From: Polychytrium aggregatum
Taxonomy: Eukaryota; Chytridiomycota; Chytridiomycetes; Polychytriales
Reading direction: 5' to 3'
DNA: 64,000 nucleotides
NCBI RefSeq assembly: GCF_025602895.1
Contig: NW_026516223.1
Location: 620,001 to 684,000 of the forward strand
Shown here: piece after piece, positions 1 through 64,000 of the stretch
Position numbering within the stretch: position 1 is the stretch's first letter
Layout of the letters: each line of letters opens with the position of its first letter
Program-made: the position numbers and the translations under genes
The notes under the pieces: generated by a model
Told to the model about the DNA's origin: nothing
The model's input: only the letters and a program-made list of their open reading frames with translations
The model's database searches: none

Positions 1-774
1 GCAGAAGTTTGAAATGGTGGCCACAGAGGCAGCAGAGTATTGCAGCCTCACGGGCCGGATCGAGCTGGCAGCATCATTATATCGCTGGGTTCTGTGCTCC
101 AAGCTTGAAGGGTCCCAGAGCCGTGACGCTCAGGACGCATTTGATGCTCTTGCGAAGCTGCATCTGTCAGGCGAATCCAAGTGGCTGGCAGCCGACGTAT
201 TGCTTGAGGCAGCCGAGTACGACAAGCAGCTGAAGCGCGATGTCCGAGGCGATCAAGCTGGCTGCCGAGCCATGCGCTTGCTTGGTGAAGCCATTTTGGT
301 CTCACTTGAATGCGGTAAAGTGGCTCTATATCGATGCCTCGGCTGACTGCATGAGAACGCATGCGAGGATGTAAAGGCGACTGACCCCGATGACTGTCTC
401 TAGATGATCCTATCCGAGGTCTGCGCATCGAGAAGCTCATCTGCGACACGTCAAGCTCGAATAGACCGGCAGACGTTCAGGCAAGTGGCGGGATACGAAT
501 GCACTGCGCTGACTGAGCTGCCAGTGAGTATCAGCACAATCTGGATGAGTTGATACTGACCAAGCAACCCCGATTGGTTGGACTTGACGCCGCTGGGCTG
601 CAACAGTTCCTGATGGACATCTCAGCGGCCATCCGACAGAGGGACCATCGTCGGCTGGAGAGTGAAAGGCTTTTGGAGGAATGGAGTGAGATAATTGGCG
701 ATGGGTCGTCTTGCGCCCTCGTCCCCGAGTTGTGGCCGCGAGTATCCAACATGATCACAACCGCGGCGTGGTAG
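1..774 (+). CDS. 3' end of an unrecognised multi-exon gene
   Basis: The open frame entering at base 2 encodes an Ala/Leu-rich helical stretch (for example EAAEYCSLTGRIELAASLYR and LLEAAEYDKQLKRD) that looks like a helical-repeat protein. A last exon ending in the stop at 772-774 encodes PRLVGLDAAGLQQFLMDISA and, further on, SERLLEEWSEIIG. Between them at least one further exon around 404-521 seems likely, with a GTGAGT donor at 522. A competing reading of that exon in another frame would use a GC donor near 475, so the internal structure is unresolved. I do not recognise the family. The gene is cut by the left edge of the window. An AATAAA at 798-803, 24 bases past the stop, supports the 3' end. 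Confidence 0.5.
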
Positions 775-797
775 ATTTAACCTGTTACAGTCAATCC

Positions 798-803
798 AAT
801 AAA
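798..803 (+). terminator. polyadenylation signal AATAAA
   Basis: A canonical AATAAA lies 24 bases after the stop at 774. It immediately precedes a copy of a dispersed repeat (about 804-1000). Confidence 0.45.
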
Positions 804-1002
804 AAATGGGACACCTTGGTTTTTGGTCATTGACCGAAGAATTTGTTTCCCAATACCATCGCGCGCTGGCCATGGTCATTCGCCAGTGTGTCCAAGAGCA
901 CCACTCACCGCTGGCACTCCGAGACCAGTGTGCAGGTCGATTGTGGAGACCGGAGAGCGACCAGTGGTCTTCACTCGGAGGTGACCTATTTCATTGCATG
1001 CA
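804..1002 (+). repeat. dispersed repeat, copy 1
   Basis: About 200 bp is clearly related to the reverse complement of 43645-43865. The best conserved blocks are the stretch around 858-880 (CATCGCGCGCTGGCCATG) and the stretch around 925-1000 containing GTCGATTGTGGAGACCGGAG. The copy starts with TGGGACACC followed by GGTTTTTGG. No terminal inverted repeat or target duplication is obvious. Both copies lie downstream of a gene, in that gene's sense orientation. It could be a degenerate transposon fragment or a 3'UTR-borne element. Confidence 0.6.
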
Positions 1003-1269
1003 CGGCATAGTCTCTGTGGGCTCATTCGCCGGGCCAGATTTGATCGTGGGCTCATGCGATCGAGTCAGTGCTTCGATTTGCTTGAGTGGTTGTTGTGTGG
1101 TTGGCGAGCAGGAGAGCAGCCGCTCCGTGGCCAGCCAACCGCCGCCAGCACGTGCGGTCCCTCCCGGAAACCAGAGCCCCGCCGCGAGCCGACCAGCCCG
1201 CGGATGCCGATCGAGCCTTCCCTCGACCACCCTGTTGACTGTCGTACCCTCCCTGCAGCGCATGCCGTG

Positions 1270-4200
1270 ATGATGACGTCTCCTGCTCGAGATGAGTATC
1301 CAGCTGGCGACATTCTGGGTCCAGGTGACCGCTCGGCTGCTCTGCGGGATGCTTCGAGCCTCAAAAGCCTGACCGAGGGGACTCGGATGATGAAATACCC
1401 CAACAAGCTCAAGTCCAAGCCGGAGGAGCGCATGATCAAGCTGGATTTGATGCCGCTGCAGATCTCGTGGGAGTCCAAGAAAAAGAAGCTCCAGCTTTCG
1501 ACTGGTGGGTCCGGCTACCGACGTTGCTGAGCTGGGCTGTGTTGTGCCCGATCCACCTGTTGCTCTGGCAATGGAACCGCCGACTTGGCCATTGCATCTA
1601 CGCTTGGATTGCCGAGACGCCTTTGCAGATATGGATAGAGCTGTATGACAGTGGATCCATTCGTACCCCTTGGCGATGCCGATGCGGAAGGCGATTGTGC
1701 TGCTCACGGTCTACCCAGTCAGTGAGCCCGGGACTCGCTCACGATGTTTCGTGGCCAAGCTGCATGTCTGTCTGCCTGGGATCCTCCGGCCCGAGCGAAT
1801 GGGTTGGAAGGAACCTGGCCCCTCTCCACTCGGTGTTGTCCCGCCGAGGCGGTGTTCGTTTGGGTGGTTTTCGACCGCAAGTTTCCGCCGATTGCTCCGT
1901 CGCAACAGTGCTCTAACCACCCCGTTTTGCCCTCAGTGGACCTGCACTCTATTCGCGAAATTCGGCTTGGTCAGAACACAAAAGCATTTGAACTGCGAGG
2001 CAAACGGCCTGAATTTGAGGAGCGGGCATTCAGTATCATCTACGTCGCCCCTTCGGGCGAGTACAAGATGCTCAATCTGGGTGAGTTGAGTCTGTGAACG
2101 AAATAGCCTCGAGTGCCGAGCCAGCGAAGGATCCACGGAGTGCCCTTGTCACTAACCCTCAAATGGCCAGTGGCTCCTTCGAAGGAGCTGTGCTCCTGTT
2201 GGGTCTCGGGGCTGCATATGTTGCAGGCACAAACCGATCTATCCGAAGGCGATCCAGCCATGATCCATACCAACATTGCTCTCTGGCTGGGCAAGATTTG
2301 GAAAGAAATCGACATCAAGAACCAGCAGAAGCTGAACTTGGACGAAGTGATGTCGTTAATGAAGCGCCTGAATATTTATCTCTCCAAGTCAGAGCTGAAG
2401 AGTATATTCAAGGTAGCTGGATATCGATGCGTTGAGAAAGCACATGTCGGGCAGGAAGGCTGTGAGCAAGTCCAGCTTGATGCATGGCCTGTTGCATCCC
2501 TCGGCACATCTGAGTGATGTTAACGACTCTCAGCCGCACCTACCTGCGAGGCAGCTCGACGTTAGCCCGGCGCCGTATGGTGTGCAGTTTGAAGTGATCT
2601 CGGCACACTCTTGGCGCTTTCAGCTTACATGCTCATCACTCCTGCCGAATACCCAAACTTCATAGAACGCAGACATCCGAAAAGAAGGATATATAGACTT
2701 TAGTGTCTTTTCGCGACTCTATCAGGTTTTGCGCTTTCGCCCCGAAATCGCGGAGCTGTTTGCGTCGCTCAGCAAGGAATGCCCATATGGGATCACTTTG
2801 AGTGAATTCCAGAAGTTTGTATTGGAGATTCAGCATGTAAGTATTGCAGCCTCCCTCTCCCTCTCTTTCTCTACCCAGCACCGTTGTCTGCACCGACAAC
2901 GCTCCCGCATGGACATGGGCGCATGCACTCTGCGTTGAGCTCAGTCGACTCGATGGCCGAGCATCCTAGTTCTAGTGTGCGGGGTCTGATGTGGGCTTGG
3001 CTGGAATCTTAGCACAGATCTACTCGAGGCACTCAGTTCTGAAAACAGATTGCTGACCTCGCACATCGGCATTGCTCCTCAAATACCACCATGCGATCGG
3101 GACTCATCTCCAGTGCCTGTGGTCCGAGGAGCAGTGCTTGGACTACTTTGAGAAGTACACGCCAGAGCCGATCCTCTCGAACGGACAGCGCTTGATGGAT
3201 CTCAACCACTTCACCACCTTTTTGATGTCTGCAAACAATTCAATATTCAAGAAACCGCACATGTCCGTCTACCAGGATATGTCCCTTCCGCTGAACGACT
3301 ACTTCATCAACACCTCACACAACACATATTTGCTTGGCGACCAGTTCGCCGGTGAAAGCTCGGTTGAGGGGTACATCCGCGCACTGCAAAGCGGGTGTCG
3401 TTGCGTCGAACGTAAGAGAACACAAATTGAAAGTCACGGATGTGACTATTTCGCTGTCGGGTGCCACCACACTTACCTGTCGGCGCATTCTGGGATGTAC
3501 CGGCGCCGGACTTGATGGCTCACAGCATCGAACCGTATGGGGATGCAAGCCATGCGCCTGCAGAGCAAATTCCTAGCTGGTGGCTTGAAAGTTGCAGTCA
3601 AGCAGCTACTTTGCAGCTGACCCTGATTATCTCTCGATTCAAGTGGACTGCTGGGACGGACCAAATGGCGCTCCTTTGGTTTACCACGGACGGACCCTGT
3701 GAGTACCCATCACGCATGATTCGATCGGGCCAATCGAGCGACATCCTTGGAGCGAATGCGCTGGCTGGCCGTATGGCCAACAGACAGCGGAGCTCATTTC
3801 CGTCGCGGAAGCATCTCACTCGAACGCTCACTTATCTTTCCCACTTTGGCATCGCTCCCTGGTTTTGGTTGCAGCACAACCCGGATCCTGTTCAAAGATG
3901 CTATCGAAGCGATAGCTAAATATGCATTCCGCTTCTCGCCATACCCGCTTGTTCTCTCGATCGAAAACCACTGCGGACTCGAGCAACAACGTGTCATGGC
4001 GCTGATCATGAACGAGTCGTTTGGATCCACTCTGCTTCCGGCCATGGCTGGCGACGAATGCGAACGTCTGCCGTCTCCAATGGATCTCACGGGACGAGTG
4101 CTTGTGAAGGTATGTCCGGGCGGACGACGGAGGATACTCGGAGCGACAAGGAATCAGGCCATCGGATGGTGCAGGTGTCATCCCGTCACACTTGACAAGA

Positions 4201-6192
4201 TTGTCACCACCGATGCATCAAGGAACTCCACTGACAGAGTATGCTTCTGATCTCGAACACGGGGGGGGGGTGGCGGCTACCTTTTATCAGTGCAAGATCA
4301 CACAGATCACAGAAGACGCGATCGAAGGAACTGACGATGACGATGGCGGTGGCGGCAGTGGTGAAGTCGAGCCTGGTGCTCTATCCACCTCTCCCCTGAG
4401 TGACGCCTTGCCCATGTCGCCCTCGCGGCGTCCGTCGATACTGAGAAAAATCAGCCTGGGCAGTATTCCGTCCTATGGCAATCTGCCGCCGCCACCGCCG
4501 CTACCGCCGCCAAGCGTAGAAGATGCTCTATCGGCCCATCGCTCTGGGGACCACGAGCGTCCACAAGATGATTCTGTGTTTTCGGATTTTGCGGCACGAC
4601 CCCGGAGAACGGCGAGCGGCGGCGACGAAATGACGGTGACCAAGCGCAAGAGTAGTCCCAAGCTGTGGAAAAAGGTCATTCTTGCCAAGGAGCTCGAGCG
4701 CATCACGTTTTGCAAAAAGGTTGGCTTCTCGAGCTTTAGCCATGCGCAGGGTAAGCAGCGCGCGGCTGTAGCGAGACCCGGCCTGCAGTTCACATTGGCG
4801 ACACCACATACATACACATTTGCAGGTGATCTGTTTGTTGAGCTGGGAGGCGGCCCTCCCCGATGGAATCTAACGCCTGGGCTGAAACATTGTTCTCGAC
4901 CAAAAGCCGTCATGCGGTGTGACTATGTATGCTCGTTCTCGGAGCGGAGGTCGCTTGCGCTCGTCAACAAGCAGCGGGCAGAGTACATCGAGCACAATAA
5001 GCAGTTCATTACCCGCGTATACCCCTCAGCCATCCGAGTGACGTCGTCAAATCACGACCCAATGCCACACTGGGCGTGTGGCTGTTCCATGGTGGCCCTG
5101 AACTTTCAAACCCTGGATCGCGCACTGCAGCTCAACACAGCCCTGTTTCTGGGGAACGGGCGATGTGGCTATGTGCTCAAGCCGGAAGCCCTGCGACGGC
5201 CACCTGCGGAAGCCGAATCTGGCAGGGCTCGAAGCAGTCCCGGACCAGGCTTATGGACAATCAGGGTGAGCGGCCGCGGCCAGTCGCTGAGTTGTTATAG
5301 CTATCTGTGCATATCCAGCCGTGATAGCACGCAATGCGCTACTGGATTCTGACACCCGACTCTGCACCGCCAGGTAATCAGTGCACAGCAGCTGCCCAAG
5401 CCGAAAGGCGACATTCCGGATCTGGTTATCGATCCATTTGTTGAAGTCGAGGTCATTGGCGGCGACCACCTTACGCTGAAGCATCGAACCAGCCGCATAG
5501 CTCGTAACGGTGAGCCTGGCACCGTCAATCCCTGCAAGCGCACACTGCACCTCCCAGCATGCTGTCACAAAGTGGGACTCTCCATCTCTTGTCGACCTGG
5601 ACTCTCCAGAGCTCATCGACGCACATGCTTGTCAACTGCACTCTCTAGGTTTCAATCCCTTCTGGAACGAAAAATTCCAGTTCTACATAGACGATCCAGC
5701 AATGGTGTTTCTAAAGTAGGCCATGTTGACTTCTGGATGTGCAGATGCTGGCCGGCGGATGCCCTGCAGTCCGTTTCGCGAGGCTATATATTGCAGATCG
5801 ATCGCCGGAGCCCCATGAGGACGATACCATCATTTTTGCATTGTATTTCGGAAGTCTCGCCCGGATTGGCCTTTGCTGATGGTATTGCTCTATCCTGCAG
5901 ATACCAAGTTGTCCACGGGGATGCCAAGCTGTCAACGGATTTGGTTGGCTCATATGTGATCCATCTGCCCAACCATGCCCTCGGTATGCTGTCCGGAACA
6001 ATCAGCTCTTGCACAATCGCACACTGCTGCTGGTGGGGGGATGTCGATCGCGCTAACAGCCCGCATTATCGCCCACCAGGCTACCGCCATGTCCCGCTTT
6101 ACGACTGGAAAGGGGAGCTGGTGCCGTTCTCGACCCTATTCGTCCGGGTGGCATTTGAATCGGCGCCAGCAAACCCGTCGCAGGCACCGTAG
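1270..6192 (+). CDS. phosphoinositide-specific phospholipase C, delta-like (14 exons)
   Basis: Predicted exons: 1270-1504, 1937-2080, 2171-2202, 2227-2412, 2666-2836, 3114-3411, 3644-3698, 3875-4109, 4291-4750, 4826-5265, 5374-5509, 5649-5715, 5901-5983, 6080-6192. All junctions keep frame and give about 884 aa. Domain order is PH (about 30-140), EF-hand-like region (about 150-300), X (about 305-450), acidic/Pro-rich X-Y linker, Y (about 565-725) and C2 (about 750-884). This is the PLC-delta layout, and the enzyme should hydrolyse PIP2 to IP3 and diacylglycerol at the membrane with Ca2+. Both catalytic histidines are present (NTSHNTY, VYHGRTLTT), as are the Ca2+ ligands in VELDCWDGP and the substrate residues in CSFSE and TRVYP. 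The Y motif reads [15 protein letters not shown], slightly divergent. The start was chosen at the first ATG of a tandem pair (1270/1273) before the PH domain; an upstream exon cannot be excluded. Confidence 0.93.
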
Positions 6193-7194
6193 CAACCGTC
6201 ACTTCGAGATGCGATCGCGTGATACAGCGTTTCCAAAATGAAATGGGACACTCCCGTTTTGAGCCATGACAGGGCTTTTTCTGTAACCTGAATACACACC
6301 CACTCATCGCAATCATGGCCAAACACAACACCCTCGATTTCCACAGCGCTGCACTGAGAGCCATCGCTGGCATTCAGTGACCAGATGACCCACTTGTGGA
6401 TCACTTGCGTGATGCGTTTCTGGATCTGAATCGAGGACGCCTCTGCGCAACATACACTTTATTCAGGGGGATCCGCATAAGCGTCATCAAGGGCGAGGCG
6501 CTGGTTGTGTGCGCGAAACATCGCATGCTGAGGCAAATGCGACCGTGGTAACTCCAGAATCCAGGGAGTCGAGCTTCGCTCGGAGCCATCTGCATGACCC
6601 GCGGACGAGACGGACGCCTTCGTCGGGTTCTCTCCGTCGACTCGCCATCGCCGCCACCGTCACCAGTCACACGAACCAGGCCAGGGGATATGCCAACAAG
6701 GTATCCCATTCATTTGGTGGACACGCTGTGAAGGGGAGGGGTCAAGATACAACAGTGCCATGATCTGGTGGCGCTCACTTGTCGGTATGAGCAGCGCGAA
6801 CAGTACGTCGGCCAGCCAAACGCTGTTGTGAGCAGGAACAGGAGCCACCCTAATCGGACGAAAGGGGACGACGGCAGAGCAATGGAGTCGGGGAAAGGGA
6901 GGAACAATCAAAGAACGAAGGCAACGGGTCGAGGGTGCGGGTCGTGTGGGCAGTGGCACACCCTGACCGCACGCACAGATCAGCAAGGAATGGAAAGGGA
7001 GACATCCGAAGCAGGAGCATATACAGACGAAAAGAAGAAGCACCACGAAACCCAGATGTACGAAAGAGAAGGAAAGGAAAAAAAAAAAGAAGCCATAGGA
7101 TCCAGGAATCCATGTCGATGTCAATGTTCATGATGACAGGAAAACATCATGGGGTTGATAGCCGCGCTCGGATACTTAGCAGCAGGCATAGTGA
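6193..7194. other. intergenic region between convergent genes; possible repeat start and long 3'UTR
   Basis: At 6238-6270 (TGGGACACTCCCGTTTTGAG) the sequence resembles the first 30 bases of the dispersed repeat at 804. An open stretch around 6315-6540 on the + strand (for example LVDHLRDAFLDLNRGRLCAT) looks weakly protein-like but is interrupted, and I cannot assign it. From about 6760 to 7190 the strand is strongly purine-rich with a long A run at 7077-7089. Read on the minus strand this is a pyrimidine-rich 3'UTR of the SH3 gene ending at 7195. Confidence 0.4.
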
Positions 7195-8830
7195 CTAGAC
7201 ACCACTGCTGGGGGCATACAGCGAGGAGCCACGCTGACGGATGGGTTGTCTGATCTCCTGCTGCGTGCTGATTCGTCCCTGGTCATTCAAAGGAGCCAAG
7301 CAAGCAAGCGGGAAGGTGCCCTCTTGCTTGGTTGAGAGGTTGTAGCCAAAGGCCCAGCCGTCGTCGAACTTGTTCTTGACGAGCACAGAGTCGCCAACAT
7401 CTGAGAGAACGGGGGAGGGGTAAGAGAGTGTTGGTTATTTTGGAAACAAGTGCATCAGCTAAGACGAAGCACAGTCGATGGTCGCGGGTGCACTGCCGAA
7501 TACGAGCACCCATAGCCCAGAATGCAACCGGTGAATCGCCTGGCCATTCAACTTACAAATGTAGATTTCGTCCGAGAGGTTGGGGACGTAGTTGTACACA
7601 GACTCCATGGTTTCATTCACGGTGATGCCTGTGCCGTTTTCGCTGAACGCTGCTGCGGTGGCAAACTGATGGGGCTCGCTCTCGAGGTTGCGGGTCTTTC
7701 GTCGGCGGACCAAGATCACTCCGATGATCAGGGCAACCAGCAGCACAACACCTCCGGCCGCAGCTCCGATGATTACGGGCAGAGGTACGCTTGACGACGA
7801 GTTGCCATCAGAGGGTGCGGAGGTGGTGGGTTGGGGCAATAGAGTCAATGGGCCGGTCGATCTGGTGGCAATGGGAGCCGACGCACTAGTTTTTGTGACT
7901 GTAGCAGTAGTATTGGCCTGGAGAGAAGCACAGCAGGACTGTGTCGGGTTGGAAAGGCAAAACGCCGTAGCACTGGTCTGATCGCCAAAGCCTAGTCGAT
8001 GAACAGAGTCTGCTGGTGAGCCAATTGCCCAAGGACACGCCTGAAAGCAGAGTCAAGCAGATCGGCGATGGCTGAAAGGCGTGACGACGACAGCCTACCG
8101 CAGTTGGCCGAGTCAAAGCTGGTGCTGGTGATGCAGCCCGCCGAATCAGCAAGGGCGGCCTGCAGCTGGTTGTTGGATGCCAGCTCGGTTTGGATGTTGG
8201 TGCTGTTGGCGTTGCAGCCGGTGGTCTGGGTCTGGGCGAGGAAGGAGCTCAGGTAAGCTGCTTCGGTGGAAGAGCACATCTGATGTGCCGTCGCCGGCTT
8301 GTTGGCATTTTCCGTGCAGCTTGCGCCGTTGTTGAAGACCATGTATCCGCAGAGCTGGGTGATGTGGTATCGCACGGCATTGGGGTTGAAGCCAGGACAG
8401 CCCTGCTGCATCTGAGCAGCGTATCCGCCACTGATGCTGCTGTTGATGAGGCTATCGATGTACTGGCCTGTTGGCGTGTTGAACAGGACATAGTTGCCTA
8501 ATACGCAGAAGGAGCGAGGGCGGTGAGCGCTTGTGACAGAGCCTCAGAGAAGTGGACCAGCCGAAGGGTGGTCGAATATCCAACAACACAAGCCAAGCAC
8601 AAGGGGGGGGGAGTTTACGCCTCGGATGTGCCAACCGGGGCCGACGATGCCCGCTGTGCAGCCTGCGCGATACGCCGCAGAGGCAGTCGGGCATGAGCAG
8701 ACACGGGCTCGAGACAGACGGATGCTGGTGCCGAGGCAGAAGCGAGCGACAGCACCCGATGCCAACCGCCAGCCTTACCAGCAAAAGCCGCGCAGTATGT
8801 GGAGACGCCCAGGTCGATGCAGGACATGGG
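7195..8830 (-). CDS. Cys-rich single-pass membrane protein with cytoplasmic SH3 domain (5' end unresolved)
   Basis: Exons on the complement: about 8830-8779, 8497-8099, 7991-7557, 7400-7195; these keep frame. The ectodomain contains CIDLGVSTYCAAF, VRYHITQLCGY and FCLSNPTQSCCASL. This Cys spacing resembles fungal secreted or surface proteins that begin with a C-x-x-L-S-x-S-x-x-C-x-A-F pattern. A Thr/Ser/Pro stem and one membrane helix follow (IIGAAAGGVVLLVALIIGVI), with the positive stop-transfer RRRK. The tail is an SH3 domain: YNYVPNLSDEIYI joins across an intron to VGDSVLVKNKFDDGWAFG and GTFPLACLAPL, with the ALYDY-, W- and P-type positions recognisable. The likely role is a cell-surface protein recruiting proline-rich partners. 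A long pyrimidine tract just upstream of 8830 (minus sense) looks like an acceptor, so the signal-peptide exon probably lies further upstream; I could not locate it. Confidence 0.8.
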
Positions 8831-10610
8831 TTCTATCTATCGATGCAGGGTCGAGAAGCAGAAGCAGAAGAAGAAAAAGGAGTAGACGCAAACGGTACGA
8901 GGCCAGCCTTGGCTCTTGCTTTCGAGGCGATGGCAAGCAGGGAGACGACAACCCATCGGGCTGGAAGACCGAGGAGAAAAGGGGAAGGCCGATGGGCAGG
9001 CCGCGCTGCAACGAAAGCCCGGTGGCGCGACGCGAAAACCGAGCGCGCTCAGGGTCACACGGCGCTTGACAACAAGGGCGCCGATGGAAATGCTGTACAC
9101 GACACAGACGCGGCTCGGCGCGCATCGCGGTGTCGCGGCGCTGTGCAGTTTCCTGCAGCTTTCTGTCGACACAGGGCAGTTGTCTGGAACAGCTTTGGGG
9201 CAGTTGCCAGCAAAGCGCAACAGTCCGCAGTGATGCGTCACCCGCCGTGCCGGTTCTTGTGGCTGGCTGTGGCGCACAAGCGTGCGCAGCAGGCGCAAAC
9301 ACCAGCCCCTGGGCCCAAAGACTCAAGGGGCTCACTGTCCTTGACGGTTTGCCTGGCCGACGAGCATCAGCATCAGCATCAGCATCAGCACTGGTCATGT
9401 CGACGGCCGGCGGAAGCCGCATTGCTGAAAGCGAGTCCGGATCCCAGATGGTTGCTCGAGGCGGGTGGTCGACCTGTGTATCGCCAACCCCGACCCCGCC
9501 TATCGCCGACGGTCGAGCGTCTTCTTTCCTCCGATCCGAGCCAGGGCCTGAAGGAACTGACCGGCAGAGGCTTGCTCCGCTTGTCTGGGGGGGGTCGTCT
9601 GCTGTTTTGCTCTCCCGTTGCGATCAGGCGGTCGCCTCCGTTCCCACGCCTCAGCCTGGCTGCAGTCCCTGGTCACCCTCCAGAGGACGGTGGAGCTGCT
9701 CCCACAAGCCGGCCGCTGATCAGCCAGCCCAGCCACAGGACCGCCCTTGCGCAAGGTGAGGCAGCGGCCTGTCCGCTGGGTGCAGTGCACAACGCCCCCG
9801 CCGGGCTCGCACGACATCTGGTGACTGGGCCAGGCATGTGGGTGTATGGCGGAGATTGCGACGAAGCCACGGGCGGGGCTTCTCCCTGGGCCCAGTCCGG
9901 ACACATGGGGAGGGCAACAGCGGACGAACGCAGGGATAGCACGCAAGCACGGCGGTGAAATGCGACTGTGACTCGATGAGCCCCAGGCCCCGTCGTTTCG
10001 GGCACCATCTCCATTTTGAAGCGATACCCCACACCGACACCATCGCAGCCGATCATCACTCACGGACATGCGGGACTGAGGCTATCCACCAAGACCGCAT
10101 TTCAATGAGACCGCATTGATCAACACTGATCGCAGCTTCTCCCCGGCCAAATCGCGCCGAGGAGTCAGATCAATCAACAGGGCCCGCTATTTCATAACGA
10201 AATTACAGGAGACAGAATAACCAGGCCAATGACGCAGTGTTGGATCATCACAATCACAGGGGGGTAGAGTTCAGTCAGTTGCAACAGCCACATGTGATGT
10301 CCCGCTCGTGCACTCGTGGGAGCTCTGAAGAGCAGCGAGTGGGTATTACGAGAGGGGTCAGACAGGCGATCACAGGAGAGGATCGCCTGGGGAAAGAGAT
10401 AGCGACAAGGTATCGGCGATACAGCAGCAGGCCGAGCGGCCGCGAACAAACTTGAATCCTGCTATTTGCAGGAGGGAGGCAGCGATGGGTCAAAGAAATG
10501 CAGTCAGTGGGTCAATCCAGGCGATAGATCCAGGCGATAGATCCAGGCGATAGATCCAGGCGATAGATCCAGGCGATAGATCTGCCCAGTCCATAGATTG
10601 GTCGAGGCGA
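8831..10610. other. gene-poor spacer, probable 5' region of the SH3 gene
   Basis: No coding sequence is convincing here. The missing first exon of the SH3 protein should lie in the left part. A short hexamer array (AGCATC) occupies about 9362-9391, and a 13-bp minisatellite sits at the right end. Long open frames on both strands reflect high GC, not genes. Confidence 0.35.
10512..10583. repeat. 13-bp tandem repeat (GATCCAGGCGATA), about 5 copies
   Basis: Near-perfect tandem copies lie 30-100 bases beyond the stop codon of HTH-A, so they probably fall within its 3'UTR or terminator region. Confidence 0.85.
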
Positions 10611-12635
10611 CTAGATCGGTTTATCTTGGCTAGCGTCGGGAACAAGCCGATGGATGGAGATGTCGTCGGGGCTGAGAAAGGGTCCAAATCTTGGTCTGAA
10701 GCTGCTCAAGGGTGCCGACAGCGTCTGCGATTCTGGGGAAAGCGTCGGGGTTGACTCTGAAGAATCCAACTGGTGCACCGGCGAGTACCTCATCGACCAT
10801 GCTGCATTTGGGCTGGGATATCGACTCGGTGGTTGCGAGGCTGGACGAGGTTCAAGGCTAGGGTAGCCGCGTTGGTCAAGGACGAAGTATCGTGGCAACT
10901 GGAGATTTGAACAGGAGCTGCAGGAGCTGGCTGGGCCCGGCATGATGGGGCGACGTGGATCGTGCAGAGGCCCAACCGGCAATGGCGAGTGGATTCTGGT
11001 GGGATGAGTGCGCGATCTCAGATCAACGATCGTGCCATTGCCTGCAACATTCAAGATTGGTTCAAAGCCCTGATGGGTTATGGACTGATGTTTTACAAAG
11101 AGTTGTCGAGGGTAACCGGCCGTGGTATCATGTGAATACCCATGAGTGGCTCCGAAGCTGAGAGGACTCATTGGCGGTGGATCTGGGCTGCCGGCGGTGG
11201 GAATCGGGCGAGTGACCGATGAAGTACCTGGGAGGAACGGCGCTGATGAGCCCATTGGTCCGCTTGTCACTGTTTCGTCTTTCACCACACTGCCGTGACC
11301 CTGGCCCTTGTAGTAGAGCGGGTGAGTCCCCGAGAATGTCGTCGAGAGTGTCGTCGAGACTGCTGTCGGCAGTGTTCCTGCAAGCGGATCCGGGATGGTC
11401 GTCGAGAGCGATCCGCCAAATGCTTGCAGGTCCTCGATCGCCAGCTTGGTTTCATACACAGGCGAGACCGACAGGTGCGGGAGACTCGGAGGTGCCAGTT
11501 GGCCGGGTGGCTCGGGCAGTTCGGGTGGTCCCGGTTGGCCGTGTGGTCTTGCATCTGACAGCAGCGACACCGGGTGCTCGATCGAGGCATCGTATCGCGA
11601 CGAGTTGCGCATCGGCGAGGCACATCCGGCTTGGATGATGCGGTGGACATTTGGAATGCGCACGGCGTCGTGGGGGCGACAGTGGTCGAGGATGTAGGAC
11701 TCGGGGAAGTGGTGGGAGCCGGCAACGTGATGGGGTATGTGCGAGGGAGGGTGGTCGGCGACATGGGTGGCAGCATGGGTGGCGACATGGGCGACAGAGT
11801 AACTCGAGACATGGGCCATTGAATGGTGTGGGGTGTGGGTGGTGGAGTAGTCTGGAGCGTGAGCGGGGGAGTGGGTCACAATGTCGTCAGGCAGATGGAT
11901 GGAGGAATGGCCGGAGTAGCTCGAGTAGCCAGAGTAGCTCGAGTAGCTCGGGAGGCTGGGAGTGTGGCTCGGGTAGTGTTGGGTATGGCTGGCCGAGTAG
12001 TGTTGGGTGTGGTCGGATGAGTAGTGCTGGGGGTGGTCGGATGAGGAGACATGGCCAGTGAGATGGGTGTGGAGCGAGAGCCGGGAGGTCTCGGGGAGGT
12101 GGGCAAAGTGACCAGGGCCAGGACCAGGAATGTCTGCAGCAATCGCCGGGATGCCTGTGGTGTCTTGGATGCGAGCGACACCAGCGACATCTGCGATACC
12201 AGCAACACTCGGGATGCCTGTGGAGCCTGTGGAGCCTGTGGAGCCTGAGATGGCCGCGATGCCTGAGATGACGGCAATGCCAGGGATGCCAGGGATGCCA
12301 GGGATGCCAGCCGCAGCGACCCGAGTGTCGGGTTCGGCTGCAGAGGCAAGGAGACTCGGGCGACGGTGGAGTGGTTCGGAGGCCGACAGACCCGGGGCGC
12401 TTGCGAGATTGGCAAACGACAACTCGGACAGGGTCGAGGGCGAGGCCGTGCGGGCCAGTCCGGCGGGCGACGAGAAGGCAGCCAGATGATCGAGCTGGCG
12501 GCGTTGGAGCTGTTTGGCCCAGCGCCGGATGTGCTGAGGCTGGACACTATACTTTCTTGCCGTGGCCTTGATATTGCGAGGGACGGCATAGGCCTCGTTC
12601 ACAATCACACGCTTCTCGGCGAGGGATTTGGGCAT
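10611..12635 (-). CDS. HTH-A: helix-turn-helix protein with long low-complexity tail
   Basis: A single exon encodes 674 aa. The N-terminal region (about residues 5-45) is a compact helix-turn-helix: EKRVIVNEAYAVPRNIKATA, then ARKYSVQPQHIRRWAKQLQR. It matches HTH-C and HTH-D and has the flavour of the first helix-turn-helix of Tc/pogo/CENP-B-type DNA-binding domains; that placement is inference. The rest is low complexity: GIPGIPGIPG and STGSTGSTG repeats, a His/Ser/Tyr stretch built on SSDHTQHYS and SYSSYSGY, then Pro/Ser-rich sequence. No transposase catalytic domain is present, so it is probably a DNA-binding regulator. Codons for residues 7 to about 477 are near-identical to HTH-B, while the 197-aa tail is not. 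It lacks the intron seen in HTH-C and HTH-D. Confidence 0.82.
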   Translation of the reverse strand: MPKSLAEKRVIVNEAYAVPRNIKATARKYSVQPQHIRRWAKQLQRRQLDHLAAFSSPAGLARTASPSTLSELSFANLASAPGLSASEPLHRRPSLLASAAEPDTRVAAAGIPGIPGIPGIAVISGIAAISGSTGSTGSTGIPSVAGIADVAGVARIQDTTGIPAIAADIPGPGPGHFAHLPETSRLSLHTHLTGHVSSSDHPQHYSSDHTQHYSASHTQHYPSHTPSLPSYSSYSGYSSYSGHSSIHLPDDIVTHSPAHAPDYSTTHTPHHSMAHVSSYSVAHVATHAATHVADHPPSHIPHHVAGSHHFPESYILDHCRPHDAVRIPNVHRIIQAGCASPMRNSSRYDASIEHPVSLLSDARPHGQPGPPELPEPPGQLAPPSLPHLSVSPVYETKLAIEDLQAFGGSLSTTIPDPLAGTLPTAVSTTLSTTFSGTHPLYYKGQGHGSVVKDETVTSGPMGSSAPFLPGTSSVTRPIPTAGSPDPPPMSPLSFGATHGYSHDTTAGYPRQLFVKHQSITHQGFEPILNVAGNGTIVDLRSRTHPTRIHSPLPVGPLHDPRRPIMPGPASSCSSCSNLQLPRYFVLDQRGYPSLEPRPASQPPSRYPSPNAAWSMRYSPVHQLDSSESTPTLSPESQTLSAPLSSFRPRFGPFLSPDDISIHRLVPDASQDKPI
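11201..12614. repeat. near-identical duplicated tract, copy A (partner 19099-20512)
   Basis: The tract matches 19099-20512 colinearly at a constant offset of 7,898 bases. I see three substitutions within the first 50 bases at the left end (11216, about 11243, 11246) and none further right in any reading frame compared. Similarity stops abruptly at both ends, inside the coding sequences of HTH-A and HTH-B. Confidence 0.93.
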
Positions 12636-15600
12636 ACTGATAATCGAAACGCTGTGCAGATATCACTCAAATATGGAGTCATTCAAATTTGCTCTGGCGA
12701 TCGTGGGCGGAGGACTTGCAATAACGGGAAGCAGAGACAGGGCGGAAGACGAGACCAAAGAGGCGGAAGACCCTCAGAGTCGCTGGGGAGCAGGGGAGGC
12801 ATGAGTGACCAGGCCAGGGTTTATAACGAGATCGGCGGCCAGGGGCGCGCGGGAACGACGAGCACCAGGAGTCGAGGCAAGTCGCCACAGGTGCGACCAC
12901 AGGGCGGAGCAAGAGGTGCCTGGCGGGAACGCAGGAGGCGAGCCACGGACGGAGGATGTCGTTGGTCCGGAGGTGTGCCACAGTGTCCCAGCCGGCGGCA
13001 GGCCCGCACAGCAGGTTCTTTGTCCAGATGGATGGGCGAGCGGATGGAGTCGGACTGGTCTGCGACGAGGTCCCCAACGAGGTCTGCGATTGCGACCAGG
13101 CCGGTCTCAGTCCGGTCCAAGCTCGCAATTACTCCGATAGCACTCAAGGGCACCACCACAGAGCGCTCGCGAGTATCATGGGGCAGCATTTGTTGTTGCG
13201 AGGCATTGCGAGGCACTGCGAGGCACTGCGAGCGGAGAAGGGGCGTGGTCTGGGGACGCTGGTGGGCCCGAACAGCCTGCTCCGTTGGAGATGGCAGCCG
13301 AGCAGGCAATGGCGAGCCTTCTGTCCAAGAGGATCCACTCACGTTGGCAAGCGCAAACCAATTGTCGAGGCCGTCTTTTGATGCGAGCACAAGCACAGGG
13401 CCGCACAGGGCCGCACAGGGCAGCACAAGGGCGGGGGAAGTGGAGGCACGAAACGAGAACGACCAGACGGAGCATCGAGCATCGAGGCGGGCAACGCAAG
13501 GTGCGAATGCGAGGCGAACGATTGTTCAGAGCGACTGTTCAGAGCGATTGTTCAGAGCGATCGTTCAACGCGACCAGAGTGATGACCGATCAGCAATGAC
13601 GCCAGCGCTGCCCGGAGAAAGTGATCGCTGCAGACATCGGATCTCGACTGGATCGGATCGGATCGGATCGCTGCTGGGACTGCGGTTGTTCTGGCGTCCA
13701 CAGCGACCTGGGGGTTGAATTGCATCGGGGGCATTGCTCTGTTCCCGGGACCGTCGGCGAGTGCGTCCCAAACGTCTGCATAGGAATGCATTTCCGCACA
13801 GATCCGACTGGTGTCGCCCCGCCACTCTCCTTGGAGGTCTGCGGCATCGATGCTGTCGTCGCCTCCCACGGATGCACAGTGCCGGAACGACCCTCAACTC
13901 CTCTGCTCTCTCTGGCCATTTGCCAGGATCGACAGCGCCGCCGGCTTGCCTCCGCAACGCTTTGTTCATACCCTGGCTGGGATTGTCCCTCGATCCGACT
14001 CAGCACCGCCCGCCATCGATCTCCGAATGTGCCTTTTGCGAGTGGCGGAGGACAACCTCCGCGGCCAGTGTTTGGAGCTCAGCTCCTTCTGCTCAGCTCC
14101 TTCTGCTCAGCTCAATCTGCTGCCGCTCGTCTGTGCCCGCTGCCGCAGAACCCACCTTGGCTTGGCCAAATGGCGGTCGCTGGTACATCCCGGTGCTTCT
14201 GTCCTCCGCCGTGGGCGCTCGGTATCGACGGATGCTGGTCCCATGGCGGAGCTTATCTCGACTGTTGTTCTTGTATATGCTGGGTTGACTCTCAAGAATG
14301 TGGCTGCCCGTGCGTCCGCGTTGGGGGGGGGTCGTTCTCGTCATGTCGCATCTGTCGCTGACAGTCGGCCGATCTCAGCATCTCCCGCCAGGTGGGTCCA
14401 GGGCAGCCCGTCGGTATCCCCAGAGCATCTCCCGCATCGGGCTTGGTCGTCAGTAGTCGGCAGTCATCCATCAAGCACAAGCTACCGGCGACTCGCCTCT
14501 CTGGTCGGCTGCGAGTGGGTTGTCTTGCCACTAGCCCCTTCCTCCTGCGAACAGCGATGCCAGCCCGTCCGATGCGCCAAATGAAAGATGCTCCCATCGC
14601 TGTGATTGCCGGCTGGCTGCTTCTGCTCTTGATCTTGTGCGGCCCTTTGTTGCCGGCGATATCGATGCTACTGGTCCTGTGAGCAAATCGATCGGGCTTT
14701 GGATATGCGAGATCCCTTAGCTGATCCAGACTCACATGTCGCCCCTCAGCAATCAAACGTTCGATGGGATCCGAAGATGGAATCCAAAGATCGAATCCAA
14801 AGATCGAACCCGGAGATGGATCGCAGCCGAGTCCAGGAGACTCCTTGGTCCGGCGTTGGCAATGGGGCACCCTGCGAAGAATGGAGCTTGCTCTGTCTCG
14901 TTCCACCGCCACTGTCGCCTGATCTCACGAAGCGATCTCACGAAGCGATCTCACGAATGATCCCGTTGCTCCTGGAGACTGCTCCTCGAAAGCAGCCGCC
15001 ATGCATCGAGATCTATCCTCGATGCTCTCTGACCCCCCCCCTCTGATAGATCCCTTCCGGCGATTGATCAGGCGCTGCGGTGGCATCTCATTGCCTGTTC
15101 TGGAACGTACCTGCGCGGATACAACTCGGTGGAGGGGTCATCTTTCGAGTTCATGAGGGACAATGTCGCACCTGCTTGCAACAGGACCCGATTTGATTGC
15201 CGCTGGATGAACGAGGCTGGCTGCAACAGCGGCGGCGCCAACATGGCCAATGTCCTCGACGGAAGAGGCATCCCTCAGGTCCTCCAGGGCAGGACATGCG
15301 ATCGGGCTGGCCCTGGACACCGGATCTTGGACAACTGGATCCAGACAGCCGGAAATACAGATGATCAAGTTGCAGGCGGCCGGCAGCGATCGGGCAAGTT
15401 GGGTGCTGAGCAGGCATCGGGGCGAAACTTGATTCATGTTGGTCCTCTGTTGCATCCGAATGCCACGGCGGCGACATTGTCCAACTTGGATTGAGCTGCT
15501 CTGAACATCAATGACTGTCGGCTTCGCGGCAATGCCACAGCTAACCGAGCGATAGCGGCCCGAGCCAGTGTGCAGCATCATCTTGACGGGTCGTCGACTC

Positions 15601-18205
15601 CGGCCAGCAAAGACCAGGCCGCATTGCTGCCTTCCTCCAACAACAGTCCCTGGCCGCCGCGGCGATAATCAACAGCACGCGAAGACTCATGTAGACTCGT
15701 GAGACGCAGCGAGCATGGTAGAGGTCAAAGGGAGGACGAGCCTGGAGCAACTGCATTGGCTCTCTCGGAAACTTGGTCTCGGCGCAGATCGCTCCTGAGG
15801 CGATGCCCCCTTCGTCGTGGGCAAGTCTGCGGCCCAGGGCCATCGACCGCTTCCTCAGTCTCGTCCAGCCTGCTATCGGCATCCTCTATCGGGCGGGATC
15901 GGATCAAAGCTGGCCCCCCTCTATGGTCCTTGCTCGGCTGAGCGACTCGGCTAGCGGACGACGTCGTTGCCGTTATTGACGCTGGAGACCAACCTGGCAG
16001 TCCCCGGGGGGAATGGGCCGTCCATCTCCCTCTGTTTTCCCCTCCTGACCAGCAGCATTTGCGCCATGACCAGGACACTGCCCCCCTCCGTCCTCCAGCA
16101 AAGATGTGCATCGTGGCAAGATAAGAGCGGCAAAAACCAGCGAGGTGGAGGGGGGGGAGAAAGAGCCGGCCGTTGTGGACCAGAGCAGCGAAGGAGACCA
16201 GGCCGGGGCAAAGGAGGGAGACCAGATTCGGAGCAGGATTGGCGGATCAGAGGATCAGAGGATCAGATGATCAGAGGATCAGACTCGGGATCGGGCTTGG
16301 GCCTGGTTCCCTGCGGTCGAGCCGCTTTGCCCACCCAGTTGCCCAAAATCCCACCCGCCCCCACCCGGCCAAGGTCATCGCTGTCTTCATCTCCTCCAAC
16401 CTCGAGCCCGCCATCGTCGACTCTCAAATTTTCCCGCCGTCGATCCAGGCCCTGACACCGGCTCAGTCCAACTGACCATCCGGCATCGCTGCTCCGCTCG
16501 TCCCTGATCTTGGCCAGCGGGCTAAGCTGGAGGACGATGACTTGAGCTCTTGACCATCGCTCCACCGCCTACTCGTCCCTGCTGGCGCTGGCTCCGACCT
16601 GTACCCAGTCCTCCCTGTCTCATTCCAGCTTCCCTCCAGGCCACACACTAGTGTTTCAGTCGAACTCGCTGCTTTGCCATGCTATGCCGTGCTATGCCAT
16701 GGGAACCCATCCGACTGCAGACGTTTTTGTTGTTGTTGTTGTTGTTGCCCGCGCGAACTCCACGACATGATTCCGACATGGATTTGCCCGGCTGGTCATG
16801 CTGCCGACTACGAGGGGATCCAGAATGGGACCCCGTCATGGGAGACAAGCCAAGTCGCCTGATTCGCTAGGACCCAGAGAGGCCGGGTGGATGTCGGATG
16901 GGGATTTCGGGGGAAACTGGGTGGATGGCGGAAACTAGGGAGGGAGGGAGAAGAGGAAAGAAGCGATTCTGCTCCCGCACCCTCCACGACACACGCCAAG
17001 GCCACCGATATTGGGGGTCGAAGTCGCTGGTATATTGAACACGTTGGTTGAAGTAGCAATGGTGGAGGACGAAAACGGTCGGTGCTGGTGGGATTGACCA
17101 ACGGGGAGCGCCAGCGTAATGCAGGCCGACAACCTTCTGGGCTGGTGACAGTAGAGTCGAAGGTGGAGTGTGAGGGTAAAATGGAGGTGAGGGCGAAGTT
17201 GAAAGTAAGGGCGAGGGCAAGGATCAGATCGAAGAGGCTGGGGGACTACCTGCGGCGCAACGGAGCAAGAGAAAGCCGGGCAGTCGAGCCAGAGTAAGCT
17301 ATATCCAAGCAGAACACAGAAACCCAAATGAAAATAGCAGAAAAAATGACCACAGTAGTGAAATTGATATAACAGTCACCAATATCCACAAGCACGACGA
17401 CGAAGGTATATGGAGGGCACGGGGGGAAAGGAGGAAGTTTCAATAAAGGAAGAAACAATGGAAAAAAAAACGGCAAGGGCAAACATTCCTTGGTATTGAG
17501 GAGAGAGAGCAAGGTCGCTCGATCGTTAGGAAATCGAGGCAGTGAGGGAGGGACGAGGATATCGAGAGGAGCGTTAGAGTGGGGATGTCAGAAGCCGAAT
17601 CGAGTCTGTGAAAGCAGCGCAACGTGCGAGAAATGCAAATTTTCAAAGAAGAAATGAAAGGCATTGAGATTTGAACAAGATGTAAAAGATTTTGGGGGGA
17701 AGGTGTGGGGATAACGATATGAGAGGGGGGGGTGCGAAGAACAGTCGCAAGAGAAAGAAATGAAACATGTGGATGGAGATATCAAAAGGAAGATTGATGA
17801 AACAACAGGCAAGGGCATGGATTGATGGGACCAAGTCAAAAGAAAGGAAGGCGAGAACAAAAGAAGGGCGAAAAGACCGCTGCCTGGAATCAGCAGAGGG
17901 GAGCTGCGGGTACGATGGAGGGTTGGTGATGTGCAAGAGCTAGATGCAAAATATGCAGAAACAGAGGTTTGTCACAGGATGGGTCAATGCGAGGGGCAAC
18001 TGGTGAAAACCGTCGTCGGTCTGTCAATCACGGAGGCGGAGGCTGAGGTGGAGGAAGAAGCGTACTAATCTTGAGCGAAGGGCAATGCGAGTCCAAGGGT
18101 TGGGTGGACCGGGAACGAAGCAACGATGGAAGTTCAAAGAAGGCTTCCGTCAGGGCGAGGGCAAGGGAGAATGCCACCCCTCATCGGACTGTTCCATTGA
18201 AACGA
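12636..18205. other. long spacer between HTH-A and HTH-B with many short tandem repeats
   Basis: No gene is convincing. The left part is the 5' flank of HTH-A. Short arrays occur at 13200-13235 (GAGGCACTGC), 13400-13430, 13515-13568 (13-14 bp unit ending TTCAGAGCGATTG), 14085-14125, 14925-14960 (GATCTCACGAAGC) and 16245-16285 (AGGATCAG). From about 16890 to 18205 the + strand is strongly purine-rich and AT-richer. Read on the minus strand it is a pyrimidine-rich tract downstream of HTH-B, probably a long 3'UTR. Weak hints of a small secreted protein on the minus strand at 15070-15690 are not strong enough to call. Confidence 0.35.
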
Positions 18206-20533
18206 TCAAGGAAGATAAGGGATGTAAGGGTTTTGCTGGTCTCCCTGTGGGTGCATCGAGATTGCATTCATTCCAGAAGAGGTCGTTGGGAAACTGGGGG
18301 AACGCGATGGGGATGGACGATAGTACTTTGGAGGAGACGCAGTGCTCTGAGGATACGGGTAGAGAGGGGAGACATCCAGAGGGGCTGCAAAGGTAATGTC
18401 TGTCGGACAGACCTCGATGGGTGGCGATGTTCCATCGACTGGGGCGGTTGCCATCGCCGGGGTCGAGAACGAATAGTGTGGCGAGGCCACGGAGAGAGAA
18501 CGGGAATCGGCCAGGATGCCGGGGCTGGGCTGGACAGAATGGGCAAGCGAATAGAGGGATGGATCGCATGACGACGGTCGCGTGGCTTCAAAATCGTGGG
18601 TGTTTAACCGGACGGAGCTCATCGGGATGAAGTAGCCGAGGGTCTGGGAGCCTGATGGGCCGCGCAGACTCGCCAGACTTGGGAGTGACATCGGGGCCGG
18701 GAGACTGGTGACGGCGGAAACGACCGAGGCATCGGGCGAGGTAAAGCTGGACTGGGCGGACATTGAGGGCTGTCTCGAGGAAGCCGGGAGGCTGGAGGAG
18801 CTGTCCAGTGCGAGGGGACCATCACACACCGAGTTCAGGATCTCATAGTGACTGCAGCGTCGTCTTGGGGCATGGGATTCGATCATGAGCGAGTTGATCG
18901 ATCGCGACTCGCGTCGGGCACTTGGTGGGAAGGCTGATGCTTGAGGGTACGGTGACGATCGCACAGATCCTGACGGGCGCGAGGGTGGCGCGCAGAGCTC
19001 GGCAGGGAAGGACGACTCGGATGGGTTGTGCGGTTGCGAACGGAGCCAGCTCTCGGATTGATCGAGGTGAATGGGGAAGGTGCTGACCTGAGACATGGGA
19101 ATCGGGCGAGTGGCCGATGAAGTACCTGGGAGGAACGGCACTGACGAGCCCATTGGTCCGCTTGTCACTGTTTCGTCTTTCACCACACTGCCGTGACCCT
19201 GGCCCTTGTAGTAGAGCGGGTGAGTCCCCGAGAATGTCGTCGAGAGTGTCGTCGAGACTGCTGTCGGCAGTGTTCCTGCAAGCGGATCCGGGATGGTCGT
19301 CGAGAGCGATCCGCCAAATGCTTGCAGGTCCTCGATCGCCAGCTTGGTTTCATACACAGGCGAGACCGACAGGTGCGGGAGACTCGGAGGTGCCAGTTGG
19401 CCGGGTGGCTCGGGCAGTTCGGGTGGTCCCGGTTGGCCGTGTGGTCTTGCATCTGACAGCAGCGACACCGGGTGCTCGATCGAGGCATCGTATCGCGACG
19501 AGTTGCGCATCGGCGAGGCACATCCGGCTTGGATGATGCGGTGGACATTTGGAATGCGCACGGCGTCGTGGGGGCGACAGTGGTCGAGGATGTAGGACTC
19601 GGGGAAGTGGTGGGAGCCGGCAACGTGATGGGGTATGTGCGAGGGAGGGTGGTCGGCGACATGGGTGGCAGCATGGGTGGCGACATGGGCGACAGAGTAA
19701 CTCGAGACATGGGCCATTGAATGGTGTGGGGTGTGGGTGGTGGAGTAGTCTGGAGCGTGAGCGGGGGAGTGGGTCACAATGTCGTCAGGCAGATGGATGG
19801 AGGAATGGCCGGAGTAGCTCGAGTAGCCAGAGTAGCTCGAGTAGCTCGGGAGGCTGGGAGTGTGGCTCGGGTAGTGTTGGGTATGGCTGGCCGAGTAGTG
19901 TTGGGTGTGGTCGGATGAGTAGTGCTGGGGGTGGTCGGATGAGGAGACATGGCCAGTGAGATGGGTGTGGAGCGAGAGCCGGGAGGTCTCGGGGAGGTGG
20001 GCAAAGTGACCAGGGCCAGGACCAGGAATGTCTGCAGCAATCGCCGGGATGCCTGTGGTGTCTTGGATGCGAGCGACACCAGCGACATCTGCGATACCAG
20101 CAACACTCGGGATGCCTGTGGAGCCTGTGGAGCCTGTGGAGCCTGAGATGGCCGCGATGCCTGAGATGACGGCAATGCCAGGGATGCCAGGGATGCCAGG
20201 GATGCCAGCCGCAGCGACCCGAGTGTCGGGTTCGGCTGCAGAGGCAAGGAGACTCGGGCGACGGTGGAGTGGTTCGGAGGCCGACAGACCCGGGGCGCTT
20301 GCGAGATTGGCAAACGACAACTCGGACAGGGTCGAGGGCGAGGCCGTGCGGGCCAGTCCGGCGGGCGACGAGAAGGCAGCCAGATGATCGAGCTGGCGGC
20401 GTTGGAGCTGTTTGGCCCAGCGCCGGATGTGCTGAGGCTGGACACTATACTTTCTTGCCGTGGCCTTGATATTGCGAGGGACGGCATAGGCCTCGTTCAC
20501 AATCACACGCTTCTCTGCAAAGGTCTTTGGCAT
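18206..20533 (-). CDS. HTH-B: paralogue of HTH-A with a different C-terminal tail
   Basis: A single exon encodes 775 aa. The start reads MPKTFAEKRVIV where HTH-A reads MPKSLAEKRVIV, with different codons for the first residues. From residue 7 to about 477 the two proteins are almost identical, sharing the HTH and all the GIPG, STG, HTQHYS and SYSG repeats. The last 298 residues are unrelated to HTH-A: Ser/Pro-rich, with stretches such as FPIHLDQSESWLRSQPH and RSPSFPTTSSGMNAISMHP, and ending in NPYIPYLP. No other domain is recognised. It is probably a nuclear DNA-binding protein. It shares orientation with HTH-A, about 5.6 kb away, as expected for a tandem duplicate. A long pyrimidine-rich 3' flank follows the stop. 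Confidence 0.82.
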   Translation of the reverse strand: MPKTFAEKRVIVNEAYAVPRNIKATARKYSVQPQHIRRWAKQLQRRQLDHLAAFSSPAGLARTASPSTLSELSFANLASAPGLSASEPLHRRPSLLASAAEPDTRVAAAGIPGIPGIPGIAVISGIAAISGSTGSTGSTGIPSVAGIADVAGVARIQDTTGIPAIAADIPGPGPGHFAHLPETSRLSLHTHLTGHVSSSDHPQHYSSDHTQHYSASHTQHYPSHTPSLPSYSSYSGYSSYSGHSSIHLPDDIVTHSPAHAPDYSTTHTPHHSMAHVSSYSVAHVATHAATHVADHPPSHIPHHVAGSHHFPESYILDHCRPHDAVRIPNVHRIIQAGCASPMRNSSRYDASIEHPVSLLSDARPHGQPGPPELPEPPGQLAPPSLPHLSVSPVYETKLAIEDLQAFGGSLSTTIPDPLAGTLPTAVSTTLSTTFSGTHPLYYKGQGHGSVVKDETVTSGPMGSSVPFLPGTSSATRPIPMSQVSTFPIHLDQSESWLRSQPHNPSESSFPAELCAPPSRPSGSVRSSPYPQASAFPPSARRESRSINSLMIESHAPRRRCSHYEILNSVCDGPLALDSSSSLPASSRQPSMSAQSSFTSPDASVVSAVTSLPAPMSLPSLASLRGPSGSQTLGYFIPMSSVRLNTHDFEATRPSSCDPSLYSLAHSVQPSPGILADSRSLSVASPHYSFSTPAMATAPVDGTSPPIEVCPTDITFAAPLDVSPLYPYPQSTASPPKYYRPSPSRSPSFPTTSSGMNAISMHPQGDQQNPYIPYLP
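19099..20512. repeat. near-identical duplicated tract, copy B (partner 11201-12614)
   Basis: This is the colinear partner of 11201-12614. Its right border falls six codons inside the HTH-B start, and its left border lies in the middle of the HTH-B coding sequence, where the two genes become unrelated. Confidence 0.93.
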
Positions 20534-23500
20534 GGCGAACGACGCGGGCTTGCGGATGGAGCGGTCGAGGGTGGAGCGGCGGGACAGGAGGCGAGTGGGA
20601 GGCGAGGGAGGAGAAGGGGGAGGAGTATGATGTGATATTCAGGAGACACGTTAATTACGGAGGATGCCAATTACGAGGGCGCCTCCCAGAAAAGTCGAGC
20701 CAAAGCCTGGAACATCCAATAGCCGGTGGGGGTGAGGCGAGCGGGAGGGCGGGTTTATATCTGTGTACAGGGCACATCCAGTGGCTGGGGCGGCCGTGCG
20801 ATCGACATCGTAGCGAACAGACGGGGGGGGGAGCGAAGGGACCCGCCGGGCCTGGGAGCCAGCCGGAGACCGTGCACTGCAACAGTGCCCGCGGAGGGGG
20901 TCAGGAGGCGGATGCAGCCGAAGCCCAGTGCCATAGCAGCCCGCGAGAAGTGCGCTCCACCACGAAGTGAATTGAGTGCTGCCCAGGGCATCAAGGCCCA
21001 ATATCGGCGGGGGGGGGGGTTGCAGACCAGGGCAAGCGAGCAGGCCCTGCACAAGGGCGCGGCTCAATGGGCGAGGCCGCTGCCCTCACTTGACAAGATC
21101 AACGGATCTTGGGACAAAGCCTGTGCTGTCCAGACGATCAGGCAGCGACAAAGCTTGCATCGGCGACCGTGCCCATCTCGCCTGGGGAGCCAGTTTGCCA
21201 TGGTCGGCTTCGGTGCCGTTGGCCTCGCACCAGCAATGCCACTTCCCAGCAGGCACCTTGGATATCCGATTGGTCTCCAACCGGCCCACCACTCAGCCGA
21301 TGCCGCGACCACCGTCGTCTCACCTTGCAATCGATCCCGAGACGCAAACAAACTCTGATCCTTTGCGCCTCCCGATTCCGAAGGCAAAGGCCAGTGTTGA
21401 TGGCCAAGCAGGTGAAATCGGTAACGGCGACGGCGGCGGTAACAACAACGATGGTGGGCATTCGCCATGGTGCTTCCCCACGACATCTCGCTGGGGCGCC
21501 GCGCATTTTCGCCGTGCAGGCCCTTGGACAGGCCTTGGACAGGCCTTGGACAGGCGGGCAGACAGGGTCTCGAGTCCCTGCGGCGGCCGTGTGTCGAGGC
21601 TTGCCCTGCGATGGGCATATGCCCACCACCCTCACTCAGCTTTAAGTGATTCGCCCTTCAGACGAGGCTGGCTAACCCAACCCATGCTCGGCTCGTCGAA
21701 GGAGCCCAAGAGCATGCATCATCCGCCGCCCAATGTGCATTGCCAGCCGTCGCGCTTTTGCTCCTTTGAGATTGGTGTCGGGCTTGAATCTCGTCCTTCG
21801 TGGGCTCGCCATCCTTTGCGGCCGCTGTCCTTCGTGGTCGCTGTACTGCTTGCCGGCACTCCCCGCTCGCGCTTGCATTGGCATCCCACGCACCCGCCTC
21901 CAAATCTGCCCCGAGAAAGAAGGTAGAATCCCGCTCTGTCCGCACCCGGAGGCTCGCCGAGGTCCTTGTCCGCAACCAGGCGACCAGCGCACACTCTGTC
22001 AGAGCCAGATGGCCCATTGCAACGATTGCACTGCCCAAGAGCCAAAGTCACAAGGGCAGCCCATCCTTCCTCCTCTTCCTCCTCCTCCAGGTGCCGACCG
22101 AGTATCCCGGACTTATCCATCCCTCATCCCAGTCTCGACGAGCTTCAGCGGCCGATACACTCGCTGGTCCGACAGCAACGTGTAATTTCTGATCCACTAA
22201 AGAGGTTTTGGGGGGGGGAGGAGGAAGCAAGAAAGAGAGGGGTGGGGAGAAGGACGGAGAAAGTAGTAGTGGCGGGAGTAGTTGTGGTGGCTCTGCGGCA
22301 GGCTCGGGACTGCAGCCCTGTTTGTCCAGCACGCGGCTCTTTTTCTTTCGACTTGTGCGGCCCTGTCCGTCTTGACAGGTCGAGCAACTGAGCCGGTGTC
22401 ACCCTTGTGTCGATGAGGAAAGCCACTCGGTGGTCGAGCCTGGCTGGGCACAGGTGGCCGATGGAGGGAGAGCGGGCAGCCCAGGCACCACACCGCACTC
22501 TCCAGATCCGAAAACCACGCCAGCAACTTGGTTGCAATTTCATGGGAAAACTCCTCCCGACAGCCGCTTAGTCGCCCACGACAATCTGCCCAGCGGATAC
22601 CATAGGGGCGGAGTGGTGTCCAAGAGTGGTGTCCAAGAGTGGTGTCCAAATGTCTCGGCACAAGCAGATCACTTGAGCGAGCAGACGGTGGTGGTGGAGG
22701 CCGACAAGATGGTCACGGTGTGTCCTGTCGTCGCACGGGTTGTCTATGGCAAGCAGCTCGGCCAGAGGATCGATACCAATCTGACCGAGCGCCAAAGTTC
22801 AGCCGTGATGTTACTGATGGCGGGTGGGATCGATGGCCTCCCCCCCCCCTCGCCTTTCGCGCCGTGGGCGGGAAAATCTGTGGGAAAGCAGGCTCCGCCC
22901 TCAGTTTGCGATAAGGCCCGAAGTAGGGTGGGGCGAAAGGACAGCGCGGCGAGATTTGGATATGGTGCAATCTGACTGCATCTTGTGGCGAACGTTGCCG
23001 CTGAGATGAGGCGGGGACATGCCGGCTTTGGCCATGGTTTGCACGCCCTGCCATCCAAGTCGGCGAACGGCAGCCGAGCGAATCGCAGCCGGGCCAACAG
23101 TAGCCGGGCAAAGCACTGAGCAGCCAATGCCATGGACACTGGTCAAAGTCAATTGCAGGCGGACACGGTCGCGGGGCTGCATGGGAGTTTAGCATGGAAA
23201 TGGAAACGCAAGCCGCAGCAGGGACGACACTAGAGTCAAAGACAAGATTGCAAGTTCGGAGGGCGGAAAGCGGAGAGCGGAGACAGGAATGAAGGTGGAG
23301 TTGGGTTTGTAATAGGGGAGCGGAGACAGAGGCCTCTCGAATGAGTGGCTTTCAGAGGACATGGCTGCCATGGTGACAGCACCAACGCCGACATCGATGG
23401 GACAGGCAGCTGGGAAGAAAGGAAAGGAAAGGAAACGAAAGGAACGGATAGGCAGACAACGGACAACAGAGAGCGATACCCGAATCGGTATCCATCGGTA

Positions 23501-25654
23501 TCCATCGATATCCATCGATATCGGCACGCATCCCGATGGGTAGACAGAGATGACGAGGGAGTATGAGGAGGAATGGATGAATGTGAGGAATGCTCGAATG
23601 GGGTGGATGAAGTGGCCGATAGATCAAGCGGCAATGGCGACACTTGGACAGCCACGTCCATGAAGACGCAGCTCGAGGCAGGCAAGTGGTGTATTCGACG
23701 GCGACAACCGCGAGATGGACAGAGACGGCGAGTTCAGGCCACCATAGAGGGGGAACCGGCACAGAGCGCACGGGCAAAGCAAGCGACCCGTCTGTGGTGG
23801 ATGGCAGAGACAAGAGCGACACATGGACACGTCGGTGCGACTAATGTCTCCACCATCGACCTCATGATGCCACCGCCAGAGTCGGCTCGGGATGGCTTTG
23901 AGTGGTTTATCAGATCATCCGACCAGCGTCCGGCAGCGGCTCTGTCGAGGTGGACAGAAAGGACCGCGCAGTTGCCGGTGACAGGGTAGCACGTTGGTGG
24001 ACTCCATCGGGAGGGGTGGAGAGAGTACCTTCCTGCCTCGGCCAGCGGCGAGGATGGTGACAATGAGCCCGATGACTGCCATTGCGGCGGCGGCGGCGGC
24101 GGGGGAGAAAGGGCACGGAAGCAAAGGAGGTGGGCAACAGAATGGGGAGCGAGCGAGCGGATGATGGGAGGAAGTTTGGCTTGTCAAAGACGAAAAAAAA
24201 AAAGATCTGGTAGCGCACGAGCGGGCACGGTCAGGGTGGGGGTTTCGCACTTCCAATAGTACTGGTGTCCTGGTGGCGGCTCAAAGTCCGATTCGGCGGG
24301 GTCAACCAAGGCCAGATCCAGAAGGCGACGGTGGGCCGATCTGCGGTGGACCTGGAGCAGTGCCGAGGAGGCCGTGGTGCTCGGCGGGCGTGCGAACGCG
24401 GAGGGTGGGTTACTTGGAAGGAAGGGTACTGTCGCCGGTCTGCGCCAGGCGATCCATTTGGCTCGGCGGACGCGGGAGAGGGGGCGACAGACATTCAAGT
24501 GCCCGGGACGATGCGAGGAGAGGCAGACGAGGCAAATTTTGATCTGCAGTATTTTGGTTGCGCGATCCAGCGCAAGGACAGGACACGGCAACATGCTGCG
24601 ACGACAAGACCAGGGACTTGCATCCACGCAAGACGACGCAGGGCAAGACGACGCAGGACAGGGCCGAGCCAAGCGTGTGTGAGGGTGGTCGCTCGGTCCA
24701 CTGCGGCCAATTTGTCCGGCTGGCGTGGGGGCTGCCCAGACCCCGGGCCACGGGCTCTGGCGACCAGGGCCGGCGCGTCTGGTGGGGCCGGGCACGGAGC
24801 CAGGGTCAGCATGAGCAGGGCACAAAGGCTTTGCTGCTGACCCAGCGGCGGTTCGTGCACCCGAGGACAGCAAGGCGTTCGCACCAGACCACGCCCAGCC
24901 CCGTGGGCCCGATAAACAAAACAGGCGGACAGACCCGTGGGCGAGGGCTTGTCCTGGGTGCCGCTGGAGAGTCACGACTGCCAGGGCATTCCCAGTGTAA
25001 GCGGTGTAAGCAGTGTAAGCGGTGTGCAGCGAGTGCTGTTGGCCAGTGCAGAGTGGCAGAAGCGAGTAGTGTCGAACGCTGTCGGATCCATTGCAGTCCA
25101 TCGCAGTCCATCGCAGTCCATCGCGGTCCATCGCAGTCCGCCTGGCTGTCCTGTCGACTCTGCTCCATCGATCCCGCATCGCTTGTCTCTCCCGAACCAG
25201 GCTCTTTCGTCTCAGCAGGATTGCGCTTGTTGCAACTGCCTCGCCAAGGTGTGCGATGCTGGTGGATGGCCCCGTGGCTTCGTCGGCGACACTGGCAGCA
25301 ATCGCAGCACAGACCTGGCCGCAGACAGCCGTGCGGTCACGCCCCGCCACACGCCGCGCGCGCTCCCGTGCTCGCCGCGTCCCGCCAGCCACCCGCGGGC
25401 CCATGGCCGTGAGCCGCTCGACCCTTGCCCGCGCTCCCCTCGCCTGGTCTGCCATTGGTTACCCCTTATCGCCTTTGGTCTTTCCTCCTCCCCCATCCTC
25501 CCATTCCCGCTCGCAGGCCCCGCTCCTCCCGGCCGACTCGTCGTTCTCACTTCTGCTGTCGTCGGCCTTCTGCTGCTGCCGCGATCCTGACTCTTGGTCG
25601 ATTGGCGTCGCAGTCTCGTATCTCCACCACCACCACCACCACCACCACCATCGC
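20534..25654. other. gene-poor spacer between HTH-B and TMEM231
   Basis: No confident gene. The left part is the 5' flank of HTH-B. A possible short first exon on the minus strand near 24020-24082 (MAVIGLIVTILAAGRGRK before a GTACTC donor) might start a small membrane protein running left to about 23.2 kb, but no family is recognisable. Tandem arrays: 22608-22652 (14-bp unit AGTGGTGTCCAAGA), 23488-23522 (ATCGGTATCC), 25000-25035 (GTGTAAGCAG) and 25085-25140 (TCCATCGCAG). Several runs of eight or more G or C occur. Confidence 0.3.
25623..25650 (+). repeat. CCA trinucleotide run in the TMEM231 5'UTR
   Basis: About nine CCA units end five bases before the TMEM231 start codon. Confidence 0.85.
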
Positions 25655-28428
25655 ATGCTCACGCTCTACGCCGAGCCGTTCCTCAAGCGGCACTATGCCC
25701 CGCTGTTCTCGTGGGCCTCGCTCTCGCTCGCGCTCACGGCCGCCGCCGGGCTCGTTCTGCCGTTTGTCCTCGCCTATGCCTCGGGATGTACGTCCTGTCT
25801 CAACACAAGCACCGAGTATTCGTGGGGAGAGCGATTAACCAATGACATCGACAGCGGCGTTGTCGTCGCTCGGCTGCGGTGTGCTCGCGATTCGACATCC
25901 TTGCGACGGCTGTCCTTTCTCCCTTGCCGCTCGCGTCGGCCTCGTGCATCGTGCTCACCCCTTTCCGCTCTCTTGTCTCTCCGGTCTCGGGGTCTTCCCA
26001 TGCCGCCCTGCCGCGTGCCCGACTGATCCTCGCCGTCGATAACGGCTGTTCCTCTGCGGTCAACCCTCCCCATTGGTCTCGTCGGGCCATCCCCGGCTCG
26101 TATCTGAATTGGGGCTTGCATCTGCGACCGGCGTCGGGGACCTACATTTGGGGCCGGATCGGTGCCCGTGTGGTTTGGCGCATCCCCCGGCCGACACAAC
26201 TGGATGGCGCTGGCGGTCATTCTATGAACGGGCCAACTCAATACCACCCTGCTCGCCTCCAATGACGATGGCACCGCAACACACACCGGCACAAACTGGC
26301 TCCTCTATGGCACCCCGCTCGTCTGTATGGCCATGGCGCCGAACGCCCATGCACGCCGCGCCTGCTTTGGCACTCGTCGTGGCGCCCAACAACGCCCCGG
26401 GATCATGCAATGCCACTCAATGCCACTCAATGCCACTCAATGCCACTCAATGCCACTCAATGCCACTCAATGCCACTCAATGCCACTCAATGCCACTCAA
26501 TGCCATGTAATCCACTCCGATGCACTCCAACCCACTCCAACCCAATCCAATCCAATCCAATCCAATCCAATCCAATCCAATCCAATCCAATCCAAACTCA
26601 ACGGAGCTCTTTCACCAGCCTTCTGGCTCAAGCTGGCGACCTCCTTTGAGCAGCCCAAGGTCGGATTCACGGGCAACATGGTCCTGTTACTGGAGGGCAA
26701 CGTGCGCGCTGCCTCAAGCATCCTGCCGCTCTCGATCTATTGGGCATCCAGCGAGGCCTACAACGTCCATTACAACGACCACACCCGCGTGCCCACCATC
26801 AAGGTAACATTGCACCATCTCTTTCGTCTCTCTCCTCCACCGAGCATGCTGCTCGGCTGGCCTCCTTGTCCGCCCGGATATTTGCTTCGTTGCCAGCCAT
26901 GCGCATGATAGCTGTGCGGCTGATTGGTCTGCCTGCTCGCCTGTCTGCCTGCTCGCCGGCCTGCCGGTCGGCTTGTCCTTCGTGGGCTCTCCAGCCCGGC
27001 CCAAGCCTGACACTCCCCCTTCTCGGGCTCACGCCACCGAGATGGCCGTGTTCATCATTTTTGGCTTCCTGAGTCACGATCGACACAAAGGTCCGATCTG
27101 CCAGGCGCTTTGGCCGGATGGGGGGGGATGGCAGACTACCAGTGGCAGTAACGACTCGCACACCCGTGTCCAGCCCACCCCCAGAAGGTTGAATGCTGGT
27201 CCATTGAGCCAAAGTGCAAGAGAAAAGAGTGCCAGCGAAAGACTTTCGCGCCTCTTTGCTCTTCCCCCATGCCTACGCTTTCTGCGCAACGATGGACACA
27301 CTCCCATGCCCGTGCTAATCTCACGGTCCATCCTCCCTCGTCGTATCGGCTCGCAATCTAGTTCCGAGATACGGATGTCAATCGGGACGGCATCGTGGAC
27401 TACTTTGACCTGTGGTTGACCATTCCGCTGCGTGACAACGAGGACATTTACCACGTACGACTGGGCTTGGAGATGCAGTATGTCCTTTACGTAAGTTGCT
27501 GTGTGAAGTAGTCTCCTGGAAGAGGCCTGCGTCCCCAGTCACGACGTAGATGTGGGCTATGCTTTCGAGGATGTAAACCGGGACGTTGTGGCTCCTGGCA
27601 GGACTGTGAGATGTGAGAGCGATAGTTGCAAGTCTCCGCGGCCTCGGACAAGATAACCAAACCCAATTCCGGCAAGAGACAAGCCACTGGCTGCTCATAT
27701 CGCATTACAGAACTAACTCGATCGATACCACCCTTGCCCATCGCACTCGACCCAACTTTGAATACCCAGGATGTCATTCGCTTCAAGATGAGCGCGCTGG
27801 CTCTGCACGATCTCATGACGACCACACCGGGCTCGTCTGTGGATGTCGAGGCCGATCTGCAACTGGTGCAACGAGACCGAGTGCGCGACGGGCGCCTCTG
27901 GGACATGAATGCCGACCCGATCTGGAACTTTACAGACTCACGCTCGACTTGGGAATGGCGTGCAGTCCTGGAGCGATACAACCAGCGCGATGGTGGGTTG
28001 GACGACAGTCGATGGGCTTGGGAACGGCGTGGGGGCTCTGAGAACGGTGCTGTGAATCTGGCTCGACTCCATGAGAGTGACAACCACCACGGCCAAGATC
28101 ACAGGTGTGCTTACCGCTCTTGTGCTGCCCATTTCTAGTGCGGACAACGCTTGCGCCTTTGACTGAGCTGTGGCAGGCTCCTCGCGCTCAATCATCCAAT
28201 TTTCAAATCCACACCCGCATCCACTTCCCGGAGCAAGCAGTCACCTACCGGCCCAAGCTGGCCGAAACCCTCAAGAGTGGCTGGATCCAGTACATATCGT
28301 TTCTGGTCTTGTTCTGGGCGGTCAGCAGCTGGGTCTACAGCTTCATCTTCCGACATCAAATCATTCGCACCTACGTTCAGCCCGACCGGGTACCCGCGAG
28401 CCGAGGTTTCAAAACGCATTCCTTCTGA
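25655..28428 (+). CDS. TMEM231: TMEM231 homologue, ciliary transition-zone membrane protein (6 exons)
   Basis: Exons 25655-25787, 26607-26803, 27362-27490, 27770-27992, 28078-28104 (27-nt microexon) and 28139-28428 keep frame throughout and give 332 aa, close to animal TMEM231. The first membrane helix is SWASLSLALTAAAGLVLPFV. Family-typical features follow: SPAFWLKLATSFEQPKVGF, the acidic DTDVNRDGIVDYFDLW block, VEADLQLVQRDRV, and the C-terminal TLKSGWIQYISFLVLFWAV entering the second helix. In animals TMEM231 is part of the MKS complex that anchors the transition zone and gates entry to the cilium. Here it implies a flagellated zoospore stage. Intron 1 (819 nt) carries two tandem-repeat arrays. 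The start is the only ATG before the first helix. Confidence 0.92.
26402..26505 (+). repeat. 10-bp minisatellite (AATGCCACTC), about 10 copies, in TMEM231 intron 1
   Basis: Perfect tandem 10-mers end about 100 bases before the exon 2 acceptor. They read open in all three frames, which produces spurious repeat ORFs. Confidence 0.95.
26540..26597 (+). repeat. AATCC pentanucleotide array in TMEM231 intron 1
   Basis: About ten tandem AATCC units end about 10 bases before the acceptor at 26605-26606, in place of an ordinary pyrimidine tract. Confidence 0.93.
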
Positions 28429-31400
28429 TACAAGACAATACCCAAGATCCCGCTCGGCTTTGTATTTTCATCTTTGCCGAGCTCCGCCTCTGGAGGAGCA
28501 GTCCGGCAGACATCCATCTCTGCTTCCCTCTGCGACGACTCCCAAGTCCCTCTCTCGTGCTCGCCCGCAATCCACTCTTCGGACGAGCACAATGCTGTCG
28601 TCCGGAGGCTGGGCGGGCTGTGGTCTTGATTCATCGCACATCACTCCTGACATCACCCTCCAGCTCTGTCGGGTCCACAGCCTAATCTTGTCGACAGGCG
28701 TGTCTGCCCGACTCGCGGATGAACCAGCTCATGCTCGCCAGCCCGCTTGCGTTTCCGACTCCTCAATCTCGTTGGAATGGCGTTCGGACAGTATTGCTCC
28801 GCAAGCGGTCGAGTCCGGAGCCGCTAGCGCCATATCGGACACCACGAGGTCCATTCCACAGCAAATGGGTACCTGTCCACCCACCCGCTTCCGCCTCCAA
28901 GCATCATCCTGATCGCGAGCGAGATTGCGGGACTGTGGTGCGATGGCGGACCGCGTGGGAACCTGGTCTTGCTGCTCTTTCCCAGCTTCCGATCCACATC
29001 GAAATATGACCGAATAGACCTCGTGGACACCCATGTGATGCCCTGCGCGGCGGAGCGCTCGATATACTGGGGGGGGGTATGCAAGACTAACATCGACGAC
29101 CAGCCGAGGCAGGATGGGCCATGTGCTCAAGAGCCGGACGACAGCCATGGGAACCAGAGCAGCCCGACCAGCCCGACCAGCCCGACCAGTCGGATCAGTC
29201 GGATCGGACCAGATACCCAGGTAGCAACATACCGTGCCTGTGAACTTGCTTGCGAGGCACGCTATGAAAGGGAGACAGGATATCAGACATTGCAGTGTGT
29301 GGGGAGTAGTCAAGGTCACACCCGTCTCCCTCCTCTGCGCAACCCCACACTTTCTCATGGCCCAGCCCTCTCCCTCTGGGAGATTCGTGGACGCCAGGCA
29401 AGCCGCGGCAATATGGCCTCGGGGAAGGGGGTCTCTGCCCATCGCACCATCCACAGCTGTCACCGACTTCCTGGAGCGGAAGCGCGGGAAAGTTGCAACG
29501 GATGCCGTATTGGATGCCGTATCGGATGCGGTATCGGACATCTGACCCCCCCCCCTGCACACACATCGAGCACACCCGATTGACTTTTGTGGTATCCGAC
29601 TGCGTCCTGCAGTATCCGATTGGTTTGCATGTTGAGTCCTGCGGGTTGAGTCTTGCGGTGTGTCCTTGGCTGGCAAGCAATCCTCATATGCAACTCCGGA
29701 GCTGCTGGCGAGGCGGCATGCAGACGAGCCCGCTGCACTCGCCGATGCCGATGTCCGGTCCGGACAGTGCATCGTGGCAGATCGCCTTGCCAGGCTTGCC
29801 GGACTTGCCAAACAGCACCGCCTTTGCAGCACTCACTCTGCTCAGCTCGCTCCAGCCGGGTGCTGTTTCCGTCCGGCCTCGTCCGAAGCAGTGTGCCAGG
29901 CTGAGTCGCTGGGCCTTCATTGTCCTATCCCACGATCGGGCAAAGTGGGAGGAGGGGAGGCAGGCGATCTGGGAGTGTTTTGCTTGGCTGGCCAGCCGGG
30001 CTGGAGTATCGATGCGCAGGAAGAGGCTGTTTCGTCCGGCTGTCCGAAATCCGCTCAACCCGATCGCAGCGCGGCGATCTGGACCAGCCGAGGCCAGAGA
30101 GCTTGGCCAGCGTGCTGATCCGACCGGGCCATGCCTGTTTCCAACGACAAAGGATGCGGGTGTCTGAATGGAGTGGGCGACATGGCGGCAGAGCCGAAGG
30201 ACGGACGGTGGGCATTGCTCCATGAAACCCGTCTCGAACCACTCCTGCAGGCTGTCCGCTCGCTGGTCATGCTGGCCGGTCATGAGCTGCGCTGGTTCCT
30301 GCCAACCGATCCTGCCTGGGCTTGTGATTGTGCTTGGCAGAATCACCCGACACAACAATGGCCGGTCGATCCACAAGCACCCGACCGAAACAGCCCGAGG
30401 ATGCGGGAAGGCATACTGCCACAGTCGAGTGCGATCGCATCGATAGAGCACTCTGTGTGGATTCCAGCAGAACTGTGGAGGTCCAATTGAACTGAACCAC
30501 ACTCCATCGCACTCAACCAGACTCAGCAACGCTCAACCGCACTCAACCGCACTCAGCAACGCTCGGCTCCATTGTCGGACCGCCCTCGCCGCCCCCATCT
30601 CCGACTGCCTCCGCCGGCCGTGGTTGGATCTCCAACGGCCCATCCGCCGCCCCGCTGGGCGGGGTTGCAGGCTCACCACTCGTTGCCATCGAGCTGCAAT
30701 CCCGAGATCAGGGCGGAGGTTCCGCCGGCTGACTCCCCTCCGTCCTCCGCCCTATCGAGCGGCCCCAACGGCCCCAACGGCCCCCGCTGCCTTTTTATTC
30801 CCCCCTCCCGGTCCCTCGCCGGTCTCGGTGCTCAAGACGCTCCGTCTCCCACCCGTCTGTCTCGGCTCCAAAACCCGCTGATCTCAAAGGCGGCCTTTGG
30901 CTCTCTTCCCATCCCCTCCCCCTTCCGCCATCTGCTCTGTCCGTCGTCTTCTCTCTTCCCTCGGGGGTTTAACGAGTGTTTAACGAGTGTTTACGAGTAT
31001 TTGTCGAGTATTTGCCGAGTAGTTGTCGAGTGTTCGTCCTTAACCCCCCGGTTTTGCCGCTGCCTCCCACCCTGCGGTACTTGCATCGTCCAAGCCGTGT
31101 TTTTGTTCTCTGGCAGCATTCTTCGCCAAGCGGTTTCCAGACCCCAGTCGGTTCAACAAAACAGCACCGGCTCCTTCCTTCTCCCGCGCTCCTCTACTCT
31201 TCGAGTCGCAACATCTCCAGCCCTGTGGGTCCTTTAACGCTTGACCCTGTTTCAGCCTGAACCGTGATCTCATTCACCGAGACACCCCCCCCTCATCGAC
31301 TTATCGTCAACTTCTGTTGTAATCTTCCTTAATTGTCCAATCTCATCCTTGTATTCCACCACCACCACCACCACCACTACCACCATCACTACCACCATCA

Positions 31401-31432
31401 CTACCACCATCACTACCACCATCGCTGCCATC
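28429..31432. other. spacer and 5' flank of HTH-C
   Basis: No gene is convincing; a 367-residue minus-strand frame at 28729-29832 is judged spurious. Repeats: 29158-29200 (AGCCCGACC units), 30485-30560 (CACTCAACCG-like) and 30965-31035 (degenerate GAGTGTTTAAC/GAGTATTTGTC units). From about 30780 to 31430 the strand is pyrimidine-rich and probably holds the HTH-C promoter and 5'UTR. Confidence 0.35.
31356..31431 (+). repeat. CAC-rich array in the HTH-C 5'UTR
   Basis: CCACCACCAC followed by CACTACCACCAT-type 12-bp units runs up to within a few bases of the HTH-C start codon at 31433. Confidence 0.88.
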
Positions 31433-33388
31433 ATGCCCGTTCCCTCAGAACCCGCAAAGCCCCGCGCCAAGCGCTTCAGTGTCGTGCGCTACAACCTCAG
31501 AGAAAAGCTCAAGATCGTCACCGAGGCCTACAGCAAGCCTCGAAACATCAAGCCTACCGCCCGCCGGTTCGGCATCCCGGCTCCACACATCCGCCGATGG
31601 CATGAGCAGCGCCAAGACATTATCAAGCGCCTTGAGGAAAACAAGGAGGAGAACCTGACCATCCACCGTGGCCGGCGACCCAAGTACCCCGAAGTCGACA
31701 AGGGGATCCAAGACTTTATCGACAGCTTCAAGGCCAGCCATGCCGGTGAGTAAGCTTGGCCGAGGATCAGAATCAGGGTCCTTGGCCTTGGTCTTGGTCA
31801 GAAGATCACAGCACTTGGGTCAATCATACCCTCCGCAGGGTGCAACTGCATATCCCTTGCAATCCGCACGGCCCATGGCGCCGCCCCTTCCCTCCCCCTG
31901 TCCCCATTTATCCGAAGCAACGCCCCCCTGCAATCCAATCCAATCCAATCCAATCCACCGGCCGATCAGCATAATCGTCCTTGTTTTTCAGTGCATGTCC
32001 GCACATTCGACAGCATGAGTGTCCGTACCCTGTCTCATCCAGCTCTGCCCTGACTCTTGCGGCCCACAGACCAACCACCCCAAACCGCCGACATTGTGCT
32101 GTATGTGCAGGAGTGCCATCCCCATTTCCGCGGCGGCCTCAAGGAGAAGATCCTGCGGCATCTGTACATGCTGGCCGACCGTGAAATCATCACGCTCTCC
32201 AACCGCCGTGCTCGCAAGGAAGGCCAGTCCTGCCAAGCATCCCAGAGCAAGCGAGCTGCCCTGCGACGCAGTCAGACAAGCTCGTCCGTATTGTCGTCCT
32301 CGTCAACACTCTCGCCGTCTCCGCTGTTCGACATGGAGGCTGTGTCTTCGCAGGACAGCGACCAGTTCGTTTGCTCGAACCTCTTCGTCGGCGTCAAAAA
32401 CGACTTGATTGCCATGACGCCAGACCCCTTAATGAACCTTGGCGCCGATCAAGATCCCACCCGAGCCTACTACCTCGATATGGACCAAGCCATCCATTCC
32501 ATTGATGCGCTCAGCCATGGAGCGCTGCAGGATCCCTCGTCCGGCTACATTACCTTCCCTTCATCGCTGGTGTGTGCGTACGATCCCGCCATTCCGCCTG
32601 ACTACGAGTCTCGGGGTGGACCTGCCGACTCTGGCTGCGGTTACATCTCAGATACAAACCACTCGTTCTATGTTGGCTTGGACTCTGCCGTCGAAGATTT
32701 TGCTCAGTCCACTTCCAGCGAGCACCACGGTGACGTTTTGGTAACTCCCACACGAAGACCCCGGGTCGATACTGGTCTGGCGGCTGGCCGAGCGGCTTTC
32801 GTCGATGGCTGCAGCCCGTACCCGCCCAGCGTCTGCGAAGACTTTATTGCCCGAGGCACCGAACTGGTGTCGGCTTCGGGCATGTTCCAGCCCCGGCTGA
32901 TGGCCAGCATGGTGTCTCCCATCAGCTCGACCGAGTCAGTGTACCCAAACGCCTATGGCTGCCCTTCCTCGCCCTGGGCTCCGAGCCCCATCAGCCCGGC
33001 GATCCAACTCTGCCCGCCGACTTGTGTCGAGCCCAAGCCCATGTCGCAGCTCCGCAGACGGTCTGTGCTCGGTCCCGTCCAAGTCGACGCTGCCATGCCT
33101 CCTCCGACAGCCATCCACAACCGCGCGGTGCCCATCTCGATGAGTGCTCGATACAGCGACTTGGCCATCCTCAGCCCCGCCGACGGACTCGAGCATCGGA
33201 TCTTCCCGGGGGTGGTTCCTGGACCCATGTCGATCGGTGCTATCTACACGCCGATGGCCATCGGTCTCCCCGGAGGCCTGATTCCTACCTACTCCATGCC
33301 GCTCGACAACACAAACGGCCGAGGCTTTGCCGAGACCATCATCCAGGGCTCTGGCTGCTATTCCACCGGCTTGGTCGAGCGCATTTGA
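31433..33388 (+). CDS. HTH-C: HTH protein with CENP-B-like second half (2 exons)
   Basis: Exons 31433-31745 and 32070-33388 are joined by a GTGAGT...CCACAG intron and give 543 aa. The HTH at about residues 20-58 reads KLKIVTEAYSKPRNIKPTAR, then RFGIPAPHIRRWHEQRQD. A second block (about 75-140), split by the intron, contains GRRPKYPEVDKGIQDFIDSF and then TADIVLYVQECHPHFRGGLK and ILRHLYMLADREI. This resembles the second helical part of CENP-B/Tc5-type DNA-binding domains, making HTH-C the family member closest to a transposase N-terminus. A Ser-rich stretch and a long region without recognisable domains follow, and there is no DDE catalytic core. It is probably an exapted DNA-binding protein. 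The start was chosen just before PVPSEPAKPRAKRF, because the upstream open frame is only CAC-repeat coding. Confidence 0.85.
31932..31955 (+). repeat. short AATCC array in the HTH-C intron
   Basis: Four AATCC units lie within the single intron, the same pentamer as in TMEM231 intron 1. Confidence 0.8.
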
Positions 33389-34093
33389 GATGACAACCGC
33401 AAGGTGCAACTCGTGCGCTCGGGCTCGGTTACCATGAACTTTTCGACCCGCAGAGTCTCCGCTTTGGCCGGTCTCTCCCTGACCCAGTCCCTTGCATTTC
33501 ACTCCTTCGCTTCATCCCCCCCCCGCTCTGCACTGGAGCAGTACCTCCATATTCACGACGCCCTCTACCAGGGTCCATCCATCCATCTATCTATCCATCC
33601 GTCCGCCCATTGCATCAAGTACCGCATATTTTCTGTGCCTAGGGCATCGTGTCCTGCCAATACGCTTCCCTCCTTGCCTTATCCACATACGCATCCGTGT
33701 ATTTTTACTGGCTCTCTTGCCGCTCGCCTCCTCTGCCTCCTGTGCAGATATCGCTGTGTACTATTGTTATTTCGTATCATTGCATTTTCACATTACTTTC
33801 ACACTATTGCATCTGTCTGCACTATTGTACCTTGCATCGTTTTCTCTGTCAGCACATTTCATTCTGCACTATTTGAAGCCTGCATTATTGCCATGTACTT
33901 TTCCGTCCTTTTGTCCGCAACCCATCGTATCCAGACGTGCCATCATGCACCGCCTGTTTCTCACCCTCACGCTCGCATCTCCCTCCGATTCTGGCTTGAT
34001 TCCATCTGCCGCTCGATGGCAGCTTTCAAAGCCCAGCAAAGCAGCAACCCACCCAGCGCTGCTTCTCCATTGACTCGCCTTGCCTCACCATCC

Positions 34094-34145
34094 CTGATCC
34101 AACCTAACCCAACCCAACCCAACCCAACCCAACCCAACCCAACCT
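34094..34145 (+). repeat. AACCC pentanucleotide array
   Basis: About nine AACCC units flanked by CCTAACCC at both ends, then GATCC units. It lies about 700 bp beyond the HTH-C stop. Confidence 0.9.
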
Positions 34146-34659
34146 AACCCAATCCGATCCGATCCGATCCGACCTGCCTGATCTCGTCGCTCGATTCGTC
34201 ATACATTCTGTAAAATTGAACTGGGGACATTCAGTTGAGTCCCCGAGATGTCAATCAAATAAAAGTGGGGCATCCAGAACAGTCCAGCCGAGGCCAACGA
34301 ATGACAATGTGCTCATCCAGAGGGACTCACCACCGGCCACATGCGTGTGCTGCCGCGTGAAGTCGCCGGACCGTCTTCGAATCGCAGATATGCCATTCAT
34401 CCGGCTCGGCTCAACTCGGCCTGGCCTGGCCTGATCCGGCTCGGCCTGGTGTGGTGCAGGGCTCGTTGTCTCGCTCACTGCCTCGCAGCCACCGGCCGGC
34501 TCGGGCAGGTGTCCAAGCGATTGCTCATCTGGGCTGGCCTTTCTCCTCTCCTTTGCTTCGTTTCCAGTGGACACCGATGGGGAAGCGGCCCCACCCTGAT
34601 TTCCCATCCTCGTCTCTCATCCGGTCTCCTTCCCTCCAATGCCACCGCCCAATGCGTCG

Positions 34660-34735
34660 GCTGGATCGGCTCTATCGGCTGGATCGGCTCTATCGGCTGG
34701 ATCGGCTCTATCGGCTGGATCGGCTGGATCGATTC
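34660..34735 (+). repeat. 18-bp minisatellite (GGCTGGATCGGCTCTATC), about 4 copies
   Basis: Perfect 18-mers in tandem; because 18 is a multiple of three they stay open in several frames. Confidence 0.93.
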
Positions 34736-34943
34736 CGCAGTCGATGGTGTTGCCTGGCCTTGTTTCGGTCAAATTGCATTTCGTCACCCGACCGGCTCGC
34801 CTTGCGATTCGTCTGGCACCCAGCCAGAGTTTATCCGGGGAGAGAGGAGAGACTGGTTTCAGCGTACTGGTGTCATGGTTTCAGCGCACTGGTGTCGTGG
34901 TCCCTGCCCTCGCCCATCATCCTTTCGCACCCGGCTCTCTTTC

Positions 34944-34978
<35 letters not shown>

Positions 34979-36517
34979 CGTTTTTGTCATCGTCATCGCA
35001 GGCGCTGACGCCGACGGGACTGACCATGGCAGCGTGGAAGGGTGAATATTGCCACCGGCGCGGACAAGACAAATCGGGGCCGGGGCAAACCAACAGGCCG
35101 CGAGCAGATCGGGGCTGGTGAGTGCGGCAGGATCGGGGCGGGGGCCAGCGGCAGTGGAGCGAATGCAGATGATGCAGATGATGCAGATGATGCAGATGAT
35201 ACAGCATGCAGATGCAGATGTGGAGGAGACTGGGACGCATGTCATCCAACAACTCTGCTGGCTGCACGGGCCGAGGAGGATGCAGCCAGCCAGTGTCATC
35301 ATCTTCTGCCCACTCTCTCCTTGTGATGGGACAGATGTTGCCCTCCCCCCGGGCCATCCGGGACGAGGAAGGAAAAGTAAAAAACGAAATAAAGCATGTA
35401 TTGATATCGCTGGTGCACGAGAGTCCAGCAAAAATAGGAAGAGAGACAACGAAGAAGAACTGAAAGTCAGATAGACAGACAGACAGACAGCAGCCCTGCG
35501 ACGAGATGTCGGTGGGACCGTCTTCCCAGTACCACCAGAAAGTAGAGAGAGAGAGAGAGAGAGCCTGGAGGCCTGGGAGAGAGATATAGGGAGAAGTCAA
35601 CGCACCCAGCGCCGAGACCGGGAAAGCACTTCCCTGCCCGAGAGACATTGCTTCGGGCGACCCGATGACGAGCAAAAGGGATGTCAGTAGTGTACAGCCC
35701 GAGGGTGTTATCGGGTCAGAATGAGTAACGATAGATGCAGGGGGGGGAGGGTGCGTGAAGAGGAAGACACGTCCCAACAAAATCGAGGAAAAATCACAGG
35801 CGTTTCACTGCAAATATACATTTGGGTGGGGAGAGAGATGTGAGGAGTGCCAATAATGGGTGGGGGAGGGGAGAGCTCGAGTAATAATTGGTGCTACTGT
35901 CCCCAGTTCCAAAAAAAATAAAAAAAAAGTACTATTAACATTCCAGACGGCTTTGCGTCGTTTTGTTTTCGCTTTCTTGCCATCCTCGTTGAGGGAGATA
36001 GAGGGAGAGTGGTGATGGCTGTTGCAGCTGCAGTTGCGGTTGCAGTTGTGAGGATGTACGCATGGGTATGTACAAGAGCGGTACGGAGGATACAAGGGGG
36101 AGCAGAGGAGGAGGAAGCAGAGGAGGAGGAAGCAGGAGAGCGGCAAAGAAAGAGCGTCGTGGATTCGGTAGCTTGGTGGGTTGATTAGGCGCGGGGAAAG
36201 AGAAGAAGCAGTGAGACAGGGTGTGGTTGATTGAGAGAAACAGGGCAAGGAAAGCGTTTTGGAGACCAGAGGAAAAGCAAGGAGGAAGGGACCATGAGCT
36301 AGGCGGCGGATATAAATGGGCACAAAAGGGAGGGGGATAGCACAAACGATGGCAAAAGCCCGATTGGTAAAGGGTAAAAGGAAACGAGTCCTGGTGTAAG
36401 CAGAGTAGAGGTATGGGATAGCTGCATCGCGTGGGAGATACCAAGGTGACATTATCAAAACCAAGAGACAGAAGGGACATCAGAACGGATCGACCGGCGT
36501 CGAGTGCCAATTGACCG

Positions 36518-38317
36518 TTACTGGCTTGGGCGGAACGTCGAGACACCATCGTCGTGCAGCTCGGCCGGGTAGCCGCCCGCTGGGGCATATTGGATGGTTG
36601 GAGAAACGCTGGCGTTGGGGTACTGGGGCATCATGCGGTAGTCCTGGGAGGATTGGGCTTGTAAGGCAGCAGTGTAGAAGCGCGAGGGTATGGGTCCACG
36701 GCAGATGACATGGTTGTTGAGCGGCATGAGGGCGGGAGGCTGGTCGTACAGTTCGCGGGAGGCAGCGGGAGACGGGAAGGTTTGGATTGGGTCGTAGGGA
36801 GACATTTGGTCGTAGCCGGGGCCAAGGGACGGCACGGAGGAATCAAAGCCTTGGGGATCGTCGATGGGCAGGGTGAGCTGGAAGGATGGCGACGAGACGT
36901 ACGAGACCGAGGTGGCTCTGGCAAAGGGCATGGCATGGTAAGGGACAACGGGGGTGGTTCCGGGCTGTGGGATCGAAGACAAGACCGAGGCGGCGGGGTT
37001 GGTGATGAAGGCGGGGACGGAGCCGACGGACGAGGGCGACCAGGCGGGAAGGAACCGAGACTGTTCGCGCGAAGCCGGATGGTGAGCCTGGGGATGGAAA
37101 AACTCTTGGCTGGCATCGCCGATGAGCGACATGGGCGTGTGGATGGGACTGAGTTCGGGCGACGGGATGGCAATGTTGAGGGTCACCGGGTTGAACTGGG
37201 AGGGAAGGAAGGCCTGGCCCGAGAGCAACGAGTGCTGTGTGAAGGCGGGCTGGAGCGAGGCGAAAGAAAGCAACGGGATGATGAGAATCACGCACAGCCG
37301 AGCGGGCGAGTTCGGGATGGCCAGCAACGAGGGCGGATACCACAGCCAGGGAGCATCCAAAACGACGGCGCAAGTGGAGAATGGATGGATGAATAAATGG
37401 ATGGATGGGGTTGCATGAGGAGGGGGGATCCAACAACCCGCAGCAGGCGAAGCCGACAAGTGACAGGCAGCCGATGCATCAGCAGCCGGCAAGAGTCATC
37501 AGATGTCGCACGCGAGCAGCTGGAAAGGGGCATGACAAACATGGGGGCCAGAGACAAGGGATGTGTGTGTTCATGGGGACAAGAATGATGGGGCACGCTG
37601 GAATGCTCCATCCTTGCCAGGATCTCCATCCTTGCGAATCACGCCGGGAGGCCATACATTCGCAGGCGGCAACCGGAGACTGGCAAAGCAAGCAAAGCAA
37701 AGCAAGCAAGGCAAGGCAAGGCAAGGCATGCGAGCAGGTGGACCCGAGATGCACCCGAGGGGGCCGAAGTGGTAGACGGGGCAATGTGGGCAGGAGCAGA
37801 CACGAGGGCATGGACAGAAGGTGTGGGGATATGGATGCGGTCGAGGAAACAGGAATGTGGGACCATGGCCGATGAAAGGCGAGATGGAAGGGAGATGTGG
37901 ACCATGGCCGATGGAAGAGAGGACTGGGGGGGGAGGGGTTCCAACGACAGGAGGCAAGGCAGATGTCTGCGTGGGGCGTATTCATACCTGGGCGAGCTCG
38001 TACATGGGCAGATGAGGCGATTCCGTGGTCGTGATGCTGGAGGCACCGCCCATGGACAAGCCAGGGATGTTGGCGACCAGGGTAGTCTTTGTGGTGGCAG
38101 CGACGGAGCGTCTGGAGCGAGACAACGACGACGACGACTTGCGAGGGGCCGAGGAAACAGGGCGACCCAGAATATCTCGGGTCTCGATCTGATGCTTCCA
38201 GCGGCGGATATGCTGGGGCTGCACCTTGAACTTGCGGGCGGTGGGCTTTACATTACGGAGAATGCTGTACGCCTCCTGGACGATTTGGATTTTGCGTTCC
38301 CAAGGGATACGGGCCAT
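36518..38317 (-). CDS. HTH-D: HTH protein with Pro/Ser-rich tail (2 exons)
   Basis: Exons on the complement are 38317-37988 and 37249-36518, joined in frame by a GTATGA...CCAG intron, giving 353 aa. The start reads MARIPWERKIQIVQEAYSIL; the HTH continues RNVKPTARKFKVQPQHIRRW, sharing VQPQHIRRW with HTH-A and HTH-B. A basic Ser/Arg stretch (SSSLSRSRRSVAAT) follows and may act as a nuclear localisation signal. Exon 2 encodes a Pro/Ser/Tyr-rich tail with no recognised domain, ending STFRPSQ. The intron lies about 110 codons in, close to its position in HTH-C (105), which suggests a shared ancestral structure. It is probably a DNA-binding regulator. The 3' flank is long and pyrimidine-rich in gene sense. 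Confidence 0.82.
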
Positions 38318-38739
38318 GACAGGGGATGGAGGGGGTGTGTGTGGATGAGGAAAGGCAGAGGAGGGGCCGGAAGGAGTAGAGAGCTCGGATAGAGCAGCAG
38401 CGGCAGTTGGAGTTGGGGAGGTTTCGACCGGGGGGGGCGAAGAAAAGGCTGGACAAGGGAGAGAAGGGCCCGGGAGGCGCGAAAGAAGCAACCGGGCGAG
38501 AGGGAAGCCAAAGGGCGAGGAAAGCGAGAGCGACGTGGGGCGGCAACAAGCCAGAGGGAAAGACGAGGATGCAGACGGGAGGCAAGGGACGGAGGCCGGC
38601 GACGGAGGCGGGAGGAGACCGGATGGGAATCGGATGAGAATCGGATGAGAATCGGGGAGGAGAAGCAGAGCAGCAGGCGGGAGACGACCGGCGACGCGGG
38701 CGATGGGCGGATATTTAAAGGCCTGGGGCGGACATTGAC

Positions 38740-38815
38740 AGCTGCGACAGCGACAGCAAAAGCAGCGACAGCAAAAGCAGCGACAGCAAAAGCAGCGGCA
38801 GCAAAAGCAGCGACA
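38740..38815 (+). repeat. 15-bp minisatellite (GCGACAGCAAAAGCA), about 5 copies
   Basis: Tandem 15-mers about 425-500 bases upstream of the HTH-D start codon, in its presumed promoter. Confidence 0.9.
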
Positions 38816-41800
38816 GGCGTCCCAGAGCCGGTTTCAGGGCAGGGCCGGCCGAGCGAATGGGGCCGTGTGCTCAGCGACCTGTCTGCCGAGGGGCGTCGGC
38901 AGTCCACTGCCAGACACACGCACAAACGGGCATTGGCCCCTTTGTCGGCCAGGCGTGCGGGCAAGAAGGCGGTTTGTTTGCAGAGGACGCTGGCGGGGCG
39001 GCGGTCGATGCGGCTCGCTCTTGGACATGGGCAGCGAGCTGGACGGTGGATGGGTGGTGGTGGTGGTGGTGTCGGGTTGTGATATTGCCATCATCAGGTG
39101 GTGCTGCTGTCCGTAGATGCAATCACACTATCGACCTCAGTCGACTCGCGGCCTTTGAACTTTGAGAATGCACATCTCGGGCATCGCCCGGCAGTCCACA
39201 TCGCCAAGTGTCGATCGGACCTGTCTCGGGGCATGGACATGGCAGACAAACGTCCTTGCATCGGCTGTCAGTCCGGTCGGTCATGAAAGTGTTATCCGGC
39301 CCGCGACGCAGATGCATGCTCAGCAATGGCCTGCTCTGCAAACACCCCCCCGAGCAGTCCCGAGTAATCGCAGTCAATGCCCCGTGGGCAGCGAGACCGC
39401 AAACAGGTCGGTGGGCCTCGTCTGAGCCACCCTCCAGAGTCGGTCGGCTGGTCTTGCTGCCGACGTCCTCCGCGACATCTCCCACGCCGCGAACGAGCGA
39501 GCGAAGCATGCGGGGGATGTGCGGGCTGGCTTCCCACGGTGTCCCTCTGTCTCTGCCCAGAGATTGCACTTTCCCAACACGACATCCTATCGCGGGGTAT
39601 CGGCGCTGTCCCCAGACCAGCAGCGATGCTGACGCCTCTGCCCAGACCAGTGCTTCGACCGCTCGGGCCAGTGCTCGAGCCAGTGCTTGAGCCAGTGCCT
39701 GGGCCAGTGCTCGAACCAGCACCCAGCAGAGCGGTCCAGTGGCTGGACCAGGCTGCCCGACGCCCAAACACGGCTGTCCTCGGCTCTCCTGCCGAGCGGG
39801 AGGCGGGCCGCCTGTGTCCCACGCCGACGCAAGGCCGCCGCGCCGACAAGGCCTTCAGATTCACGGACCCCGGCGAGTGGTTCGCCGGGCTGGCCAATCA
39901 GCGCCGCGGGCTGCAGCCAAAAAGTCAGCAGCGGCCACGCTGGTCCAGTGGCGAGGCCCCGCCTTGTGTGCCCCTTGTTCGCGTTACATTGCGTCCCCGG
40001 CGCGCCCAGCCACCCTCGCTCCGCGGCTTGCCGACGGTATTTGCCTTGTCCCGCTGCGAGCCACCCCCCACCAATCGCGTGCGGATCGCCACGGCCGCCT
40101 CCGGCCCCGTGGCCGTGAGCTGAGGCGGAGAGCCGCGGTGACTGGCCCGCCGCGTTGCAGCCCATTTGTCATGGTGGTGATTGTGGTGTGCTGCTGCTCT
40201 CCTCCCCCCCCCAGCAATCATTGCGTCTGCGTTCTTCCGGCCAGTGATTGCAGTTGAGTCGCCTCGGTGCCGCTGTGGCAGGAGGATCATGGCAAAGACC
40301 CATAACAGGACCGTCGTCGTTCCCCACCACGACCGCTGTTGGTCATGGCGGCATCCTCCTGTCATTATTCCCCCCCCCTGCCACATCCTGTTCGAGACCA
40401 TCTCGCGTGTTGCGACCTCCGTTGTTGCATCGGCCATGGAATCGGGTGGAGCGCTTGGCTGTGGTGGCTCGCTGTGGCCTGCATCGTGACAGTGTCTGCA
40501 CGCAACCGCTCGCGACAGTGTTCCGCCGAGTCTGGCCCATGCCAGCGCGCCTGGAGCGGATACATTGGACATTGGTGCGTCAGACGTGGGTGAATCCGAA
40601 ATCGAACCTTGCAAATGTCTGGCGAGATTAGGCAGAGCCCCGACACGCAGATTGCGGCTTGCTCAAGGGCAGGCAAGCCCGTCGTCGTCTCTCCTTGGCT
40701 GCTGAGGCACCATCGGCCCAAGCGCAGACCCACAGACCCGCAGACCCGTCCGCGAGCCCTGGCTGGGCGGCCTGTCGGTGCATCAGCCGCTGTCCGCGAG
40801 TCTCTCCCCCACCACCGCAATCGCTGCTCTGGTGCTGGCCCGCGTCGGTTCATTTGGCTGTCGATCCACACACGCTCGAGGCAATTATTGGCCGGAGCAA
40901 TGCTCCGCCCTTGTCCCGGTGCCGAGCCGACGGCCTGCCGACGGCATGACAATCGTCCGGCTGCCGACCACGACGATGCTGCAAATCGCCAGCGGCCAAC
41001 GGCGATCCCTCGCGGTGTCGCTGGCTGGAAACGGGTAATTTCTGTCGACGGCGAGTCATCTGCCTCCGGCATTGCAACATAGCGCTGGCCCCGTTGCCCG
41101 TGGATCTGTCGCCTGGCCATGACGCTCGTTTACGGACCGGGCCTTGTCCGTCGCCCGGCCACAGCCGCGGTTGCCCAGTCATAATGACGTGGCAGGGCGG
41201 GTATCCCCACACACGGCCCGCAGGGAGCTTGTGTGGTGCGGCTGCGTGGGCGATGCACATGCGGTGCGCGAGGTTTATTGGCTGGGCCGGGGGGTGTGTG
41301 TGTGGATCCAATCCGTGGGTCATAGTTTCTCCGGGTTGGGGGGGGGGCGGCCTGCGCTGCTAATTGCCGTCGCGCTTTGGCATCTCGATTGGATCGGCGA
41401 TGCGGCCTGGCGATAGAGTTGGGCGGCATGGGAGGTGTGGTGGTGTCGTGACGGTGTCGTGACGGTTGGCAGTGGTGGCATTGCGGTCGTGGCGGTGGGT
41501 ATCACCCGCGAGAGTATGGCCATGGAGGAAGTGCCTGCTTGTCTGTCTGGCATCGCCAGGAAGGCTCCACCAAACAATATCACAACATCACAGCATTGCA
41601 ACATCACAGCCGTCCGTAATTGCACAACCGCAAATCCCGCATTCTCGTCCTGTTCCCGCATCCCCATCCAATGCCCATCCCATCCCATCACATCTCCGTC
41701 CCATCGGTCCCATCCTCGCAAATCTTCCCACTCCCTCCCCAGCCGCTGCACGCGGCCTCTTGTCTGCCGTGCCAACCGCACCCATGGGCCAAACCCAATC

Positions 41801-43644
41801 GGTTCTGTGCTTCCTCAGAGGCGGTTGCATTTGAGGTGCCCTTGTCGCTGAACCAATTCAAATGAACACCACGCCGGTCAGCTGTGCTCCACTGGCTCCA
41901 CGTTGTCGGTACCGATTGGGGTTGCCTCTCTTTGCCTCGCTCTACCTCGTTGTGCCTCGCTCTGCCTCGTTGTGCCTGCCACGGACTGGTGCGTCTTGTT
42001 GTGGCGGGTGATGCCGGCCTCGGGGGAAGTCTATGACCCGAGGTGGCTCCTCTCTTGCCAGATTGCCTTACATCCACTCATGATCCACCATCTGCGATTC
42101 ACCACCCACAGCCCATCCCACACCCACACAGCTGGAGAAATCTCGGGTCTGTGCAGAACGCCGTGTCCGCGGACCCATATCGCTGTGCCAGGCGCTGTGA
42201 GGAGAGTGTGGCCCTGGCCCGACACGCCGTCTCCTGGGCATATGGACCAACCAGACACGATCATGCACCGATGCGGTCGTCAAATTTGCTCGGTTGCTTC
42301 AAGGCATTGTCTCCACAGCCCTTGCTGGCAAGCCCAAGGCGGGATCTGTCCCGGCCGCTGTGCTTGCTGCGATCCTGCACTTTTCACCAGCCCAACTCAC
42401 TAATGTCCTCGCTCGGGTGCTTGGACGGTTGCGGCGTCTGTTTCGTGGTCGCCCGCCTGTCCCTGTCCAGCTTCCTGCGAATGCGCACCCGTCCCCCCCC
42501 TGGCTTGCCTCTTGTCTCTGGCACGACACCAATCGGGGCGATGCTTCTTGCATCGAGGTGCTCAGTGCTGGGGGCGGATCTCGCTCTGCCGCACTCTCGA
42601 CCGGGTTGGCTCCTTGCCGCTCGTCGCCTGCTCGCCAGACCGATCGGCCAGCAGCGGAGCGATTTCCCATGTTGCGCCTTCGGCTCGGCCGTCCGGGTAT
42701 CCCCGTCGCATATCGCGCTGGTGTCGCTCGCAGGCAAGGTTCATGAGCCGTCGGCACCTGGCTCGTCATGAGGCCACCGCCGCAGCCACGCCATCCAAGC
42801 ATGAGACGGCAATCCACACTTCCAGCGGGTCTGCAGACGAGCACAGGCCAGCAATCCGCCTGGGAGGCAGCGCAAGTCACAAGCGACCTCAGGCCCTGCC
42901 CGCAGGTGCCAAGGCTCGTGCAAAAACCGGAGGACGAAGCGGTGCGTGGGCCAGGGGGCGATGGAGGCAAAGCAAAGGGCATCCGCGTGCCTCTGCTGTC
43001 CTCTGGCTCAGTCCTGTCGAGGTCTCTGCTTGGCTGTGCGCCTGTTTCCGGTCGCATCCAGCTCAGCCAGGCCGTCTCACCCCTTTGGGCGGCCTGTCTC
43101 CTGTCCTGCACGACGAGAGCATTCATCCTCCTCAGCCAGCCAGTCCGACACAGCCCCGGCCAGCCCGGATCATCCCGACCAGCCCCCTGTCCAGGCCGCA
43201 AGGACAAGGGAGGAGGGGGGGGAGCGGATTGTGGTCCCCCTTCATTTCCTTCCCTCCCGCTGTGCAATCTCGTGCGACCCCATGGCCCCAGCGACGACCA
43301 GGCATCTTTCGCCAAGCCCCCCATGCCTGCTCTGCTTGCGTTCATTTCCTTTCGGCTCGCCGGGAAAACCACGGAGAGAGACAGCGGATCGGGATCAACC
43401 AGCGACGCCGGTCGCCGGAACAGTCCTGCTCTGCCTCCTCTTCCCCTGCCACGATGCCTTTTTTTCTTTCTCCTCGTGCCTGACTCAGCCGAGCCTGGCC
43501 TGGCAGGCCTCAATGGTGAAAGGAAACGTGGGTCGGTTGCATCGGCGACGAGTTGTATTGCTACATTTTATTGAGAAAAAAACGAGAAATCCTCACGATC
43601 CCATTTGTCAGCGTAGTATGTGACGGCTTACGTCCAATGGAGGC

Positions 43645-43865
43645 GCATGCAATTCAACAGATCACCTCCGAGCGAAGACCGCCGGTCGCTCTCCGGTCTC
43701 CACAATCGACATGCACACTTGGACACGCTGAATATGGAGCCAACCTTTCTCAGGCTATGGATGAGGGCGAAGCACCACACTGCAGAATGGTCATGGCCAG
43801 CGCGCGATGTTTTGAGGCAAAATATTTGATCAATGGTCACAAAACCAGGGTGACCCGGTTTTCTT
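43645..43865 (-). repeat. dispersed repeat, copy 2 (inverted relative to copy 1)
   Basis: The reverse complement matches 804-1002 with small insertions. Conserved blocks include CATCGCGCGCTGGCCATGAC and GTCGATTGTGGAGACCGGAG, and the leading end reads CGGGTCACCCTGGTTTTGTG. It lies about 640 bases downstream of the zinc-finger gene, in that gene's sense orientation. A minus-strand AATAAA follows near 43566-43571. Confidence 0.65.
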
Positions 43866-44508
43866 TCTGTATTGCTTAAAATCTCAAGGCGTCGCTCACG
43901 CGTTTAGTTCTGAATGGCGCCAAGCAAGCGAGCGAACCGCCCAGGAGTTGCATATCTGAACGAAGCGCAGGCAAGAACAAGAGTGATCGTAATAGTTGGA
44001 TGCAGACTTTCTGATCGGCGGTGGTGGCGGATTTCCTCCCAGTGCAAAGAGCCCAACAGACGGCAGCCCAGGCTGGACCAGGAGATCCTCCCGCTGTACT
44101 CTGCTCGATCGGAAACCAAAGTCGGGAGGGGGGGGGGCGGAAAGTAGTTGATTATTGCAAGGTCGTTTGAGGCGCGAGTACTGGTGCTGACACTGGTGTT
44201 GTTTGAGGGATTTGCGGGTTGCAATGCGATGCGATGCGATGCAATGCGATGCGGCGGATGCGTTCACGGGCTGAGTGCGGCTGTTTGGCGATGGGCGACG
44301 AGGGTGCGCTGTCAGGTGTGCACGGCAAGGCATCAACTGGTCGAGCTATGTTGCAAGAGCTGCTTCCATGCCTCCCAAGGACGGGGCGCGGACAGAAGCA
44401 GGCGCCATCGCGGAGAATCCTTGGCTGGACCAAACGTGGGGAGGGTCAGCGGCCACAATTTCGAGTTGGGGAGGAGAGGGGGAGAGTACTTCCACCCGCA
44501 CACCGGTC

Positions 44509-47500
44509 CTATAACTTGGTCACGCTCGTAAAGCCCACTTGCAGGCCATCCGAGCGGTCGTAGTTCCAGATGAGCCATTGCGTCGTTCGGGGCTGTTCCG
44601 GCCGGGGCTCTTGACTCGGCAGCGAGACATCGCTAGATCCATTCTCAAAGTGGACGGTGACTGGAGGCGACGCGGCTGCCGGGTCGCAATCCATGCGGCC
44701 CTGGTCGTCCGGCGCCGCTGCGGCTTCAGAAGGCGAGCGGGACGCAAAGGCAGCTGACGACGGCGCAGGCGTACTCCTCGATGCTTTGGCAGTATTGCCC
44801 GAGCCGTTGCGTGTCACTCGGGTTTCGACATCGCCACAGATTTCGCCGTCTTCCTGTCCGCGCCGGCCAACCTTTTCCCAGGACTGAATGCGGCTGCAGC
44901 GCTGACACCATTGCTCCATCACCATGGCTTGTCCTATCGATTTGGCCCAGGCCTCAAAGTCTGCGAGCTTGCGATCGGTCGCATGGGTCAAGGCGCTGCG
45001 AGCCGCACCCGCTTGCCTGTCCTCGCCGAGAGCAGAGAGGAGCAGCGGATCGAGTTGCCTCCAGATCCAAAGGTCGCGGCATCCTTCGCATCGATAAACA
45101 AACGGATTGTAGCGACCCAGGCGCTTGAGCAGATCCGGGGCCACCTGTGAACGCAGCCCCACGTACTCAAACTCGGTCACGTCGTTGCAGGTCACGCACA
45201 AAAACTGCGTGGCTGGGGCCGGGCGACCGTTGGTGGGCAGAATGGGCGAGGGCAGAGTGTTTGGCGAGCGCGATGACGTTGCTGGAGCAGAATCAAGGGG
45301 CGTTTCGGGGGTTGAGGAGCGACTCGGCGCTGCAGAGCGGTGTGCTGGCTCGGACTCTTTTTCTGCTTTGATTGAGACTTCCCGCAGTGCTTTGCCATCC
45401 TGTTCCGGTGTGGGCTCGAGAGGCCTGGTCGACGACTGGGACTGTGCCGGGGCATCAGCCTGTGACTGCAACGGCGGATCGGGCTGCGACTGAGATTGTG
45501 ACTGAGATTGTGACTGAGACTGTGACTGAGACTGTGACTGAGACTGTGGCTGAAATTCGCTCTGGGATTGTGGGCGCGGTTGCGACAGGGTCTTGGGCTG
45601 CGACACAGAAAGCTCTCCATCGGCAGGGAGCTCGGCAACTTCGCGGCAGATTCGGCAGCGGTAGCACGGAAGATCCTGGCTCGTTTTCCAGCGGCCATGC
45701 CGTTGCTGAAAACAAGGTATGCAGTACACAAGCGAGTCCACAAACGTGCACTGGTCGCGCTGAAACGGATCAACGCTACGGCTGCAAGCCGCGCACTTGG
45801 CTCTGGGTGCGGCCGCATAGACCGGTCCAGTCGCCACGACCCCGGGCCCATACAGCGGCAGGGATACAGAGCTGGTAGAAATGCTCATCGCGGTGGTTCG
45901 AAGCGGCATGCTTGTCATTCCGTCGGGTCCGCCACTCGGCATGTGCGAGAGGTGGTGGGCAGCGGGTTGTGGGATGTTGGCGGGGCGCAGCCCGGGTGAG
46001 TGGTAGCTCTCAAACTCGGGCTGCACAACGGGGGAGTAGACGAGGCCCAGGTGCTGTGCACCAATGCCATTCACCTTGGGGCTTGCAACGCTTGGAGGCC
46101 GTGTGGGATAGAGACTGGGGCTGTAGGGCTGCAGGCCACTGGGTGTACTGGGCATCATCCCGCTCGTTGGCGTGGACTTGGGTCTCATACCGGGACTGGT
46201 GGTCTGCAAGATCGAGGGCGGGAGCTCGACAGTGGGGAAGGATCGGCCGTGAGATGTGGGCGGCATTGAGTGGACATAGGGCGACTTGATCGAACGGGCG
46301 CCGACGTACGGCGAGCCAAGAAGATCCTGCGGGTTGCCCATGTCGCGCACGTTCGGGTTGTTCGGTGTGCGCGAATACATGGGCGACTCAAGACCTGGGC
46401 GCAGGGTAAGGGGGGAGTCCTCCCATTCACTGGGTTGCCCCGTGCCATCGCCCATGTTGATTCGCTTGCGGCCATAGACTGCATTCGAAAGCAGGTCAGC
46501 TGTGTCTCGCTATGTCTCACTATGTCTCACTATATCTCGCTGTCCCATCATACACCGTGTCTCGTTCTACCATGCCTTACACTGCATGCTTTGCTTGCTC
46601 TCGAGTAGCATGATCACTCACCTTCACCGGGCCGCGAGAACACGGCATCGTCGTTGTCCAGGGAGCGTTTGCGAGCTGCACATTTCCAACAGACACATAT
46701 CAGCTTCTGACAAGGGACCAGGCTACTCGCTCGACCGGGTGCTCGATCAGGGACTTACGAAACTCGATCTTGTGTTTGTTCTTGAGGTGGTCGCGAAAGT
46801 TGTCCCAACGATGCCCCGAGTAACCTGTGGAGGAATTTTGCGACTACTCCGTGGCAGCACCGACCGACGAATTGATACGAGGGGGGCGGAGGCGACCAAA
46901 TTGGAAAAAAAAAAAGTTAGGGCGTGAATGAGGGTGCATCGGCAGAGTAGACCGGCACAGATGGGTTGCCATGTATCACTCGATCATAAGCATACGACCA
47001 GGCGACGGCATGGAAACTGCTTGATCCAACAGCGGAGAACCAGCCACCGAGCAAAGAGCGACGGCGCTGTCACGCCAACTGATAGCATCCTCTCGGGCAA
47101 CGATCGCAGATCCACGCGTGCGATGGTGGGCTACACCGAGCGAGACGCAGGCATTGCTTACTCTGCATCCTCCGATATTGCACTTGAACAGCGGGGCGCA
47201 CAGACTCTTGTGTATCCGACTTCTCAGGTGCTCGCGCACGCCGTTCTCGCCACTGAGTCGCTCGGTACACTTTTTGCTGCCTGGCTCTGGGATGGGACAG
47301 ACGAAGCGATCGCGCTCGGTGTGATCCTTGAGCAGATGGTGAATGACCTCGCAGCGATAGTTCAGATCGGTCTGCTGGCACTGGTCCAGGTCGATGAGCT
47401 TGCTGCGGCAATCTTCGGACGACACGGTGATGGACATGCAAATGATGGTGATGTCGCAGAGCGGACATTTGAATTCGACGTGCTCGTGTCTGGGTTGTGC

Positions 47501-49490
47501 GGGAGAGAGCGCACAGCAGTCGAGACGACATCGGGAGAGATGAAAAAGACGGGGAATAGATTAGTACATGCCATTGGATAGATACGAGCCGCCAGATGCG
47601 TGCAGTCGAGGTGGTATAAAAATGATCATGCGACAATCGCTTACTCAATCTCCTGCTTGGCGAGCGAGCATTCAGTACCCTTGACGATTTGCGGGCACTC
47701 GACGATCGACCACCTTCCGTTGTAGTTAGTTGGAGTCGAGTTGCCAGGCGAAGGCCCCAGAATCGGTGTCTTTGTGACGGCGGCCTTGGAGGGGCCGATC
47801 GTGGGTGAAGGAGCGATCGGTGGTGGGTGCGGGTGCGGGTGCGGATGTGGCGATTGCGGCGGGCGAGCCCATGAGTTGATCAAATGCTGAGGCGTGACGG
47901 GATGCTGCGGGGCGATCGGGATCTGGTTTGAATTGGAGGTGGAGGGGTAGTTTGGATCACGACGATGCGATGGATGATGGTGATGGTGGTGTTTGGAATG
48001 ATGCCGTTGATTTGGATCGGACGGTAATCGTGATGAAGACTCTGACGGAGCCGCGTGCGTCGGGGTGGGATAGCCGGGAGTCTTGGATGGATCCTGGTGG
48101 TGCGGAGGAGGGAGGGCGTGCGAGTAAGGCTCGGGGTGCCCGCCGTAGAAAGGCTGAGGGCTCGATACGGCCTTGTCGGGGGCGATGTGGGGCGACTTTG
48201 GCTGCAGATGCGAGTAGCCGTACGGCGAATAGTGGGGTGCTTGGGCGTGGGTGGGCTTTGGCGGCGGATGCGAGGACATTGCCGGACTCGGCACGGGTGA
48301 ATAGAGCGCGATAGGCTGGGAGGACGGCTTTGAGGTGTCGGGGATGGTGGCCGTAGACTCTTCCGAGGAATTTCGGCCGCTAGACGGTAGCGGGACGGGA
48401 TATGGGGGAGAAGTCGAGGGCGATATCCGGGGAGCCAGTGTTGGGGGTTGGTTGGGATTTGAACTGGGATCGTCTGGATAGATAAGAAAGCAGCAGGACG
48501 CAAATGTGAGTGCGAGTGAATGGAAGCCTGCAGGAGGCGGGGAGCGCGACGGAATGGATGCGAGAGATGTGCAGGGTGGGCGAGGAATATCAGAGTGTCG
48601 GGCAAGAATACGGGTGCAAAAGGGAGGGTAGGTGCGCGAGGACGAGTCGTTTGGGAATCAGGGCGGCAAACAGAACGATCGGGTTGGGGAGTCGGTTTAA
48701 CGGGCCAGAATCGGTTCGGGAGGAGAAGAATTGGTTTGGGAGGAGAAGAATTGGTTTGGGAGTGCAGGGGAAAATGCCCGGGATGGGCGGGCCTGGACGG
48801 GCCAGCGAGCAGGCGAACGAGTCTGGCCAAGCGGCCTCGCCAGGAGCGTTCTGCTGCGTTCCCTCCGACAACCCATGGCCGCAGCTTTGGTCGGCCGCCC
48901 ACACCCGCTGGTCGCTGTCGAACAGGGGGGGGGTCGAGAACGGGCGAGGGCCGGCTGCCCCGAGGACAAAGCCAGGCCAAACACCGAGGCCAAGGCCGGT
49001 CCATGACGATAGAGAGCAGACCGGGATGCAGAGCTTCAGGCCGAACCACCCAAGGCATGGCCTCATCCCGGGAGGGGTGTGAAAGAGGGTCTGAAGGGCG
49101 AGCGATTGAAGAAAGACAGCTAGTCCTCCCAGAGCCGGATACAGCTCGAAACTCACCTCGATGCCGACGATCCAGATGGATGCTGCGATCTGGACCATCG
49201 CCGTTCGCAGGCAGACTGGCTGGCTGTGGCGCCGACGGCGGGTGTGGAGAGCCGTGGTGGATAGGGGGCAGCTTGTTGGACTGGGAAAACTGCGAGTGGG
49301 TTCCGGAGTGGCCCATCATGGATTTCAGCGACGGCAGAGAGGCGCTGGAGCCGGATCTGGACGGCGGAGGCGACTTTGTGGAGGTGCCTGAGGCGGCCTT
49401 TGGGTTGGGGCTTGGGTGCAGGGAAGAGGGTTCGCCGTGGGCAGAGGGAGCCTCAAAGTGCTCTTTGCGAAGCGGAGGGGCCTCCGACAT
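44509..49490 (-). CDS. Pro/Ser-rich zinc-finger protein with an SQ-repeat tract (6 exons)
   Basis: Predicted exons on the complement: 49490-49157, 48473-47645, 47489-47137, 46824-46759, 46675-46622, 46478-44509 (about 1201 aa). The first two exons are disordered Pro/Ser/His-rich sequence. Exons 3-4 carry Cys/His motifs: FKCPLCDITII, RFVCPIPEPGSKKC, LREHLRS-type RSRIHKSLC, FKCNIGGC, then GYSGHRWDNFRDHLKNKH. If FKCNIGGC joined GYSG directly it would be a perfect C-x4-C-x12-H-x4-H finger. The donor that keeps phase (47136) adds ten residues, so this junction is uncertain. A basic RKRSLDNDD/GRKRIN segment suggests nuclear localisation. The last exon has further Cys pairs (CAACSRSV, CYRCRIC, FLCVTCND, YRCEGCRDLW, WCQRCSRIQSW) and a run of about twelve Ser-Gln dipeptides. 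It is probably a nuclear regulator, family unknown. A CTTGCAG acceptor just before the start codon suggests a 5'UTR intron. Confidence 0.78.
45480..45552 (-). repeat. in-frame (Ser-Gln)n coding repeat
   Basis: Degenerate 12-bp units (GACTGAGATTGT / GACTGAGACTGT on +) encode alternating Ser and Gln inside the last exon of the zinc-finger gene. Confidence 0.88.
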
Positions 49491-50322
49491 GACTGCAAGA
49501 GGGCGGATAGTGTTAGAAGGGGAGATGTAGCCCAAAAGCGGAGATCGGATGGCGAGAGAGTTGGAGACGGCGGCGGCGGCGGCGGGGTACGAGGGGCAGC
49601 CAGGAAAGAGGAAGCAGATGGGATGGCAAAGAACAGGCAGTGGATCGGATGGAGGGGACACGAGAAGATCGCATGCAAAACGGACGGAAAGAAGGACGGA
49701 TGAGGCGACGCCGAAAGGAACCGCCAGGGGACACCAAAGTAGAGGGCGAGCGGAGCGACTGACTTGAGGCAGTGGCACCTGGGCAGTGTATTTCGTGGAG
49801 CTTGGCGACCACTGAGCAAAAGGTGTGCAGCTCAAGCGACTACGAACCAGAGGAGCCAGAAGGCAAGTTGCCGAGGCGAGCAGAGACGGACGGTCAAGAT
49901 GCGGCTCTCGACAGGCTGGGAGTACAGCGACGACGTGGGCTTGCAGACCAAGGGTGGGGGGGGGTGCACACAGAGGACGATCCGCAAGTTGTGGTGATGG
50001 GCAGAGACGCAAGAGAGTCTGATGGTGGACGGGAATGTGGCTGTGGGGCCGGGAAGCGCCGATCGGCAAAGACGGGCAACTGAAGGAGCAAGAGAGAGCA
50101 CCGGAACAGGAGCAGAAGCAGAAGCGGAGACTCGGGGTAGAATGCGAGTGCAAGTGTGCAGGACAGAACGCCGTTGCAGAGGTCGGCAAAAGGGCCAAGG
50201 GAAGGGCGAAAGAGAAGTGGTTTCGGAGCGGCCGGCAGAAGAAGTACTTTTGGTTGCGGACGGAAGCACTTTTGGCCCGGCGTGCCCACGTGCTGCTCGC
50301 AGGGCTGGGGCTGGGGCTGGGG

Positions 50323-50358
<36 letters not shown>

Positions 50359-51343
50359 CAGACAATGACAAACACGTGCTCGCTGCGCACTGTGTGCGAT
50401 GGCCACAAGGCAGCCAGGCGCGTCGCGGACTGCGTGCTGAGTGGTCCGACAGCGCGACTCGAGGCACAGCCAATCGGCATCGGCGCTCTGTTGCACAGTG
50501 TCAAGTCGCCCGCAAGTCTCTGCTCCTCCTCCATATCGTTCTGCAATCCTCCCCATCAATCTCAATACCCCCTTATCTGCCGACATGCTGGCCCGACTTG
50601 GCCCGGAGGCGACTCGCTGCTTTCGCCTGATATCCCTGCTGTGGGCAGGAGAGGCCCTTCGTGCGCCCATTTGACTCTGGCTGCTTGTGCAATGTCGCCG
50701 CTGCACCAGCACACCAGCATCACCCTGACAATAACAACAGCACCACCCAGACAACAACAACAGCACCCAGACAACAACAGCACCACCCTTACATCAACAG
50801 TTACCCACTCGCCCCCTCCCCCTGGCCATGGCCGCTCTCGGCCACAGCCGGAACTGCTTGCTGCCCCCGGCCTGTGCATTTGCTCAACCCGAGCGGCGCA
50901 CCGCCAGATGCGATTCAAGGAGCGCTTTCCTTCAGCCACCGAGGCGGCGCATTTGCGCTGCTGTCTGAATGCCGTTCGTCCTGCTGATACCATCCACGCC
51001 CCGTCAGGCTCAGCACCGCCTCTGGTCGCGCACCCAACCCTGGCCGTACCCCGGCTCAAATGAAGTTCGCGTCTCCTTGGACCATGCTCGCCGCTGCGAG
51101 ACAGGAGATATCCCCTCCCTCCACCCTCGCTCCTGCTTCAAATAGAGCCCGCCGCCTCGGCTCGGCCCAGCTCGGCCTGGCCGTCCGCCCCGAGTTTTAC
51201 ATTTTTTCTTGCCCCTTTCGCGGCGGCTGATTTCACCTGCTTGCGACTGCCTGTCTGGCCCCTGTTGTCTTGGTCGTCTCGTCCTTCTTGGAGACCCACC
51301 GCTTCCGCCTGCTCTCCCAGTCCAGCGCCGCTGTTTGCCCACC
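49491..51343. other. divergent intergenic region between the zinc-finger gene and the PPSY membrane-protein gene
   Basis: This is the probable bidirectional promoter and 5'UTR region. On the minus strand 49491-50100 is pyrimidine-rich and ends in an acceptor-like CTTGCAG two bases before the zinc-finger start codon. A GT dinucleotide run occupies about 50322-50358. ACAACAACAGCACC-type repeats lie at 50725-50810. The long minus-strand open frame across this region is a by-product of composition. Confidence 0.4.
50322..50358. repeat. GT dinucleotide microsatellite
   Basis: About 16 uninterrupted TG units. Confidence 0.95.
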
Positions 51344-52864
51344 ATGAAGCTCTCGTCTTGGCTTCTCGTCGCCTTCTATGCCCTCGTGTGCTCCCCGCAG
51401 ACCGACGCTGCAGTCATCGCCCACACCCCGGACTATTGGATCGTCGGCACCAATACCTCGATTATCGTGGAGAATGTCATCGGCTCGCTTGTGGATATGT
51501 TTCTCTTTGAGGTCACAATGCAAGGCGCTTCGAATAATATCGTGCTGAACTGCACAAGTCTAACGAACACAAAGCCACTCATCACCCTCAATGCCCCTTG
51601 CAATCAAACGAGCACGAGCTGCAACTACACCGTCAGCTGCTTTCCCCTTCCGCCGACAGCCGGGACTGCCAATCTCACCATCATACACAATCCCTGTCAA
51701 GTCATAGGGAACAGTGGCATAGGATGCGTCGGTGGTGGCTCGATGTTCGCGCCAATGACGGTCACCATCCTCGATCCCATCAACGGCCTGACCTCGGTTC
51801 CCACCAGCTGGTCCTCGGCCACTCCTGGCCCGATTGCACCCACCCCCTCGCCGGGCGCCGACGATCCGCTGACACAGCCGGGCTCGTCGTCCAATATGAC
51901 CCTCATCATCGCCATCGTCGGCTCCATCGGCGCGGCCGTTGTGTTCTTTGCCCTCTTTGGGCTGTGGTGGTTTCGGTACCGAGTGCCGAATCCACAAGCT
52001 CGCAACCCGTTTACGACGCAACGGGGCATCCGAGGCTCGGGATACCGAGTCCAAGTCGACCAGCCTGGTGGCTCCGCGGCCGCCGCAGGGGATCTGCCCC
52101 ACAACAAGATTGCTATGAACGACCTGGCAAAGTCCTCGCCCATCCGATCTGTACCCGATTCGTCTGCATACCACATTGCCGATTACCCACTGTCAACCAC
52201 TGCTGCTGGCCCCGGCGCTGCTGCAGGTGCCGCTCGTCCTGCAGCCTATCCACCGCAATCGAAAACCTATCCACCTCAGTCGACAACCTATCCACCGCAA
52301 TCGACGGCCTATCCGCCTGCGTCCAACGCCCCCGCCGGCGCATTCGAGAGACAGCCGCCCCAGCCGCAGCCATTGCAGATGGGTCGCATCGCCAAGGACA
52401 GCGCCTTTGGGTCAAACTACGATCCGGCAGCGCTGGCTAGCTCCCACAGCATGTCCTATGCCTTTACGAGTGGACCGGTCCCGACTCAGTCAGCACCGAC
52501 TCAGTCCCCGAGCGGTAACCCGGCTTCGGTGCGATACATTCCACCGCCGGTCGCTGCCGAGACTCCGGCCGGACCTGCTGGCTACGGCCCCTCGCCCGTC
52601 CACCCTGGTCATGCACAACAACCTCTCGGGCCCCGCTCTGAGAAGGCCGCGCTGACCATCTACCGCCCCGACGGTTCTGCCGGATCAAGCACTTCTCGCA
52701 TGGCAGACTCCCCAGCCGGAGCACCGCAGCCCTTTGCTGTCTACTCGCACCAAATGAGCCCAAATACCAGCCAGCCAAACTTTGTCCAGAGTCAGCCCAA
52801 TCCCGTCGATGATCTGCCGGCGTACCGGCCTCCATCATACGCCCTGTACCCTTCTCCCAAGTAA
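51344..52864 (+). CDS. type I single-pass membrane protein with cytoplasmic PPSY motif
   Basis: A single exon encodes 506 aa. A signal peptide is evident (MKLSSWLLVAFYALVCSPQT, then DAAV). The ectodomain of about 160 residues has several Cys and many N-x-S/T sites (NTS, NCT, NQT, NYT, NLT), so it is probably glycosylated. A Pro/Ser stem leads to one membrane helix at about 187-210 (LIIAIVGSIGAAVVFFALFG), followed by RYR. The cytoplasmic tail is Pro/Ala/Ser-rich, with four YPPQS/YPPAS repeats around residues 302-325, and near the C-terminus carries RPPSY, a PPxY-type WW-domain ligand as used by Rsp5/Nedd4 ubiquitin ligases. The family is not recognised. The architecture suits a fungal cell-surface receptor or adhesion protein under endocytic control (inference). 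The ATG at 51344 was preferred because the signal peptide begins there. Confidence 0.85.
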   Translation: MKLSSWLLVAFYALVCSPQTDAAVIAHTPDYWIVGTNTSIIVENVIGSLVDMFLFEVTMQGASNNIVLNCTSLTNTKPLITLNAPCNQTSTSCNYTVSCFPLPPTAGTANLTIIHNPCQVIGNSGIGCVGGGSMFAPMTVTILDPINGLTSVPTSWSSATPGPIAPTPSPGADDPLTQPGSSSNMTLIIAIVGSIGAAVVFFALFGLWWFRYRVPNPQARNPFTTQRGIRGSGYRVQVDQPGGSAAAAGDLPHNKIAMNDLAKSSPIRSVPDSSAYHIADYPLSTTAAGPGAAAGAARPAAYPPQSKTYPPQSTTYPPQSTAYPPASNAPAGAFERQPPQPQPLQMGRIAKDSAFGSNYDPAALASSHSMSYAFTSGPVPTQSAPTQSPSGNPASVRYIPPPVAAETPAGPAGYGPSPVHPGHAQQPLGPRSEKAALTIYRPDGSAGSSTSRMADSPAGAPQPFAVYSHQMSPNTSQPNFVQSQPNPVDDLPAYRPPSYALYPSPK

Positions 52865-53494
52865 TACCGCTTGAGTCAACATTGGATTCCCCCCCCCTCT
52901 CTTCACTTTCTATGTTCAAATCTGTCAAATATATGTGTCTTATAGCACGTCCGAAACGAAGCGGGACATTGCCAGGGTTAACTTGCAAGTCCTCTGGATA
53001 TCCATCGGGTGAGGTGTTGAGGGAGAGTACTCCCGCCCAGAATGCGGCTCTTGCACAACTGGCACGCTCCGAGTGCGCTTGGCCACCTGAACAGCAAGCA
53101 CACACCACAGATGATAGCGGTGATGGTGACGATGATTGCGATATACGCACACCAATGCAGGACAAAATGGTGTATCGATGATTTATCGACAGGATAGCAA
53201 GGAGGCAAAGGACGGGGAGACGGCAGCGGGATGGGCGGCATCCGGCCGGCGCTATGAGTCTAGCTCTACAGAACAACGTCGTCGTCGGTGGATCGCAGCA
53301 GTCAGAGTCGCTCGTGCAGATCAAGCAAGGGGATGTGGTGGGAGAGATGAGATGGGATGGGAGAGATGAGATGGGATGGGAGAGATGAGATGGGATGGAT
53401 GAGGAAGGCCCGGATTGGAAAGGACATGGTCGAGCAGGGGAGCAGCTTGGGCTCATGAGGAGCGAGGGGATGGCGGGCCGGTGAGGCGAAGTTG
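52865..53494. other. convergent intergenic region
   Basis: This is the shared 3' flank of the two membrane-protein genes. A C run lies near 52889-52896. A roughly 20-bp tandem unit (GGGAGAGATGAGATGGGAT) occupies 53338-53400. No gene is seen. Confidence 0.5.
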
Positions 53495-55128
53495 CTAGTG
53501 AATATTGGTTTGGAAGGTCCAGTTGCCCGCAATTCCCCAGATAATGATCGACAAGGACAAGACCGCTGTGAAGGTGAACATGGTCATGTTGGCATAGCCC
53601 CAGACCTGTCGAGAGGGAGCGAAATGATGCCGTGTGGTTCCGGCAGCGGCACATTAGCGGGAATCGCTCGTCTTCGAGTCCGTCTGCTGCCTCCGTCGAT
53701 TAGCCGAGGCATCCAGAGCAGGACGGCCCATCCGACTCGAGAAGGTCGCGCCGACTGTAGCTGGTGCACGCAACTATTCGCCATGCCTGCACTGCCCGCC
53801 TTGCCACCAATCTCATCAGGTGCAATCGAATCTAATCGAATCGCATCCGATCCAACCCGATCCAATTCAATCCAATCGCGACAGCCAGGAATACGTGCCT
53901 TCAGATGTCTTTCCTTGTAGCGGACCCAGAAGGAGCCAATTGCCCACAGCAGCGGCGGCGCAAAGAAGCCAAACAGAAAGAGCAGCATCGGGATGTTCCT
54001 CTGGAAGAGTCGATCGTCGGGCTTCTCGATGATCATGACAGTGTCATCGCACGCGACCAGCGGATAGATGATCAGATTGCCGGGTGCCAGCGACGATGGA
54101 TCAATCTTGAGCGACCCACACGAGTCGTCGTGGGTGTGGAGGATGGTTGAGGTCGACGAGTTGGCCGGATCCGGCTGCTCGAGCAGCGAAAAGTGGTGCG
54201 CCTCAAGCTTGGAGACCCTCGAGGCTGTCGACGCCTTGCGGCCGGTGATGCCCGCGCCTTGCGACTGGGGCATGACCTCACGCGGGAGCTGCGAGTACAC
54301 CATGGGCTGGCCGAGGGCGGGAAAGAGGAACGGGACATTGGATGACTCGCGGTCGACGGTGTTGTCGAGCACCGGCCCGGGCGTGACGGGGCTCCCCGGG
54401 GGAATGGTGGTGATGAACTTTTGTCCAACCGACGAGATGGACGACCAAGTCGAGGCCCGGCGGGACATGACCGGCTGGACGTAGCCTGGAGGGAGCTGGG
54501 TGTGGGTCAAGCGCGGCGGCGGCACTGGATATCGGCTCTCGGACGAGGCTGCCACCGACGCCGTCTCGCGATGAGAGTCGCTTGCGAGCCTGGTTGTCGG
54601 GCTGAAGAATAGCGACGGGTGGTGTCTTGGCTCGGGCCCGCCGGCACCAGGGGCAACGGTTGCCGGCGTCACCGTCGATCCCGACGCAGAGGCCGCCATC
54701 CACGGCGACGTCGCCAGTCCCGAGGATGGCAATGTCGCTGCCGGCACAGAGATGGTAGAAGATGCGCCCGGCACAAGCGAGGCCGAGGGGACCTCGGGGA
54801 ACAGACTTGCAGCCACGGGCTCATTGTCGAGAGCAGGCAGGGTGGCCTGCGTTGCCGGCACCGATGCTGCTGGTGCCGGTGGCCATACGGGCGCTGCGGT
54901 TTGAGCATTCGTCGATGATTCCACCAGATCCTTTGGTGGCAACGGCGGAGGCGGAGGCGCATTCGAGGTTGATCGGCATTGCGCTGGTGCTGATGGGTCC
55001 TTGGCGCCGGACGATTCAGGGTTCGCGGCTGCGGAGGAGGAGGACTCAGGCGATTCTGATTCTGAGATAGGCTGGGGGTGGGCGGCCATCGCGGGAGCCT
55101 CTGGTTCGGCAGCAGATGCGGGTATCAT
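53495..55128 (-). CDS. Ser/Pro/Ala-rich protein with two C-terminal membrane segments (2 exons)
   Basis: Exon 1 runs from 55128 to about 53900 and exon 2 from about 53611 to 53495. The first ~370 residues are disordered and Ser/Pro/Ala-rich, with a polyproline stretch ([10 protein letters not shown]) and scattered basic and serine sites such as SRRASTWSSISS that look phosphorylatable. A membrane segment follows (MLLFLFGFFAPPLLWAIGSF) and then basic RYKERHLKAR. Exon 2 supplies VWGYANMTMFTFTAVLSLSI and IIWGIAGNWTFQTNIH before the stop. The pairing of an FFAPP-LLW-type helix, a basic loop and a second helix recalls serine-rich membrane proteins of other fungi, but I cannot name a family. The donor is uncertain: the obvious GTATTC near 53898 is out of phase with the strongly hydrophobic exon 2 frame. 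The start was taken at the first ATG; a second lies 14 codons in. Confidence 0.75.
53819..53880. repeat. degenerate AATCC/AATCG pentamers in an intron
   Basis: About ten imperfect 5-bp units lie within the intron of the two-segment membrane protein. They are on the opposite strand relative to gene sense from the arrays in TMEM231 and HTH-C. Confidence 0.7.
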
Positions 55129-55799
55129 GGTTGTGGATAGGAGATGTCGATGAAATTAATGGCCGCGACGGGTCGTGGTTGCTCGACGACAGACGAAAGC
55201 CGGGATGGGGAAAGAGGGTCGTATCTGCAGAGTTTGGTGTATTCTGTCGGGCGAGCAGCGCAGGGCCAGCAATACGAAAGAGAGCGAGCATCGGTGTCAG
55301 TTGCGAAAGGTGGCGAGTGCAGCCCACTCGGATGCATGACTCGGCTTGATCCGGGAACGCAATGCATGCAGCTATTCGGGCCGGGCTCGCTTCTCTATCG
55401 CGAAGATGGGGGACTTCGAGAGGCAACGCCAGTGGTGTTGGTGCGAACAACGCTGATGGTGCTGGTGCAAAAGAAAGCAGCCTACCTGCTCGCGATGTGC
55501 AGAGACGTCGACGGAGGGGAGATGCGATGGCGGGTTGAGAACAAGAGCGGAAAGGCCGGTCGGGAACGGCCGAGGAGAAACGGGGCGGCCGAAGAAGGAT
55601 CCAGAGGCTCGCTGTGGAATGGCGGTGGATGGGACGGGCAGGCGGGCAGCGGGATTGGAGCGTGCGTTGGGCTGGTCGTGCGGGTGTCTTGCAGCGCTGG
55701 ACAGATTCGAGCAGCACGGATCGGGTCGCGGAGAGCGAGGGATTTCGGGAGGACGACGGAGGGAAGGAAAGTGTCTTGGCGATGCGAGGAGAAGAGGGC

Positions 55800-55888
55800 T
55801 CGAGCGATGGGCTCGAGCGATGGGCGATGGGCGATGGGCGATGGGCGATGGGCGATGGGCGATGGGCGATGGGCGATGGGCGATGGGC
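55800..55888. repeat. 7-bp tandem repeat (GATGGGC), about 12 copies
   Basis: Near-perfect heptamers lie about 680-760 bases upstream of the start codon of the gene at 55128. The unit reads open in all frames, creating long spurious ORFs with DGRWAMG repeats. Confidence 0.95.
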
Positions 55889-56307
55889 GAGCCGTCTGGG
55901 GATGGGAGGGCGAAATGGCGGGCAGAGCAACAAGGGCCGACAGCGCCAGAGCGACTCGGTGCCCAGCGCCAGCGGCCTGCAGGAACGGAGACGGCTGAGA
56001 TGGAAGCGGTGGTTGGGGATGAGGGCAAGGCTGCGGGGCGAGCCGATGGAATGCTGCAGGAGGTGCGGCGGGGGCATGAGGGAGTATTGTTCCAGCGAGC
56101 AGAGGTATTGACTTGGCTGCACCGGGACATGAGACATGAGCCCGGATTGCCGAAATCCGTGGCGTGGAGCGGCTGGGCCAGGAAGTCGGGGGAAAGTTGG
56201 TTCGGGCTTGGGTCTGTTTGTTCCACGGCGGGACAATCAATCAAGCTTGATCGACAACGACTCGAGCATACATGTGTTCCACCAGTCATTCACACAGAGA
56301 AATCATT

Positions 56308-56313
56308 TTTATT
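56308..56313 (-). terminator. polyadenylation signal AATAAA for the Yme2 gene
   Basis: On the minus strand, 225 bases after the Yme2 stop, in the sequence GGCAATAAAAATG. Confidence 0.55.
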
Positions 56314-56538
56314 GCCAGGGGCGGTCTGGTCTGTCTGGTCTGCACGGGGCAAGACAAACGAAAGGTCAAAGGCGGCGCTGGGTGCTGCTCGAGGATGCGG
56401 GACAGCGCCCCATACCGCCATGACAAAAAGCAAAAGGCGAGATTGGCTGGGCCGGCAGTAGAACGGACCACAGCGGTCGGCAATTGCATCGGGTCGGCAG
56501 TCGAGTCAGTCGGCGATCACTCGAGTCGGGCGAGTGCC

Positions 56539-59500
56539 TTACTGCTCTTTCAGCTTGACGACCTTCTTGCAGCGCTGCTCCTCCAAGTACCACTCGGCAA
56601 TCTTGGCCTGCGACTCGGCCACCAGCGTCGCCAGGAACTCGAGTCGCTTGGTCAGATCGCCCTTGGCCTCTCGGCTCACAAGGCCCCGGCCATCGGGGTT
56701 GGCTCCTCCGCCGGTGATGATGTTGGTGATGGTGTTCATCTCGGCCAGATACTTGTTGATCTTGGCTTCTTCGTCAGCCTGCAGGGCCTTGTGGGTCAGG
56801 ATGCCCATCGTGGCAGCAAACTTGGTGTCGTTGAGCAGGTGGCTGAAAGCGTTGCGGTAGACGGGCTTGCCGGGCTTGAGGACGAATGGCCGTCCTGCAT
56901 GCGAGAGTCAAGCCGGCGGGGTCAGGGATTCGTTTCTCGCCAGTTTGCACACTGTGCCTCAATGACTGACCGGGCTATTGAATCTCGTCGCAGGTCTGCA
57001 GACCTTGAACACGCATACTGCCCCGCACACATCCGCGATCGCAATCGCTGCCAGCAGCACTCACCGTTCTGCAGGCCGATTGAAATCAGGCCGGCACGCT
57101 CCATTCCGCGCAGCGCGCGATCATCTCCCTTGAACAGAGGATGGAATCGCAGGTCGTCGAACGGCGCCTCCTCGACCTTGCTCAGAACCTGGACGATCTT
57201 CCAGAACTGCACAGGGGTCCAGGGCAGCAGCGATCGGTTTTCGTCTTCCTCGCCAGTGCCGATTCGGCGGACCTCAGCGACAGATTTCATGACAATGTCG
57301 TTGAAGGCCGCTGTCGATGGGGATGTCGCCGTTTCAGGGATTGCGTGGCAGGCCCGGCACGGAGAGACCCGGCACGGAGAGAAGAAAACAATCAAACATG
57401 GAGTGAGTGCCGGGTGTGAAAGATACACGGAGCCCGACACAAGCCGTCTGTTGGTCCATCACCGCCCTCATGCACCAAGCGAACCACAAAGCTCCTCCCG
57501 TATCTCGGGCCAGCACCGTACCAGTTGGCGTAGCGCCAGCGTGGATCTTTTGGATGAACAGCTCAAGGTCCTTGAGGCGGCCGCCCAGCGATTCGACGCA
57601 GGTCTGCAAGTCTGTGGGCGTGAAAATCAGGCCAAGGCGCTTCTTGACAAAGGCCATGGCGCTCTCGCTCGAGGCATCGACGAGACGGACGACATCGAGG
57701 GAGCGCTGGGGCAGGGCTAAGTTGCAGAACCAAAGTCGGTGTCAGAACTGCGTGAAGACAGCACTGCACGCTTGCACGCTTGCACGCTCGCAACCCAGAG
57801 CCGAGTGCATCGAAGCGAGGAATCTCGCCCGCGCCCGCCCCATCCTTGCCTTTGGTGAGCTTCTTCTGGACCTCGACGTTGTTGGTCACAAAGATAACAT
57901 GCGCCAGGCGATACTCGATCAAGAAGGTGGCCCACTCAATGATGAGCTCGCTCACGTAGTGCTGCTTGGCCTGGTCCTTGTGCAAGAACCCGTCAATGAC
58001 GATGACGGGATACTCCATCTCGTGGTGGGGGGCCTTGTACACTCCATCGGGACGAGACTCGGGCTCGCGAACGTCGACGGGCTTCTCGCCGGTTTCATTC
58101 TTCTTGGATTCTTCGGCAAGCAATAGAGAGTCGCGGCGCTTCTGCTCCTGCTCCATCGACTGAGAGTGCAGATGGAGCTGCCGGTGGGTGAGGGCGGTGA
58201 TGGCCATGGTGGCGGTGTCGAAGATGTTGCGGACCTGGGACTCGATCGAGGTGCCAGAGATGCCTGGAGGAGATTGGGTGATGGCAGTGGAACACACAAA
58301 GTCAGAGCTCTGCCGGTCATGCCAGGGTTTGTCCGTTGTGGCTGACTGGGATGGAGCACTGAGCCGAACCTGTCTTGGATCCAAAGCCGGCGGTCATGAC
58401 GGTGTCGATCAAAGAAGAGATGGTGCTCATGAAACCAAAGACAGGGAAGTAGCCCATCTGGCTGGCAAGCTCATTGAGCAGCACATGTTCGGGCTTTCCC
58501 ATAAAGTCCTCGCACTTGATTACAATCTTGTGCCTGGGAGAGGGCAGTAAGTGGTGAGATTGAGCTACCGCTGTGCAGCCAGCAGGCACTCACTCACGCA
58601 TCCATCCACCCGCTCGCACTTCAAGCGGCACGGCGAGGATACTGACTTGGCGTCCTTGACCACCTTGAGGGCGAGCTCGGATTTGCCGCTGCCACGAGGT
58701 CCAGTGAGCAGGATAAAGTTGTCTGATACATTAAGCGGAGCCACAACGGAAACTCTGTCGTCAGATTCCGGACTCGCAATCTAGCGACCGAGGTTCGGTA
58801 TCCGGTGCACAACACAGCCGATCGTGGTCACGGCAAAGCCGTCGACACGTTCTCGACGTTGGGCGGCATGCTGCCTTGACAGCTCAAATGGCTTGCTTAC
58901 CGGGCTCCTCCTTCAAAAAGCTCTTGAGTCGCTTCTCCTCGGCCTGGCGCTCTTTCCATGACTCTGCCGACTCGGACGCGGCCAGCTTGGACTTCATGAC
59001 AAAACCCAGGAAGGTCAGCTTCGAGAGCAGCGCGCTGCCGGTGACCTTCCACCACTCAGCAACCTCGATGAGATAGCCTTGAATGTTGAAGCGGTTGGTG
59101 AGCTTGTTGGTGATGCAGAAGATCCGGATGGGGTCGAAAATCAGGTAGGAGAGAGCAATGACACTGGCGAGAATGACGGGAATCTGGGCAAAAGTGCAGT
59201 GGGGTAAGTATCGCCGAATCGGCCTTGGCCTTGGCCGGGCAGTCGCGGCATGGCATGGCATGGCATGTTTTCGAGTGATCCACAGTGCGCCTGCTACGCG
59301 TGGGATCTATTCTACAGCCGCAGTGTGCTTGATGGGAGTTCCAGCGACACATACCGAGACACGATAGTTGCCAGTCAGCCAGCTCCAAAAGGCACGACGA
59401 CTTCGAGGCTGAAGGGGACACGATACAGCACACAGTGGTCAGTTCTCGCGAGGTCGGCGATATGCCATTGACGGCCACTGGTTGAAGGAGTGCCACAGGT

Positions 59501-60788
59501 GATCGCATCGTCATTGACGATTGCGATTCGCGGCTATCAGCAAGGACCCTTGGCAAGACCCTCGGTCGTCAGACGTACCGTTTCGTAGTTAATCTGCAGA
59601 CGAGTGCCATCGATGACTTCTCCATGGATGCAGTTGCGAGCGCTGGTGGCCGAGCGGGTTCGTGCAAAGTTGACCAGGGCATATCGAGGAAGCTCCTTGT
59701 CCGTCGAGGGCTGGAGCTCGATCGAGTTGATTTTTCCGTACGGTCTGAACTCGCGGTAAAGGGTTTCCTGTGGCCGCGAGCCGGATGACAGAGGAGCGGA
59801 GCGGGTGGACGAGAGTCAGATTTGTGTGCCAATACTGGGCTCTTCTCATTGTTCGCCGCAGTCCGAAGTGCAGAGAGAGAGGGAGGGGGGGCAGAATATA
59901 ATTGTTCAGGATATTACCGCGGTGAGATTGTTTCCGAGGAATTCGACTTTCAAGGTGCTGGTGGGCAGGTGTCCGACCATATCCTCCATAAAGGGCTCAC
60001 CCTGCGTTGTCAGGCAATAACGGAGTGTCAGAATGGACAAGGCAGCGATTGGATGAGACTGAGAATGCTCTGTACTGGGGCTGACAGGGTCATGCAGCGG
60101 CGACATGGATCCAGAGATCGCTGCTCGATGCCCCCTCCAGTCGCCACGGACGATCCAGTCGATGTGGCTAAGAAGGCCATACCTTGACACGGAAAGATTT
60201 GACGGGAGTCCAGTTGTACCAGGTGCGGTAGCCGACCTTGCTTGCGTGCGCCTTGATGACCTCGTAGGCATCTTCGACCTTTGCGCCTTGACCCTTGTAG
60301 TCAAACAGCAGATACAAGCCGCCCTCCTTGACGTTGGGAATGGTCTTTTTGTAGATGAACTCATGAGGGAACTGGTCCAAGGGGGGCAGCAGCTGGGCCT
60401 TGGCGCGGAGACGGAGGTCGTTGGCGTACTGCTGGACAAAGAAGTATCGGGGGTCCCAGATCGAGACCTTGATGGGAAAGACGTTCTCGAACCACACCCG
60501 GCCCGAGACCGTGGTGGGGGCGTCTGGGCTCTCGGGGACCGTGGGAGGGACGGACGAGTGCGCCAGGGTCTCGATGTCGAGGACCTTGAGCTCCTCCCTC
60601 TTTGTAGTGGTTTCGGCAGCCGGTTCAGGAGCCAGGGGTTCGGCGGCAGAGGTCGCCAAGGCTCTCAGGAGCAGGCGAGGCTGAGGAAAGGCTGGAGGAA
60701 CAGCGCGAGGGAAGGCGGGAGGACGGGGCGCATGGAGCAGCGGTCGCCCCCAGACCATTCGGGCCAGGGCACTCGCCTTTGAGGCCAT
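56539..60788 (-). CDS. YME2: mitochondrial escape protein 2 (Yme2/RNA12) homologue (11 exons)
   Basis: Exons on the complement: 60788-60183, 60001-59918, 59767-59579, 59408-59355, 59183-58901, 58722-58647, 58533-58370, 58263-57850, 57716-57522, 57310-57065, 56894-56539. All phases agree and give 888 aa, close to yeast Yme2. Parts in order: Arg-rich mitochondrial presequence (MASKASALARMVWGRPLL), family block WFENVFPIKVSIWDPRYFFV, RRM (about 215-293; LYREFRPYGKINSIEL, RYALVNFARTRSAT), inner-membrane helix (about 312-333), Walker A GPRGSGKS (about 413-420), Walker B YPVIVIDGF and an alpha-helical C-terminus ending VVKLKEQ. In yeast Yme2 is an inner-membrane protein affecting mtDNA escape and nucleoid or mitochondrial RNA homeostasis. 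Intron 8-9 (57849-57717) uses a GC donor. The start is the first ATG of a good targeting sequence. Confidence 0.95.
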
Positions 60789-61602
60789 GATGTGGCAGCG
60801 AGAAAGGGCAGAACAAGATCGCGAGCGGGCTGCTCTCGCCGGGGATGTCTGCAGGCGGGGCGGCGAGCGAGTAGATGGACAGAAGGCCAGGGAGGGTGCA
60901 GAAAAAGGGCCTGCGATTTTTGGGCGCAGAAAGCGGATGGCGACAGCGCGAGGACGAGAAGCGGCGAGAGGCGGCGAGAGGCGGTCTCGGCGCGAGCGAG
61001 ACGGCTGTGGACTCGTGGCCGAACATGAATCGACGACATCGCAAGCATGGGAGTGGGCATTCCGACGGATGCATCGCAGTGCAGCGATGCGGGCAGTCGG
61101 GCAAGGGGGACGAACGGGGCGATGAATGCACCGATGTCGTTGCTCGGGCGATGTGTTCTTTGGACTGTCGCAGCTCTTTAATCCAGCTCGTAACGACAAT
61201 CCGAATATGATGAGTCCGAGCATATCAATCAACTTACGACTATTCTAATCCACTCATGATGATCCACCCACCTGTTCTAATCCGCCCATGGTCGCCCAAG
61301 CATTGCTGTCCAGCTCTGCCGCCCCAATCGTCCAGGCCGCTGCCCGGTCCAATCCCATCCGGCCCCTTCGGCCTCCAGCGGCGGGTCCCTCGTCCGCCCC
61401 GCGGCCGTCCGTCCAGCACCTCGGTTGCGCGCCGGCCCCCATTCAAAGGCTGGGATCGCCTGTCTGATCCCCGCTCGTCGCCTGTCCCGCAACGGCGAGT
61501 CCTTTGCCCGTTGGCTCTCCCGGCACCTTCGTCCTCTTCAACCCACCGACACTACCCTTTGCCGGTCCCTCTGTCTCGACTCCTCGCCTCCCCCCCCCAG
61601 TG
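60789..61602. other. divergent promoter region between Yme2 and the coiled-coil gene
   Basis: No gene is seen. Pyrimidine-rich sequence lies on both gene-sense sides. A run of nine C plus AG directly before the start at 61603 could be a 3' splice site of a 5'UTR intron. Confidence 0.45.
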
Positions 61603-64000
61603 ATGCTGCGAAAGAAAAAGTCATCGGCATCAGTCCACAGCCACTCGCATCCTGCAGCTTCGCAGCAGCAGATGCAGCCGATGCAGCAGCGGGGCCAGAA
61701 GCCGAACCCGCCGGTGCTCAAGTCAAAGACCTCGGCCTCGTTCCTCAGGACTGCCAAGGCCTCGCCGCTGGTCTTCCTCTCGGCCCACCGCAAGTCGGAG
61801 GACCACTCTCGAGACCATCCAAAGCTCTTCAGCGACGACGACGACGACGAAGGCCTGGACCCTGGTACGGGCACTGCCGCTCTGGGCATCGGCCACCTGG
61901 CCGGCTGCCACATCCACCCGCATATCGATGCCTCAAATTGCTACCGTTGCTGCTGCCGCCACCGACGCATGGCGAGTGCACCTTTCATTCCCCGGATGCT
62001 GGGGGGTCTCTGTGGGTGCATCTTCATTGTGGGTCTTGTTTCGGCAATGGGTCGGCTCCGTCCTTCTGATATGTGCATCGTCTCTGCAATGTCGACACTG
62101 GTTCCGATCCATCCGTCCTTTGCCGGCTTCCGGCTGCCATGCTGTCTCTTCCAACACCACGACCAGATCGGGGCATCCAAGCGCTGACACGGAGGTTTGG
62201 CGAGGCTCGCTTGAGCAGCGACGACGACGACGACCTTCCACGGAGGTAGGTTCTTTTGCTCGGTGGCCTCGACCCATGGAGACATCAGCGTCGGCCTCGG
62301 GATCGCTTTGGGAGGCCACTTGTCGATCCTCTGCTGTCACATCGGCGGTCTCTCTCCTGTCGCTTGCCCCCCGCACAGAGCTCACCGCCATGCACCTTCT
62401 CTGGATCTGCGTTCTGCCGTCCCTGCAACTCGGCTCGCAGCCATGTGTCGCTGTCGCCCGAGTCGGCTCCGTCATGTCTCAAGTCCTCCAGCAACATGAC
62501 CATCCTCTCATCGATCCCCGGCGATGTGCCCGCCAGCTCCTCCGAGTCATCGCCCATCATCCCAAAGCGCTCCGTCTTTTCGCCCGAGAAGAAACCAGCA
62601 CCAATGCCTGAGCCAGCACCGGCACCAGCACCGGCACCAGTAACTCCAAACCCCAAGATCAGCAAGCTCTCCAAGACATTTGCCCGGGTGCTCAACTCGG
62701 CCCGGACAAACAAGTCTGCGTCTCCAAAGGCATCTTCGGCCGAGAGCGAGGCCGCTCGCGAGTCTCCCCGCTCCCACAACCCACCGTTGGGCTCGAGGCT
62801 GCCGCTCCAGCGACCCAGCGTGGATCTTGCAGAGACGTCTGCTGATGCTGCATCTGCATCGGCGCAGAATGCTCCTCGGCAAGACGATCTCGTTCGGTCC
62901 CGCGAGCCTCTTCGCTCGGCAGGCGAAGCCCTCAACCGCCGTCAGAGCACGGGCCGGAAACGTCTCTCTCTGCATCTCAAGCCCGAAGCCCATCTTTCCC
63001 AGCCCAGCAACCAGGGCCCCGACCCGGCTCCATCAGACCACAAGCCCTTTTCGCTCTTTGGAACTCGCACGTCGCTCAGCCGGCCGAAAACGCAAGCACC
63101 CACGATTGCTCAGAGCCCCAGCGCTGTCTCGGTGACGCTCGCTGGCACAGACCCAGCACCCTTAAACCCGTCATCGAGCTCACACTCGTTCGAGCCACCG
63201 TACGGACATTTGTATCAGCACAAGGCACACGATGCAGCCAGTGTCGCTGCAAGCTCTGTCTCTGGCGTCGATGCACCTCCCCCGCCGACACAGCGCTCGG
63301 TCCGCAGCAAGGTGTCCAACTCGGGTCCACTCCGGCCTCTGGATCAGTCCATCCCGTCGCCGCCTGCGTCGATGCCGACACACCGAGACCGCTCCATGGA
63401 TGTCATGGAGCTGGAGCATGGGCATTCTCAACAGTCGATCCTGTCTCGCGAGACCGATTTGAGCCAGCCGCCCCCGGTAGCTGCGCTGTCGCCGCCTCTG
63501 GTGCCTTCAGACGACCCCGAAGCAGTCGAGCAGCTCCGCTCAACCATCCTGGAGCTCGAGGGCAAGGTCCTTCAGCTAAGCTCTGACCTGGCTGCTGCGC
63601 GAGGATCATACGAGGCTGCCTCCGACAAGGCCGACTACGCCGTGCGCGAGGCAGATGAGCTGAGGAATAAGCTCGAGCGGAGCCACGATACCATCGAGCA
63701 GCTGAATCGCCGGCTGGAAGAAGCCCAGAGCGTCCAGGCGGGCCTCTCCAGCGAGATTGGCATGCTGCATGACCGCTCGCGCATGGACGTGGACGAACGA
63801 GTGGCCCAGCACATTGAGATCGTGAAGATTGAGATTGACGAAGCGCACCGAACGACAATCGGAACACTGCGAAAAGATGTAAGCGATCGCACCAAAAGTA
63901 TCGACGGACGCACAGGGGCGTTGTTTGGCAAGCGATTCTATCGGATCTCCTGCGTCGTGGTGGAAGAGTGACGATGTGGATGACGGCCAGGGGAATGTGG
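61603..64000 (+). CDS. 5' part of a disordered, coiled-coil protein (runs off the right edge)
   Basis: Exons 61603-61864, 62182-62245 and 62381-63878 keep frame and give at least 608 codons. A GTAAGC donor at 63879 shows that coding continues beyond the window. The N-terminus (MLRKKKSSASVHSHSHPAAS) is basic, with two short acidic runs of five Asp each. The middle is Ser/Pro-rich with a PAPAPAP stretch and basic patches such as RRQSTGRKRLSLHL. From about residue 485 a clear heptad coiled coil starts: ILELEGKVLQLSSDLAAARG and NKLERSHDTIEQLNRRLEEA, then HIEIVKIEIDEAHRTTI. No enzymatic domain is visible in the window. A scaffold or cytoskeletal role is possible, but the family is unknown. A C run ending CCCCAG two bases before the start codon may be an acceptor, so an upstream exon is possible. 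Confidence 0.75.

Follow-up and report, generated by a model that had tools for sequence, protein, structure and literature searches.

How have two neighbouring genes of a flagellated fungus come to share a nearly identical stretch of about 1.4 kb, with unrelated sequence beyond it on the 3′ side of both genes? The window analysed here is a 64,000-bp stretch of Polychytrium aggregatum DNA (contig C124, positions 620001-684000), and the genome searched comprised 64.7 Mb in 418 contigs. Profile searches of this genome returned 71 matches to the chitin synthase family (top E 4e-229; the profile also rings in four of 14 control genomes) and 14 matches to the flagellar IFT46 family, to which none of the 14 control genomes matched. 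The two genes, hereafter A and B, have the same orientation and lie at loci 7.9 kb apart:

10611..12635, minus strand: gene A, a single open reading frame of 674 residues, with a likely HTH N terminus, a shared middle region and tail A
18206..20533, minus strand: gene B, a single open reading frame of 775 residues, with a likely HTH N terminus, the same shared middle region and tail B

A comparison of the window with itself delimited a core of 1420 bp that is common to both genes, with three mismatches, no gaps and an identity of 99.79%:

11198..12617, minus strand: shared core in A, from codon 7 to codon 479 plus one base, 99.79% identical to 19096-20515
19096..20515, minus strand: shared core in B, the same in both haplotype contigs (see below)
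11198..11247, minus strand: tract-end zone, containing all three differences between A and B (47 of 50 bases equal)

An earlier, sequence-only reading of this locus had described two colinear, essentially identical stretches, and these are confirmed; its limits (11201-12614 and 19099-20512) have to be moved outwards to those listed above, and the end of the similarity, rightly placed in mid-gene (near residue 477 in that reading), falls after residue 479 plus one base. The clustering of substitutions at the left border, reported by the same reading, was found again: the differences at 11215, 11242 and 11247 are all at most 50 bp from this border, which is the 3′ one in the genes. Two of them change residues 465 and 474, and the remaining one is silent. 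Calculated post hoc, the probability that three randomly placed sites would all be within 50 bp of the same end is about 9e-5; with 11242 and 11247 taken as a single event, and hence with two sites, it is about 2e-3. The core also holds short tandem arrays (14 overlapping rows at a score of at least 30), a class of sequence that is usually quick to change.

In the genome, the core gave seven DNA matches. Among the best candidates scored, four of these were full length and correspond to A and B on C124 and to their counterparts on a second contig, C98; the other three were short (66-98 bp). The possibility that the core is a mobile element was rejected, since the full-length matches among the best candidates scored represent two loci on two contigs only; by eye, no terminal repeat or target-site duplication was seen in the 20 bases on either side of the borders. 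Besides the core, the only self-match of the window at E up to 1e-5 was a 75-bp inverted repeat (927-1001 and 43645-43719, 89% identical).

The N termini of A and B belong to a small family. A genome search with this region returned 13 places, corresponding to nine loci when the C98 counterparts are counted with C124: A, B, one locus on C112, one on C24, three on C301, and two further loci in the window, at 31433 and 38317. Four of the nine loci lie in a stretch of about 28 kb of the window, which holds a cluster of four HTH genes, the two extra ones lying 11-18 kb from B:

31433..31753, plus strand: third HTH-family gene, first exon only; further exons perhaps within 32057-33388
37985..38317, minus strand: fourth HTH-family gene, first exon; a further exon probably within 36518-37260 (join by eye)

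The fourth gene appears, by eye, to contain an intron of about 0.7 kb. A second cluster, of three HTH-family genes whose N termini have diverged from one another, is found at about 121.5-131.1 kb of C301.

The N-terminal 45 or so residues match the Pfam profiles PF01527 (HTH_Tnp_1) and PF09607 (Brinker-type). For PF01527, the whole proteins scored 18.2 (A) and 17.9 bits (B), and the N-terminal 63 residues alone 23.6 and 23.5 bits, in all cases below the cut-off of 24.1, which was passed by six of the seven other family stretches. The cut-off of PF09607 was passed by two of these seven, with A and B again below it, and a match to PF04218 (CENP-B N-terminal), also below cut-off, was limited to the gene at 31433. 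Pfam reported no transposase catalytic domain in A or B at E up to 1, and a sequence search of the PDB gave two matches that are too weak to be used alone (E 0.27 and 0.42); Brinker is among them. Compared with the known HTH_Tnp_1, CENP-B N-terminal and Brinker-type domains, A and B thus show an N-terminal match that stays under the cut-offs. Because A and B come near the cut-off and six of the seven other family stretches pass it, their N terminus is likely an HTH of the transposase/Brinker type, and it may be supposed that both proteins bind DNA. The description of the two genes as DNA-binding in the earlier reading is to be qualified accordingly: it depends on HTH profile matches in which the Pfam threshold was passed by most of their relatives, and not by A and B themselves. 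The middle region had only four weak genome matches, all outside the family (E 0.001 to 0.007), so that no other HTH-family member was found to carry it among these. A search for relatives in viral contigs gave 29 pattern matches, none of which was confirmed.

The family is of particular help in interpreting the right border, which is the 5′ one in the genes and at which identity begins with codon 7:

12618..12635, minus strand: codons 1 to 6 of A, beyond the core, with homology to B and the family
20516..20533, minus strand: codons 1 to 6 of B, beyond the core, with homology to A and the family

These first six codons have 12 of 18 bases and four of six residues in common, with silent differences at three codons. 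They had been described as different, which is true of the DNA; they are however not unrelated, since the residues of both genes follow the family N terminus in an alignment of eight of the nine loci from the start codon (the gene at 31433, which has a longer start, was omitted and aligned separately). A one-residue gap is common to A, B and the C112 locus in the family alignment. As the first six codons are homologous and in register with the family, the 5′ border lies inside homologous sequence; each gene evidently keeps its own older start, and A and B look like older paralogues that were made identical over the core.

The left border is of another kind, as similarity stops at once beyond the last 50 bp of the core. 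Outside the tract, homology is thus confined to 18 bp at the 5′ end, and at the 3′ end to the last 50 bp of the core itself (47 of 50), with nothing beyond. The alignment of the two loci, which had been proposed as a check, gave sharp borders and unalignable flanks, and the claim that the flanking DNA differs was borne out in the 3-kb flanks, where four comparisons (blastn, word size 7, E up to 0.1) revealed no similarity between A and B. With nothing detected in these 3-kb flanks, flank homology left by an old segmental duplication was rejected. In gene B, the codon straddling the core border (19094-19096) reads as an in-frame ATG; it may be a trace of fusion to a separate gene, and is treated here as chance.

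Beyond the left border, the two reading frames continue into different tails, counted here from residue 480:

10611..11197, minus strand: tail A, 195 residues, Pro/Ser-rich
18206..19095, minus strand: tail B, 296 residues, Ser/Pro-rich

The tails are unrelated, as had been stated, with lengths of 195 and 296 residues in place of the 197 and 298 given before. Hidden homology was sought in nine local alignments involving the tails, the core and the C112 and C24 loci, and was rejected, as none of them scored clearly above its 300 shuffles. In the five comparisons that set a tail against the opposite tail or against C112 or C24, the score was reached by 0.70 to 0.93 of the shuffles, in the two comparisons of a tail with the core by 0.78 and 0.88, and in those of the post-HTH part of the core with C112 and C24 by 0.22 and 0.17. 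In the genome, tail A found itself, its allele and five weak matches (E 0.04 to 0.24) that were taken as compositional, and tail B recovered nothing besides itself and its allele at an E limit of 1; under the same limit Pfam had no match in either tail. Past the border, the reading frame runs without a stop for 194 (A) and 295 (B) codons, and the other five frames contain 3-14 stops. Since only 0.75-0.9% (A) and 0.1-0.5% (B) of 4000 trials with first-order random sequence were as open, and since the other frames are interrupted by stops, both tails are probably coding. Both proteins remain open into their tails in both haplotype contigs.

The second contig, C98 (64,588 bp), can be aligned over its whole length with C124:598297-661962. 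Five of the six colinear pieces longer than 1 kb are 99.49-99.83% identical, and the remaining one, which includes a repeat, 98.86%. On this alignment C98 is very likely the other haplotype of the contig that holds the window. Paired matches on two contigs were frequent in other searches of this genome, in agreement with an assembly that keeps both haplotypes, although each of the family loci on C112, C24 and C301 turned up a single time. With heterozygosity this low, there is a small chance that C98 is a duplicate contig and not an allele; against this, it has SNPs and indels of its own.

C98 carries both cores, matching A and B by position and with the same borders. The worry of an assembly collapse is thereby largely answered at the level of assemblies, as distinct from reads. 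The copy of B on C98 (B′) does not differ from B over the core, and that of A (A′) differs from A at two sites and by one extra, in-frame 9-bp repeat unit. At 11247 and 11242 A′ has the state of B, and at 11215 that of A; A′ and B′ accordingly differ at one site and by the 9-bp unit, compared with three sites between A and B. Two SNPs separate the contigs in each tail; those in tail A are silent at the protein level, and those in tail B change one residue.

These two contigs also provide a yardstick for the age of the sharing. Two alignment pieces that run crosswise between A and B, and a third in a repeat, were omitted before counting. The rest holds 185 SNPs in 63,406 aligned bases; 139 of these SNPs fall in three 1-kb bins, at least two of which overlap a tandem repeat. 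The other 46, in about 60.7 kb, amount to a background of about 0.08%. Most of the SNPs counted lie in a stretch to the left of the window (C124:616699-618112, against C98 18295-20824), a tandem repeat with many shifted alignments. Within the window, positions 26000-27000 contain 26 SNPs in 981 aligned bases, far over background; the colinear alignment breaks there at 26478/26498, perhaps at another repeat. The divergence between the paralogues A and B is of the same order as that between the alleles, and the sharing of the core is for this reason considered recent: the cores appear to have become identical at about the time of the haplotype split, or after it. At allele age, the chance of finding zero differences in the 1370 bp of the interior is about 0.30 (rate 0.09%). 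With so low a background rate their absence is not surprising, which places a bound on the age and does not prove ongoing conversion.

The reading that we prefer, with a probability of about 0.6, is that the joining of core and tails is older and that the core was recently re-homogenised by ectopic gene conversion. A and B would belong to a local cluster of paralogous HTH genes in a eukaryote whose chitin synthase and flagellar genes make it most likely a zoosporic fungus. An older, non-homologous event would have put the HTH-plus-middle core before two different tails. Later, ectopic gene conversion across 7.9 kb would have overwritten one core with the other, the last such event being about as old as the two haplotypes, or younger. 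The conversion tract would extend from codon 7 to at most 50 bp from the tail junction, where the leftover differences sit, and the copy may have reached different distances in the two haplotypes. The outcome would be a pair of proteins that have a likely DNA-binding region in common and differ in their Ser/Pro-rich tails. The comparisons show the near-identity, its borders and recency, both copies on both contigs and the relation of the N termini to the family; conversion as the mechanism, the two-step order of events, DNA binding and the role of the tails are inferred.

Several observations argue for conversion: the sharply bordered near-identity over 1420 bp between unalignable flanks; the position of all three differences at one end, with A′ in the B state at two of them; the near-identity in spite of tandem arrays that normally change fast; and the grouping of four out of nine family loci in some 28 kb of the window. 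Given the homology of the first six codons with the family, conversion between two paralogues already in place is more plausible than an insertion into an unrelated gene. On the other hand, the tail border has no detectable homology, for which conversion alone offers no explanation, and no other family member was among the four weak genome matches of the middle region, so that a prior recipient copy cannot be shown; both points count against conversion. That A and B were separate genes before the tract arose is attested by no more than 18 bp at the 5′ end and about 50 bp at the 3′ end, and the two differences that separate the alleles near the border may be ordinary SNPs. Base composition by codon position gives no direction for the conversion. 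Everything measured is compatible with the explanation put forward in the earlier reading (recent ectopic gene conversion, or a duplication in which the tail was replaced).

The main rival, which we regard as unlikely although worth serious attention, is a single recent step, in which template switching or break-induced copying carried the core of one gene into an HTH gene already present and created a new in-frame tail junction. Copying would have started in the homologous HTH and ended by non-homologous joining inside the coding region of the recipient. Such an event would agree well with a 5′ border in homologous sequence and a 3′ border devoid of homology, and with a full-length core that is confined, among the best candidates scored, to A, B and their C98 counterparts. 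It is less easily reconciled with three differences that crowd the 3′ end, where the haplotypes differ as well; both observations suggest that A and B had the last 50 bp in common before the latest event took place. A whole-gene segmental duplication, with the promoter and the tail of one copy replaced separately, is highly improbable. The same orientation and the 7.9-kb spacing would suit it, but the flanks are without similarity, the replacement would have to be two-sided in a time too short for the core to diverge, and six homologous codons, three of them differing silently, would not be expected; the earlier verdict that a simple whole-gene tandem duplication fails is endorsed by the dissimilar flanks and the diverged first codons. 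Least probable of all is an artefact of assembly or polishing (a spurious second core, or interior differences erased by multi-mapping reads), for although the evidence comes from assembled contigs and every difference lies near unique flank, as polishing errors would leave it, C98, with its own SNPs and indels and the 9-bp unit in the interior of A′, shows both copies with the same borders, the frames stay open into both tails, and erasure could hide some differences but could not create borders.

The proposed conversion has parallels in other organisms. In the mammalian homeobox genes TPRX1 and TPRX2, the closest precedent, conversion is reported to have repeatedly homogenised the 5′ DNA-binding part more than the downstream part (PMC8208926). 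As in A and B, these are paralogous transcription-factor genes in one locus with a homogenised 5′ part; their downstream parts are alignable and many species are covered, whereas A and B have unrelated tails and come from one genome, with an HTH of transposase type and a tract of 1.4 kb (PMC8208926). For Aspergillus flavus and A. oryzae, another account describes recursive ectopic gene conversion among the paralogues of one region (PMC12844118). Near-identical fungal paralogues, a single region, an attribution to recent ectopic conversion and changed gene structures are common to both cases; in Aspergillus alone, conversion was inferred from trees with an outgroup and spreads stop codons that split genes, and a pair with a shared head and unrelated tails is not described in the sections consulted (PMC12844118). 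Among the titles and abstract openings listed from an open-licence library, no fungal pair of this type was found, which does not prove its absence. The A/B pair is a clear example of a known process, and not a new kind of system.

As such, it offers a clean and datable case of how conversion can equalise the likely DNA-binding half of two proteins while their tails stay different. It also implies that a tree of the HTH family built on N termini would misplace A and B as very recent duplicates, with which their first codons and tails disagree. A and B may bind the same sites with different outcomes. A stronger proposal is that conversion, repeated and kept by selection, holds their DNA-binding and middle region identical while the tails stay different, so that in a flagellated fungus they act as two regulators tied to one set of targets, with outputs that are opposed or alternative to each other. 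It appears improbable; if the two proteins do bind the same sites, the pair would represent a natural test of competing regulators.
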